Below are positions 1 to 64,000 of a stretch of 64,000 bases of DNA, piece after piece (position 1 is the first letter of the stretch; each line of letters opens with the position of its first letter). The DNA is from Glaciozyma antarctica PI12 (Eukaryota; Basidiomycota; Microbotryomycetes; Kriegeriales; Camptobasidiaceae). The translations under genes were made by a program, and so were the position numbers. The stretch lies in assembly GCA_002917775.1 (NCBI GenBank), contig KZ627152.1, forward strand, positions 186,001-250,000. The letters are read 5' to 3'. The notes below the pieces were generated by a model. The model made no database searches. It had not been told where the DNA came from and worked only from the letters and a program-made list of their open reading frames with translations.

Positions 1-2755
1 GGTGGCGCAGACGGTGCGGACGATCAGAGGGAGCTTCCAGTTACGAGTGAGGACGCAGTAGATGCTGGAGAAGGAGAAGCAGCGTACGAGCGGGCCGCCA
101 GCGGAGGTGGCGAGACGCGGAGAGCGTCCTCGTCGTCTAGCCGCAGTCTCGACGCGACCAGCCGAGTGTCGTATGCCTCCCTCTCAGCAACACCCATCGC
201 CTCCTCACCGCCAAGCCCACCGCCAACAGGTCCGCCTGCCATCCTTCCCTCTGCTACGCGCCTTCCCCCGCGCAGCTCATCACCGATCGAAGCCCTCACC
301 GCCAACACTCCCATCGACACGACATCCGAGCTTTTCAATCCCCTCCCTTCCGCCATTCTCAGCGTTGACTCGTCGTCGATCATCTCCTCGACTTCGACCT
401 CGTCCGGCTTCTCAGAAACAAGTCGGGATTCCTTCTTTTTTCGCCCACCTCCTCCTCGTACGCCGAACGACCAAGGGATTCCCCCAACAGTGGTGCTCCC
501 TACTCTACCCGCTGCAGCAGCGCCAGTCCCGGCGGCGACGGAGCCAACTTCTCTCCCTCAAAGGCGAGGATCCTACCACGGTCTGGGACTCCGTCTGCCC
601 TCGTCCATCACTCCTTCAACTTCCTCCTACGCCACCCCCGCGTCTCTCTCCTCCCCTCCGCCAACCTCACCTCCTCCTGCGGCACCCCTCCTGGAACCGA
701 ATCAGGAACCCCGAACCGCCCCCGTTCCTCTCCCCACCTCCGACCCTCTCTCCACTCCCACTCCCCTCCGAATCCCTGCCGCTTCTTCCCTATCCATCTC
801 ACCTCCCATCGCCTCTCGCATCTCCGACAAAGAAGCCACCACCGTCGACTCCACGGCTCCGAAAACAGTCCTCCCAGTCCTTCCTCCCGCCTTCGCCGAC
901 ACCATCGACTCGTCGTTAGCAACTCAGGCCGACCGCGACGATGACGGAGAAACACTCGCAGCCGTAGCGATAGGCGCGGTCGTGTCTGGCGGCATCGCAG
1001 TCGGCTACACCGCCTGGCGAGGACTTTCGGCCGCTGCGAGCGCCGGATCGTCGTGGGGATGGAACCGCTTCTCCGCGACCGCTCCTAGAGTGACTTCGAC
1101 GCAAGACGGCGGCGAGGAATCCGTGGGTCCTCCGGACGTCGTCCTCCCAGGCATGTTTCGCCCGATCACGCCGATTGACGAGGATGGAGATTCGCTGTCG
1201 GGGAGCGATACGGAGGAGGGAGATACGTTCTACCACGATGCGGAGGATTCCGATGATGAAGCGGAGGACGAGAAGGAGGAGGAGGAGGATGGGACCGAGT
1301 CGTCGGTCATTTCGACGGAGTGGGGAGAGATTCACTTTCCGGCGCCCGAGGGTGCGTGACGGTCTCGCTTCTGTTCCTCGTCTCGGCGTGTACTGACCTG
1401 ATATTATTACAGGATTCCTTGAGGCGTTCAAGGAGGCGATGGCGGAGCTGGGACCCGAGGATCTCGCGGAGAACGAGCGGACTGAGAACGACGCGCAGGA
1501 AGCAGCCTGTACGCGGATAGCTCTTCGTACTTACTGAGCTGAGCTGATGCCTTCCCTTCATCTCCAGATCTCTCGGCCTCTCGCGCCCATCAAGAAGTCG
1601 TCTCGTCGCCAACGCCATCTCCCTCGCACCCTCTCCCAGTCACCGAGTCCTCTGGTGTACGTTCGCTCCAGAACCACAATATCAACCGCCTTTCGACCAC
1701 GTCAATCGACTCGTCTCGGACTCTCCAGACGCACGACGAATCTGACGAGGACGCTGGCCCCGGGACGACGACGCCTCGCTTTTCGACCTTTGCGACCCCT
1801 GCCGGTCCTTCATCGTCGAACCTCGCCAGCTCGTCACGTAGCGTCTCAAATCTGCGCCGACCGAACTCCCTCGCACCCTCGGCCGCCTCAACGACGCCCA
1901 AGAAGAAGAAGAGCGGCTTCTTCAGCTTTGGCTCGAAGAAGCGCCCGGAACGGGAGTCCTCCGTCGACTCGTCCTCGTCGCAGTCGCTTGGGTCGACGGT
2001 TCCGAGCTCGTTCGCTACGCTGGCTCCCGTCGCCTCCATCGACTCTTCCGCGTCGAGCTCGCGGTCGAAGGAGCGGCCCAGGTCGATGATCTTCGGCGAC
2101 CGGTTCAGCCCAGCTCCGCCCTCCGTCGAGTCGGAGATCGGCGATGCGACCTACTTTAGCTACGCCAGCGGACGAACGGCCGCACGACGAGGGTCGAGCA
2201 CGTCGAGCGGGAGCAGCGCAACTCCCGACGTCCCTCAACCAGGAACCTCTCACGCTACGCCCACACGAATCGCCAGTGTGCCCGCTCGTCGCTCGAGTCT
2301 TCGACAGCAGTCCCGTTTTGATCCGAATCGAAGAAGGACGGTCAGCACGTCGCTCAACGAAGAGAGCGCGAAGACGCTTTATGCCGTGCGGTTCGGGAAC
2401 GCGACTCGAGGCTTGGGGTTGAAGAGCGTTGCGGAGGACGAGGCAGTCAAGGGAGGAGGGGGTACGCACGCGATGAAGTGGATCGGCGTCGGGCGTGGGA
2501 GGTGCGTTGCGCGACCCGTACTCCTTGAGAACCAGGCTGACGCTTCCTTTTTCACAGGTACGGCAATCTCACGCTTCAGACCGACGCGGCTAGCGACGAG
2601 CTGTATGCGGATCAAGCAGCACAGATCAAGAAGAAGTGGAGGGCATTGTGAGTTCCCGTTTTCGCCGGGCGATGGAGAACGCTGCTGATGTTGGCTTCTA
2701 CCTTCGCAGCGGAGCGTCGCAGGCCCGCGACTGGGCAAACGTCAAGATTGATTAA
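1..2755 (+). CDS. Ser/Thr/Pro-rich protein with one membrane segment (5' partial)
   Basis: The frame is open from the first base, so the start lies upstream of the window. Five exons are visible, with introns near 1352-1412, 1509-1567, 2502-2557 and 2648-2709; the stop TAA is at 2753-2755. The product is low-complexity and rich in Ser, Thr and Pro. A single hydrophobic stretch (LAAVAIGAVVSGGIAVG, encoded near 955-1005) could span a membrane. An acidic Glu/Asp block follows at about 1170-1310, then a basic Ser-rich tail with a KKKKSGFFSFGSKK motif that could bind acidic lipid. The last exons are more ordered and end in SQARDWANVKID. I recognise no family. Membrane attachment is inference from the hydrophobic segment; signalling or cell-wall roles would be guesses. 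Confidence 0.7.
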
Positions 2756-3066
2756 TTATCGACGTCGGGAGGGTTTTTTGGTTTGGGAGGAGCGGGAGAT
2801 GTGTAGGAGGCAGGGTCGTCGGGAGGATGGGGAGGTTCTTGCGTAAATCGGAGGTATTGTTCGGTGTTTAAATAGACTATTTCGCTGTATCACCGCGAGG
2901 AGTCAAGCTGAATGCTGAGCAGCAGAGCGTGCAAGGCTCAACCCAAATCTCGTCGGCGGAGAAAGTGGTGAGAAGGCGATGAGAAATTTAGTCCACGGAA
3001 ACCGTCTGCCTCCCTTTGTTCTCCGCTCCGCTTCTCCTCTCTCTACCATCCTCCCACTTGTCTAAT

Positions 3067-3723
3067 ATGGCGTCTATCGACCTTACGTACAGCAAATCCA
3101 GGTCCACGTCCGCCGGTTCCTCTGCTCGCTCCCGCCGTCCCCCCTGACTGCTGTCTCCAGATCCCTTTCAAGTTCGTCGACCCTAAGGCGAAGGCGTTGG
3201 CGATGCAGGCCATCATGCACTCGAGCGCTTCCGGAGTGACTAACAACGTGGACCTTGCTCGCGTTGGCGAATTCGTGAGTCCCCATTGACCGGAGGACAG
3301 CGGAGACTCCTGACCCTCTTGGTCCCTGCAGGCTGCAAAAGCTGCTGCGTTGGAGCACCTGTTCCTGAGTTCAAAGCGCACGACTGGAGGTACGAAGCTC
3401 TCAGCTCTCTTCGTGGGGAGCGTCCGGACGCTCTTTCGCCTGCAGCGGAATACAACAACATCCTTAGCAACAAGTTCAGCACCGCCGACCTCGCCAACCT
3501 CGGTCGGCGTCTCAAGCTCGACGAGATCATCATCTGCGGGGGCGGAACGACGCACGTGAGCGACAACATGGTTGCGCAGGCGTTCGACGCGCTTTTCGGT
3601 GCGGTCAAGCTCTCGGCAAGTTCGCTCCTCCCGTCGTTCTTGAGCGAAGCTGACCAGTCTCAACGCTCAAAGGGAGGACAGCCGGCTCTCGACAAGGTTC
3701 TGCTGTCGCTCGAAATCATGTAG
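3067..3723 (+). CDS. RNase III-like protein, mitochondrial ribosomal protein mL57 candidate
   Basis: The exons give a compact protein starting IPFKFVDPKAKALAMQ, then IMHSSASGVTNNVDL, KFSTADLANLGRRLKLDEII and DNMVAQAFDALFGAV. Spacing and helices match the RNase III endonuclease fold, but the acidic signature usually seen as ERLEFLGD is replaced by a non-acidic segment. That is typical of the catalytically dead RNase III proteins of the mitochondrial large subunit (mL57/MRPL15 or mL44 type). Introns lie near 3278-3330 and 3391-3446. The last one appears to use a GC donor (gcaagt near 3617). The first exon is unresolved: ATG 3067 does not join the exon at 3161 in frame with any good donor, so the true start may differ. 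A role in the mitochondrial large ribosomal subunit is inference. Confidence 0.55.
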
Positions 3724-3941
3724 TGCGAGGGAGCAGAGTTGTGCGGAGTCCGGAGAAGGGAGCGGAGCCGACGCGCGAGAAAGCTGCAACACGGACTTGA
3801 ACTACAGAACGATGAGGTTGATTTCAAGCAAGCGTATCAGCCAGGCGCCCCTAGATGAGAAGGACCTTGTGCTCTTCAGTACGAGCGCGTCTTCCCGTTG
3901 AGATCGCTGCGAGAAGAGTCGTCAGTTCTGCGCCTTGATGG

Positions 3942-6357
3942 CTAAATGGGGTGGAAGAGAGCGCACTGCGAGTACATGCACCTATTGAGACGAAGAGAGT
4001 CAGCGAAAGTTCTAGCGACGAAGAAGAAGCCGTACTTGGTACCGTGCTCCGCCTGCCAGCGGCATTTGCCGTTCTTGCGAAGCTCCTGCGATAGCCAAGT
4101 CAGCTCGTGTCGATTGAGTACTCGTGGAGCAAAGTTCGAACCTTGCACGGCGACTTTCCAACGTCCTGCTTGAGGCGAGTGAGCTGCGCACTCGTGAGGT
4201 CGTCTGCAGAGATGACGGAGGGTGAGCAAAATAGCGCGAAGAGCCGAACGAGGCTACGCACAGTTATGAGAACGCTCGCAAGCTCGCTGGGTGCAGCCCG
4301 TTGGGCTCACGTAGTGAAAGACGCAGATCTGAAAGCGACCAGGCATCAGCGAGGTTCCGACGAGTCGATTCGTAAGGACTCGACCTGCGGATCTGCGGCG
4401 ACGACGACGGGGAACCGTCAGACTGCACTCGATTCGCTCTCCGAACTGCTGACAAGGGAACGCACCTTGGTTCAAGAACCCCTGCGCCGGTTCGTTAGCT
4501 CTACTTTGTATCCCTGAAAGAGAAAGCGACGCACTCGGTTGGTGTTGATCTTGAGCGACGCCTTCTTGTTCTTCGACGACACCGACTTCCAGTTCCCGTC
4601 CTTGGAAGGCTCGCGCCACGATCCCTTGCCAGAGATCATAGTCGCGTTCTCCACGGCCGGAGAACCATACTCGCTCGTCGAGTACGAGTCGTACCCGCCG
4701 TAATCTCCATTCGCGCCATCGTCGTCCCCGCCCACTGGCCAGCCCCAATCCCCTCCGAGTCCGCTGTTGGCGGAGAATAAGCGAGAGAAGACGGCGACGC
4801 GCCAGCCGAAGCGCGCCAGCTCGGCGCGGTCGCTCTCGCTCTCGCGATGGTTGACGGCGACAATCTTGCCAGCCATGCGTCGCCCGAGGACGGTCTCCTC
4901 GTTGCCGCCGAGATCGGGAAGGAGGTTGATGATGGAGGTAGCTGGCGAGCGACGTCGAGATCAGTACGTTCCGCTGCCGAGCGAGAGAAAGCGGAATTCG
5001 TACGATGGAGTCCAACCAGGTAGAGCCTCTTGAGCCTGCGGAATGCGCGACGTGAGTTTGCAGGCTAAGCAATAAAACTTCCGTGAACGTACCTTCCGAT
5101 TGGGCCGAGCAGGTTAATCAAGGACGCGCACTTCGCTTCGGCTGGAGCGTTGCCTGGAAAGCGTGAATGATTAGACTTGATCCGAGGAAAGAGGCGAGGT
5201 TCGCGTGGGAGGGGAGAAGGCGAGGAGACTCACCGATGTCGATCATGTAGCACAGCGAAGAACTGTTGAACGCGAGCGCGAAAGCATCCCAGGTAGCGCC
5301 GCTGCTCAAAACATCCGTCAGAACTGCAAGCTCGGTACCGAGGGAGAAAAGACGCACCTCGAAATGACTTGTGCTTTCAAAAGCGAGGGGACCAAGGCTG
5401 CTTTATTGTAGTAAACGAAGCAAAGAACTTCGATCGTGTCGCTGGATACCTCTTCGAGATCGAACTCGACGTCGAAAGCTGCGGACGGGCCAGTCAGCCA
5501 TCTATCGCTCGACGCTCGACCGCGAGTCTCTCGCGCGTGAAAGATGAAGATCCCATCCTCCAGGCACCAGAGATACGCATCGAGCTTCACCATTCCCCCC
5601 AGAGAGAGCAGGAGACGCACCCCTCAGGTCCTTCTCGATTTCCCACCTGCCGCACGCGTCAGCTCCCTTCCATCCCTCCTCCCTCTTGTCCGCGACTCAC
5701 CTCACTTGCGCAGCAGCCTGCTCTCCACCACTCCTCCCCTGTTGAAGGAGTCCATCGGAGAACGGCGCCGAACTCCCGTCGATGAGGACGACGATGAACG
5801 CCGGCGAATCCGAAGAGGTCTTGCGGTTCGAGCGGCCGAGCTTCGTGTTCGCGAGGTTGCTCTGCGTAGCTTGAGGACGAGCGGACTCGCGGCGGGTCTG
5901 CTCGAGTTCCTGGGTGTGTTTCTGCGGGTGGCGACGCGTAAGCTTCTCCTTCCAACCCCGTCGGAGCCTCTCCCCCTCGCTCACCTCCTTGAGACTCTTC
6001 AGACTCTTCAGTCGAGATGCAGCGTGTACTCTCTGAAAGGCCGCAAAGGTCAGCATCAGCCTCCGGGAAGCGCCAGGCAGGCGGACTGGAGGGAGTGGAG
6101 CTGCGCCTGCGCGACGGCCGCGTCCGAGTCGCTCGTGGTGCTGGCGGGAGGCGGAGGGCGAGAGGCGGAATCCGTGGCTTCGAGTAAAGCGGCGCGAAGC
6201 GAGGCTTTCTCTTGGAGAAGCCCTGATACGTATTCGTCCTGCGGGAAGCACCAGGTTCAGCGGAGCCCGCTCAGACGACCCCGCTCCTGCTGAGCCTGCG
6301 TACCTGGGCTTCGATAAGAACCCCCCACTGGGCAGCGTCCTCTTCGACGGAGGTCAT
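3942..6357 (-). CDS. NYN/PIN-like (DUF7923-type) plus tandem CCCH zinc-finger protein, paralog A
   Basis: On the minus strand the product starts MTSVEEDAAQWGVLIEAQ at 6357 and ends at a TAG at 3942-3944. After a helical N-terminus comes FIVVLIDGSSAPFSDGLL followed by GGEQAAAQ, the first strand and helix of the fungal DUF7923 domain (family name from memory). Further blocks are IEVLCFVYYNKAAL, WDAFALAFNSSSLCYMIDIG and KRLYLVGLHPTSIINLLPDLG, then a Gly/Tyr-rich linker. The C-terminus carries CCCH fingers: CVFHYVSPTGC with C-x3-H, and a second Cys/His cluster (PCKELRKNGKCRW, CMYSQCALFH). At least nine short introns are needed. It lies head-to-tail with paralog B. The likely role is RNA binding or processing, by inference. 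Intron borders in the 5300-5640 part are uncertain. Confidence 0.7.
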
Positions 6358-8994
6358 TGATACGTGAGTCGAGCTGGGTGAGTGGAGGAAGGAGGCAGGC
6401 GAAGACCCTCTGCGCGCGCGATCTCCATCGGTTCGAGGCCAAAGCTCTCGCAGCAAATCGAGTTCTGCTCGCTTTTCCGCTTATGAATACGGCGTGAATC
6501 TGTGCGTCTACTTAGAGTAGCGGTGGCAAGCGTTCTTAAGAACGAACGCGAAAAAAAGGTGCACGAAAAGCTGCAACAAATCGTCGAAACAACAACCCCC
6601 AGCCTACTTCTCCCGCTGTTCCTCTCCTTCCTATCTTTACAATCTTCCTCCATACGACCGTCCCACTCTCCGTATGGTTCCTCTCCGTAATCGTCGTGCT
6701 CGTCTTCCCCTCCTCCGTCCTCCCAGCCCCAGCGTTCCTGCTCGCTGCCGAGCGAGACTTCCTCTTGCTCAGTCTTTCGAGGCGAGAGAGGGTACGACTC
6801 CGGCTCCGTACTCGGTGGTTTCCCAATAACCCCTTTCGACGACGAAGTGGAGAATTTGACCGGTCGAGAGGTGGGAGGGGGATTGGGGGTAGAGGCGACT
6901 GCGACGGAGCGAAGGGCCGGCGGCGAGGGGGAGGTTGCTGCTTTGGGCGTCGAGATGTGTACGGAAGTTTCTGAATTGTAGGCGTCGTGGGCGTTTTTGA
7001 GAGGGAGAGGGTTTGGAGGCTTCGAGGGCGAGGGGCCTGCCGCCGAGGGAGGGGAAGTGTCGAGGGGGATTGCGACGGGGAGTACATCCGTCGGCGGAGG
7101 TGTTCGAGGGCGTTTAGAGCCGATGGCCTCGAATTGCGAATCGAGTCTCGTATCCTGCGACAAGACGGGCTCCTTCGTCCGATCCTCCGCGCCAACAATG
7201 AGCTTCCCAGGCGACCGAGTTCCAGTGTGCGGTGGCCGATTCGGCTCCGCTGGCGAAGAAACCACTCGCGGGGATGTCGTTTTGAGAACGCGTGGCGAGA
7301 ATCGGCTGGATTTGACGGGCTGCTGCTTGCTGTGATCGGGAGATTGACGAAGAGGGGATAGGAGAGGTGTTCGCATGTCTCTGGGGAGATGCGAGGCGTC
7401 CTGCCGTTTCTTCCAACGCCCACCCACCCTCTCGCTCGTCGTCGAGGTCGAAGTTTTCCGGTGACCTCGTCGCAGGGTGCGAAAAGAAGCACTCGTCCCC
7501 CAGCGGGCAGTTTAACCCGCTGCTGACGCGAGGGCAAGGCGTCCGAGCGACTTCTTCGGCGAGGTGTTCGAGGACGTCGAGAGGAATGGAGTAGGCGTGG
7601 CTGAAGGGACAGTCCTCGAGAGGGCAGCGATCGGTCGCCAGGTACTGAGCGAGGCAGATGGGCGGGTCCTGAGCGTGGAGTGGCTGGAAGAACGCGTCAG
7701 CATTCGAAGAGCGAAAGACGTGTAAGGAGAGGAGGACTCACAAGAGAGAAATCGATAGACTGGTAGCCATAGTAGCTTGCACCGCGTCGAAACGGAACCT
7801 TGCGAATCAAGCCGTCGAGATTCAGCGACTTGGGGCCGGTCCTGCGCACCTCCCACGACAGCCACGCGTCCGCAAAGGGCTCGACAAAGAGGATCTTGGA
7901 GGGGATCGTAGGGTGACCTTTCCCTTTCTCGACCTTTCCTTGAGGAGCCGGGGCGACCATCTCTGCAAAATCTCGGTCGTCGAGGCAGGATCGAGAGAGG
8001 AGGAGACGACGGCATTGCAGAAGGCGAGCGAGGAATGTCGAGAGGGCTGCAAAGAGCGTTAGTGAGGATCGCGGGCAAGCGAAAGTCACTTACCTCGTTG
8101 CCGTTGGAGAGAAACGTCGGGGGGCGAGCTGGTCTCGACGATGAAGTAGAGGGGCTGCAGGGCGTAAGGGATGGCTTCAAAGCAGTAAGCAGTTATCTCA
8201 CATGCGATAGATTAAACGAGACGATCTGGTGCGTAAAAAATCAGAGAGGTTGGCGTCCACTCGAGGAATGTACCTACGAAGGCGTCTAACTCTTCGGCAC
8301 TCTCCACGATGCCTTCGCACATGAGGTCGTCCAAGATTGCCGCCTTGTTCGTCCTGTCGAATCGCAGGTGAGAGATTGATTGGGATTGGACTGAGAACAC
8401 ACCCACAGGAAGATGAATACGAGCAGCAAGCTTTGTTCGAGGCCAGGCTCCATCGTCGCTCGAATGCGGTTGCGTAGTTCCCGCGCTGCGTCTCGTCCGT
8501 CTCCTCGATGAAAGAGAGCAGGAGTGAACATATCGTGCTCAAAGTCCAAGACTGCAGCGGCGAACGGACGGCTGTTCTGCGATCGAGAGCAAGTCAGCTT
8601 CGCTTCTCAGCGAGACGATGGTGAAGGGACGACGCACCTTCTCTGCGAGCAGCACACTGATCTCTTTCTTGAGCACCAACAGCTCATTCGCGTCGTCCTT
8701 ACGCCCGCTCCTCCACATCCGCAGGTCGGTAGTGAGCTCCTCGACCTTCTCCTTCAGGGCCTCGAGGAAGGTCAGCTCCCCCTCAGGGCCAGAATCCCTG
8801 CTCCAACTCACTTTGTTCTCCGCAAGAAGCTTGTCAAGCAAACTCTGAGACTCCTTCGAGTGGTCCTCCTTGAGTTTCCTCCACTCCTTCTGGACGTCTG
8901 CATCGTTCGCCTTCTTCTCCTGCGGTAGAGGCGGCTTGGCGAAGTCGAGAACGAAGCTCAGAGGAAATGAGGTTGTGGCTTCTGCCGTAGACAT
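6354..8994 (-). CDS. Coiled-coil, NYN/PIN-like and tandem CCCH zinc-finger protein, paralog B
   Basis: The start is MSTAEATTSFPLSF at 8994. Residues 30-100 form a charged coiled coil that needs removal of a 58-60 nt intron near 8754-8812. The DUF7923-like blocks are RPFAAAVLDFEHDMF, GDGRDAARELRNRI, LLVFIFLNRTNKAAILDDL and FEAIPYALQPLYFIVE. Two clear CCCH fingers follow: CLAQYLATDRCPLEDCPFSH (C-x9-C-x4-C-x3-H) and CPRVSSGLNCPLGDECFFSH (C-x8-C-x5-C-x3-H). A long Ser/Pro-rich tail (KRPRTPPPTD, SYPLSPRKTEQEE) ends in a Gly/Asp/Glu block. If no last intron exists, the frame runs to a TGA at 6354-6356 that overlaps paralog A's ATG; an alternative last exon would stop near 6536. Probably an RNA-binding regulator; catalytic activity is unknown. 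Confidence 0.7.
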
Positions 8995-9251
8995 CGCGGT
9001 GAGAAGGATAGGGACGGTTGGGGCGTGGGAGGAAGAAGAGAGGAGACCGCGGACTTTCTCCACCAGGAAGGTCCCGCGAACGGAACTTTCCAGGGCGTCT
9101 GGAAGAGCGTGTTGCGTTTTATACACTTTAGGTTGGAATGCAGGGACGAAGCTCCAATAAACAGCTGAAGACGAAACTCCGCGGCGCCCGCGAGTCTCCA
9201 AGGTTCCGCACCCCCCAGCGCTCTCCTTGTTCTCCTTCCATTCAATTCATC
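8995..9251. promoter_or_regulatory. Shared upstream region of divergent CCCH paralogs B and C
   Basis: These 257 bp separate the two start codons of head-to-head paralogs, so both promoters and 5' leaders must lie here. I see pyrimidine-rich leader-like sequence just before 9252 and no clear TATA box. Joint control of the two genes is inference from position only. Confidence 0.4.
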
Positions 9252-10677
9252 ATGCAGTTTGATCAGCTCTCTTCGAACGGAGATTCAGCTCCAGGTTCGC
9301 CCTCGTTTAGCCCGCAGGAGAAGTGGAAGAGCCTGTCAGGCGACGTCGACAAGTTCGTCTCGGGCTTGCTCGCCTCTTCCTGCAACATCGCGGGCAACGA
9401 GACGAACGGGGCTGGGAGGGGCTTTGTGGTGGTTATCGTGCAAGGCGTAGTGGGGCAGGTATGTGTAGGCAGAGAGACGGTGGGGTGGGGGAAGCTGACA
9501 GGCGACGCAGTTCAACAGCGTCTTCTGCAACGCTGGGGAGACTGGCGGAGCAAACGCGGCGAGAGCACTCCGTACGACGATCGACAGAAACCTGGACGGT
9601 ATCGTAACAGAGGACCACGTCACTTTGATCTACATCGTGGCGTACGGAGTCCGTGGCCTTCTTTCGAGCTTGAGCTGACCCGTTCTCTCCGCAGGAACAA
9701 GAGCGTTCTCTCGGAGCAGAAGATAGATCACGTCGACAGCTTTCTCTGCGGCTTCAACGAGGCTGAACCTCTCGCCTCCTGCCTGTTCGTCGAATCTGCT
9801 CGCGCGGCATGGACCAAAGCGAAAGGCGAGTCCCTCTCCTTGCAGTCCGTCGCCTCCGCCTGATGCTTGATTTATCCCAGCTCTCATCGAGCTTCACGGC
9901 GCCAACCCTCTCTGCCTCGCCATCGTCCTCGATACGACCGCGCGAATGCTCGCCGACGAGCTCCCGGCCACCGTTCTCGACAAGGTCTACTGGTTCGATG
10001 TCACCGAGATTCCGGCGTTCCCCAGCAACGAGGAATCGACGACAGCCCCTCGTTCGACCTATTTTCACTCGAAAGCTTCGCAGAAGGTCGAAGGCGGTCG
10101 CACGATCAACCCCGACATTGTCAGCGCATTCCTTCTCCCTCCCACACCTATCCTAACGTTTACGCTTGTGATTCAGCCGATTTATAAGCAGGAGCCTCGC
10201 ATCTGCCACAACGAGCTGTTCCTCCCAACCGGATGTCCGCACGGCGACCAGTGCCACTTCGCGCACGATTGTGAGCCTCCTCATTCGCTTTGCATCGCAA
10301 GCGAGACTGACGATGTTCCTCCCAGACGTCTTGACGGGTCCTCAGCTTTCCGAGCTGAGGGCAGGAGTCCAACGCCTTCCCTGCGAAAGCGCGAGGGTGC
10401 GGTCCATTTCGCGCGATCCTCTCCACTTTGCTGACCGGACTGAGAACCGCAGGAAGGCGCCGAGGGAGTCTGCACCATGGGAACCAACTGCCTTTACGGT
10501 ACGCATTTCTTTGGCTTCGACGGAGTTGAGCTGACGATGATCTCAGGCCACGTCTGTCCCTTCGACGAGCGCTGCACGTTGGCGAAGTGTCGCTTTGGAC
10601 CTCAAGCTCATCCTGGCAAGCTCGCGCGCGGGAGCAAGAGCGCTTTGAATTCGGAGAGCTGGATGAAGAAGCAGTGA
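9252..10677 (+). CDS. NYN/PIN-like (DUF7923-type) plus tandem CCCH zinc-finger protein, paralog C
   Basis: ATG 9252 opens a protein of about 352 residues in eight exons. The domain starts at residue ~58 with FVVVIVQGVVGQ, then GGANAARALRTTI, TLIYIVAYG, FLCGFNEAEPLASCLFV and NPLCLAIVLDTTARM. It aligns block by block with paralogs A and B. A CCCH finger CHNELFLPTGCPHGDQCHFAH (C-x9-C-x5-C-x3-H) lies at about residues 248-268, and a second Cys/His cluster (CTMGTNCLYG, CPFDERCTLAKC, FGPQAHPG) at about 300-335. One intron (9829-9882) appears to use a GC donor (gcgagt); the protein only stays in frame with it removed. It is divergent from paralog B across a 257-bp shared upstream region. RNA binding is the inferred role. 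Confidence 0.8.
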
Positions 10678-10802
10678 GGGGGACCGGAGGGATCGAGGTC
10701 GCAGGATTGAGCTTGAGTGTGAGGGGTGGAACACGATTTTGATTCGATCGGGCCACGCCAGCGCGAGAGGAGAAGCGAGAGACTGGTGAATAGGTTATTG
10801 CT

Positions 10803-12221
10803 TTAATCGGTCCCGACCACCGCTCTCACGTCCCGCATCGTCTGCTGAGCCACCTCCCTCGCCTTCCTCGCGCCATCCAACTCCCTCTCCTTCAAGTACC
10901 CATGCTCCTTCCTGATCCGTCCATACTCCTCCCTAAATATAATCAACGCTCCCTCCACAACCCCCGCGCAACTCTCCTTCAAATCCCGAATCCCACGCTC
11001 GCCAGCGAACCGCGCGGCGATGGTTTCGACGTCCTCGCCAGAGTACCCCGAGTAGATCTCGAGAAGCCCAGCGACTCCAGGACGGTTGACGGGATCCCAA
11101 GTGACGCCTGGGATGGAGTCGGTGAGGGCCGTCTTAATCTTGCTGTGGATCTCGTCGGGTGTGTCTGTGATTTTGATTTTGGACGAGGCGTGCGGTGCGG
11201 ATTTTGACATCTTTTGAGTGGGGGAGCGGAGGGATTGAATTCGAGGGTGGGTGGCTACGGAAACGTTAGCTAAAGGAAGGTACGAGGCGCACTGAGCATG
11301 AACTGAGCATGACTTCGGGAATGCGGAAGACGCCCTTGCCCTTCCCCTTGCCTCCCTTCTTCGCGCCAGGGTAGCTGCGGTTGAAGGACTGGGCAAGATC
11401 GCGCGCGAGCTCGAGATGTTGAGACTGGTCGTGCCCTACGGGAACGTGTGTGGATCTGAGAAGGTCAGGGAGGGCGCTTCGAAGCGGAGAGGAAGCAGCG
11501 CACTTGTAGAGCAGCACGTCGGCAGCTTGCAGAACGGGATACGCGAGGAGTCCGAGCTGGAGAAGCGAGTCGTCCACCTCGTCCTCCGAGTTGGCGTTCC
11601 GCAGGTTCGCCAGCTTCGACTGCAGGCACACACCGCATCAGCTCCCTCGCTCCCGACACCTTCCGCGCAAGCTCACCTTCCAGCTCGTCATCCGCATCAA
11701 CCGGTTGACAGGCGTGACGCAGTTCAAGTACCAAGCCAGCTCAGCATGCTCTGGCACCTGGTCCTGGTGGAAGATCACAGCTCCTCCCGCCTTGTCGTCC
11801 AGTCCCAGCGCGAGCAGCACAGCAAACATGTCCCTCCGCTCCTCCCGCAGCCGTACCGGTTCCTGTGCCAAAGTCAGATGTGGACCTAACGCGTAGGAGA
11901 GAGCTGGAAAGCTTGCCTGCGGGACGGTGAGAGCGTGCAGCCCCACCACCGAGAAGAAGAGCGCATCGCGGGATTCGGCGGGTTGGAGCGCGACCTCGCG
12001 AACAAGGGTCTGCCACTGCGATAGAGCGCCGAGGTGGTTGCCAATCTGTGCAACGGAGGCTTCCGTGAGCTGGTTGGCAGGCAGGGAGGCGTGAGATCGC
12101 GTACGTGAGGGACTCCAGTAGGTTGGATGCCGGAGAAGATCACGCGAGGTTTACCCGCGACCTGAGCTGCTGTTGAGTAGGATGAGCTCAGGCGGCGCAG
12201 GCTGGTGCTTGCGGACGACAT
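10803..12221 (-). CDS. MSW1: Mitochondrial tryptophan--tRNA ligase
   Basis: The enzyme charges tRNA-Trp for organellar translation. The start ATG at 12221 gives [19 protein letters not shown], an Arg/Ser-rich presequence without acidic residues that suggests mitochondrial import. Bacterial-type TrpRS landmarks follow: [16 protein letters not shown] then GNHLGAL (class I HIGH region), [76 protein letters not shown], and a KMSKS loop reading [14 protein letters not shown]. The C-terminus has the family's [12 protein letters not shown] and [11 protein letters not shown]. The intron after VPQ has a GC donor (gcaagc), required to join VPQ to [10 protein letters not shown]. It is divergent from the DHX35-like gene. 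The gene symbol follows yeast by homology. Confidence 0.9.
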
Positions 12222-12489
12222 CCTCGCGCTGGTAGAGTCGGTGGGGTGAGCGGGAGAGAGCAAGCAACCTGGCGCCGCAACAAGTGCTTTCTCCCTTCCA
12301 CCACCTCCTCGCCCGCCAACTTCTCTCTAAACTATCGCAGGAACACCTGGAACGAATCCGCCCTGCCCAAGGGAACTCGGACGAGCAAGCTCACCGGAGA
12401 ACTCGCCGAGAACGCAGCTCCTCCTCGACTGGACCTCTGGACCTCGCACCTCAACACCCCAGCGTCAGCCGACTTCGCACTAGCACAGC

Positions 12490-15442
12490 ATGGCCTTCTG
12501 GAGACCTGGCACCGTCGCACCTGGATCGTCCATCGACCGAGACGCCGAAGCGAGCAGCATTGGAGGTGCTGGCAGCGTTGGTGCGGTTACAGGGCGAGTG
12601 CAAGGGAACGTAGCGGTATCGGATCGCAGGTCGCGACTACCAATCGCAAAGCAGCGTGAGCTACGTCGCACTGAGGCTTGAGACTAGGGCTGATCTCCTG
12701 AGGCGTCTCCAGGTGACCCCTTGCTCTACCTCCTCGAACAACATCCGGTCGTCATCCTGCAGAGCCCGACTGGAACGGGCAAGTCCACGCAGCTACCGCA
12801 ATTTTTTCTGGAGGCGGGATGGGCGTCGGACGGGAGGACGATTGGGATCACACAGCCACGAAGGTGAGCGGAGTTAGGGAGACACCGGCGAAGAGGGAGC
12901 TGATCGCGTTCCTGTGCCAGGGTTGCGGCTATTTCAGTTGCTCAGCGTGTAGCGGAGGAGGTTGGGTGTATTCTGGGAGAGGAGGTGCGTACCCTGCGAG
13001 GTGTGATGAGGTTGGGAAGCTGATCGCGTTTCCTCGCACAGGTGGGCTACCACATCCGATTCGAGGTTGGTCCTACTCGTGCAAGGTCGAGGGAGAGCAG
13101 CAGCTGATGAGCATGACCTGCAGTCCCTCTCAACGCCGGAAACCAAGATCTTATACCTCACCGACGGAATGCTCTTTCGCGAGATCCTGGTCGACCCCCT
13201 CCTTTCTCGGTACGCCCTCCGTTGCCCTCGCGAAGAGCTGGAAGGCTGAGACGGTCTACCTCTCTAGGTACTCCGTCATCATGGTCGACGAAGCTCATGA
13301 GCGAAGCATCTACACCGACTTGTTGCTGGGAGTTCTCAAAAAGTGCGTTGCGATCTCTGAGTGTTCGCAAACGATCCTCATTCGCTCTCGCAGAATCCGA
13401 CGAGTCCGGCCTGAACTCCGAATCATCATCTCCTCCGCCACCATCGACGCCCAATCTTTCGTCGACTTCTTCAACACTCAGCCTCCCACTTCCGCCGTCG
13501 CTTCCTCCGGAATCACCGCTGCCGACGAACTACTTCCTCCGCCCGCAAAGAAGTCTCGCTGGGACAAGCAGGAGAAGGTGCCGAAGAGCGAAGCGATTAT
13601 GGTGAGGCTGGAGGGGAGGGTATACCCGGTCGAGATCGCGTATTTGGAGGAGCCGACAGCGGACGTCGTGCTGAAAGTTGTCGAGACGGTGTTCGATATT
13701 CATCTTCAGGTACGCTGGCGCGACAACCATGGAAAAGAACCTTGCTGATCATGACATAGCAGCAACCACCCGGCGACATTCTGGTCTTTTTGACGGGGCG
13801 GGAGGAGATTGATCGCTGCTTGCAGCAAATATCCGACAACATGTCTCGGTGCGTGCCTCTCCTCCCTGATATCGAGTTCAGCTCACACTTCTTTCCAGAC
13901 TACCACACGGAGCGCCGGAACTCCTGTCGCTGGCGCTACATTCGGGACTGTCGACCGAGCTGCAGATGGCCGTCTTCGACCCTCCTCCCCCGCGCACTCG
14001 CAAGGTCATTATCAGCACAAACGTCGCCGAAGCTTCCGTCACCATCGAAGGGATCAAGTACGTCGTCGACTCAGGCCTTGTCAAGGTGCGTCTTCCTCTC
14101 CCTATCGTTCTCGCTCTCTCTAACCCACACGATTTGCAGCTTCGCTCCTTCAACCCTCTCACCGGCATGGACGCCCTCGTCACCACTCCCTGCTCTCACG
14201 CCTCTCTCGCCCAACGCGCCGGTCGCGCCGGCCGCACCTCCCCCGGCAAATGCTTCCGCCTCTTCCCACCCTCCGTCCTCCCGAAACTCCTTCCAACGAC
14301 TCCGCCAGAACTCGCACGGTCGGACCTGTCGCTCCTTGTCCTCCAGCTCAAGTCGTTGGGGATTCAGAACGTCCTTCGGTTCGATTGGATGACGGCGCCG
14401 AGTGCGGCGATGCTGGAGCGCGCGCTGGAGTTCTTGTATTGCCTTGGTGCGCTGGATGATGAGGGGAAGTTGACGAAGCCGCTGGGGGTGCGGATGGCGG
14501 AGATGCCTGTGGACCCGATGATGGCTAAGATCGTGCGTGCCTTCTCGCTCCTTGCTTTGCGGGATCCAATGCTGACGCTTCCTTCAGCTCCTCGATTCGG
14601 CGAACTACCAGTGCTCGGATGAGATCCTTACGATTGCGGCGATGACTTCGGTTCAGGTACGTCGTCGCTGCTGCCTCGTTCGCCGACCTCGCTCACCCGT
14701 CGCTTTTCAGAACGTCTTCCTCCTCGACGGTGGCGACAGCGTACGGGCTGAACTCGAACGGCGCAAGTTTACAGCAGAGGAGGGGGATCATCTGACTGCA
14801 CTCAACGCCTACAACGCGTTCATCAAGTGTGCGTACCCTTCCGCATCTCTCGCCGCCTCCGCTAACCCTCATCGCAGACGGTCGAAAGTCCTCAAAATGG
14901 TGCCAAACCGTGCGTCCTTTCTCTCCCCCGCCGCTCGTCGCGCTACTCACATCTCGCTCGCAGCACCGACTCAATTTCAAAGCCCTCTCTCGCGCCCTCT
15001 CGATCCGAACCCAGCTTCGCAAGTACCTCCAGCGCTTCGACATCCCGATCATTAGCTGTGGCGAAGACCACTCCAAAGTCCGACGTTGCCTAACCTCGGG
15101 ATACTTTCGCAACGCCGCAAAAGTCATGCCCGATGGGACCTATCGCTCCGTTCGTGAGAACTCCGTACATCCCCCTCTCTCTCCCTCTTTCGCTACGAAT
15201 GCTCAGAGTGCGGTACAGGTCCTTCATGCGCACCCCTCGTCGGTGCTGTTTACTAGGATCCCGACCACCTCGTTCGTCATCTATCACGAAGTCATCGAGA
15301 CGACTAAGAGGTTCATGCGAGATATCACGAGTATCGAACAGGATTGGTTACCCGAGTTGGCGTGAGTTGGCGTTCCTCTGTATGGTGCGCGGGAGCTGAT
15401 GAGATGAGCAGGCCTCATTATTATGCGTTCGGAGAGAAGTAG
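12490..15442 (+). CDS. DHX35: DEAH-box RNA helicase, DHX35 type
   Basis: The protein opens MAFWRPGTVAPGSSIDRD, which matches the FWRPGTEGPG start of DHX35. Helicase motifs in order: SPTGTGKSTQLPQF (motif I), TQPRRVAA (Ia), VDEAHERS (II, DEAH), SSATIDA (III), VFLTGREEID (IV), STNVAEASVTIEG (V) and QRAGRAGRTSPGKCFRLF (VI). Winged-helix, ratchet and OB-fold regions follow (LKSLGIQNVLRFDWM, GDHLTALNAYNAF, LFTRIPTTSFVIYHEV), ending PHYYAFGEK. About fourteen short introns interrupt it. Human DHX35 is found with late-stage spliceosomes; a splicing or RNP-remodelling role is carried over from the family. Motif I has S before the PTG where many DEAH proteins have G or E. Confidence 0.9.
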
Positions 15443-15618
15443 GATGTCATTCCGCATGCGATGTTGTTCAAGCTGTTCGCACTGGCGCTGCTCTCTCTTC
15501 GCTGCGAACCGAGGTACTGAACAAAAGACTGATGCGAAGTTACAGGACCAAGAGGCTAAAAAGGGGGGGATGATATTGTATGGTGGGAGAATGCACGCAA
15601 GAACGGGGAGGGAGGGCA

Positions 15619-16609
15619 CTATCGACGAGCTCGAATGGAGGGAGGTCCCGTGTGCTGCTCGTCATTGAAAGCGCATCCGCTCCTCCCGCACGTCGATCCC
15701 CTCGGGCACGAGTGTCCGTAGCAGCACGTCTGGAGAGGAACGGAGTCAGAAACTCGGCACGGAGCGAGAAGGGGAAGGAACGCACGGGGTCGGTGCAGGC
15801 GGCGCCGTTTTTGAGGGCGTTGCAGAGGTGGAAACGAGCGCCACGACGCATCTCGTCGACGTTGTCGGACGTGAGTTGGTAGAGGTGAGAAAACTGAGGG
15901 TGGAAGGAGGGGTGAGTGGCGGTTCTGAGGATCGGCAGCGAAGTGCGAACCTTGCACTTGGGGACGCTGCAGCGACCGATGAGGTAGAAGGCGTTGCAGG
16001 GAGGGGGGGATTGCTTGCTGCAGGTGGGGCAGGGAAAGCGTTAGCTCGCCATCGAGCGAGAAGGGATCGGAAGAAGGGACGCACGACATGGATTTGGAGG
16101 GGTCGATTTGAGGGATCGCAGAGGACGCAGGCTTGACGATGCGCCATTCAGGGCCTTCAGAAGAGCTCGAGTTGCTGCTCGCTCGTCGAGGAGTGACGTC
16201 GGGACGAGGTGCGGTCGAAGGGGAAGTCGGCTTGCGAAGAGATTCCGAAGATCAGCTCCCGTTCCACCGACACCACTGCTTGCCGAGAAAAGCAGCTCAC
16301 CTTGATCTCCTGTACCACTACAACCTTTTCCCGCCTAGCTTCCTCCCTCCCCCGACTCGCCTCGAGGCTCTCAAGCAGACCCGCCAGTCGCGCGACCTCC
16401 GTCTCGAGCGTCTCGCACCTCACGCGCCAAGCGCTGAGGAACAGCTTGCTCTCCTTGTTCTCGTGAATGAGTCGACGAACGAGCTCGTCGCTGCCCTTCT
16501 GGATCGAGGTGAACTCCTCGTAGTCCGTGTCGTGGTGGATCGACGAGGGGGAGGTCGAGGTGGAGGATCTGGATTTGGAGGAGCCGGAGGAGGCGATTGA
16601 AGATGGCAT
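15619..16609 (-). CDS. Coiled-coil plus tandem CCCH zinc-finger protein, short paralog D
   Basis: About 246 residues on the minus strand. MPSSIASSGSSKSRSS is followed by a strongly helical, charged segment (residues ~30-100, ELVRRLIHENKESKLF) predicted to be a coiled coil, then a Ser/Pro linker. The C-terminus has CNAFYLIGRCSVPKCKFSH (C-x8-C-x4-C-x3-H) and a second cluster CNALKNGAACTD, CCYGHSCPRGSTC, CGRSGCAF. These align with the zinc-finger ends of paralogs A and C, including the spacer with RGARFHLC, but the NYN-like DUF7923 domain is absent. It therefore looks like a family member that lost, or never had, the central domain. RNA binding is inferred. Confidence 0.7.
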
Positions 16610-17069
16610 AGTTGAGGAGGGGGGGAGGGGGAGGGAGGGAAGGAAGCTACCACCGCAGGTGCCGTTCTTCCCAGCCCAACTCGAGGGGAAGTGCCCAGAA
16701 CCCCCGAGCTCGAAAGTCACGAAAAAATAAGAATGTTGGGAAGGAGGGCGAAGGGCATTTCTCAGCGGCAACTGGCAGGCGGAGGGCGTGCGAGGCGTTC
16801 GCAGGGAACAACAGAAGGCCGAACAGACAAAGGTAGAGCCGTGCAGTGCCGTACAGAGCCGAAGAGAACTGCAAGGGAGAAGGAGTCGAAAGAAGCCCGC
16901 GGAAGTTGGGTGGTCGATCACTCCGGAGTCCGAAAGCCCGAATCTCATCTCGCTAGCGAGGTCTGAGTCGGACTCTGCTGGGGAGCGAATAGGGTTCTCA
17001 ACGCGCGCGGAGTGTTTTACAGTTGTGCTACAAGCTGTTACTACAGAAGAACAAATCCTGACGACCCCC
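16610..17069. other. Intergenic, G-rich polypurine tract next to paralog D start
   Basis: This 460-bp gap lies between paralog D's start and the end of the next gene. At about 16615-16648 there is a dense G-tract series with at least four runs of three or more G separated by single A bases, which could fold as a quadruplex in DNA or read as a C-rich leader in paralog D's mRNA. I see no gene here. Confidence 0.5.
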
Positions 17070-19020
17070 TCAAGCGTCCACCCCCTCCAACGCCAACTGC
17101 TCCGCCACCCTCGCCGCAACCCATTCCTCCCTCCCCTCCTCCGGATCCGGCGCTAAACTGCTCGTCGTAAAATCACGCGAATGACGCGAGGTGGGAGCTG
17201 CTCGCTTTCGCATGGTTGATGACGAGGTGGGCGCACGCCAGACGCTTCGACTCCGAGTTTCCGTGGTGGTGAGGCGCGCGGTGGAGGTCGTGAGGGGCTT
17301 GGTGGTGGTAGTGGCACGAGTGGTTGTAGAAAGAGGCTTGGTGGTGGTGGTGGTGACGCGAGTTGTAGAGGAGAGGGGCCTGGTGGTGGTGGAAATGCGA
17401 GAGGTGGTGCTGAGCGGCCTCGTCGTGGTGGAAGAGGAGGTCATAAGGGGCCTTGTCGTGGTGGTAGCAGCCTTCGTTGCAGTCGAGACGCGAACGGTTA
17501 CGGCCGAGCTGGATCTGCGACGTCCTCGAGTCAGTGAGGAAGATCCTCGAGCGAGCAGCGAGTAACGTACCTGCTGACGGTAGTAGAGACTCTGCTGGTC
17601 GTCGAAGTGGTGTTGGCAAGAGCAGGCTCGACTGCGATATAAATGCTCAGCCAAAATTTTCGCACGGTCAAAGAAAAGCGACGCACAGATATCATTCTGC
17701 GCTCCATCCAGGAAGCCCCAGTTACGATGGTACCCCGGTCGGTCCTCGTTCCCCTTCCAAACGACGTTCGAGGGAGAGTTGTAAGCGTAGAGAGGTCGCT
17801 TGGCGCCCTTGGTCGGGAAGCAAGTGGTGCTGCCCTTGGGGCACCAGCCGGGGTTGACGGGAGCTGAGATGGGGCGGGCGTTGGCGGGGGAGTTGGTGAC
17901 GTTGCAGTCAAATCCGGTCTGTCAGCTTGTTAGCTTGTTAGGGAGAGCGGAGGAGAGGAGAGATTGACGAGCGACGGACCATGTACTGGGAAGGGACGAA
18001 GTTTAGCGGGAGAAGGAGATTATAGAGTATCCGAGGCAACGTACAAAGTTTCCAGTTCCAGTATTGGCGAGCCAGAACCAGGCGCAGATGCACTTGGAGC
18101 CAGTACATTTCGGCATCGCAGCGGGAACCTGAGGGAGAAGGAGAGAGTCAGCGAGGTGCACGTCGATTCGAGAGGTCCGCGAGGTTCGCAGGCGCTCAGA
18201 GCGGAATGTGAACGTACATCGAAGGTGGTAACTCGGGTTCGCACGCACTTGGACTGAACAGAGAAGATGGCGAGGTTGTCCCAAGTGACCTTCGCAAGCG
18301 GCGTCAGTCCATCACCTCGGCGACGGAAGCTGAAAACCGAGCGCACCTTCTCGATAGAATCAACATTGGCGATACCGAGAGCGCATCCAGAGACGAGCGA
18401 CTCGTCGATAGAGCCGTTGGGGTCGCCAGCGTGGTAGGCTCCGACGTTTCCGGGGCACGCATCGAGATAGCTCCCTTCTTGAGTCGTGCGCCATCCGAGC
18501 GAGGTCCAGGCGACGTGGCAGCTAAGCGATTGGGGTCAGATTAGCGAACGTCGGTGAGCGAGAAGCGAAAGTGCGTACGCGATCTCGATAGTGAACTTGC
18601 CGCCGGCAACGAGAGTGCTCACTGCACCTGAAGCGGGCTTCAATGCACGCCACGCCGGTCCTCTGCGCGAGAGTCAAAGTCAGCTTTGAAACGAAGAAGG
18701 AGGCAAAGGCTGGGACGAACCGGAACCACCAGTCGTTCTGGTTCGCGATGTCGGGACCGATGGGTCCGACAGGGTCTCCGGCGGTGTAGTCCCAGTTGGG
18801 ACCGACGCCATACATGCTCTTACTCCAGATCTGCGAGGAAGGAAGGGTCAGGGACAGGGACCGAGGCGAGAGGATGAAGTGGAGGTGAGCGCAGCGAGCT
18901 GCTTCGCCATCTCGGAAGCTGGGAGATGTGTCGATGGAAGGAAAAGCGGGAACTTACCGACTGGTGAGCATGGGCGGCAGGGAGAACTGCCGCGAGAACG
19001 ACAAAGGGAAGGAGCTTCAT
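17070..19020 (-). CDS. Secreted AA14-type lytic polysaccharide monooxygenase-like protein, copy 1
   Basis: MKLLPFVVLAAVLPAAHA is a clean signal peptide; cleavage would expose His1, as copper-dependent LPMOs require. The mature part contains SMYGVGPNWDY, NDWWFRGP, FTIEIACHVAWTSLGW (a candidate second copper His), YLDACPGN, VSGCALGIANVDSIEKVTWDN, CTGSKCICAWFWLAN and NFYMTGFDC. This order resembles fungal AA14/Cel1-like LPMOs. A Thr-rich linker follows, encoded by imperfect repeats (TTTRPLST type), then a short conserved tail (DPEEGREEWVAARV). Nine or so introns. The likely role is oxidative attack on a wall or plant polysaccharide; substrate unknown. The AA14 assignment is from motif memory, not a search. 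Confidence 0.7.
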
Positions 19021-20195
19021 TGAGAGGGACGAGGAAGCGGCGGTGGCGAAGCGAGAAAGGTGCGCTGGCTAGCTGGCGTTGAGAGCGGAGCGAAGGGGAG
19101 AGAGCGAAGGGGAGAGAGAGCGAAGGGGAGAGAGCAAGGAAGGAACTCGTTCATATCCACCTCTCTATCGAGCGGAATGTGCGATACATATCGCAGGGTC
19201 CGCTCGCTTGGGAGTCTGGATCGAACTTGCGACCCGCTCAGACTTGAATCGACGAGCTGATACCAAAGGAGTTCGAAGCTCCGGACTAGAAGATCGAGGA
19301 GCGATGCGATGGTGAAGCACGCGCCGGCGTCCGAGCGCAGAGCTCGTCTTGAAAAGGCGATGGAAGTCGTGGAGCCCAGACACCGACTCCACCGGCGTTG
19401 CAGTAGCGTCTCGATAGCGAGCATACCAGATTGCTAAGACGACACGCAACCGTCGTAAACCGTATCGCTTGGGAACAAAAGACGGCGCTACGGAGCAACG
19501 AGGCCCCGCCCTCGTCAGAACAAAGACCAGCCATTGTGAGAGGCCTGGCCGATTAGCAGTCGTTCATTGTCCTGACTCCTCAACAGTCCTCAACATCGAA
19601 GCAGGCCAAAGTCCTCCTCAGTGCTTCCGGAACCGCGCTCGTTTGCCATTTGGCGCAGTCGGCGATGCCGTGGCGGCCTGGTGACTCGACTCGTAACGGC
19701 GCTGGCGGAGGGTAGCACCTGAGGGAGTAAGACGCGTACAGACTGGTGTACGAGGTAGGCGGACGTCGAGGGATCGAGAGAGAGCGAAGCAAACGGTGGG
19801 ACACGAAAGAGAATCTGCAGCGAGAAGGATTTTGGAGGTCGGCAAGTCGTGCTGAGGCGCAGATGCAAGCGTGCTAGGCTTGAGAGGCTCGAGTGCGTAA
19901 AAAAGCGAGATTGGAAGCGGTCGGTCAAGGAGAGAGGGAAGTGTCGGGGGAGAAGAGATTTCGAGGTGCCGTGAGCTCTGCGCTGCTCTGCGGAGGCCAG
20001 CTTTTTAGGCAAGCGGATGCAGTCAAACAACATAAGTCTCTGGTGATGAAATGAGAGCGTGGGCGAACGAAAGAGTTTTGAACGAACGAGGGAGCGAGGA
20101 CAAGTTGACCCTTCGCACCGTCCTGCGCGTCGAGACTCGAAAGCTTCGCAACGCTCCCCAGGAACAGCCTTATCAAGAACCGGGTTTGAATGCAG
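19021..20195. other. Intergenic region with short tandem repeat; no gene seen
   Basis: This 1.2-kb gap lies upstream of LPMO-like copy 1 and downstream of the DOPA-dioxygenase-like gene. Open frames here have no protein-like composition and no splice-linked partners. The only structure noted is the purine-rich tandem repeat at 19081-19138. Regulatory sequence for copy 1 is likely but not identified. Confidence 0.5.
19081..19138. repeat. Purine-rich short tandem repeat
   Basis: About four copies of a unit close to gagcgaaggggaga, differing by one or two bases. It sits about 60-120 bp upstream of the start codon of LPMO-like copy 1, so it is probably in its promoter or 5' leader. Confidence 0.75.
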
Positions 20196-20944
20196 TTACG
20201 CAGCTGGAGGAAGACGTTTGATCCCAGGAACAGGGAGTAGGGGAAACCTCTCGCCCATCCAGGTCGCTCCCTCGGTGTGATCTTGCCATTCGTCGTCAGT
20301 GTTGGGGTGAATGAGGACGCTACAGAGATGAAGGTCAGATCAGTTTATTAGGAAGTTGGACTTGAACGCACGAAAGGCCTCCACGATAGGCTACGAGGAA
20401 TCCAAAGAGCGCACCAAACTGAGCCGGGGTGAAGGTGTTGACTTCGACTGGAGGTACCAAAAGTCAGCCAGATTTCAACTGAAGCATAAATAAATCAACA
20501 TACACATCGGAACTGGGTGAGGACTAAAGACGAGTCAGCGAAACGATACGGAGAGGAAGAACGAGCAGCGAGACTCACCCAACGGGTACCTCCCAGAATT
20601 TGTACACGCGCAGCTCTGGAAACTCCCTCCTGATGCGCTCGTGGAGCTTCCGGGCGTGCTCGAGCTGAGCAGGAAGTTGAGCGGAGTAGTAGATGTGGAA
20701 GTCGAACGCTGCGTCCGAGGCGTCAGTTCGAGTCTCGCCTTGAAGCTTGAAGCGGAACAGTCAGCGGCGCACCGTTGTTGGACTCGTCAATCACTTCGGG
20801 GTAGCTGTTATACCAGGGCGAGAGCTCGTCGGAGGGAGGGAGCGAGAGGAGAGACTTGCCGTCCGCCGCGTTCTCTGTAGGAAGAGGAGGGGAATTGGCA
20901 GGAACGCCTTCGAGTGGATCGAGAGCGGGGTAGTCCCAGAGCAT
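20196..20944 (-). CDS. DOPA 4,5-dioxygenase family protein
   Basis: The start MLWDYPALDPLEGV at 20944 leads into the family blocks FDFHIYYSAQ, ARKLHERIRREFP, VYKFWEVPVGPHP, FEVNTFTPAQFGALF, YRGGLSVLIHPNTDDEW and DHTEGATWMGERFPLLP. The stop TAA is at 20196-20198. The His residues in FHIYY, LIHPNT and DHT are the expected metal ligands of this small extradiol dioxygenase fold. Fungal members open the catechol ring of DOPA, the betalain-type reaction; in yeasts the physiological substrate is often unknown. Introns lie near 20270-20380, 20456-20505 and 20527-20580. An unusual 13-bp inverted repeat lies 22 bp upstream of the start. Confidence 0.85.
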
Positions 20945-21832
20945 TTTGACTATTGTACGAAGCAGGTGTATTAAGCGCTCGCGCGCTTAATACACGCTTC
21001 CTCAGCATACATTCCGAACTCAGTCAGCTCCCGGAGTCCGGGCCACGTCTCTCTTCTCAGCAGACGGCGTGGAGGTTTCAAAGCCTCAAAAGTACAGTCG
21101 ATTGCAAGGACCAAGCCGCTGAAAAGAGAAGGCGTCTTTCGCTGGAACCCGAGAAGAAGTGCGGTCCGCTCTCCTTCGCAGTTCGACTTGCCCTCTTACT
21201 AGAGCCAGCGGTGGTCCTGCAATTCCTCCATTACCCTTGCAGAGTCTGGAGCTACTACTAGCCTGCCAAACTCGACGCTCGACGACTCACATTTATCTTC
21301 GTGAACGCGCCTCCGAGTCCAATCGCAGGAGAGTGAGACGCAGCCCTCCATAACTCAGCGCGAGCAGCTTTTGCGAGAGTTACAAGATAGAGCGGAGCAG
21401 AGGGCAGACTGTCTCTGCTCACCAGCGCTCCAGCGTCCGTCGCCGAGTTAAACAGCGATGCCGGAGAAGCATGGGGGTTGCGAAGAGTGCGGTGACTGGA
21501 CTCTGCTCGATCTCGACGGGCGGGGAAGCTTCGTGTACCGGAAAGATCTTCTCCCTTGCATAGCTTGTACATCAGCAGTGATAGATCCACGCAGAGATAG
21601 GGCAGAGCAGTTGGCGCGAGGACGGTGCCTTGCAAGCCTTCCACACGCCTTCCTTGCGCTCCGAGACGCCGCAGAGCTGGCGTGGAAGCAGGAACCAAAG
21701 CAGAAAGTTACCGTCTGGCGGTCCAGGAGCAGTACGAACGAACGAGGGTGTGGTCGGAGCAAGGGGGTCCAACCCCACAAAAAAATCAGTCTTCCTCTCT
21801 TGCTCTGACTTCCTCCCTCACGCGACGGCAGC
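20945..21832. other. Divergent intergenic region before the DOPA-dioxygenase-like gene and TIM54
   Basis: Both flanking genes start from this 888-bp gap, which must hold two promoters. Apart from the inverted repeat at 20966-20995 I see no conserved element. The frame at 21458-21808 lacks homology I recognise and is not counted as a gene. Confidence 0.5.
20966..20995. repeat. Perfect 13-bp inverted repeat before the DOPA-dioxygenase-like gene
   Basis: The left arm gtgtattaagcgc (20966-20978) and right arm gcgcttaatacac (20983-20995) are exact reverse complements around a 4-base centre (tcgc). The element begins 22 bp upstream of the ATG at 20944. It could be a dimeric transcription-factor site or an mRNA 5' hairpin. 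Confidence 0.9.
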
Positions 21833-23684
21833 ATGTCCGCGCCACCGACGCCTCCCACGGCACCCTCAGCAGAAGCGGTAGTCCCCACCCCCCCCACCGC
21901 AGCCGGCCACGTCGCTCCTTCCGTCTCCAAGCTTTCTCCTCCTCCCAAGCCGTCCTCTCCGTTCGTCTACCTCGGTATCCCCCAATGGCTCCTCGACTAC
22001 CGCCCCAAAGTCCCTTCGCGCAACATGTCCATCTTCCTCTCGGTGACGATCGGGATCACGGGAGCGTACCTCTATGATCGGAGGGAGTGCGAGAGGCTGC
22101 AGAAGGAGTATTTGGACAAGGTGCGGTGGATGAGCGAGGCGCCGCTCGCGACGGGGGAGATGGCGAGGAGGGTCAAGGTGTATGGTGCTAGGGTTCCTGA
22201 GGACGGAGAGCTCGAGAGGAGCTCCAAGTGGTTCAAGAGATATATGCGGGTGCGTGTTCTGCGCTTTCGAGAGGGGAGGAACACAGCTAACGGTGCTATC
22301 CTTGCAGCCTCTCCTCGTTGCATCGGGCACCGACTACGCTCTCGTCACTGGGACGAACCCCGGTGGGCTGGGACGTACCGTCCTCTCCGAGATCCGCGCT
22401 CGCCGCATCGCAAACGCCAGCAAGGACCCAGCCATTATCGCCGTGTCGGCGTACAACTCGGACAGCGTCAACGTCGCCACCGTCCTCGAGGAGCGAGATG
22501 CGGCGTACGAGGCGAATGAGCTCGACGGCGGGATCGTGATGCTCGGACGCGGGGCGTTGAAGGAATATCTGTGGGCGCTGCGGAAGGGGTACGGAGAGGA
22601 GATTGACCTGAGGGAGGAGGCGCGGCTGGAGGGCATGGGGTTGGGAAGTGGGGAGAAGCGGAAGGATGGGCGGTGGGAGCGAGAGGAGGAAATCATGGTG
22701 CGGGAGCTGGATCGCGAGGACGCGAAGAGCGACAGCGCGCCTTTCGACGTGCCTGAGCCGGTTGGACTCGAGGGACTGGACTCGAGCGACCCGACGTCAA
22801 CACCGGAGGAGGCGCCCGTACCGCTTTCGACCGCCTACGCACCGTATCGCGCACTTCCGATCCTTCCTTCGACACCCCCTCCTCCCCCTCCCCCCGCCGC
22901 CGACGAGAAGCCCCTTATCCTCCCCGCCGTCACCCAAATCCCTCCTCAACCTCCTCTTCTCCTCGTCCCCTTCTCCCACCCTTTCGGCATCCGTCAATGG
23001 CCCGCCAAGCTCCTCCACTTTTTCAACCACCGCTCGGACGTCAAGCTCGGAGCCGAGTGCGCCCTCAGCATCATCGCCGCCCAAACCCGCCCCTTCGACT
23101 CTCCCGTCCTTCGTACCGAATCTGGCGAGCTCCAAGGCCTACTGGACGAGAAGGTCGTCGAGGAGGTTCGGTTGGGACAGCACAAGGACCTCGGAATGGA
23201 CGAGAGCCTGCGAACTGGATCGCAGGACCTCGACTTCCTCGCCGACTCGGACGACCTTCCTTCCCACTTCCGCAAATCGTACCGCACCCTTCCTTCGGCG
23301 CACGAGTACGCTCGGCGAACGTACTACACCACCGACCTCCCGCCGCGATTGGCGCAGGCGCGCGAGCTGGCGAACGGGCGGACACCGACGAAGGCGGAGG
23401 GGAAGTACCCTCCCAAGATCGAGAGTGAGCTGCGGAAGGAGCGGTTGGAGAAGGAGCTCAAGTGGCGTCGGGAGCTCGAAGGGTGGGCGGTCCAGCGGAG
23501 TGGGAGTGGTGTGGCGTGGGAGGAACGGTGGGGGAGCGGACAGGGGAGCGAGAACCCGTTCAAGGTGTTTGTGCCCGTCGGGGAGCGGGACCTCGCCGAG
23601 CTCGAGGCGGCGAAGAGGAGCTGGGAGGAGCTGCAGAGTCAGAAGCAGCTCGCGGTGGAGGAGATTCAGGCGCAGGGAGAGTAG
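21833..23684 (+). CDS. TIM54: Mitochondrial inner-membrane translocase subunit Tim54
   Basis: Two exons (21833-22249 and 22308-23684) encode about 597 residues. The Pro/Ala-rich start is followed by the Tim54 signature GIPQWLLDYRPKVPSRNMSIF, which leads into the single N-terminal membrane helix (SIFLSVTIGITGAYLY), then a charged CERLQKEYLDKVRWMSEAPL segment. Exon 2 opens PLLVASGTDYALVTGT. The large acidic domain faces the intermembrane space. Yeast Tim54 belongs to the TIM22 complex that inserts carrier proteins and stabilises Tim22; that role is taken from the family. It is longer than yeast Tim54 (478 residues), mainly through low-complexity Pro runs near 22850-22900. Confidence 0.9.
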
Positions 23685-24029
23685 AGCACCCTTGTTATTT
23701 CGTAGTTCCGTAGAAAAGGGAACAATCAGCATCACTCGTCGAGATAGCCGATCTCAGAGAGGGAAAGAAGAAGTCGAGACGAGGACGCGAGCGCGAACAA
23801 CAAGTGGAGTGTGTTGGAGGACGCGTGGAGTCGTCTCTCTTCCTTCTACCAACTCCACTCTCCTTCAGACGAGCTTGGAGAACAAGCTCACAACTCTCTC
23901 AGCTCGCCTGGTACCGCCCTACCCGACCACGCGACGCGACATTCACGGGACTTTCTACGCTTTCAACGCGTCGACGCCACCAGCTCGTACCAACGACCTC
24001 CTCCTCGTTCGCCACCACCTCGAGTCAAG
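23685..24029. other. Intergenic; leader of the MER3-like gene
   Basis: The 345 bp between the TIM54 stop and the MER3-like ATG contain pyrimidine-rich sequence close to the start. No other feature is seen. Confidence 0.4.
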
Positions 24030-27000
24030 ATGGAAGAGTACTCGGACGACATGAGCTTCGAGGAGATTGCAGCGGACCTCGAGGGGAACGAGGGAGGTGG
24101 AGAATGGGGTGAACCTAGTGGCGGTTACGAGGGGAGGTGGGAGGAGCCTCTGCGAGACCACCACGCGGGAGGGAACGACTACAGCTACTACAACGGTGCT
24201 CAGCTTGAAGAGGAGGAGTTCGAAGGTCCCCCAGAGCAGGTCGCGGGAGGTGAGTTGCTCCCTCTCTCTCTCCCCTCAACCTGTCCACGAGAGGCTGCTG
24301 ACTCTCTCGCCCATCTCTGCGACAGCTTACAGCCACTACTCCAACTTCTCCCGCCGCTCCTCCCCTACTCCCTCTTCCTACCACCATCCTGTCCCCACCG
24401 ACTCCCATCCAGCCCCTTTCTTCGACCCCAACCCCTCCTTCTCCTACAACGAGGACAGGATCGTTCGACCCACTCCCAAGTCCACCTTCCTTCCTCTCCG
24501 CCCTCAGCCCCAGCTCGCTCGACCATCTCCCGCACCTCACCCCCCTCTCCCGACCTTCTCTCGCCCACAACCCCAGTCGAGCTTCCCCGTCCCGCTCAAC
24601 GGGAACACTAGCCGAAGGAGAGACGAGCACCTGCGTCCCCCTGGAGGGCAGTCGCGCTTCCAAGCTGGTGTCGGAGGCAGCTATGCGAGTGGAGGTGGTC
24701 AGGTCGCGCTGCGAGCGCAGGCGGGAGCTGGCAGGCAGGGATCTGGAGGGGAGCCTGGCGTCGGATCGAGGGCTTCGGTGAGGAATGGGAAGAAGAGGAT
24801 GATGGAGCAGGAGGAGGAGGACTACTTCGGGGAGGACGACGCGGCGTTCGAGCTCGAGCTGCAGAGGATGGAGGTGCCGGACGGTGAGCAGCCTACGCCC
24901 CAGAAGAGGTGGAAGTGTAGAAGCTGATCTGTATCGACTACTCGCAGCCTTTTCCTCCGATCCTGTTCGGGAGACGATCCAGCAGCCACAGCAGCAGCGG
25001 TTCCGACCTCCCCAGCAGTCCTTCGCAAGCTCGCGACAAGCTCGCCCTGCGTATGACCAACCCGAAGAATCGAGCTATCGCGCTGCAGCTGCGTCGAAAG
25101 AGCCTCGTCGAGCTGGCATCAAGCTCCGTCCTGTCAGCGACCTGCGTGCGTCCCTTCCTCATCTCTCGGTGGACTCGGCAGCTGATTCCTTATTTTCAGC
25201 TGATCTCTACCGCTCGCTCTGGAAGTTTGGCATCTTCAACGCTGTTCAAAGCACGGTATTCGATTCGATCTACCAAAGCGACGAGAACATCGTCGTCAGC
25301 GCGCCAACGGGTCAGTCTCCTTCCCCGTCAGCGTTCTGTCCATCCTGACCCAACCTTTGCAGGTGCCGGCAAGACAGTGCGTCTTTTCCGTTGGCTCTCA
25401 AGCACCTCATCCTGACGATCTCCTTCTCGCAGGTCCTCTTCGAGCTCGCCATCCTCCGCCTCTTCTCGACTTCCGCCCACCCCGACGCCAAGTGCATCTA
25501 CATGGCTCCGACGAAGGCGCTCTGCTCCGAGCGTGCGAAAGACTGGAAAGCCAAGTTCGGTCGGCTCGGGTGGGACGTGATCGAGTTGACGGGGGATTCC
25601 AAGTCGGGCGCTGGGACGCTCAAGGATGTGGGGAGCGCGAAGGTGATTGTGACGACGCCCGAAAAATTTGACGCCATGACGAGGAGGTGGTGAGTCCGTT
25701 TACTGGCCAGAAGACGACGGGGTAGCTGACGGAGGACTCAGGCACGTTCACGAGAAGGTGCTGGCGAAGCTTCGCCTCTTCTGGTGCGTCTTTCCTTTTT
25801 TTCGCTCAAACGACTGCTAACGCTGAGCTCGCAGCCTCGACGAGTGCCACTTTGTCGGTCTCGACGTTCGCGGAGCCGTTCTCGAAGTCGTCGTCTCGCG
25901 CATGAAAACCTTGGGGACGCAGACTCGCTTCATCGCTCTCTCTGCGACGGCTCCGAACATCGAGGATCTCGCACAGTGGCTCGGTAAGCAGATTATTCGT
26001 CGCTCTGGGGAGGCCAGCGCTAAGCTGTGCGTATCGATAGGCGATACCGCTCAAGGCGAGGATGGCCGTGAGCGAAGTCCTGCGACCGTGTTCAAGTTCG
26101 GCGAGGAGTTCAGGCCGTGCAAGCTTCAGAAGTAAGTCCTCGCTACCCTCCATGCAGGGCGGTTACTTACTTCCAAACGAACAGGGTCGTCGTCTCGTAC
26201 TTCAAGAAGGACGACAACGACTTCATCTTCAACAGCATGCTGAATCACAAGCTCATGGAGCTTCTCAAGCAGTACGCGTCTGGCAAGCCGTGCGTCGTAC
26301 CTCCCTCCCTTCTGCAGCTCCTTGACGAGTCCTCTTTCGCAGCGTCCTCGTCTTCTGCAACACTCGCAAAGGCTGCGCGCAAGCTGCCGACGTCCTTGCG
26401 AAGGAGTACCGCGAGCTCGTCGACAGGAAGTCCAGCGGCAGCCTTCCCTGGCCAAAGCCTCCTCGCGTGACGACTCGGTTCAACGACAAGCAGTTGGGCG
26501 TCCTGGCCGAGCTCGGGATCGCGTATCATCACGCAGGGCTTGATGCAGGAGATCGTCGAGCGGTCGAGCAGGGCTTTTTGGACGGGTCGATCTTTGTTCT
26601 CTGTACGTCGCTGAGTTGCGTCTGCTGAGCGATGAGCTGATTCGGTTTCTTTAGGCGCGACGTCGACGCTGGCGACTGGTGTCAACCTTCCGGCCCGGAT
26701 GGTCATCGTCAAGGGGACAAAGCAGTACGTCGACGCCGGCTTCGTCGAGTACAGCGATCTCGATATGCTTCAGGTGTGTTCCATCTCCCTCGAGGGATCG
26801 AAAGCACTTCTAATTCGTCGGTGTTTAGATGATGGGCCGTGCTGGACGTCCTCAGTTCGACACACAGGGCATCGGTGCGTTATTTGTCGCTCTCGCTAGG
26901 GTATTGCCCCTTGCTGACTGGTGACTGCAGCTTGCATCATGACCGAGAAAATTTTCCAGACTCACTACGAGGCGCTGGCGAACTCGGAGGTGAGCGATCT

Positions 27001-30000
27001 TGACCTCTGACTCGAGTCAGTGCTAATCCGCCTCGCGCAGACTATTCTCGAGAGCTGTCTTCATCGCAACCTCACCGAGCACATCAACTCGGAGATCGCC
27101 CTCAAGAGTGCCTCTTTCCGTTCTTTCTCGCCAGCTGCGCGCTGACGCCAGCTTCCCAGCGATCACGAGCGTCGCATCGGCCTTGCTCTGGCTGCGCTCG
27201 ACCTTCCTCTTCGTCCGCATCAACAAGAACCCCGCGCACTACGCCATTGGGAACGACAGGATCTCTCCCGAAGCTCGTCTGGAGGAGATCTGCGTCGAAG
27301 CGGTCGGGCAGCTCGTCGAGAGTGGTGTCGTGGAGGAGCGAGGGGATTCCTTGAGTCCAACCGGTTCGTTCTTTCGCGCAGCATTTGCGAATTGCTCGCT
27401 GACGACAAGGCGTGCAGAACTCGGCGATGTGAGCTCTCTCTCTCTCTGAGTCTTCGCGAACCCTGGCTGATCTCCGCTTCCAGATGATGTCGCGTTACTA
27501 CCTCGCTCACTCGACCTTCATCTCCCTCAACGCCCTTCCGCCCAAGGCGAACATGCGCACGCTTCTGGAGACGCTCTCGGCGTGCTTCGAATTTCAGAAC
27601 ATTCGCTTCCGCAACGGAGAGAAGAGCGTACGTCCTCACCGGCAACGAGTCTAACGAGGAATTAGAGCTGACCTGCGACGTTTCCAGGTCTATGCGAAGC
27701 AGAACAAGGTCCGTCGTCGCTGCTGGCTCCCGCGAAGCTTGACTGACCGACCGCTTCCGCAGAACCTCAAGTACCCTTGCGTCAAAGTGTCTACGACGGC
27801 GGACAAGGTGATGATCGTCATCCAACTCGTGCTTCAGGGAACTCCCCTCAGCGAAGTCAAGCTCGGCAACGACTCCAACCCGAACATGGACAGCATTCTC
27901 ATCTGGCAGCACGCGCCGCGAATCGCCAAGTGTGCGTCGTTCGAGGGCCTCGACATCGTAGGTGTTTGCTAAACGTTCCCGCAGGCATCGTCGACCTGGC
28001 TCTCGAACATCGCGACGGAGGTGTGAAGACCGCCCTCGAACTGTGCGTCGGTCAGAGTCCTCTCTAGCGTCTTCCTAACGACGAGCCTCGCAGGTTGCGG
28101 TCCTTGAACGCGAGAGCGTGGGAAGGTACTCCCTTCGTTCTTCGCCAGCTCGAAGGCATTGGCGAGAAGGGTGTGAAGGTTCGTCTGCGTTCGGAGCGCG
28201 TCTTTCGCGCGCCGTTTCTGACCTTTGCGTATCGCAGGCTCTCTCCGAGAAGGGTATCGCCACCTTCAAGGACCTCTTCGAGTCGGAGCCAAGTCGCATC
28301 GAGCTCATTTTGAATCGGTGAGTGGCGAATCCTCTCCAGCCTCGCTTCTCGTACTGACTATTCGGTCAGGAACCCACCCTTCGGAAAGAAGCTCATCGCT
28401 CAAGCGCGCTCCTTCCCCCAATTCTTCCTCAACATCACGTCCGAAGAAGGCTCGGAGTAGGCTCTCGACGTCGCACTTCAAGGTCACACTTCAGGTCGAG
28501 GTCGGGCTCGTCGTCACGTCGCCGCCGCCCCAGCTCAAGAAGGGACGCGCTCGCTTCTGGGCTTCGATCCTCCTCGTCACCTCGGATGGAGAGTACCTCG
28601 AGTGCGTTACTTTCGTCTCTCGCAACGCTGGCATCTCGTTGACGCACGACGCAGGTTCCGACGCACGAAGACCGAGCAGCTCCTTACTGGACCCAAGACT
28701 TTTTCCATCTCTGTCGTTCTCGTCAAGCCCTCTCAGGTTCGTCGTCGTTGCCTTAGCCTCCTCGATGGTTCCTGACGCTTCATGTGCTCTAGCGAATCAT
28801 CGGTACCGTCGGATGCGAGGACCTTGGTGCGTCCTCGCTGCTCGTTTCACCACTCCTTTCTGACGCGTAACTTGATCACAGGCGGGTCTGAAGTACGTGC
28901 GGTCTACAAGCCTACGACCGAGGGCTCAAGCTGCCCTATTCCTGGTGAGTCCACTGCTTTTCTTGCCGATGAGCATACTCACACGTCCTCGTGCAGCTAT
29001 TGGACATGCGGCGAACACGCGTTTGACGGAGGTACATAGTTTCTTCCTCACATCACACCGACGCTGCTCATTCTGAACTAGATCTACTCGGATGAGGACG
29101 ACGCAAAGCCCTTCCAGTCGAAAGCGCCGAGCACGGGTGAGCTGGCCTGATTCACTCCACTTACCTCGACGCAGCTGACAGTTTATCCTCGCAGCTCGCC
29201 CAGTCACCATTGCGGAGGAAGAAGCGCCTCCTGAGTCCCCTCCGCCAGCTCGTCAGCTCGCGAATGGAAACTGGGCTTGCAACCACCGCTGCGGTACGTA
29301 GCTCATCTTCGTTCCCTCTTGTGATCTTTGCTGACGAGCGAGCACAGCGGACAAGACGAAGTGCCGTCACCTGTGGTGCGTAGCTCCGAGGCTGATTCCC
29401 TGATCCCTACTCACTTCGACTGGATTCAAGCTGCCGCGAAGGACTCGAGAAGCCGCCCGTCGTCCGCTCAAAGGCCAAACACTCGAAGCAGCAGTCCGCG
29501 AGTACCTCGCTCGGCGCTTCCTCGAAGCCGGCAGTCACTCAGTCGAAGCTCTTCGACACTCCCGACACTCCCAGCTCGAAGAACAACCCTCCAGTTCGCG
29601 CTCGCCACGTCCCGCCGAAGACGAACACTCCAGGACCGAAGCTCGGAACGTCTCTCTTCAGCAACATGTCGACCTCGCTCGACAGCAGCAGCTCGGACGA
29701 TCTTCCCCTCATCGCCAATCTCTCCACCTCGAACAAGTTCCACTCTCGCCGCGTCTCTCAATCCTCTATCAACAAATCCAGTACCTCCGCTCCGACCCTC
29801 ATCGAAGTCGACGACGAGGACGAAATCGACCAGCTCGAAACTCCTACGCCCTCTCCTCCTCCTCCGCAGAAGAAGGCTTCGACCAAGCGGGCGTCTTCCT
29901 CGTCGATCTTCGCTCAGCATCCCAAGCGACCCAAAGGAGCTCTCGACGTCTCCCGTTCCTCCCCCGACCCCTCGAGCGCGAGTGCGAAGCCGATGGAGCG

Positions 30001-30199
30001 TCTCTTCCTGCTTTCGCCGAGTCGATCGCCAGAGCTGGAGCTTACGATGCCGGTCGAGATGGAGGTCGAGGTTCCGGATATCGCTGCGGCGACGGAGGAC
30101 CAGCAGATGGAGGCGGAAGTGGCGAAGGAGGAGGGCAAGACGGACGAGGACGCCGATTTCGAGGAGTGGATGCAGGAGAACGTGATGGTGGGGGAGTAG
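24030..30199 (+). CDS. MER3: Meiotic DNA helicase MER3/HFM1 homolog
   Basis: A very large gene with more than twenty short introns. After an acidic, Pro/Gln-rich N-terminus come the Ski2-like motifs: Q-like FGIFNAVQS, SAPTGAGKT (I, split by introns), MAPTKALCSERAKDW (Ia), TTPEKFDAMTRRW, LDECHFVG (II, with C as third residue), ALSATAPN (III), VFCNTRKGC (IV), ATSTLATGVNLPA (V) and QMMGRAGRPQFD (VI). A winged-helix region and a Sec63 domain with helix-hairpin-helix (LRQLEGIGEKGVKALSEKGI) follow. Near the end is WACNHRCADKTKCRHLCC, the Cys/His zinc motif of MER3/HFM1, then a disordered acidic tail ending EEWMQENVMVGE. MER3 unwinds recombination intermediates and promotes crossovers. Walker A and motif VI residues are intact, so the enzyme looks functional. 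Confidence 0.92.
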
Positions 30200-30340
30200 T
30201 TGGTTTGGGGGTAGTAATCGCATGCTTTTGTTCGTGTATCCTTATGGAGATGGACGGAGAACGGAAGGAGGTCGGGGCCGCAAAGACAGGAGCCGCCCCA
30301 AGTTTCGGCGCTGCTTCCCCTACACGCTGCTCTTCAACCC

Positions 30341-32235
30341 ATGTCGTCCGGCCAAGAACACGTTTCCCCCCGGCCCTTCCGACTCTCAGCCTTGCTAAAG
30401 GGACACTCGGACGACGTGCGAGCGCTCGCCTCCGACGCATCGTCGCGGCTCCTCAGCGGCTCCCGCGACGGTACGACGAGGACGTGGACTCGAAGGGGAG
30501 CTCAAGAGGGGCGCACAGGAGGCTGGGAGGAGGAGAGCGTACTGCGGGATCACCAAGGATTCGTCAACTCTGTGTGTCACCTCCCTCCGCCAGCTGGCGA
30601 TGCTGGAGCTCATCAAGGTGAGCGCCTCCTCCCAACCCTGTGCCGCTTGGACAAAAGCAGCCACTCACTCCGCCATTTCTGGAAGCGTGTAAGCTGACTT
30701 TGCGCCTCGCAGACGGCTGCCTCGTTACGGGCGGACTCGACGCGCTCATCTGCGTACGCGACTTGCCCAAACCCGGCTCTCCACCCTCTCCGGAACCGCT
30801 CCAGACGCTTACAGGGCACGCTGGGAACGTCTGCTCGCTTCATGCTTCGAGTGACGGACGTCGGCTCGTCAGTGGGAGCTGGGATTCGACCGCGAGAGTC
30901 TGGGATACGAGGGACTGGAGCTGCGAGCACATCCTTGTTGGGCACCGTGCTGCCGTCTGGGATGCTCTTGCGGTTGAGGGAAAGGGCTACGAGGATTCGG
31001 TGTTGACAGGTACGGCTCTTTAAAGCTCGGAGGAGGTGGGGTCGCGTAGCTAACTCCGCACCGTCTCCAGCGTCGGCGGACTGCTTGATCCGGCTCTTCA
31101 AAGGCGCGGAATGCAAGGTCGTATTCAAGGGTCACACGGAAGCTGTTCGAGCTCTCGCTAAAGTTCTCGCCGAGGACGAGGACGGTACACTCTTCGCAAG
31201 CGCGAGCAACGATGGGTGAGCTTCGACTTTTCTCTTTCCGCGACGTCTCTCATGATGTGGCTCTCGAACAGAACGGTCCGGATCTGGAATTTGCAAGGCG
31301 ACGCCATCACCGTTCTCGCTGGGCATGACTCCTTCATCTATGTGATCGTCTCGCTTCCATCAGCCGCGGGAGGAGGGCTTGCGAGTTCAGGCGAGGATGG
31401 GATCGTCAAGATCTGGAACGGTGCGCTCCTCGTCTTTACTCGAGTTCCTTCCAGCTCACTCCGAGCTTTCAACAGATGAGGATGGCGAAGAAGATCAGGA
31501 GATTCTCGTTCCGGCGCTTTCAGGTGCGGCTCAGCGTTCTCCTCCGCCCTGGGCATCTTCGCAGGTCTGCGCTAACGTCTTTATTTTGCAGTGTGGACCT
31601 TGGCGGCGCTTCCAAACGGTGACCTGGCGATGGGATGCAGCAAGGACCCGTCTGGTGATTGCCTCATCTGGGTCTTCACCCGCGACGAAGCTCGAGGAGC
31701 CGACGCTGCTTGCCTAAAAGTGTGCCACACGTTCAGCTTTCGTTACAATCACTCACTATGCTTTTGCAGGACTACGAGGAGCGAATGGCGAGACGCCCGA
31801 AGCCTGCAGCGAAAGTCGAAGCTCTGCCTATCGCTTCGGTCAACGATCTCGCGCAGACCGGCACGGAAGGACAGATCAAGCTCGTCAAGGTCGAGGGCGT
31901 GACGCAGGCGTTCCAGGTGCGTCGCTCGTGTGCGAGACGAGGCCTAAAATCTGACCTCGCTCCCTTCGCAGTGGACCGAATCGAGCTGGGTTCAACTCGG
32001 GGAGGTGGTCGACGAGGCTCCAGAGCAAGCTGCTCGTCCCAAGACGCTCTACGAGAGGATTGAGTACGATTTCGTCCTCGACGTTGATGTCAAGGACGAC
32101 GAACCGCCGCTGCGTCTGGCGTTCAACGTCGAGGACGACCCTCAGGAGGTCGCGGTGGCTTTCCAGCTGAAGCATGCTCTTCCAGTCAGTTATGTCGACC
32201 AGATTAGGGAGTTCATTCTGCATCATGCAAGATAG
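30341..32235 (+). CDS. DOA1: Doa1/PLAA-like WD40-PFU protein lacking the PUL domain
   Basis: Seven WD40 blades are visible, e.g. LKGHSDDVRALA, LTGHAGNVCSLH with GSWDSTARVWDT, FKGHTEAVRALA with SASNDGTVRIWN, and LAGHDSFIYVIV with SGEDGIVKIWN. After a linker (IASVNDLAQTGTEGQIKLV) comes the PFU ubiquitin-binding domain (YERIEYDFVLDVDVKDDEPP, LRLAFN, LPVSYVDQIREFILHH). The stop TAG comes straight after it at 32233-32235. Yeast Doa1 and human PLAA continue with a PUL armadillo domain that binds Cdc48/p97; it is missing here and I could not find it in the next 1.1 kb. Ubiquitin-handling function is probable, but Cdc48 coupling is in doubt. Confidence 0.85.
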
Positions 32236-33364
32236 CTCCATCAGCCTCTCGGGAGGTAGTTCGGCATCGCCGCTTTCGTGCGAAGCTCTCCTGCTCTTCA
32301 GCTTCGCTTAAGCGTTTCTATTGCACTCAGCTTTTCACAATCTACACCACACGCTCTGCTTCCAACCTCGTTCGCCAGCGCAGGCCAGCGCGGCTATCCT
32401 ACCCGCCCTCCGCCTCTCCTCCTCCGCCTTCCCTCCGACGCCTCCACCCCCAAACGAACCTCAAGCCCTCAAGTCGCAGCCGTACTGCAGTCCTGCTATC
32501 AAGCGCGCTATGCGATTAGACGCGCAAGCTTGCCCGCGTTTCCGCCCTCCCGACGACGCTAGCAACCAAGCGTCTCCCGTCTCCGGCCTCTCCTCTCGCC
32601 TCGTTTCTTTCCCTTCTCCACCTCCTCAGCTCCTCTAACTCTCTGCGCGCCGGCCTCAACTCCTCCGACTCCTCCAACTCCCCCTACTCGGCACTCCACC
32701 TCGCCTCCCCGACGCGAATGAGTTTTGCTGGAACGCGGCGTGTTGTCGAGGTGGCTAGGGCTTGGGGGTGCCGGTTGAGGGAATGCGCGCAGGAGGCGAT
32801 ACGTTGGCGGAGAGAGGAGCTGGACGCGCGAAGAGGAGGTCTCGTACGCGTCGGGTGCGTCGAGAGGTGGGGCTGACCGCGCCGCTGCTCCTGGTTCCTC
32901 TTGACTGTGGTTCGCTCGCCGTTGTGTCCACGCAATCCTGCTGATTTGCTAAGGCGTCCACGACAGAGTTTCGAGGGCCAAGGGAGGCGGGAACCCTCTA
33001 ATTGTTTCTGGGATGAAGTCGACCAGCCATCTCCGGTCTCCGATCAAATTCGGCCGGCAGGTGTTCAGGCACAGAACTCTTTCGCCTGGAACCGTCCAGC
33101 CTTCTCCTTAGCTTGGGAGAATCAAGCTCGTTTGGGTCCCGAATGCGCGAACGACTCTGGGAGATCTGCGCGAGGAAGGCCTGATTCCTCTCCGAGGACA
33201 AGGACAGGATACCGAAGAAACGGGGCAGCTTGCCGGTCTCGCTGTCCCTTTGCTCGTCTTCTTCCTACCTCTCCACTCGCTCGCGTGAATTGACAGCAAG
33301 CAGCACCTCTGCTCCCGCTCGGTTGCCGTCGCAATCGTCGCTCCCTCCACCGAAGACGCGCTCG
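32236..33364. other. Region between the Doa1-like gene and LPMO-like copy 2, with a possible small gene
   Basis: No PUL-domain sequence was found. A possible two-exon small gene lies at 32718-33111 (see separate entry). The last 250 bp are probably promoter and leader of LPMO-like copy 2. Confidence 0.4.
32718..33111 (+). CDS. Possible small two-exon gene, unknown product
   Basis: ATG 32718 opens MSFAGTRRVVEVARAWGCRL and runs in a frame open from about 32520. A donor gtgcgt near 32859 and an acceptor near 32966 would join it to a frame reading KGGGNPLIVSGMKSTSHLRS and SPIKFGRQVFRHRTLSPG, with a stop near 33109. The composition is basic (Arg-rich), as in small ribosomal or mitochondrial proteins, but I recognise no family and the splice is guessed. 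It may be chance. Confidence 0.25.
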
Positions 33365-35392
33365 ATGAAGTTCCTCCCTCTCCTAGCTCTCGCGGGGGTT
33401 CTCCCAGCAGCTCTGGCTCATCACTCGGTAAGTCGGTATTCTTTTCTCTTCCCTCAAGCCACCGTGCGTGCAACGAAGCGACGGTAGTTCTGCCGCGTTC
33501 GCCGCCGCGTCTTGCTCGCAGCTCCAGCACGCGTGCTGACTTTCTCTGGCTCGCAGATCTGGACTCCTAGCATGTACGGCGTAGGGAACAACTGGGATTA
33601 TGTGGCGGGAGATCCCGTTACGCCGCTTGGGCCGGACATCGCCAAGCAGGATGACTGGTGGTTCCGGTTCGTTGCCATTCGTACCTAATCCTGTGCGAAG
33701 CTGACTGTGTTGTGCTCAGAGGACCAGCTTACAGGGCGCTCAAGCCAATCGCAGGCGCAGTGAGCACTCTGGTCGCAGGCGGCAAGTTCACCGTCGAGAT
33801 TGCGTGCGTCTTTTCGCTCCTCGCTCGCTGCTCTCCCATTCTGATCGCGCCTTTCCATCTTCTAACAGCTGCCACATTGCCTGGACCTCGCTGGGATGGC
33901 GCGAGACTGTGATCGGCAGCTACCTCGATGCGTGTCCCGAGAACGTCGGATCGTATCACGCTGGCGACCCCGACGGCTTCATCGACGAAGCACTTGTTTC
34001 TGGGTGTGCTCTCGGTATTGCAGACGTCGACTCTATTGATAAGGTACGCTCCATTTCCAATTGTATCAGGTGTTACGAGCTGACTCGTCTTGCGAAGGTC
34101 ACTTGGAACAACCTCGCTATCTTCTCTGTTCAGGCCAAGTGCGTGCGGAACCGCGTTACTACCTTCGATGTGAGTTTTTACTTCTACTGAAGCCTGCGGA
34201 TCTCCGACTTGGTGGATTCGACGCGCTCGCTAAATTTCGTCGTCCCTCCCAGGTTCCCGCTGCGATGCCCAAATGTACTGGCTCGAAGTGTATCTGCGCC
34301 TGGTTCTGGCTAGCCAATAACGGCTCTGCCAACTTTTTACGTAGCCTCAGCCTCTCGCTTTCCACGCTCTCGACTAACCTCGTTCTCTTCGCAGTACATG
34401 GTTTGTCGCCTCGGTCCCCACCTTTCTCAGCTGGCCTCTAACGAACTCCTCCTCGCAGACCGGATTCGATTGCAACGTCGCTGGCTCGCCCGCGAACGCA
34501 CGTCCTATCTCCGCTCCGATCGACCCAGGATGGTGCCCCAAGGGCAGCACCACCTGCTTTCCGACCAAAGGCGCCAAACGACCTCTTTACGCTTACAACT
34601 CTCCCTCGAACGTCATTTGGCGAGGGAACGACGATCGGCCAGGGTACCATCGTAACTGGGGATTCCTTGACGGAGCGCAGAACGATATCTGTGCGTCCAT
34701 TTCTCTCGTTGCTGTTCCGAAACCGATTAACCGCTCTCGCTCCAGTTGAACCGCCTCTTGTCGTCTCAACCTCGGTTGCCAGCATTGTTTCCGCTACTAG
34801 CACCACGTGAGTCACTGTTCTGCTCGCTCGCAAGGTTTTCCTGACCGTTATACTTTGTAGATCCGTCGCAACAACCCCTTCTACTTCTGCCAGCCTCTCA
34901 ACAACAGCCCTTCCCATCTCGTCCTCTACTTCTTCACCAACAATCTCCACTCTATCTACCACCTCCACTTCTGCCGCCTCCCTCTCCACCACTTCCTCTG
35001 CCACGACAAGCTCTTCCACGACTTCCTCGTCCTCGACCTCGCGTATCTCGACGACGTCGTTGACCACCAAGGGTCGAGGCGTCTGGACCCCTCCAACGAT
35101 CGCACTCACTACCAGTACAACGTCTACCACAAGTGGGCGAGGCGTCGGCGGCAAGACTCAAGCTCCGATCATCACGAAACCGGGCAAGGTGCAGCAGAGC
35201 CGGCGTGCAGAGCCGACGCTGCGGCACGCTCGAAACTTTGCGAGTGCGCCGCGAGCTTTGGATCCGGAGGAGGGGAGAGCGGAGTGGGTTGCGGCGAGGG
35301 TTGCGGCGCAGTTGGGTTTGAGAGGGATGGAGGGGTGTGCGGAGCTGGACCATGCCTGTCGCTCGGTCAACGGGAGCAGCAGCATGTTGTAA
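33365..35392 (+). CDS. Secreted AA14-type LPMO-like protein, copy 2
   Basis: The signal peptide MKFLPLLALAGVLPAALA exposes His1 (HHSIWTPSMYGVG). The mature domain matches copy 1 block for block: WWFRGPAYRAL, KFTVEIACHIAWTSLGW, YLDACPEN, VSGCALGIADVDSIDKVTWNN, CTGSKCICAWFWLANNG and FEPPLVV. A long Ser/Thr-rich region (residues ~270-360) suits O-mannosylated cell-wall or secreted proteins, and the tail reads DPEEGRAEWVAARVAAQ, then CAELDHACRSVNG. About ten introns, each at the same place as in the other copies. 145 bp at 34552-34696 are identical to copy 3, including the intron donor. Copper oxidase function is inferred; substrate unknown. Confidence 0.75.
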
Positions 35393-36270
35393 CACACTCG
35401 CATTCTCGTATATTAGCTTAGTGATCTCGCCCGGCTCGCCAAGGAGATTGAGGAGGAGGGAGATTCGCTTCGGAGTCCGGCGTCCGCGAGATCGTCCACT
35501 TCTAATTACTCTCTCTCTCTCTCTCTATCTCCCCACTCACGGTCCCTGAATCTTCTACCGTACACCGAGGAGCGGAGGGAGCTTCAGGGCGGGCGAAGCT
35601 GACCCATCAATCTGAGGCTGATCCGTATTGTTCTCTTTTGAGAGCAGCTCTTCTTGCGGGCGGGGGTACTGTTGATCAGCACGACCTGCCTGTTGCTCTA
35701 ACAACAAGGCGAGAGCGTATTACCAACGAGGGCTTGGTAGCTGGCGTTAGAGCACAGCCACGCGCCGCAGACACGACCCGGCGTCGGTTCTTCTGCGCTC
35801 CTCGCGACTCCTCCTACCTCCTCTCCCGTGTCCACCTCTGTCGCCTGCTCGACGTCGAATACGGAAGGATCCAACGCAAACCTTGCGCGTCGCCCATCAG
35901 CTTTCTTCGCATTCGGCGCGCTCGATCACAAATTCAAAGTCGAGGACGTCGAGGCCTGGTCCAGGAACCAGCTCTCTTTTCTCGCAGCTTTGCGGACGCG
36001 CAGGACACGCTGCCGCCTGGCAGGCCTCGTCCTGCTCTTCCCTGCTGTTAGCTTCGAAGTATCGTCCCCGTTCTGGGTCTATCGCAGATCAGGGAGCCTG
36101 GCCTTTCGCGGGGGAGAAGACGATGAGTATGAGTTTGCGTCTCGGACTGTTCTTCTTTCCTTCTCCATCTCTCCCTTCACCCTTCGCAAGACCGTCAGCG
36201 AGCAGCGTCCCAAATCCCCCCTACCCACCCCTTCGCATCCTCTCTTCCCGCTCGACCTACTCTCTCTCGG
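35393..36270. other. Intergenic between LPMO-like copies 2 and 3
   Basis: The 878-bp gap holds a CT microsatellite at about 35510-35527 and several open frames. One frame near 35850-36000 (SAFFAFGALDHKF, VEDVEAWSRNQLSFLAAL) looks somewhat protein-like but has no recognised family, no good start and no splice partners. The last ~200 bp should be the promoter of copy 3. Confidence 0.4.
35510..35527. repeat. CT dinucleotide microsatellite
   Basis: About nine uninterrupted CT units, ending in ctatctcccc. It lies in the gap after LPMO-like copy 2. Confidence 0.9.
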
Positions 36271-38151
36271 ATGAAGTTCCTCCCTCTCCTCGCCCTCGCG
36301 GCAGTCCTCCCAGCAGCTCAGGCTCACCACTCGGTACGTACCTCCTTTTCACTACTTGCATCCATCCTTCCCCTAGCAGCCATGAAGCTGCCGAAGCAGC
36401 TTTTGAGTGTGCTTGCGTTTCGCCACCATCTCGTCCTCGCAGCTCCGGGACGCGCGCTGACTGATTCTTTCCCTCGCAGATCTGGACTCCCAGCATGTAC
36501 GGCGTCGGTCCTAACTGGAACTACACGGCGGGACGACCCCGTCGGTCCGATTGGCCCTGGCGTTGCGAAGCAAGATGACTGGTGGTTCCGGTTCGTCGCA
36601 GATTGCCCTTCTTTACTTCGTCGCTGACGCCGTTCTTTCTCAGAGGACCCGCATGGAGAGCTCTAAAGCCAGCCGCAGGTGCAGTCAGCACTCTCGTCGC
36701 CGGCGGCAAGTTCACCATCGAGATCGCGTGCGTCCCTTTCCCTCCTCGCTCGCTGGGCTTCGCTGACCTGGCCCCATTCTCCTCTCTCCTTTCAGCTGCC
36801 ACATTGCCTGGACTTCGCTCGGATGGCGCACGACTCAAGAGGGCAGCTACCTCGACGCCTGCCCTGGCAACGTCGGATCTTATCACGCTGGCGACCCTGA
36901 TGCCTACATCGACGAGTCGCTCGTCTCTGGATGTGCTCTCGGTATCGCAGACGTAGACTCTATCGAAAAGGTGCACTCTTCTTCTCGTTCGTTTTTCGCA
37001 GGGCAAACACTGACTCCTCGCTTGCGAAGGTGACTTGGGACAACCTCGCGATCTTCTCTGTTCAGTCCAAGTGCGTGCGAAACCGCGTTACCACCTTTGA
37101 TGTGAGTGCTTCCTTCTCTTTTGAGCGCCTGCGGATCTCGCGACGCTCTCATTCTGGCGTGCACCTCGCTGACTCTCTTCTTCTCCCTCAGGTTCCCGCT
37201 GCGATGCCGAAATGTACTGGCTCCAAATGCATCTGCGCCTGGTTCTGGCTCGCTAACAACGGCACTGCCAACTTTGTACGTCGCTTCGCTCTCTGATCGC
37301 ATTCTTCGACTAACCGCTGTGCCTTCGCAGTACATGGTTCGTCGCTTTTCGGCCCTCATTCACTCATCCGCTAATCCGCTAACGGGCCCCTCTCTGCAGA
37401 CCGGATTTGACTGCAGCGTTACCGGCTCTCCCATCAACGCGCGCCCTATCTCAGCCCCCATCGACCCCGGATGGTGCCCCAAGGACAGCACGACCTGCTT
37501 TCCGACCAAAGGCGCCAAACGACCTCTTTACGCTTACAACTCTCCCTCGAACGTCATTTGGCGAGGGAACGACGATCGGCCAGGGTACCATCGTAACTGG
37601 GGATTCCTTGACGGAGCGCAGAACGATATCTGTGCGTTCATTCCTCTCGCGATGGCGGTTGGGATCTCGCTGACCTTTCGCTGTTTTTAGTCGAGCCCGC
37701 CGTCGTTATCTCCACCTCCCTCGCCAGCACTGTCAGCACTACCCGCACCACGTAAGCTCTTCTCTCCTCGCTCGCGCAAGCCACAGCTAACACGATTCGC
37801 CTTCGCAGGACGCTCGCCTCGACGACGGCTTCTCCAACCACCAGCGTCTTCACAACCAAGCCCAAAACTTCCATGTCCTCCACCACCATCTCCACTCCCA
37901 CCACCACCTCCCGCCTCACCACCACCACCGCAAAAACGACAACGGCCCGTCGGGGCGTCTGGAAGCCCACCACCACTACTGCTCGCGCAGCGAAGCGCGC
38001 AGAACCTACTCGCCACGCAAGGGATTTCGTGGTGATTGGGGATCCGGAGGAGGGGAGGGCGGAGTGGGTCGCTGCGAGGGTTGAGGCGATGAGGGTCGGG
38101 TGCGGGGAGTTGGATCATGCGTGTCGGGCGGTGAATGGGACGATGTTTTAG
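36271..38151 (+). CDS. Secreted AA14-type LPMO-like protein, copy 3 (apparent frame slip)
   Basis: Signal peptide MKFLPLLALAAVLPAAQA, then HHSIWTPSMYGVG as in copy 2. All later blocks are present: DDWWFRGPAWRAL, KFTIEIACHIAWTSLGW, YLDACPGNVGSYHAG, CTGSKCICAWFWLANNG, FEPAVVI, a Thr-rich linker, and the tail DPEEGRAEWVAARVEAM, CGELDHACRAVNG. In exon 2 one extra C near 36534, judged against copies 1 and 2 (GGAGAC versus GGACGAC), breaks the frame between YTAG and PVGP. Everything downstream is intact with good splice sites, so a sequencing error is more likely than a dead gene. It is tandem with copy 2 and shares a 145-bp identical tract (37493-37637). Confidence 0.7.
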
Positions 38152-38747
38152 AAGGTTGTTGGGGGATACAAGGGATTGGGGTCATACATGGGATTAGATG
38201 ATGTTTAAGGGCTGTAGGAGCAGATGTTGTAACGCATTCCGCATTCCGCATTCCGCTTCGCTAGAGCTCGAGAGACCTGCTTCCTCCGAACTTCGATGTA
38301 TTCTCCGTCAGCGCTTAAGAAAAGGCATCGTGCGATCGAGGTGAAAGCGAAACTGAGGCAGCTCTGCAGGCCGACATTCGCGGACTCCGATTCGACGTCC
38401 CCCTCTGCACCTTCTCCTTCCTCATTCTCCTCCTCATGTTCTGCCTCTCTACGTCCAGAGCAGCTGCGAAGTCCCTCGCCTCCACACCTCGCCCGCTCAC
38501 CGTCTCGCCACAGCTCCCGAGAACCTCGCACCTCGCCTCGAACCTCTCTGCCCCCTTCCTCCCCGAGAGCAACTCGAACTACCATCGTGTAGCCGAATCT
38601 ACACGCAGGCATACCAGCTCCAAAACGTTTCCTGACCCCCGCCCAAATTGGCCCAAAAGCCCTAAATTGGGCAAGTTTGGGCGAGATGGGGGACCGAAGC
38701 GCTCTCTTGCTCTTCTTCCAGCACCAGTTCCAGGTACGCGCTGTCAA
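38152..38747. other. Convergent 3' region between LPMO-like copy 3 and DAHP synthase
   Basis: No gene is seen in these 596 bp. Around 38640-38685 the sequence repeats short cccaaattgg/ccctaaattggg-like words in both orientations and could form an imperfect stem in the 3' end of the DAHP synthase mRNA. The open frames on both strands are low-complexity. Confidence 0.4.
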
Positions 38748-41056
38748 TTACACCTTGCGCGACTGGCTTTGAGCTCTCGACTCGGAGAGCTTGGAGAGGA
38801 TGTCGTTCTTCTCCCTCCCTCGTCGGGTGGTCTGGAACTGCGAACTGAGCATGAAAGCGACGTCTGCGCCGCGCGTATCAGCCTAATCCTCGCAGGGAGA
38901 GAAGAGGGGGAACGTACCTAGGCTTTGCTCGAAATTGAGTCGCGCTGAATCGAGGGGAAGTCAGCGTCTGCACGGAAAGAGGAAGGGAAGGGAACGCACG
39001 ATCGCAGTAGCTCTCGAACCTAAGCCCCAATTCCTCCTCTCCCAACTCCATCGACCCTCCCGTACATTCCGTGACCGAGAACCCCTCCGTGATATCCGCC
39101 GTCAATTCGAGGTGAACGCCACCGAGTTTGGAGCCCATCGAAGCGTGAATCTTGATCGACGCCGAGATTTCGGTGACGATGTCGGACATGGCGCGCGTTT
39201 TGATAGAGCCGGCGTTCTTGGTGTTGCCGTGCATGGGGTCGCAGCACCAGACGACTATGGGGGAGGTCAGTTGAGTTGCCGGGGAGACGGAGATCGAGAG
39301 GACGAACCGGGGTGGCCAGAGCGCTTGACGGCGTCGATGTGGCCGGGAAGGAGGCTCTCGACCTGTGCGTACTCGTCAGGAGGGTTCGAATGGGCGGAGA
39401 AGGAACGCACGAGGTCGGCACCGTAGCGCGAGATGAGAGTCACGCGTCCGGGCTCCTTGTTCGGGTCGACGATGCTGAGGAGACGAACGAGCTCAACGGG
39501 ATCAGAGGTAGGGCCGACCTGCGACGCAAGGCTGGGTAAGCAGAGGTCCACGAATGTTGACGAATGAGCGAGCGTACCTTGATCCCGATGGGGTTTCGCA
39601 AGCCCCGGAAGAACTCGACGTGAGCGCCAGTGACGGAGCGTGTTCGGTCGCCGATCCACTGCGAAGAAAATGGGAGTCAGATCTGCTTCCTCGAAGATGT
39701 ACGGGCGAAGACTAACGATGAAATGGCTGCGAAGGAGCCAAAGTCAGCAAAGCTACACAGAAAGTAAAACTGAGAAAGACATACGCGCTCGTGCAGTAGA
39801 ACCCTCGCTCGTCGTCGGGACCAGTCCTCGCGAACATCGGCACCGGTAGCTCGCGCGTCAACGCCGATTCGTACTCCAACATCAAAGCCTGTGCGATCTT
39901 CGTAAGTTCACAGTTCTGCACGAGCGCGAAAAGGAGCGCACCTCGTGGCTCATCCAGATATCCGCACTCTCCAAAGCTCCGCCAATCCCTCCCTTGCTCG
40001 CCGCACCGGACCGATCGACGCCCACAACCCTCATAAACTCCAACGCCTCGCTCAAGTTCTTCACAATCTCCTCGTACGACGCCAGCAATTCCGGCGAACG
40101 AACATGCTCGAGCGGAAGCGACCACGGCACGCTCTCCTTTTGCGAAGTAGGGAGGGAGGCGAAACCCGAGGAGAGGAGGGAGCGAACGTGGTTGACGGTG
40201 GCGGCCGAGTGGAAGTAGGCGCCTAGAAGGCGTTCGGGGTCGGGAGTGCGGTCGTCCGTGGAAAATCCATTCACGTTGTCGCCGCTGCATGCGAGGGGTT
40301 AGGCGGGCGAGCAGGCGAAGGGGGGACGACGGACCGGAAGGAGGGGATCTCTTTGCCTTCGAACATCTCGGTGGGCTTGCTTCGTGGCTTGGCGTACTGT
40401 GAGACGGGCCGAGTCAGCTTGTGGGTCGTAAGTGGATTGAAGGAGAGACGAACCTGTCCTCCCATGCGAGCGACGCGAACCACAGGAACCTTCATTCCCC
40501 CTGCACACACGCCAAGCCGTCAGCTCCCTGTGCTTCTTCCTTCCACGCTGCCGCCAGGACTCACAAATCAGGATCAAACTCATCGACAAAAGGAGCGACA
40601 GCCGGTGCTCGATCTTGGTGGCAGAGCAGTAGTCAAAGAGCTCTAGCGTTCCGGCGTGTCAGCTCTCGCTCAGCTCCTGAAGCTCTCCAACGTACCCGCA
40701 CAATCCCCCCCTTGCAACAAAAACGCCTCGCCCTTTGCGACTGCCGCCAAACTGAGCTTGAGGCGTTCGATCTGGCAGCAGCATGAGCACGCGGTTCCTT
40801 CAGGGCCAGGAAAGGGCGAGCTGCTCACCTCTACTGCTGATACGAGCGGCGGTAGCTCTTCAAGCTTTTGGACTACCTCTGCGAGCCCCTTCTTCCTCTT
40901 CCATGCTGCTGGATCTGCTTCCGCGACTTCCGCAGGGACGGCCGGGTAGTCGACGGCCTGGGTGACGGGGAACGACCGCCAGGAAGCTGGACTCCAAGGC
41001 TGCTGCTGTTGCTGTTCTTCAGTCGACTGTTCTTCGGTCAACGAATGTCGAGTCAT
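38748..41056 (-). CDS. Class II 3-deoxy-D-arabino-heptulosonate-7-phosphate (DAHP) synthase
   Basis: The first step of the shikimate pathway: phosphoenolpyruvate plus erythrose-4-phosphate gives DAHP. The start [20 protein letters not shown] is followed by [46 protein letters not shown] (metal-binding Cys), [62 protein letters not shown] and [30 protein letters not shown]. These are class II (plant and bacterial type) landmarks, not the class I Aro3/Aro4 type of budding yeast. About twelve introns; stop TAA at 38748-38750. It is divergent from REI1 across 155 bp. It should supply chorismate for aromatic amino acids; feedback behaviour cannot be read from sequence. Confidence 0.92.
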
Positions 41057-41211
41057 TGTCAAGCTGAAAGATGAAAGGGAGCTGACTCGCGCCTGGCTGA
41101 GCAAGTCAAACGAGGCCACAAGCTGAAAGGCCCGGCTCCGAGCCAAGTTTTCTTCCTCGGAGGTCTCTACAGCTTGAACTCAACCTCTCTCTCAACTCCA
41201 GCTCGAACAAG
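41057..41211. promoter_or_regulatory. Compact divergent promoter between DAHP synthase and REI1
   Basis: Only 155 bp separate the two start codons, so both leaders and promoters are squeezed here. Pyrimidine-rich sequence (caacctctctctcaactcc) precedes the REI1 start. No known motif was identified. Confidence 0.4.
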
Positions 41212-43097
41212 ATGGTCGACTTCAAGAACCCTCACGACCACCAGCAGGAGGAGGACAGCTTGGCCTACGTTCAGCCTCACATCGAGGACGCGGGGACTTC
41301 TCTCACCCATCCATACACCTGCCTTTCGTGCTCTCTCGCCTTCACCGATACCGCATCTCAACGCGAGCACTACGCCACCGACCTTCACCGCTACAACTCG
41401 AAGCGCCGTGTCGCTGGACTCGGTCCTGTCAGCATCGAGCTCTACAACGAGAAAGTGCTCTCATCTCGTGTGGAGCCCACGGAGGAGACTGTCGCTGGAC
41501 GGTTGAGCTGCAAGGCCTGCAAGTGAGTCGACCTTTTCCTTCTGTACGAACGCTAGCAACGGCTTGGAGGGCTGGGGAGCTGACATGGGAGAAATGGTGG
41601 CGTTGGAGATGGCTCAGCAGCAACCACCGCCGAATCCAGCTTGCTGATGCAGCTTTTCTCTCCGCTGCAGCAAGACGTTCAACACGGCCGCCACCCAGGC
41701 GACTCACTGCCTGTCCAAGAAGCACAAGGAGGCCGTCTTCCGCGCCGCCTCCGCCGTCAAAGTCAGCGACCTCGTCTCCCCTCTTCCTTCTCCCCCGGCC
41801 GTCGAGCCCAAGGAGGACCTCACGATGGAGGAAGCTCTCGACGCCGCCGTCGCCGAGACCTCCGAAGACCCTGTCCCTTCGACTTCCTCTTCGACTCCCG
41901 CCCCTGTCGCAGCTCCCATCCTCGAGTCCTCGGGCGACCCCAAACTCGACCTCCTCATCGCCAAGCGTATCCTCGCCGCTCCCCCGGTCGCCCCTACGAC
42001 TTGCCTCTTCTGTCCTCACGCTTCGGCGTCGGTCAAGGAGTGCGCGGCGCACATGCGCGTCGCCCATTCGTTCGTCATCCCCGAGGAGGAATACCTCGTC
42101 GATCTCGAGGGACTGTTGAGGAGGTTGGGAGAGGAGGTTGGAACCTGGAACGTGTGCATCTTCTGCGGACAGGGTTACGGTGGAAACATCAACCTTGATT
42201 CGGAGGGACAGTCGGAGGAGGAGATGGCCAAGAAGGCGAGCAAGGGAGTCGAAGCTGTGCGGAATCACATGAAGTCCAAGGTGCGCTCTTTTCTTCGTTC
42301 TTTCTCCTTCTCAAAGCTGACGATCGTACCCCTTACAGTCTCACTGCAAGCTTCCCTACAACACCGAATCTCAACGCCTCGATCTTGCCGACTTTTACGA
42401 CTTCCGGCCTTCGTACCCCGACTACGTCAGCCGGAAGGAGCGCAAGGCTCTCGCGGCCGGCAAGGCGGTGCCTACGGACGAGTGGGAGGATCTCGAAGGC
42501 GAAGGCGAGGTGGACGGAGGAGGGACTCGAGGTCGTTTACGAGGACGCGTCTGATTCGGAGGACGAGGAGCTCCCCGAGTCGGAGATCACCTACGGCGAC
42601 AGTTCGTACGAGCTGGTCCTCCCCTCTGGCGCTCGGATCGGGAACAAGGCGCACAAGCACATCTACAAACAGAACCTCGCGCCTCACCTCGGCCAGAACC
42701 CCTTCAAGCCCTCGGCCCATTCCTCCCCTCACACCGCGTACCGCCCTTCGCCTCATTCGGCCGCTCTCCTCTCCCTCGTCCCCGCGATGCAAAAGGACAA
42801 GTCGCACTCGCGGCCTTTGTACGAGTCGGGCCTCATCCCTGCCAAGGGTGCTGGAGCCGGCGGGAACGGAGATGTCATTCGCGCGATGTCATTAGCGAGA
42901 GGAACAAGGACGCCAACAAGTCGGTCAGGAACTTTACCGAGATGAAGGTTCGCGCAAGGCAGGAGTTTATCAGGGGTGTCAAGGCCAACTCTCAGGAGCA
43001 TGTGAGTCGGTTTCGTTGTCGTCGTCGTCGTCGTCGTCGTTTGCGAGTGCTGACGAGAGTCTCGTTTCTTCAGTACCGCGATCATCTTTTGCAGTAG
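41212..43097 (+). CDS. REI1: REI1/ZNF622-type 60S ribosome maturation zinc-finger protein (two apparent frame slips)
   Basis: The family start is clear: C2H2 zinc finger YTCLSCSLAFTDTASQREHY with TDLHRYNSKRRVAGLGPVS, then CKACKKTFNTAATQATHCLS, then CLFCPHASASVKECAAHM with VAHSFVIPEEEYLVD and CIFCGQGY, HMKSKSHCKLPYNTES, DFYDFRPSYPDY. The conserved core SYELVLPSGARIGNKAHKH with YKQNLAPHL lies in the +1 frame after about 42516 (one extra G in a G-rich stretch). The frame returns at about 42883 to SERNKDANKSVRN, KVRARQEFIRGVKANSQEHY. Both parts are highly conserved, so the slips look like assembly errors. REI1 is a cytoplasmic factor that recycles shuttling factors from pre-60S particles. Stop TAG at 43095-43097. 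Confidence 0.85.
43018..43041. repeat. GTC trinucleotide microsatellite inside the last REI1 intron
   Basis: Seven or eight consecutive GTC units start just after the intron donor (gtgagt near 43002). The repeat is intronic, so length changes should not alter the protein. Confidence 0.85.
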
Positions 43098-43290
43098 TCG
43101 CGTGTCATGCCCTTTGTACAGACCCACCCCTTTTTTGCTGCACTGTAGCCCTTCTGCACGTCCGTCCATTGCGAAAGATCGAGAGAGAGAAGCTTCGCGA
43201 GACGACTTCGCCAAATCCAAATCGCCCAAGTCATCGGCGCGCTGCCTCCCTTCCTCACTCCCTCACGACCACCACCACCCCCGCAACACG

Positions 43291-43820
43291 ATGTAAGCCC
43301 CACCGCCCACTCCTCTCCACGCATACCTGACCCACGCGCTCCAGGCCCCGCCCCCTACCAGGCCACCTAGCTCTCAAAGACTTCAACGCGCGCAAAGCCG
43401 TCGCCGGTCCGTCCTCCCTCTCTCCCTCGCTCCCCTTCACTAACGCTGCGCAACCAGCAAACGAACTCCTCCGCCGCGCCTACCTCTTCATCGTTCGAAA
43501 CGAGACTATCGACCCGAAAGTGCGGACGGCAGCTATGCTCAAACTCAACGCTTTCCCCCGTGCCGTTCGTCCTCTCCCCCCTTCTCCCTGTTGCAGCACT
43601 GATAAAGGTGTGGACAGACGAGGCCTACGGCTGTGAAGAATAGGTGTACGGAGACGGGGAGGGGGGGAGGAGTGTTTTCGGAATTCGGGCTGTGTCGGGT
43701 ATGTCCTCTCTCGATGCGCTTGTGGTGTGAAGGGGGTGAGCTGATGAGTGGATGTAGCATCGGTTTAAGCTGGCGGCGACGGCGGGGAATATCCCGGGGG
43801 TGTCGAAGGCTTCTTGGTGA
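43291..43820 (+). CDS. MRP2: Mitochondrial small ribosomal subunit protein uS14m
   Basis: The exons join to MPRPLPGHLALKDFNARKAV, then NELLRRAYLFIVRNETIDP, MLKLNAFPRATRPTAVKNRC, TETGRGGGVFSEFGLCRHRF and AGNIPGVSKASW. The last three blocks are the uS14 signature; a zinc-free mitochondrial form is typical. The start codon appears to be split by the first intron: AT at 43291-43292, intron 43293-43344, G at 43345. Without that splice the ATG is followed at once by TAA. Further introns lie near 43409-43457, 43567-43619 and 43700-43758. Stop TGA 43818-43820. It binds the head of the mitochondrial small subunit; the symbol follows yeast. Confidence 0.88.
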
Positions 43821-44144
43821 GGTGGTGCTGAGGAGGACTGGGGAAGGAGACGTTGTAAAGCACTGCATGGAAGTGGAAGCATGGTGGAGAGGGCGAGGAG
43901 GTTTGGAGGTGGTGAGAGGACGGCGTGAGGTGGTGCACCGAGGGCTGCTGTGGCGTTCCTGCTCGACTGCTCCTTCTGCGCGATCTTCTGCTCGCCACCT
44001 CGAGGAGGCTCGATTTCGACGACTGCTCTCGCTCCAAAGCTCTAAAAGGGTCTGCTCTCTTCTCCAGATACATCCAACGACGGCTTCAATTCGTTCCACC
44101 TGCTCGCATGGTAACCCCCCTCCTACTCCATACGCACGACCTCC
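43821..44144. other. Convergent 3' region, nothing seen
   Basis: The 324 bp lie between the stops of uS14m (+) and the NYN-LOTUS gene (-). Open frames here are shadows with no recognisable domain. Confidence 0.4.
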
Positions 44145-46136
44145 CTACGATCGGTACGCCTCCGTCAACTGGATCCACTCTCCTCCCTGGAAGTCCGCTC
44201 TCCCAAGCCTAACGATTCCCAACCTCTGCGCCGCCGCCGAATACGACTTGAAGTCCGTCAACCCGGGCCCAAGCAAGCTGCTACACACGCCAAAGTTAGC
44301 TCACGTCCCCTCTCGCTCCATCGACCGACTCACTAGATCGCAGGATTCCCCTCCTTCAAATCCGTCCCGATGAGCCCACGAGCAGGCCTCGTCTCTCCGT
44401 GCGCCAATCGCTCACGAAGGACTTCGACGAGGGGCACGAACGCGCGAGGGATAGTGCGCGTGCGACGGATGCTTGATGATTGTGGGGCGGCGTTGGTGGG
44501 ATCGTGGGCGCCCGTGAGGGTGATACCACCACGGAGAGGTTGGTGAAGCTTGGGGACGAGGGTGGAGGCGTAGGAGCTGCTGAGGGGTGGGGGAGGGGGA
44601 GAGGCGGGGAGCGTGGTGCTGGGGAGACTGGTGCTGGGGAGACCGGTGCTAGGGAGATTAGGGAAAGCGGGGGAGGGCTGGGGAGAGGTGATCCTGCGGA
44701 GCGAGGTGAGCGAGGGATGCGAGAGTGAGGGGAGGACGTACAGCTCGAAGCCCCAGGATTGCTTGTGGGTACCTCGCAGCTCGGAAGGCGATGAGGACCA
44801 GACGTCTGAGGACTGCTGGCGAGTGCTCTGCAGCTCGGGAGGCGACGAGGGCCAGGTGTCGGTCGAGCGAGCTGCGCCAGGCATGTGTGAGGTCCAGATG
44901 GATCTGCGAGCGGGTCAGCACTTCGCTCGTCAATGTGGTGGTGGGACTCACTCATGCTCTGGACGCGCTGCAGATTCCCACTCGTCGTCGTCCAGTCGTC
45001 CGATGGCGGGGAGCGATCCGGCGTTGAGGGCGTGCATGCTCGCAGCTTCTTGCGGCCAGGCATTCGCCAGAGCTTGCTGAAGTCTGTGATAAGTCGTCAG
45101 TCACAGTTCAACAGGAGAAGAAGAACGCACCCCGTGATGCCGAACGCGTTCCCTTCGTGCATCGCTGACTCTCGCTCCTGAGACCTGCGTTCCATACCAG
45201 CCGTTAGAGACGTCCAGGCGACTCTCGAAAAGAGTGGCGTACCTCAGCGATGCCTCCGAAGCGAAAACAGGCGAACCCTTTGCCTGAGTTCGCACGATAG
45301 ACGAGCCAGAGCTGGAGGAGCTCGCATGCCCGTTTGCTCGCTCGAAGACGGCGAAGCTGCTCGCTCCCGAAGTTCCCCTCGACTGCTCCGTCCCATTCTT
45401 GATCTCCTCCGATGCCCTCCTGCGACCAGAACGTCAGCTCATCCCACCACCCCGTCCTCGGACTACGACTCACCTTCCACCCACCGAGCCCACCTTCTCC
45501 CTCGCTCCGCCCTTCATCTCCTCCTCCTTCTTAATCGCCTCAGCCTCCCAATTCCCGTTGAGCACCTCGTCCCACTTGAGCACCAAATCCGCACGTTCGC
45601 CGCTCGTCCCGACGTCGTTCGGAGGCAAGATGAGCACAACGCGGAAGCCTCGGTTCCGGAGGGCGGTGATGGAATAGTAGAAGGCTGAAGGATTGGACGC
45701 GATGAGGATCATCGTAGCGTGCGGGGTGTCCAGGGCGTGGGCGAAGACGTCGACCGAAATGAGTCTGCGAGGTGCGTCGGAGGGCTCAGCGTTCGGCGCA
45801 ACAGCGACGTGGAGGAGAAACGGACCGCTCGATGTTGATGGGCTCAGGACGACTGTACGTCGTCAAGCTGACCCCATCCTTCGACAGCGTCCTGCGCAAC
45901 TCGCTCTGACTCTCCGCAGGGAGCTCCGTGAAGCCTCCTGCGTACGCGCGGAAGCTCGCCAGCGGTCCTTGCGCTCGCGCGAGGTGCTGGATCTTCTGAA
46001 TGATCGTGCTGGACGAGTGGCTCGACTGAAGTGGAAAGTTCTGCGTGGGAGGGGTCAGCGAGGGGTCGCCGAGCGGGCGAGGTTGGCGTACGTTGAAAAT
46101 GTCCCAGTAGACCGCAGCTGTGGAAGCGGAGGCCAT
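44145..46136 (-). CDS. NYN-domain plus winged-helix (LOTUS/OST-HTH-like) protein, MARF1-like
   Basis: The start is MASASTAAVYWDIFN at 46136. The NYN fold runs NFPLQSSHSSSTIIQKIQ, LASFRAYAGGF, SELRRTLSKDGVSL, ISVDVFAHALDTPHATMIL, IASNPSAFYYSITALRNRG and FRVVLILPPND. This matches MARF1-type NYN domains, but WDIEN reads WDIFN and the usual SGDRDF reads ASNPSAF, so acidic catalytic residues are missing. A long Ser-rich middle follows. The last two exons give PRAFVPLVEVLRERLAHGE, LIGTDLKEGNPAIYSLLG, FKSYSAAAQRLGIVRLG and GEWIQLTEAYRS, a winged helix like LOTUS/OST-HTH. Stop TAG at 44145-44147. Probably an RNA-binding regulator without nuclease activity (inference). Confidence 0.75.
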
Positions 46137-46456
46137 GCTAGCAGTGCTAGGAGTGAGTGGTGGGAGCGTGAGCGAAATGGAGAGACGGGGAAAGCCAAGA
46201 GTCGTCGACCCTGAGGCCCTGAGGTGCGACCTCGGTAGTGCATCGCGCTCGCGTGCAACTTGCGAATCGTTTCGAGAGAGGGAATCGCAAAGGGCTCAAC
46301 AAGGGCAAGAGGTTACCAGCCTCTCCCACAGGAATCCTCAATACACAGATTCATGAGCAGCGAAGAAGCAGCGGCGATTCCTTCGCAAGGGGTCGCAGCG
46401 GGGTCCGACAGTTCGTTTTATTCCAACTGGCGATAACTTAGCTCTCTTGAGGAAGA
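46137..46456. other. Intergenic between the NYN-LOTUS gene and the MAPEG gene
   Basis: The 320 bp hold the upstream region of the NYN-LOTUS gene and the 3' end of the MAPEG gene. No further feature is seen. Confidence 0.4.
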
Positions 46457-47129
46457 TTATGCGCGAACGAGGTTAAACACAGTGTAGGCGCTGGTCAACA
46501 AAAGACCTGCGAGAAGGAGAGGACGCGTCAGCTTGCGATTACTCCCACGCTACCTTGTCAACTCACCAAGGGAAGCGATGCTGCTGGCTGCGCCCCACAT
46601 GCGGTTCTTGGGGTTGCCGGTGCGGTAGCCAATGGTGTACAGAACACGACCTGCGGCACTGTTTAGCTAGCTGACCGCTCCCTCCATCCACGCAAGCACG
46701 TACCGACAACCCAGGCGCCTCCAAGAGCGGCAGCAACTCGAGGGTGCTCAAGGCCGGAGAGGAGGAGGGAGACGAGCACGGCCGGCAGGTTCTCAACTAG
46801 CGATCGAGAGGTTAGCTCGCTCAGGCGTTGGTGCGGCTACGTAAAGGCGCACTGGTGTTGGCGTGGGCGCGCTGAGAGCAGTTGAAGATCTTGGCCTTGG
46901 GGTCGTTCGCTTGCTGCTCGAGAGAGGCGTAGGCGAGGGGGTATTCAATACCGGCAGCCTTGCGTGCGCCGCCAACGACTGCGCGTGGTGAAGAGGTTAG
47001 GGCGGACCACGTCGTCGACTCGGAGGAGGGCTCACGGAATCCCTGCCAAGCGGTGAGGAAGCCGGTGGAGGCACACACGGCGAGGACAACCGCGTAGTCC
47101 TTTGAGATCTGGAGTCCGAGAGAAGTCAT
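46457..47129 (-). CDS. MAPEG-family microsomal glutathione S-transferase (MGST3-like)
   Basis: The product starts MTSLGLQISKDYAVVLAVCA and continues TGFLTAWQGFRVVGGARKAA, GIEYPLAYASLEQQANDP, FNCSQRAHANTVENLPAVLV, SGLEHPRVAAALGGAWVVGR and LYTIGYRTGNPKNRMWGA. FNCxQRAHxNTxE is the MAPEG signature, and four membrane helices are expected (residues ~10-30, 70-95, 100-120, 130-150). Four short introns; stop TAA at 46457-46459. Family members conjugate glutathione or reduce lipid peroxides in ER or mitochondrial membranes. It is divergent from the serine-pathway aminotransferase, 164 bp away. Confidence 0.9.
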
Positions 47130-47293
47130 GTCGGGAGGGGAGGTGTGGGAGGAAGAAGAGAGGAACACCCATCCGCCCCAAGTCCGATCTCGCGCTGCGC
47201 CCGAAGGCCGAGGGCACGAAGGAAGGAGTCAAGCGCGTTCTCACCTCTTGAACAGCTCAACTCACTCGGACGAAGCACAGCAGACTCGTTTCA

Positions 47294-48809
47294 ATGGCAT
47301 CCACACAGCAGGAACTCGCCCTCAGGGCCAAGACGGTAAGCTCCTCCCAGCTCGAGCTGCCCCCCAACGCGAGCTCACCCTCCTTCCGACGAGCGCAGAC
47401 CAACCTCAACGCTGGACCGTCCCCCCTCCCCCTCGCCTCCCTCCTGACCGCCTCCTCCTCCCTCCTCTCCTTCCCCGAGACCCCAGGCATGGGCATCGCC
47501 GAGATCTCGCACCGCTCTCCCGCTTTTATCAAAGTCCTCGCCGACGCCAACAAGGATCTCAAGGCGCTCCTCGACGTGCCGGACAACTACCGTATCCTCT
47601 GGATGCAGGGCGGTGGACTCACTCAGTTCTCCGCGACGGTGCTCAACCTCCTCGCGTGCTACCGCCTCAAGCACCAGCTCAAGCCCGAGGAGGACGTCGT
47701 CGGAGAGTACTGCATCACGGGCAGCTGGAGTCTCAAGGCGGCTGAGGAGGGCGCGAGGATGGGAGCGGCGGCCAAGACGATTGTGGATGGACGGAAAGCG
47801 GGAGGAGGCAAGTTCAAGGCGATCCCTCAGGCAGCCGAGTGGGACCTGGCGGCGCACGGCGACAAGGCGGAGGGGAGGAAGCCTGCGTTCGTCTACTACT
47901 GCGACAACGAGACGGTCGATGGAGTCGAGTTCCCTGCCGATGCCTCGAACGGTGGCCAGCCCTTCCCTTTCGACAAGTTTGGAGACGTCCCTATCGTCTG
48001 CGACATGTCCTCCAACTTTCTCTCCCGCCCTGTCGACGTTTCCAAGTACGGAATCATCTACGCTGGAGCTCAGAAGAACCTTGGACCAGCTGGAGTGAGC
48101 GTGGTTATCGTACGCGAGGACCTCATCAGTGCGTGCTCTATCGAATCTTCGTGCGGAGCTGGCAGCTAATCGTGTGCGACTTCGCAGTCGATACCGACCT
48201 GTCCATCCCTTTCGGAGGCCCTCGAGTTCCCGCCATGCTCATGTACAAGAACCTCTCCGACAGCGATTCGATGTACAAGTGCGTTCCTACTCTCCTCTCC
48301 CTTGTTCCCTCACTGACGCCCTGCATCGCAGCACCCCTCCGACCTTCACCATCTACCTCTGTTCCCTCGTCCTCCGCTCTCTCCTCGAATCCCCTCCTCT
48401 CCCCCTCGGCAACTCTCCCAGCGCCCTCTCCCCTCTCTCCACTTTCGCCTCGACGAAATCCTCCCTCGTCTACGCCCTCCTCGACGACGGCGATTTCTTC
48501 GTCGGCACGGCGGAAAAGGGGAGTAGGAGTAGGATGAACGTTACTTTCCGTTTGAAGGGCGAGGGGAAGGCGAGGGATGAGCTCGAGAAGAGGTTCATTG
48601 CTGCGGCGAGCAAGGAGGGCATCAAGGGCGTTGCGGGACACCGGAGTGTTGGAGGTGCGTTGTTCGTCACAATGGGCTGATTTGTACTGATGCGATACCG
48701 CTGTGCAGGAATTCGTACGTCGCTGTACAACGCTGTAACGCTCGAGCAGGTCGAGGGACTCGTCGTCTTCATGAAGGCGTTCCGTGCGGCAGAGGAGGGA
48801 TCTGCCTGA
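47294..48809 (+). CDS. SER1: Phosphoserine aminotransferase
   Basis: A PLP enzyme converting 3-phosphohydroxypyruvate to phosphoserine in serine synthesis. After splicing, MASTQQELALRAKT joins TNLNAGPSPLPLASLL. Family landmarks are ETPGMGIAEISHRSP, ILWMQGGGLTQFSATVLNL, YCITGSWSLKAAEEG, FVYYCDNETVDGVEFP, VCDMSSNFLSRPVDVSKYG and GAQKNLGPAGVSVVIVRED (the Lys binds PLP). PTFTIYLCSLVLRSL, MNVTFRLKGEGKARDELEKRF and HRSVGGIRTSLYNAVTLEQV follow. The introns after KAKT, DLI, MYK and HRSVGG are ordinary. Stop TGA at 48807-48809. The symbol follows yeast. Confidence 0.93.
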
Positions 48810-49247
48810 GCTCGCGCGTCTTGACGTGCTCCGGCATCAATACATAGATTATCAGTGGCGCACGGGCACGAGTTCGCTGGCGAGACTATTTGCTGTTTTT
48901 CGAGCTTCACTGCTTCCGTGTCTCGTGACACCTACGACGAGCTGCTTTCATGTCCTCCCTACACAACCAACGACAGCCTCATTTGTTTCAACGCTCTCGC
49001 TGTTCCACGCTTTCCGAACGAGTTACGACTCCGTCAAACCCCCACCAGCTCTCTCGACGCCCTCCGAACCACTGCCTGAGCTTCGGGACTCCTTGCGCTC
49101 TGGGCCAGAGCTGCATTCGTTCGTATGAAGCGGGGGAAGAGAGTGACGGGAACGGAGGAGAGTGATTCAGATGCGTACGGCAAGAGAGAACGAGCGTGTT
49201 GAAACGTGTGGCGAACGAGCGTGTATTGGCCATAACGGCTACTTCCC
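48810..49247. other. Convergent 3' region between phosphoserine aminotransferase and Ca2+/H+ exchanger
   Basis: The two flanking genes converge on these 438 bp. Only short frames without homology are present; they probably hold two 3' untranslated regions. Confidence 0.45.
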
Positions 49248-51442
49248 CTACATCTGCCAGAAGGCCAGCGCGATGATGAAGTATAGAGCCACTGCGAACG
49301 GGAAGAGGTTAGCCCACATCTCGCGCGGGTGGAGGAGCGAAGGTTCGTACCCAGCATGAGGCCCTCGAGCCAGTTGGACTGCGGAAGCTGGGTTAGGTCC
49401 TGAAGATGTGAAGCGCGTGGGGGAGCGTACCTTTCCGTCCGAGATGAGGAGGTTAACGAGGATGACCGAGACGAAGAGGCAGATCGTCTCGAAGTTTTCG
49501 AAGAACATCGTGAGATCCTCTCCGATGATCCAGCCGACAACGACGAGGATGGGAATAACGCCGATAGCGATTTGCTGCAGGAGAGCAAAGTTCAGTGCTA
49601 GCACCGCGTGAGCCTGTCAGGACGCACGATGGAAGATCCGACGCTGACGCCGATGCTGCGATAGAGACTGGTAAGCGATATCGAGCGACGGTGCAAGCAT
49701 AAACCTACGTGAGCTCCATCTTATTTTTTAAAGCCATCCAGACCGACGTAGCGTGTTCTGCAAGACCGTAGTAGTCAGCGGGAGACCTCGAGCGAGCCGA
49801 AACCTCGAGCGAGCCGAGAAAGCACACACCTGCGGCGTTTCCGACGATCGGGATGAGGATTGCTCTGCAAGGAGGCGAGGTTAGCGTAGTGTATAACTGC
49901 TGGTCGAGGGCTGGACTTGCCCGATGAACGCCTTGGGAATCGCAAAGTCGTTCGCGAACTCGTCGATGGCGCCAACGACTGCGAGATCAAACCGTCAGCC
50001 ACGACTCTGTGAGCGAGCCATCCCGGTTCCCGATCTTAACAACTCGCGCGGGTGTGAGGACGCACGGTAGTCGGCGCAGAACGAGGTAATGACGGTGACG
50101 ACGACAAGGCAGGCGACGGCGGTCTTGACCTCCATCTTGGCGACCTCCTCCTCGTGCTCGTTCTCGTCCTCAAACAAGTAGGCGTGCGAGCTGAGCTGGA
50201 AGTAGAGGTCTGCATGGCGAGTCAGCTTAGGTTCGCACGCTGGAGTCCCCTGGGCGACGCACACGAGGCGTAGCAGAACAAGAGGATCTAAACGCAGGGA
50301 AATTAGCTTGCTGCCCTCGTCTTCCACTCAAGAATGCTGCTTACCAAAGCGGTTCCGCGCGAGATGAAGAGAAGGCCCTTGAGGTCGGTCGCCTTGTCCA
50401 AAACGGTCAGGAGCTGGTCCTCGGGCCTCTCGAGCCTGCTGGCATGGTACGCCGCAGGGATGACGAGAGTCGAGCATGCGAGGACCATGAGGGATGAACT
50501 CGTCTGCGCGGCGGTCATCTGGAAAGACGACTCCTTAAACTTCCACCCAGCGGCGAGGAACGAGCAGCCGAGGACGAGGAGGAGGTTGGAGAGGATGGAG
50601 CCGAGCAGCGAGGTTTGGACGATGCGGAGCTCTCCCTTTGCGAGCGCGACGATACTGACGATAGCCTCGACGGCGTCTGGGATCTACGTCAGCTGGCTCA
50701 ACGGGGAGGGGAGGAAGGAGGCTCACTTCCGAACGTCCTAACGGGCAGAACTAGATCAGGACTGCACAAGCCGGGCAAAGCGGAGAAGGACTCACGCATT
50801 CATAAGACCTCCGACAGTCTGGCCAAGCTTGAGCGAGCATTGCTCCGTTGCATCTCCCAGCAACGAGGCAAGGGGGACAATCGCGATGAACGAGATGATA
50901 AAGTCGGCCGTCGAGCCTGTGTCGTTCATCAGTCAGCGGCACCCTCTCCCTCCCTCCCTGCACAAGAACGACGTACCCCATTTAGCAAAGTGACTGATGA
51001 AGCTCAGCGGCACCGACACGAGGAGGAGGTTGATGTATCCGCTGAAGAGGAACGCCCTGAGACTCTCCATCACGGTCGGGATTGAGTGGTCGATATCGTC
51101 CTGCGGGAAGGAAGGGAGGGAGGTGTACATTGGTGAAGGGGAGCGTAAGGGCGAAGTGATGGAGAGGGGGCGGGGGTGGGAGTTGGGGAGCTAGAGTGTC
51201 AGCGTCAGTGGTTCTCGTTCCTTGATATCCGCTTAAGGTGCTCCCACTTCGCCGGGAGCAGGATGAGAAGGGAGTGCAGCACGTACATGGTAAGTGTGCT
51301 GGGGGATTGAGGTGGAGGCGTTCAGAAGAGAGGTCTGTTCGTCAGGTTCGCCGTTGCGGGGCTTTGAAGGGGCTGCCAGACGAGGAGGGTCATGGTCAGG
51401 ATCTGGAGCAGGGCGTAGCTTGCGGCGTGAGCACTCACCCAT
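49248..51442 (-). CDS. VCX1: Vacuolar Ca2+/H+ exchanger (CAX family)
   Basis: The transporter has about eleven membrane helices and exports Ca2+ into the vacuole in exchange for H+. The two CAX signature repeats are clear: GLMNATFGNAVEAIVSIVAL and GNAAEHATSVWMALKNKMEL. Other blocks are INLLLVSVPLSFISHFAKWG, LGDATEQCSLKLGQTVGGL, SLLGSILSNLLLVLGCSF, an acidic cytosolic loop (FEDENEHEEEVAKME), ICLFVSVILVNLLISDG and ALYFIIALAFWQM. The likely start is ATG at 51442, followed after one base by an intron, giving MAPSKPRNGEPDEQTSLLN. The joining of this N-terminus to DDIDHSIPTVMESLRAF is uncertain. Stop TAG at 49248-49250. The symbol follows yeast. Confidence 0.88.
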
Positions 51443-51979
51443 GTCTAAGGGCAGGAGTGTTTGAGGAGGGAAGGGGGCTGAGTTAGGTACGTACTTGGAC
51501 GGGATCCAGAGGTACTTCTCAGTATGCAGCATACATTGGTTCCACTTTCGTGCTCTAGCCAAGCCTGGGCAGAGAGTGAGTGTGTGTGAGCAGGCTTGAG
51601 TACTCGTAGATGGTACAGCAGTAACTACAGCAAACGTCAAAAACGAGAGAAGAGACGAGCAACGGCCCTGGTAGCTCGCTGAGCGGGGGAGAGGTCGACA
51701 GCGAACACAGTTAGTGCTGCTTGCTCTTCCTCCTCCTACCTCCCCTCTCGACCTCAGCTACGCCGTGCACCGGCAGACATAACTCGCACAGCTACGCGCT
51801 TCCTAGATCTCAGCCAGCCATCCTCGCCAGCCTCGAAAGCAGCCGCCTGAACACGCTCAGCAACCGCCCATCGGCACCCTCCAGAGGAGCCACCTCGTCG
51901 CCAGACCCCAGGGAACAGGAGCGCTACTCGTTAGAATCCGCGCATCCCAGCTCTATCTCTTCAGCTCCTTCTCCCCACG
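51443..51979. other. Divergent intergenic region before the Ca2+/H+ exchanger and AP-2 mu
   Basis: The 537 bp must carry promoters for both genes. The open frame here is Ser/Pro-rich, lacks homology and overlaps the AP-2 mu leader; it is not counted as a gene. Confidence 0.4.
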
Positions 51980-54106
51980 ATGATCTCGGCCTTGTGAGCT
52001 CGCACCTCTCTCTACCAACCGGCCTCAGGCAACAGCTAACCACCCGCTCAGCTTCATCCTCAACGTCAAGGGCGAGGTCCTTATCTCCCGTCTCTACCGC
52101 CCCGACCTCAAGTGCGTTCCTCCCGTTCCGCTCTCTCAACACGCGCTGACCTCTCGCGTACCAGGCGTTCCATCTCCGACATCTTTCGCATTCACGTTAT
52201 CGCCAGCTCTACACCTCCGACATCCCCTCTTACGACCCTCGGGAGCACGACGTTCTTCCATGTGCGGCATGGCGGGCTTTGGCTTGTAGCGGTGACGAAG
52301 AACGTGAGTCGCGTGGAGGGTGCTGAGCTGGAGCTGGGGAGGAAGCGAGAGGTGTGGGGAGGCGTAGGGAGGCGTAAGGTGCAGCCAAGACAGTGGATGA
52401 AGCGGGAGAGGCGATTGCTTGGGCTGCGAGAGCTTCAGCTGGTGCAGCTCAGCGTGGGAGCGGACCGTGGGGACCGCTAGCTAATGCGCCTCTCTCTTTG
52501 CCGCAGAATGCCAACGCTGCTCTGGTGTTTGAGTTTGCATACCGATTCATTAACCTTGGACGGTCCTACTTTGGGAAGCTGGACGAAGAGAGCGTCAAAA
52601 AACAACTTCGTGTGAGTGCTGCGTCACCTGGAGGCTGGAGCTAGGAGCTGACCTTGCTGTTCCCGTAGGCTGATCTACGAACTGCTGGATGGTAAGCTCA
52701 AGAGACACGATGAGACCTAACGCACAGCTGAGCTGACCTCGCGTTTCCCCACTTCCAGAGATCCTCGACTTTGGCTACCCCCAGAACTCGGAATCCGACA
52801 CGCTCAAGATGTACATCACCACCGAGGGCGTCAAGTCAGAGCAGGCGGTGGTGCGTGCTCTCCTGCCGTGGCTCTCTCGCCTTCGCTAACTCTCCAATCG
52901 TCGTCGCAGCGCGAGGAGGCATCCAAAATCACGATTCAGGCGACAGGAGCGACGTCGTGGCGAAGAAACGACGTCAAGTACCGCAAGAACGAGGCCTTTG
53001 TCGACGTTATCGAGACGGTCAACCTTTCGATGAGCGCAAAAGGTGCGTGGTGGCTGGGCGCGAGGAGAGGACCCAGCTTATGTGGCGCTCTCGATCGCAG
53101 GAACGGTCTTGCGCGCCGACGTCGATGGACAAATTCTCATGCGCGCGTACTTGAGTGGAACGCCCGAGTGCAAGTTTGGCCTCAACGACAAGCTCGTTCT
53201 CGAGAAGGGGTGCGTCGCAGCTGAGTTTCGACATTGACTGAGCGCGACTGACTTTCGCTCGCTCGTAGAGACAAGGTCAATGCTCCTGGAGCTGTCGAGG
53301 CTAGCTCTGTAGAGCTGGACGACTGTCAATTTCATCAATGCGTCAAGCTCGGCAAGTTTGACTCGGACCGCACCATCTCCTTTATCCCTCCAGAAGGCGA
53401 GTTTGAGCTCATGCGGTGCGTCCTCCTCTCCCTGCCCTATCTCTCCGCCGCTCACGATCCTCGCAGATACCGCTCAACAACCAACGTCAACCTTCCGTTC
53501 CGAATCCAACCCATCGTCGAGGAGATTGGCAAATCTCGCGTCGACTATACGGTGCACGTCAAAGCCAACTTTTCGCCCAAGCTCAGCGCCAACAACGTCG
53601 TTATCAAGATCCCCACTCCGCTCAACACGACCAAAGTCGATTGCAAAGTCGGTATCGGCAAGGCCAAGTACGTTCCAGCGGAGAACGTCATCATCTGGAA
53701 GTACGTTCGTTCCCTCCTCCTACGTCTTAGCGTGTATTGATTCCCTGGCGCAGGATCCCTAGGTTCCAAGGACAGGCCGATACGACTTTCTCGGCGGAAG
53801 CGACGCTCTCGCAGACTACGCACCGGAAAGCCTGGTCCCGCCCACCCATCTCGATCGAATTCCAAGTCCTCATGTTCACCGCGTCTGGGTTGCTCGTTAG
53901 GTTCCTCAAGGTTTTCGAGAAGGGGAACTATCAGAGCGTCAAATGGGTGCGATGTGAGTCAGTCTTTGTTGGGGTCGGCAGAGGGGAGCTGATGGGGGAG
54001 GACAGATTTGACGAAGGCGAATGGGACGTACTTGATTCGGGTGAGTGCCTCTCTGGGAGTGGAAGTGGTGCCGAGGCTGATGTGTGCTGGTTGTTCGCAG
54101 ATTTGA
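51980..54106 (+). CDS. APM4: AP-2 complex subunit mu (clathrin adaptor)
   Basis: [20 protein letters not shown] after the first splice is the longin-domain start. [53 protein letters not shown] and [16 protein letters not shown] follow. The mu homology domain reads [93 protein letters not shown] and [20 protein letters not shown]. It recruits YxxPhi cargo to plasma-membrane clathrin coats. Stop TGA at 54104-54106. The junction between GKLDEESVK and LIYELL (52600-52680) does not splice in frame as read; an A-run there may be mis-called. SVKWVRY at the end favours AP-2 over AP-1. Confidence 0.88.
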
Positions 54107-54301
54107 GGAGCGAGATGGGAGAGGTGCGGGTTGGCGAGAGGTGTAATGGTTATTGCGGTCCTGTGACCGCGTTATGGACACTCCTTCTCGCTCGAAACGA
54201 GTACAAACCCACTCAAACGGAAGGGTGCCGCAAACCGAGCGAGCGAACCCAGCGCCGCAAAGTCGAACGCACTTGCTCTCTCGAAGCTCTCCCTCCCCCA
54301 C

Positions 54302-54764
54302 ATGAACGCCAACATCCAAGCTCTCGTCGACCTCGGCATCCCTAAAGCCAAAGCTCGCTTCGCCCTCACCGAATTCGAGGGTAACCTAGAGGTGGCCGTC
54401 GACTGGTGCTTCGCGGACGTGCGTCCTCCCTGCTCCCCTCCCGACGAACGCTCAACCCCCGCTACAGGGCGCCGACTGGACCCCCTCCTCCCTTCTCAAC
54501 AACACCGTCGGCTCTCCTCCTCGCGCCGCTTCCCCACCTCCTTCCTCCTCCCACGCCTCTCAAGCGTACTCCATCTCCAAACCACCACCACACCGCCTTT
54601 GTACGCCAGGGACGAAGGTGTGGATAGTGATGAAGATGGAACAGCAGACGGGGAAGAGGGTGGAAGGAGTGGTGGGAGAGGTGTTAACGAGGGGGGATCA
54701 TCCGAGGGGGGTCAAGGTCCGGTTGGTAGATGGGCGCGTGGGGAGAGTGGTGGGGTTGCTGTGA
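54302..54764 (+). CDS. UBA domain plus YwbE-like (DUF2196) protein
   Basis: Two exons, intron near 54421-54469. The first encodes a UBA domain: MNANIQALVDLGIPKAKARF, ALTEFEGNLEVAVDWCF. A Ser/Pro linker of about 35 residues leads to KVWIVMKMEQQTGKRVEGVV, LTRGDHPRGVKVRLVDGRV, GRVVGLL, which matches the small bacterial-type YwbE/DUF2196 beta domain (HPRGIKVRLEDG). The protein is only about 137 residues. UBA implies ubiquitin binding; the YwbE part has no known function. Stop TGA 54762-54764. Confidence 0.8.
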
Positions 54765-55740
54765 GGAACGAGGAGCTGGTCTTCTCCGACGTGCGGTGCT
54801 GCTGGCGGGTGGGGGTGGTCGTCGAGCTGCTCGTTCGTTCGGGTTCCGGAGGGGTAGGTGCTCTCCCTGGGATCGAGCTCGGACCGAGCTGTGAATGATG
54901 CATGGGAACATGCTCTACTGCCTACGACTCTGTGTGCTCTGCCAGCTTTCCGCGAACGGGCACCAAGCCTGTCCGAAGCTTGCATCAACCCTCCGCCGAC
55001 GCCCATCTCCTCAGCGCCGGTGCTGCTTTCTCCTTTCGCACTCTGCTTGCTCCAGCGAATCTACGAAGAGTTCCTCGCTCTCCTCAGCTCTCGTAGGTTA
55101 CTCAAGCAGTGCAACAGGCAGACGGAACTTGTGATGAGATGAAGAAAAGATTGCACTCGACAAGGGATCAGCTAGCTTCCCTCCTTCTGCTCCCTCCCAG
55201 CTCCCCTCCTTGCCCCATCCCATGCTCCGTCCCTTCAAGAATGTCGACCGCACAAAACGAGGGCTGGCTGCGTCGTTTAGCGCTCTACCTGCCCAGATAC
55301 ATTACGGTCTGTTGGTCTGAGCCTCCCCTTAGTGCCTTCGCAGTGCGAAAGCAGATGGCGTATAGCGTGACGCCTATGGGGATGGGAGCGTTACGTCGCC
55401 CAGGTGAGGCTTCGTAAACTGAAGAGAAGAGAAACGCGCCGAGTTTCAAGGTTGAAGTCGTTTTCGTTTGCCGCGCGCTGATTGGCTGACGAGAGGTGCG
55501 GAAGCGTTAGGGGCTTTGTTGAGCTACTACTTTTGATCAAGTAGTAGCAGAGAAGCTCGGACCCAGTTTTTTTCGTTAGAGCGAGTTCCCCCCCTCACTT
55601 CCTTTCGTTACGCTGAACTTGAGAAGGGACGACAAGCTCAGGCTCTTCCTGGTGACTACACAGTTACTCCGACTACACCAGACTACACCACATCCCTCCT
55701 CTCTCCAACCGCACACCCCGACCAAGAACGAACGACGGCC
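54765..55740. other. Long upstream region of the C2H2 gene
   Basis: In 976 bp I find no gene. Small frames at 54858-55142 and 55241-55417 have no homology I recognise. A 10-bp inverted repeat lies at 55523-55548. The final 120 bp contain a short direct repeat of gactacacca and look like a 5' leader. Confidence 0.45.
55523..55548. repeat. Perfect 10-bp inverted repeat upstream of the C2H2 gene
   Basis: The left arm gctactactt (55523-55532) and right arm aagtagtagc (55539-55548) are exact reverse complements around ttgatc. It is about 190 bp before the ATG at 55741. Confidence 0.85.
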
Positions 55741-57654
55741 ATGTACGAGGCCCGCACGGACGACGACTCGAGCCCCGCCGGTGGAGAGAGCAATAACGGA
55801 GGAGCGGCCGACTTCCTTCACGGACTACTCGGGCAGGACATCGACTCGCTCGGCGTGATTGGAGCTCGAGGAGGTGATTCCGGGGGACAGGGGTCGGGTG
55901 GGATGGAGGGAGGCCTCACGCTCGCTGGGACGAAGAGGAAGGCGGGAGGAGCGGAGGGACAAGTTATCAAGCGCGCGAAAGCGTTCCAGCGTAACGGCCA
56001 CGCCAACAGCAACCACCACTCGACTCGCTCGGTCCTCCCCTGGAGCCAGGGCAGCAGCAGTGCAACGATCGACTCGCTCAGCACGTCGATCGGAATGCCT
56101 CAGACGCCCGCCGCGAGCCTTCCTCTCCACTTGGGCGACTACGAACTCCCCCTCGACGTCGCCTCGTTCCCCGACCTCGCGAGCTACTCGAGTTCGAGCA
56201 TCGAAGCGCTCGGCCTCGAAGGCATCTTTGGCGCTCAACAATCCCTCCACACTCCTTCCTCTTCCGACTCGCATCGACCAGCTCTCGACCTCGCCGTACA
56301 CGAGCACCACCGTCGCACGGACAACAGCGCCTCGAGGCCTTCCTTCCTTTGCTATCGACCCTTTGCTATATCCTCCCGGCTCTTCGGAGCAGATTGCGGC
56401 GCAGGCGAGGCACGAACGTGGATTGAGGGAGGATCAGGAGGACGTTTTGATGAAGGAGCTATTCGGGGATTCGGGGAGGTCGCTCGACAAAGGGAAGGAG
56501 AGGGCTCGGGGGAACGGCACGGAGGGAGGAGGAGGATTACGAGGTCGAAGCGGAGGGAAGAGACGACGGCGAGTACGCAGGAGACGCAGACGACGCACGA
56601 TTCAACCCTTCTCGTTCCTCCAACCCCACCCCCGCCCCAGCATCCACCTCGACCTCCATCTCCAGCACCAGCACCAGCACCGCCGTCCCCGCTCCTCGTC
56701 CTCCGCTCAACGGTCCTACAGCGCGCGAAGCAGCGACGGCGTTCCAGGGCGACGAGGAGAGGCCGCACAAGTGTCCGAGTGAAGGGTGCGACAAGAAGTT
56801 TTCGCGCAAGAGCGACTTTTTGAGGCATTATAGGATTCACACGGGCGAACGACCGTTCGTGTGCGATCATGAGGGGTGCGGGAAGAGCTTCATTCAGGTG
56901 CGTTTTCCACTCCATTTCGCTGATTCGTCGACGAGAGCTGACGGACTCTGTGGGACGCAGAGATCGGCGCTCACGGTTCATGCGCGAGTTCATTCGGGCG
57001 AGAAGCCGCACGCGTGCAAGGAGTGCCCGCGCGAGTTCAGCGATTCGTCCTCGCTCGCTCGACATCGCCGAGTGCACGCTGGACTCAAGCCGTTCAAGTG
57101 CGAGAAGTGTAACGTCAAGTCCTTCTCTCGCAAGGCGACTCTGAATCGACATCTCACCATCTGCTCTGGTGCTGGCGAGAGGTTCGTTTCGCTTCGCATT
57201 CGCACGAGGGACGATACTGACGAGCGATTTCGCAGGTCCGCTCCGAAACCCAAAACGAACAAGACTCCCCGCCCTCGTCTCTCCAAGACGAAACAACCCA
57301 AGATGCACCCCTCCGTCAACGTCCCCAACTCCGGCGAAGCCTCCCCCCACTAACTCCTCCTCCTCCGCCCCGGACGACGAAGACGACGAAGAATCCACCG
57401 CCCTCCCCACTCCCCTCGAATCCACCTCGCCCTCCGCCCGCCGCAATTCCCTCTCCCGTACCCGCCCACCGTTGGAGAACCAGCAGGCTGAAATAGCGAG
57501 CGCTGCGACGAGCGCGACGAGGACGGAGGTGATGCCCGTTCCGAGACCGGTTAGGAGCGATGGGTTTGATGAGATGGAGGGGGTTAGGGCGGATGAGCAG
57601 CAGGCTGCTAGGGCGTTGGTGATGGGGTTTGGGAGGGTGGAGGAGGAGGAGTAG
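55741..57654 (+). CDS. C2H2 zinc-finger transcription factor (three apparent frame slips)
   Basis: [20 protein letters not shown] opens a Ser/Gly-rich N-terminus with a basic KRKAGG/KRAKAF segment. Four fingers follow near 56780-57175: [32 protein letters not shown] with [30 protein letters not shown], and [20 protein letters not shown] ending IC (C2HC). Linkers TGERPF and SGEKPH are canonical, so sequence-specific DNA binding is expected. The coding frame changes near 56270, near 56524 (G-run), and near 57346 (six-C run), after which an acidic Ser-rich tail runs to TAG at 57652-57654. At least two slips lie in homopolymers, so base-calling error is likely. The target genes are unknown. Confidence 0.75.
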
Positions 57655-58571
57655 GGGATCGTGGGCTTGATGCCCTCGTTTTGTTTCAGCTCGACCTCGT
57701 TCGTTTGATTCCAGTAGTTCTTTGTAGCTTGTGATACACGATACCGTTTCCAGTACTCAGCTTCGAAGAGAGCGGTGAATACGGTGGGCTAAAACTTGGG
57801 CTGTGTTCGAATCGAGGTGACGCGCAGCAGCAGCGCCCAAGCTGTTTCGAGCGGAGGAGGCTCTCTCTCAGCCCACCCTACGCCTGACCTCAAGCACAAC
57901 AGCAAGCCACCATACGACAGAATCAGCAGCAGCTAACTCACCCGCACCCAGTGTCCTCGATCGACTCCACCCCCAGCTACCCCCCTTCCTCCCTCGCCAA
58001 CGCTCTCAAGCCCCAATCCATCGACCAGCCCGCACATGCTCCAACCTGTTCTCACACCAAGGAGGAGCACGAGGTGCTAAGGCTCAAGGGCGGGTGCATC
58101 GACTTCACCTCGTGTACGTATGCAATGCTCGAGGAGAGGGGTGAGAGCTGATGCAGTGTACAACAGGTGGGTGTCCTTGTGAATGCTGGTGAGTGTGTGG
58201 GTGGGAGATAAGGAGGAGAGGAAGCTGATGGTGGACGCAGTTGTATTCCTTGCACGATCGCGTGAGGAGGCGGTTCAACGAGGGAGGATCGGGAGATGGG
58301 AGTGGGAGCAGGGACACTTTTTGGGCTGCAGGACTGGAGTGCATACACGTTTGTTCGTTTTCGCAGGTAGATACGCTGGCAGAGGGAGCATCTGCTGAGT
58401 GAGGAGCTGCTCAAGGAGGATCGAGGTGGAGGAGAGGAGCTCACTCGCCTCAAGTTCGCGTCGTGCTCTCGTCTCTTTCCTTCTCCCCACACACCTCGCC
58501 AGGAGCTTTCGACACTTCCTCGCCACTCTCCCCGGTCCCCACACAGTCCAAACACCCACCGACGAGCTAGG
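57655..58571. other. Region between the C2H2 gene and HOP1
   Basis: Besides the possible small gene at 57951-58265, the 917 bp contain the HOP1 upstream region. A long minus-strand frame across 58052-58630 is low-complexity and not supported as a gene. Confidence 0.4.
57951..58265 (+). CDS. Possible small Cys-containing protein, unknown
   Basis: The frame from 57951 reads SSIDSTPSYPPSSLANALKP, then CSHTKEEHEVLRLKGGCIDF. It ends near a gtacgt donor at about 58116, with two further small exons possible (LYNS then CIPCTIA, TGA 58263-58265). There is no ATG in the exon itself; an acceptor-like cccag lies just before TG at 57951, so the start codon may be completed by an upstream exon ending in A. 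Paired Cys residues suggest metal or disulfide use. No family recognised. Confidence 0.35.
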
Positions 58572-61500
58572 ATGGCACAGCGACAGCGACCACAAGCCAA
58601 CAAGCAGGAGCAGAGCATCTCTCTCTCCACCAGCGTTCAGACCGTCAAGAACCTCCTCGAGACAGGAGTAGGCTGCATCAGCTACCTCAGGTAAGTTCCA
58701 TCCTCCCCTCCCTCCTTCTCTCCCTCTCCGTGTGCCTCCGCCACACTCAACTTGTCTCGACCGGACTCCGGTCTCGCCACTATCGCTCACCCTCCCTCCC
58801 TCGCGCAGGGGACTCTTCCTCGAGGACAACTTTATCGACCACAAGCTCGTAGCTGCTCGCGCTCCTACCTCTCCTAACAACCCTGCGTCGGGATCTGCGC
58901 ACCTTGAGGAGAGGAAGGGAACGCAGCAGACGGTCAAGGTTAAGAAGCTCAAAAGGGGGGGTTCGGAGGAGGGGGACAAGCTGCTGGATTATATCGTGAG
59001 TTATGTTCTCTTGCAGAGGGAGAGTGAGAGCTGATGGGGGTACAGGAGAGGGGAGCTGCAGACGCGATTGAGAAGGGGTACCTTCATCAGCTTAGTGCGT
59101 CCTCGAGCTCTCCTGAGGGAACGGGGACTGATGGAAAGGACAGTGTTGGCGATATACCTTGACCCGGAGGATCCAACCAATATCGTCGAGTGCTACACGT
59201 TCACGTTCACCTACGAGACCGATTCGGATGGGAACAAGGTGCGTTCAGCGCTTTCTTCCCCCGGGGATTCGACACTGACTTTGGGGGGATGTAGCATCCT
59301 GAACTTATCGTGCGGAACCAGATGAGCGGGATGGTCATTTCGGGTACGACGACGGGGTCGAAGACGTCTCGTCCGGTCAAGGTGGACGATGCGAAGGTGA
59401 GATCGCTTCCTCTCGTGCGTTTCTGGGAGTACAGCTGACGACTTTCGATACGCAGCGTCAAACGCAGAAGATGATCAAGAAGTACGTTCGTTCGAGTCGT
59501 CGCTCGCTGTCGCGATCGCTGACCGTTCACCTCCTTCCTCCAGCCTCATCGTCAGTACTCAAGCCCTCGACGAGCTTCCTCGCAGGCGCTTCATCACTCT
59601 GCGTCTCTACTACACCGTGAGCCTTTCTGACCTTTCAGAAGCGGTCGTTCAAGCTGAACTTCTCATCGCAGGACGACACGCCGATCGACTACGAGCCTCC
59701 TCTCTTCCGGTGCGCGATTTCGTCCTTCCTTCCCTCTTCTCGCAAGCTGATATTCTTCTCCCCTCGCAGTCCCGTCGACACCCAAAAGTCCCAGTTCCAG
59801 CTCTCAACCTCGCAAATCAACGAAGCTCCCGAACTCGAAACGCTCGGAACTCTCGCCACCGGCTTCCACGGGTCCGTCTCCTCCCCCTCTCGCTTCTGAT
59901 CCCGCCTCACTCCATTCAAAGTGTCACCCTCCACATGGTCTCCATCGCTCCTCTCCTCGAAGTGCCCTTCGACGACACCATCTCCGCCGACGAATGCCTC
60001 GTTCGCAACCGTCTCGACGCCGCGACTCGCAGCGTAGTCTGGGACGCCGAGAAGCTCGTTTCGGATGAGATCACGGACGACGGGATGAGGGAGAAAGTGG
60101 TGGAGCCGCTCGGGGTGAGGGATGCGGAGGGGGTGGTGAGGAGGGTTGAGGCGGTTGAGGGGGAGGAGTGGGGGGAGTTGAGGAGGAAGGTTGGAATGTT
60201 GGACTGGAGGGGAGAAGGTCTTTTTTGCGAAGGGTGGAGAGAAGGTCGTGAGGAAGGGGAGGGGAGACGATAATGAGGTGTTGAGGAAGGCGGTGCGTTT
60301 TTTTCGTTTTTTTTGCCCCCCGTCGTCGTCGTCGCTGACTTTCTCTCGCTGTCGCTGTGCGCGCAGGCATCGACAACCGAAGCCAGCTCGAGCCAGTCCG
60401 GTCCCAGCACTCAAGTCTCCCCCGTCATCTCGCGCACCAAGTCCTCGCGCCCTCCCGTCCCGCTCTTCAACGAGACGCAGGAGGAGTACTCGCAGCGTTC
60501 TGCAGCTGCTGCGAATGCTAGTCAGGGAACGAGCTTCGAGGAGTCGTGCGAGAAGCTCGAGGCGGTTCAGGAGGACGTCGAGATGGTGGATGCGTCGCAG
60601 GAGAGCTCAGTGGCGGCGGAGGTGGTTCAGACGTGCGTTCCCTTTCTCGCTGGCTCGCGAGGTTGATTGAGCTGACGAGATTTATTCGAAGTCGTATTCA
60701 GGATCAAGCTGCCGCGCAAGGATTTCCTCGTAGCTCGCTTAACGCCTTCGAGATCGCCGAGGATGAGACTCAGCTGCTCGAATCGCAGTTCGTCCAAGGT
60801 TCGTTCGCTCCCTCCGTCGTCGCTCGCGCATCGACTAACGAGTACTGCAGATCCAGTTCCCGACGAAGAAGAACCCAAGTCTCGCCAACAATCGAGCAAG
60901 CTCACGAACATCGGTGGGAGGAGCACGTCGAGCGTCAACAAGGCTGCGCGAGGCGTTTGGGCCAATTCGGGAGGGAGGTCATACTTCCAAGGATGCGAAT
61001 GTGGTGCGTACCTTGATTCAGTTTCTAACGCGAGTGAAGCTGACGATCCTCGCAGGCGATACGGAGGACGACGAGGCGATGATTTGGTGCGAAGGTCCGT
61101 TATCTTTCGCTCGAAGGCGTTCGACGTACTGACCGCCTTTCTCGTCGCAGGCTGCCAAGTCTGGAAGCACGGTGCGTCGTATTCTCTATCAAGACTTCTT
61201 CCTCGCTGACGTCCTCCTGCGCAGCTGTCTGCTACGGGTACGTCGCGCCTCGCTTCCGTCCTCGCTCCGAGCTCACCTCCCCTCGCAGCTTCATGAACGT
61301 CGACGACCCTCGTTTGGCCGACAGCGAGTTCTACTGCTACCCCTGCCGCGTCGTCTGCGGTGAGGCCGAAGCGCTCCTCGACTCGGAGCGCGAAGTCGAG
61401 ATCGAGAACGCTCTCAACGACCTCAGGAGTCTCTCTCTCTTCCGTCGAGGTGAGAATTTATTTGACTCGACATGGGTTCAGTAGCTGATGAAGTGTTTTG

Positions 61501-62711
61501 ACAGCGGTTGGGATGGTCTGGCAGGAAGGCGTTCTCAACATGGCCGAGTTCAGCAAGCGCCTCGGTGGGTCTTTCGCTGCTCGCTGGTGGTTCGTCGTCG
61601 CTGACTCCATCTGCCAGCTGTCGACAAGGCTACCGCTGGACAGGTCATCAAGAGGCTTCGCAACGAGAATTTCATCGTCGAGAAGTCGGTCGAGCAGTCG
61701 GGCAAGAAGTCTCGCAAGACCGCCAAGGTCTCTGCCGTCAACAAGTGCGCCTTTCCGACCCGTTGTCGCAGCTTTCGTCTGACGCTTCGCTTGCAGGACG
61801 ATCGCTCAGGAGCGCATCAAGGACGCCAAGTACTTCACGCCTGGTCGCGGAGCTGAGCTGGGTCTCACGCTCGTCCTCGACTGCACGGAAGACGACGCAG
61901 ATGGAGAGGCTGAGACGCTCGTTCGTCTTTCTCTATCGATGACTGTGGCGAAGTCTGACATTTTCGAACGACAGAGTCGCCAAGCTTCTGCCCGCTCGAA
62001 GGAAGACACTCCTCCGCACTTTCCACCAGCAGGAGCCACTCGGTCCACGTCCTCGGCCATCGCTGCTCTCCGAGCTTCGCCTCCTCAGCCCGAACGCCCC
62101 GCAACCGTCAAGTCTCCCTTCCCAGTCACTCGTCCGACGACTTCGGAGCCCCGCCCTCCTCCCGCTCGACTCCCCACCTTCGAGGACGACGACCCCATCG
62201 TCAACTCGGACGACTCGGACGACGACCAATCTCCCGCGCAGTCTTCGGTTCTCGCGAAGAAGAAGACCCCGATCATCCCCAAGATTACGAAGGGCAAGGG
62301 CAAGGCCAAGGTTTCTGCGAGTTCGGCGTTCCAGCGAGCTTCTTTGATCCAGGTTCGTCGTCGTGCTTTCGCGTCGGCTGGGGCTCTCTTATCCCGCATC
62401 ACTCTTAGGTCACCCACTTTACCCAAGCGAACGCGATGGACGTCCAGCCCGACACCTACGACGAACCCGACGAGCCCGCGACGGTCCTCGAACCCGAGAC
62501 CATCATCGAGCCCGAAACGATCCAGGAGGAACAGACTCTCGCTTCGACGTCGAAGGTGATTCCTCCCACTCGCTCCTCGACTCGCGGTGCGGCGACTGGC
62601 TCGAAGCGTCCGGCTGAGAACGACGAGGATCTCGGTGCGCCATGGGTCGGGAGGCAGGAGGGGAGGAAGAGGTTCAAGAAGGCTTCGGAGGCGAGCGCGT
62701 TGGAGATTTGA
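58572..62711 (+). CDS. HOP1: Meiotic HORMA-domain chromosome axis protein HOP1
   Basis: MAQRQRPQANKQEQSISLST opens the HORMA domain: TVKNLLETGVGCISYLRGLF, LEDNFIDHKLVAAR, TFTFTYETDSDGNK, RRRFITLRLYYTDDTPIDYE and EWGELRRKVGMLDWREKVFF. One extra G at about 60210 shifts the frame before EKVFFAKGGEKVV. After a disordered stretch comes a PHD-type finger (CECGDTEDDEAMIWCEGC, WKHAVCYGF, EFYCYPC), then a winged helix (VLNMAEFSKRL, GQVIKRLRNENFIVEK). This is the HORMA plus chromatin-binding layout of HOP1. An acidic Ser/Pro tail ends KRFKKASEASALEI. HOP1 organises meiotic axes and supports interhomolog recombination. About fifteen introns; stop TGA 62709-62711. Confidence 0.9.
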
Positions 62712-63339
62712 GGGGAGGGGGAGGAGACTGGTATTTCGCATCGTCGCTTCGCAATTGCATGGTCGTATTTCAGTATTCGAGTCAAGGAGGCCTTGGGTCG
62801 GCTTGTTTATCTGCTTCTTTGAATCCGTTTGGCCCAGCGAGAGAGCCTCGGGAAGCACAAGAGAGAGAGGGGTGGAGGAAGCGAAGCTGGGAGTGAGGGG
62901 AGGAATGAGGCCGTTGAGTCCGCTCACTTTCGAGCGCGAGTCTCTTCCTTTGTCCACGCATTCCTAGCCTGCATTAATCGTTACGGTAACCATATTCCTT
63001 CGAAAGAAAAGAGGAGAAACCGCATCGCTTGTGGTCAACTCGCCCAGAGCTGCTCTCAGCTTCCGCCGGCCCACGGACCTCTATTCATCAGTGCAACAGC
63101 AGCACCCTCAAGCACCTCGTACCACGCCATACGACCAGCCGCGCTTCCTTGTGCCTCGAACCTGTCAGTCCCCCCCCCCNNNNNNNNNNNNNNNNNNNNN
63201 NNNNNNNNNNNNNNNNNNNNNNNNNNNNNNNCCCCCCCCCCCCCCCCCCGACCCAGGTGCTCACGGCTCTCCCCTCCACAGCCACATCCTCACGCCCAGC
63301 ACCGTCTCTGCAAGTACTCCGAGTGTAGAACCGAACGCC
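62712..63339. other. Intergenic region containing an assembly gap
   Basis: HOP1's 3' end and the leader of the next gene flank this stretch. It contains a C-run of at least 28 bases interrupted by Ns (see separate entry). The open frames through the Ns are not evidence for coding. Confidence 0.4.
63170..63249. other. Assembly gap (Ns) inside a poly-C tract
   Basis: Ten C bases (63170-63179) are followed by 52 Ns (63180-63231) and 18 C bases (63232-63249). The true tract length is unknown. Assemblers often break at such homopolymers. It may lie in an intron or leader of the next gene, since a typical cctccacag acceptor follows at about 63273-63281. Confidence 0.95.
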
Positions 63340-64000
63340 ATGTGAGCTCAGTTCAATTGGGCGGTCGAGCAACGGCAGCTAACGCGGTCACAGGTCCAAC
63401 CCGACTACCTTGCAGGAGCGTATCGCCCGCCTGAACCTCCCTTCCGCCACCTCCACCGCTCCTTCCTCTTCCAATTCCCCAGCGTCCCGCAGCACAGGAG
63501 CGAGCGGCAAGATCTCAGACAAGATTAAGCGCTTCCAGGACGGCGCGAACGGGGAGGCTCCCTTGATTCCCACGGGCTCGTTCGGCTTGGGAGGAATCTA
63601 GCTCGGGAACCTAGCTCGGGCGCAGCAGGGGAGAAAGGGCGTGTAGCAAGCTTGGGAGGAGGGCGAGCTGCTGTGCCGCTCGGTGTCGTGAGGGCCGGGA
63701 CCGCGCGCAGTGCCAGCGCCAGCTCGACCGTTGGACGCGATGGGACGACCGATATGAAGAGGGCCGCCTCAGCTTCCTCGAGAGGCTCATCAGTGGACGA
63801 CAGCGCTCTTCTCGCCGCGTCTGCGACTCCCTCGCCTGAACCGTCCTCCCCTTCCACCCCCGCGTTCCTCTCCTCCGCCACTCGCGCCGACTCCATCTCC
63901 AGCGTCGACCAGGCCGGCTCTCGCACTCCCGCCTCCATCTCCTCCATGAACGTCGAAACGGGGAGCATGAAGAGCGATTCCGGCGCCGACGCAGCGGGCC
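63340..64000 (+). CDS. Unknown Ser-rich protein with a GSFGLG motif (3' partial)
   Basis: The start codon appears split: AT at 63340-63341, intron 63342-63393, G at 63394, giving MSNPTTLQERIARLNLPSAT. Then come SGKISDKIKRFQDGANGEAP and LIPTGSFGLGG. The frame then hits a TAG at 63600, but the next frame is open to the window end (AAGEKGRVASLGGG, TTDMKRAASASSRGSS, SMNVETGSMKS). One missing G near 63592 would join them. Short helical LQERIARL and DKIKRFQ segments around a P-x-GSFGLG motif recur in fungal cytoskeleton-associated low-complexity proteins, as far as I recall; this is weak. The start could also be further upstream across the gap. Confidence 0.5.

Follow-up and report, generated by a model that had tools for sequence, protein, structure and literature searches.

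Background

Proteins in which a nuclease-type middle domain precedes a CCCH RNA-binding end are exemplified by the Regnase / ZC3H12 RNases. In Regnase-1, as set out in a portion of PMC12982082, a PIN-like domain is followed by CCCH and metal is bound by four aspartates, D141, D225, D226 and D244. Another point of reference is Ssd1, of the fungal RNase II family, where the active site was mutated on at least four occasions and the RNA-binding parts were kept, according to a section of PMC8097288. The genes analysed here were found in the window, i.e. the whole 64,000-nucleotide stretch of Glaciozyma antarctica PI12 DNA under study, and all positions refer to it. They are loosely clustered new additions to a known, as yet undescribed family, that of Pfam DUF7923, zf-CCCH_tandem and zf-CCCH_12 (PF25540, PF25543 and PF25542). 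Three of them (A, B and C) score above the DUF7923 cut-off and two (C and D) above that of zf-CCCH_tandem. In the library searched, no literature naming DUF7923 or PF25540 was found.

The four proteins nevertheless depart from their family. Against DUF7923, A, B and C score 45-73 bits and a consensus-like sequence 270.6. Of the 18 cells for conserved acids in A, B and C, 14 are changed, and D has no DUF7923 at all. Unlike the complete zf-CCCH_tandem module, A and B lack its end. With the Regnase / ZC3H12 RNases, as far as these are described in the cited part of PMC12982082, they share the order of a middle domain followed by a CCCH RNA-binding end, and the DUF7923 consensus shows an acid pattern. 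They differ in that no homology is detectable between the middle domains, in that the acids of A-C are largely changed, and in carrying two fingers per protein. The likeness to Ssd1 and other fungal RNase II pseudonucleases, within the cited section of PMC8097288, lies in a nuclease-type domain without its acids standing beside RNA-binding modules. The families are unrelated, and ancestral activity is established there, not here. The Ssd1 case documents loss of active-site acids with retention of RNA-binding modules as a route taken in fungi; the parallel concerns the manner of working and not membership of a family.

Gene models and organisation of the locus

Four paralogous CCCH genes, named A to D, were modelled between positions 3942 (the stop of A) and 16609 (the ATG of D) by splicing by hand and checking by script. 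Gene A (3942..6357, minus strand) has 16 exons and encodes 476 residues, a model supported by splicing, Pfam and the coding frame; its product is composed of an N-terminus that looks helical by eye, DUF7923, a Gly/Asp-rich linker and two CCCH fingers. Gene B (6508..8994 as modelled, minus strand) has 9 exons and about 660 credible residues, with an unsure 3' end at which the stop is not fixed. Its layout comprises a helical-looking N-terminus (by eye), DUF7923, two CCCH fingers and a long tail, Pro/Ser-rich and then acidic. Gene C (9252..10677, plus strand; 8 exons, 349 residues) encodes a short N-terminus, DUF7923 and a tandem CCCH end, and gene D (15619..16609, minus strand; 5 exons, 246 residues) an N-terminus again helical by eye and a tandem CCCH end, without DUF7923. 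The models of C and D rest on splicing and Pfam. The tail of B after the fingers (6508-7423) comprises about 270 residues and is absent in A, C and D. Downstream of B, gene A starts on the same strand, approximately 150 bases beyond the end modelled for B.

The spliced frames are open in all four genes, which contain 4 to 15 introns each. The modelled introns measure 43-142 bases and have GT-AG ends, with the single exception of a GC-AG intron in C (9826-9880; donor AAAG/GCGAGT, phase 1). In the alignment its column coincides with that of a GT-AG intron of B. When codon usage was scored over the whole coding sequences, the modelled frame was the best of the three in every gene. Exon by exon, it was the best in 29 of the 32 exons long enough to be scored (at least 45 bases; the models comprise 38 exons in total), the failing ones being 5985-6030 in A, 10326-10396 in C and 15619-15729 in D. 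In the long last exon of B the modelled frame was weakly better (0.08 bits per codon versus -0.11 and -0.07).

Genes A, B and C adjoin one another and D lies about 4.9 kb from C, beyond two unrelated genes; the adjacency given in the preliminary description does not strictly hold for D. The intervening genes were recognised by their Pfam matches: a class-I tRNA synthetase of the W/Y kind (10803-12147, minus strand) and a DEAH-type helicase (HA2_N and Helicase_C, 13870-14619, plus strand). The helicase region as a whole spans 12717-14619 on the plus strand, and its open reading frame at 12717-13745 gave no Pfam match. Genes B and C are divergent, head to head, their start codons being separated by a gap of 257 bases (8995..9251). 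This gap may be a shared promoter, in which case B and C may be co-regulated.

Domain content

DUF7923 (PF25540, cut-off 24.5 bits) was detected by Pfam in A (E 3.9e-20, 72.9 bits), in B (E 1e-11, 45.4 bits) and in C (E 8.4e-13, 48.9 bits), and was not listed for D at an E-value limit of 10. The domain covers residues 123-276 of A (4895..5807, minus strand), 103-243 of B (7955..8576, minus strand) and 57-173 of C (9420..9930, plus strand), spanning introns in each gene. The architecture anticipated for A, B and C, DUF7923 with tandem CCCH fingers, and the lack of the middle domain in D were therefore both recovered. Two sequence blocks of the preliminary description, given as FIFLNRTNK and YIVAYGNKS, were reread as FIFLTNKAA and YIVANKS in our models, which use slightly different splice sites.

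A pattern search of the models, whose splice sites around the fingers had been chosen by eye with the CCCH pattern in mind, found that every one of the four proteins has two complete CCCH patterns, in agreement with the initial identification of the locus as four CCCH zinc-finger genes. In A the fingers follow the spacing C-x9-C-x4-C-x3-H twice (residues 406-474; 3951..4325, minus strand, spanning introns). In B they are contained in one exon (residues 324-383; 7477..7656, minus strand), and zf-CCCH models match there below cut-off. The fingers of C (residues 246-308; 10204..10551, plus strand) and of D (residues 159-216; 15712..15998, minus strand) span introns, and zf-CCCH_tandem (PF25543, cut-off 24) matches them with 26.1 and 30.8 bits, respectively. 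The latter model was not listed by Pfam for A or B despite their two CCCH patterns each. Models of a single CCCH finger match B, C and D, all below cut-off, and no finger model of any kind was listed by Pfam for A. In an alignment of the ends, C and D have a last Cys-rich stretch that A and B lack.

Paralogy and divergence

All six pairs of proteins were linked by BLASTP, with best E-values, calculated for a one-subject search space, of 4e-9 (A-B), 1e-11 (A-C), 6e-4 (A-D), 2e-11 (B-C), 7e-7 (B-D) and 3e-12 (C-D). These values place the relationship of the four genes beyond chance. Consistently with the description of the genes as old and strongly diverged paralogs, identity to A is low (23% for B, 26% for C and 18% for D). 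The low identity indicates either that the duplications are old or that the genes evolve fast.

Intron positions were compared in one alignment (A1). Just before the fingers, a phase-0 intron falls in one column for all of A, B and C. Genes B and C have in common a phase-1 intron in the DUF7923 region and also each have a phase-2 intron, offset by one column; a phase-1 intron between the fingers is common to A and C. None of the introns of D matches another gene exactly. The shared introns suggest that A, B and C arose by duplication of a gene that already bore introns. For D, the simplest reading of the sequences is that DUF7923 was lost rather than originally absent. The 64-kb window yielded no fifth copy.

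Conserved acids in the DUF7923 family model

The PF25540 model was read out indirectly, by changing residues of a typed consensus and measuring the resulting loss of Pfam score in bits. Alanine was the replacement residue, except at two alanines, which became serine, and three variants carried several changes at once. The consensus, which is the source of the acid positions and of their numbering, was typed by hand and checked by its Pfam score alone; its match covers positions 3-185 of 185 and scores 270.6 bits, which makes it a fair stand-in for a typical DUF7923 member. As a reference, 30 positions were drawn at random from the 87 residues common to two typed consensus sequences, leaving out the positions already measured, the alanines and the ends.

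Changing the candidate acids cost 5.9 bits at D10, 4.4 at D101, 3.4 at D12, 3.3 at E107, 3.1 at D136, 2.5 at D110 and 0.1 at D111, compared with a median of 1.5 bits at the random positions. D10 and D101 were each costlier than 29 of the 30 random positions. From these costs it follows that the DUF7923 family at large conserves several acids. They appear to be conserved as they might be in a metal-dependent PIN-like enzyme, with a presumed match to the acids of such enzymes, and we take this as a lead rather than as proof of the fold.

Comparison of DUF7923 with NYN and PIN domains

The preliminary description had proposed an NYN/PIN nuclease fold for the middle domain, a proposal that found no support in Pfam, in solved structures or in profile comparison. 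No PIN or NYN family was listed by Pfam for A, B, C or the DUF7923 consensus at an E-value limit of 10, a search in which the HMMER filters drop most matches above 0.1. Among solved structures, a profile of A, B and C had no match, and the consensus and a five-sequence profile had weak and unrelated ones (best E 0.35 and 0.17, respectively). Using hhalign, DUF7923 was related to a small set of bacterial NYN proteins with a probability of at most 0.5%, a comparison made with shallow profiles (Neff about 2.5) that a remote link could escape. In the controls, NYN proteins were linked to each other at 96.7-98.5%, and the A-B-C profile was linked to the DUF7923 consensus pair at 98.5%.

Retention of the acids in A, B and C

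Using four alignments, we traced six candidate acids (D10, D12, D101, E107, D110 and D136) through A, B and C, which makes 18 cells. Assignments at positions 110 and 136 are uncertain, since they lie in the C-terminal half of DUF7923, where the alignment is poor. The identical acid was found in 4 of the 18 cells in each alignment, the other 14 being changed: A has D10 and D101, B has D10 and D136, and C has none. Counting either Asp or Glu, three of the four alignments gave 3 acids in A, 5 in B and 0 in C, and the fourth gave 4, 5 and 1, so that B has an acid at five of the six positions whichever alignment is used.

These counts were set against the 9 random positions costing at least 2.5 bits, at which 6-7 of 27 cells are identical. 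Similar residues (BLOSUM62 above 0) occupy 8 of the 18 acid cells in three alignments and 10 in the fourth, versus 11-12 of the 27 random cells; for B alone the figures are 5 of 6 acids versus 4 of 9 random conserved positions. Across A, B and C, the candidate acids are thus neither specially kept nor specially lost. Two stronger statements were considered and rejected: a contrast between a kept scaffold (26 of 30 cells) and lost acids (4 of 18), because the scaffold positions had been chosen for being shared by A, B and C, and a preferential loss of acids, given the 6-7 of 27 identical cells at random conserved positions. At the level of single genes, C and D are unlikely to be enzymes, since C has one acid or none and D has no DUF7923. 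A is probably non-catalytic. B may still hold a metal site, as it has an acid at five of the six positions.

Possible functions of the cluster

The reading that we tentatively prefer, at slightly under an even chance, is that A, B, C and D are RNA-binding adaptors graded by the loss of a possible catalytic site. The four genes would descend from one fungal DUF7923-CCCH gene through old local duplications. In their products, the two CCCH fingers would bind short single-stranded RNA motifs, and protein chains would be paired through the N-terminal region, which looks helical by eye in A, B and D. The DUF7923 module may have begun as a metal-dependent PIN-like nuclease and would now be mainly a binding or docking module, at least partly non-catalytic, with weak or absent catalysis. 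The gradation would run from B, with an acid at five of six positions, through A with 3 (4 in one of the four alignments) and C with 0 (1 in one), to D without the domain. The domain matches over cut-off, the BLASTP links, the shared introns, the complete finger patterns, the identical acids in only 4 of 18 cells and the Ssd1 parallel speak for this reading; against it count the acids, which are not preferentially lost, and B, which may still hold a metal site.

Two alternatives depend on what DUF7923 is. It may be a different alpha/beta domain, not PIN, for instance a ligand- or protein-binding fold, the CCCH proteins then being ordinary RNA regulators. We regard this as doubtful: hhalign probabilities to NYN of at most 0.5%, against 96.7-98.5% among the NYN controls, and the failure to find a solved-structure match at E below 0.1 speak for it, but profiles with an Neff of about 2.5 can miss remote homology and the pattern of acids in the family fits a metal site. 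Conversely, DUF7923 could be a PIN/NYN-like endonuclease still active in at least one copy, most likely B, which would make these proteins fungal analogues of Regnase, a PIN-like RNase with CCCH. The strong constraint of the Pfam model at D10, D101, D12, E107 and D136 relative to the random median of 1.5, the Asp or Glu at five of six positions of B in all four alignments, and the four Asp and the PIN-like-then-CCCH order of Regnase-1 (in the part of PMC12982082 cited) all fit such an activity. The missing sequence or profile link to NYN/PIN, the identical acids in only 4 of 18 cells and the lack of any acid in C in three of four alignments count against it, and we consider it unlikely.

The same gradation can be given a bolder form, which we judge quite improbable, in which Regnase has its fungal counterpart in the DUF7923-CCCH proteins and the array is caught in graded decay from an RNA-cutting enzyme to non-cutting RNA binders, with the acids nearly intact in B, half kept in A and gone in C, and the domain absent from D. 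Were it true, a fast-changing array of this kind could act against invading RNA. Decay might also be of a plainer sort, some copies being pseudogenes or nearly so and the divergence reflecting relaxed constraint. Such an origin would account for the low identity between the paralogs, the acids lost in A and C, the lack of DUF7923 in D and that of the last Cys-rich stretch in A and B, but it is very improbable in view of the open spliced frames with 4-15 introns each, the in-frame codon bias of all four genes and the complete CCCH patterns of all four proteins. Neighbouring copies in different states (with an acid at 5, 3 and 0 of six candidate positions under three of the four alignments, and one copy lacking the domain) offer material in which gene removals could ask what the middle domain does and whether DUF7923 was ever a nuclease.

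Search for relatives and neighbouring genes

Relatives were sought with few and short patterns, which would miss many of them, in collections without a fungal genome set. Patterns derived from another alignment (A2) matched 53 stretches of viral contigs and 27 of genome contigs, none of which was confirmed. A typed consensus pair (A3) matched 110 stretches of genome contigs and 144 of viral contigs, again with none confirmed. Two motif scans of the viral contigs retrieved 8 and 29 stretches; tblastn of A, B, C and D gave no match there at E 1, and the best hmmsearch E-value was 1.7. PF25540 was detected in 0 of 14 control genomes, the 8 identified ones being prokaryotes.

Outside the cluster, two further genes were recognised in the window. 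Next to D, the region 17073-17921 (minus strand) matches the lytic polysaccharide monooxygenase family AA14 (PF22810, E 2.7e-10), and the region 22134-23681 (plus strand) matches the mitochondrial import subunit Tim54 (PF11711, E 1.5e-15).
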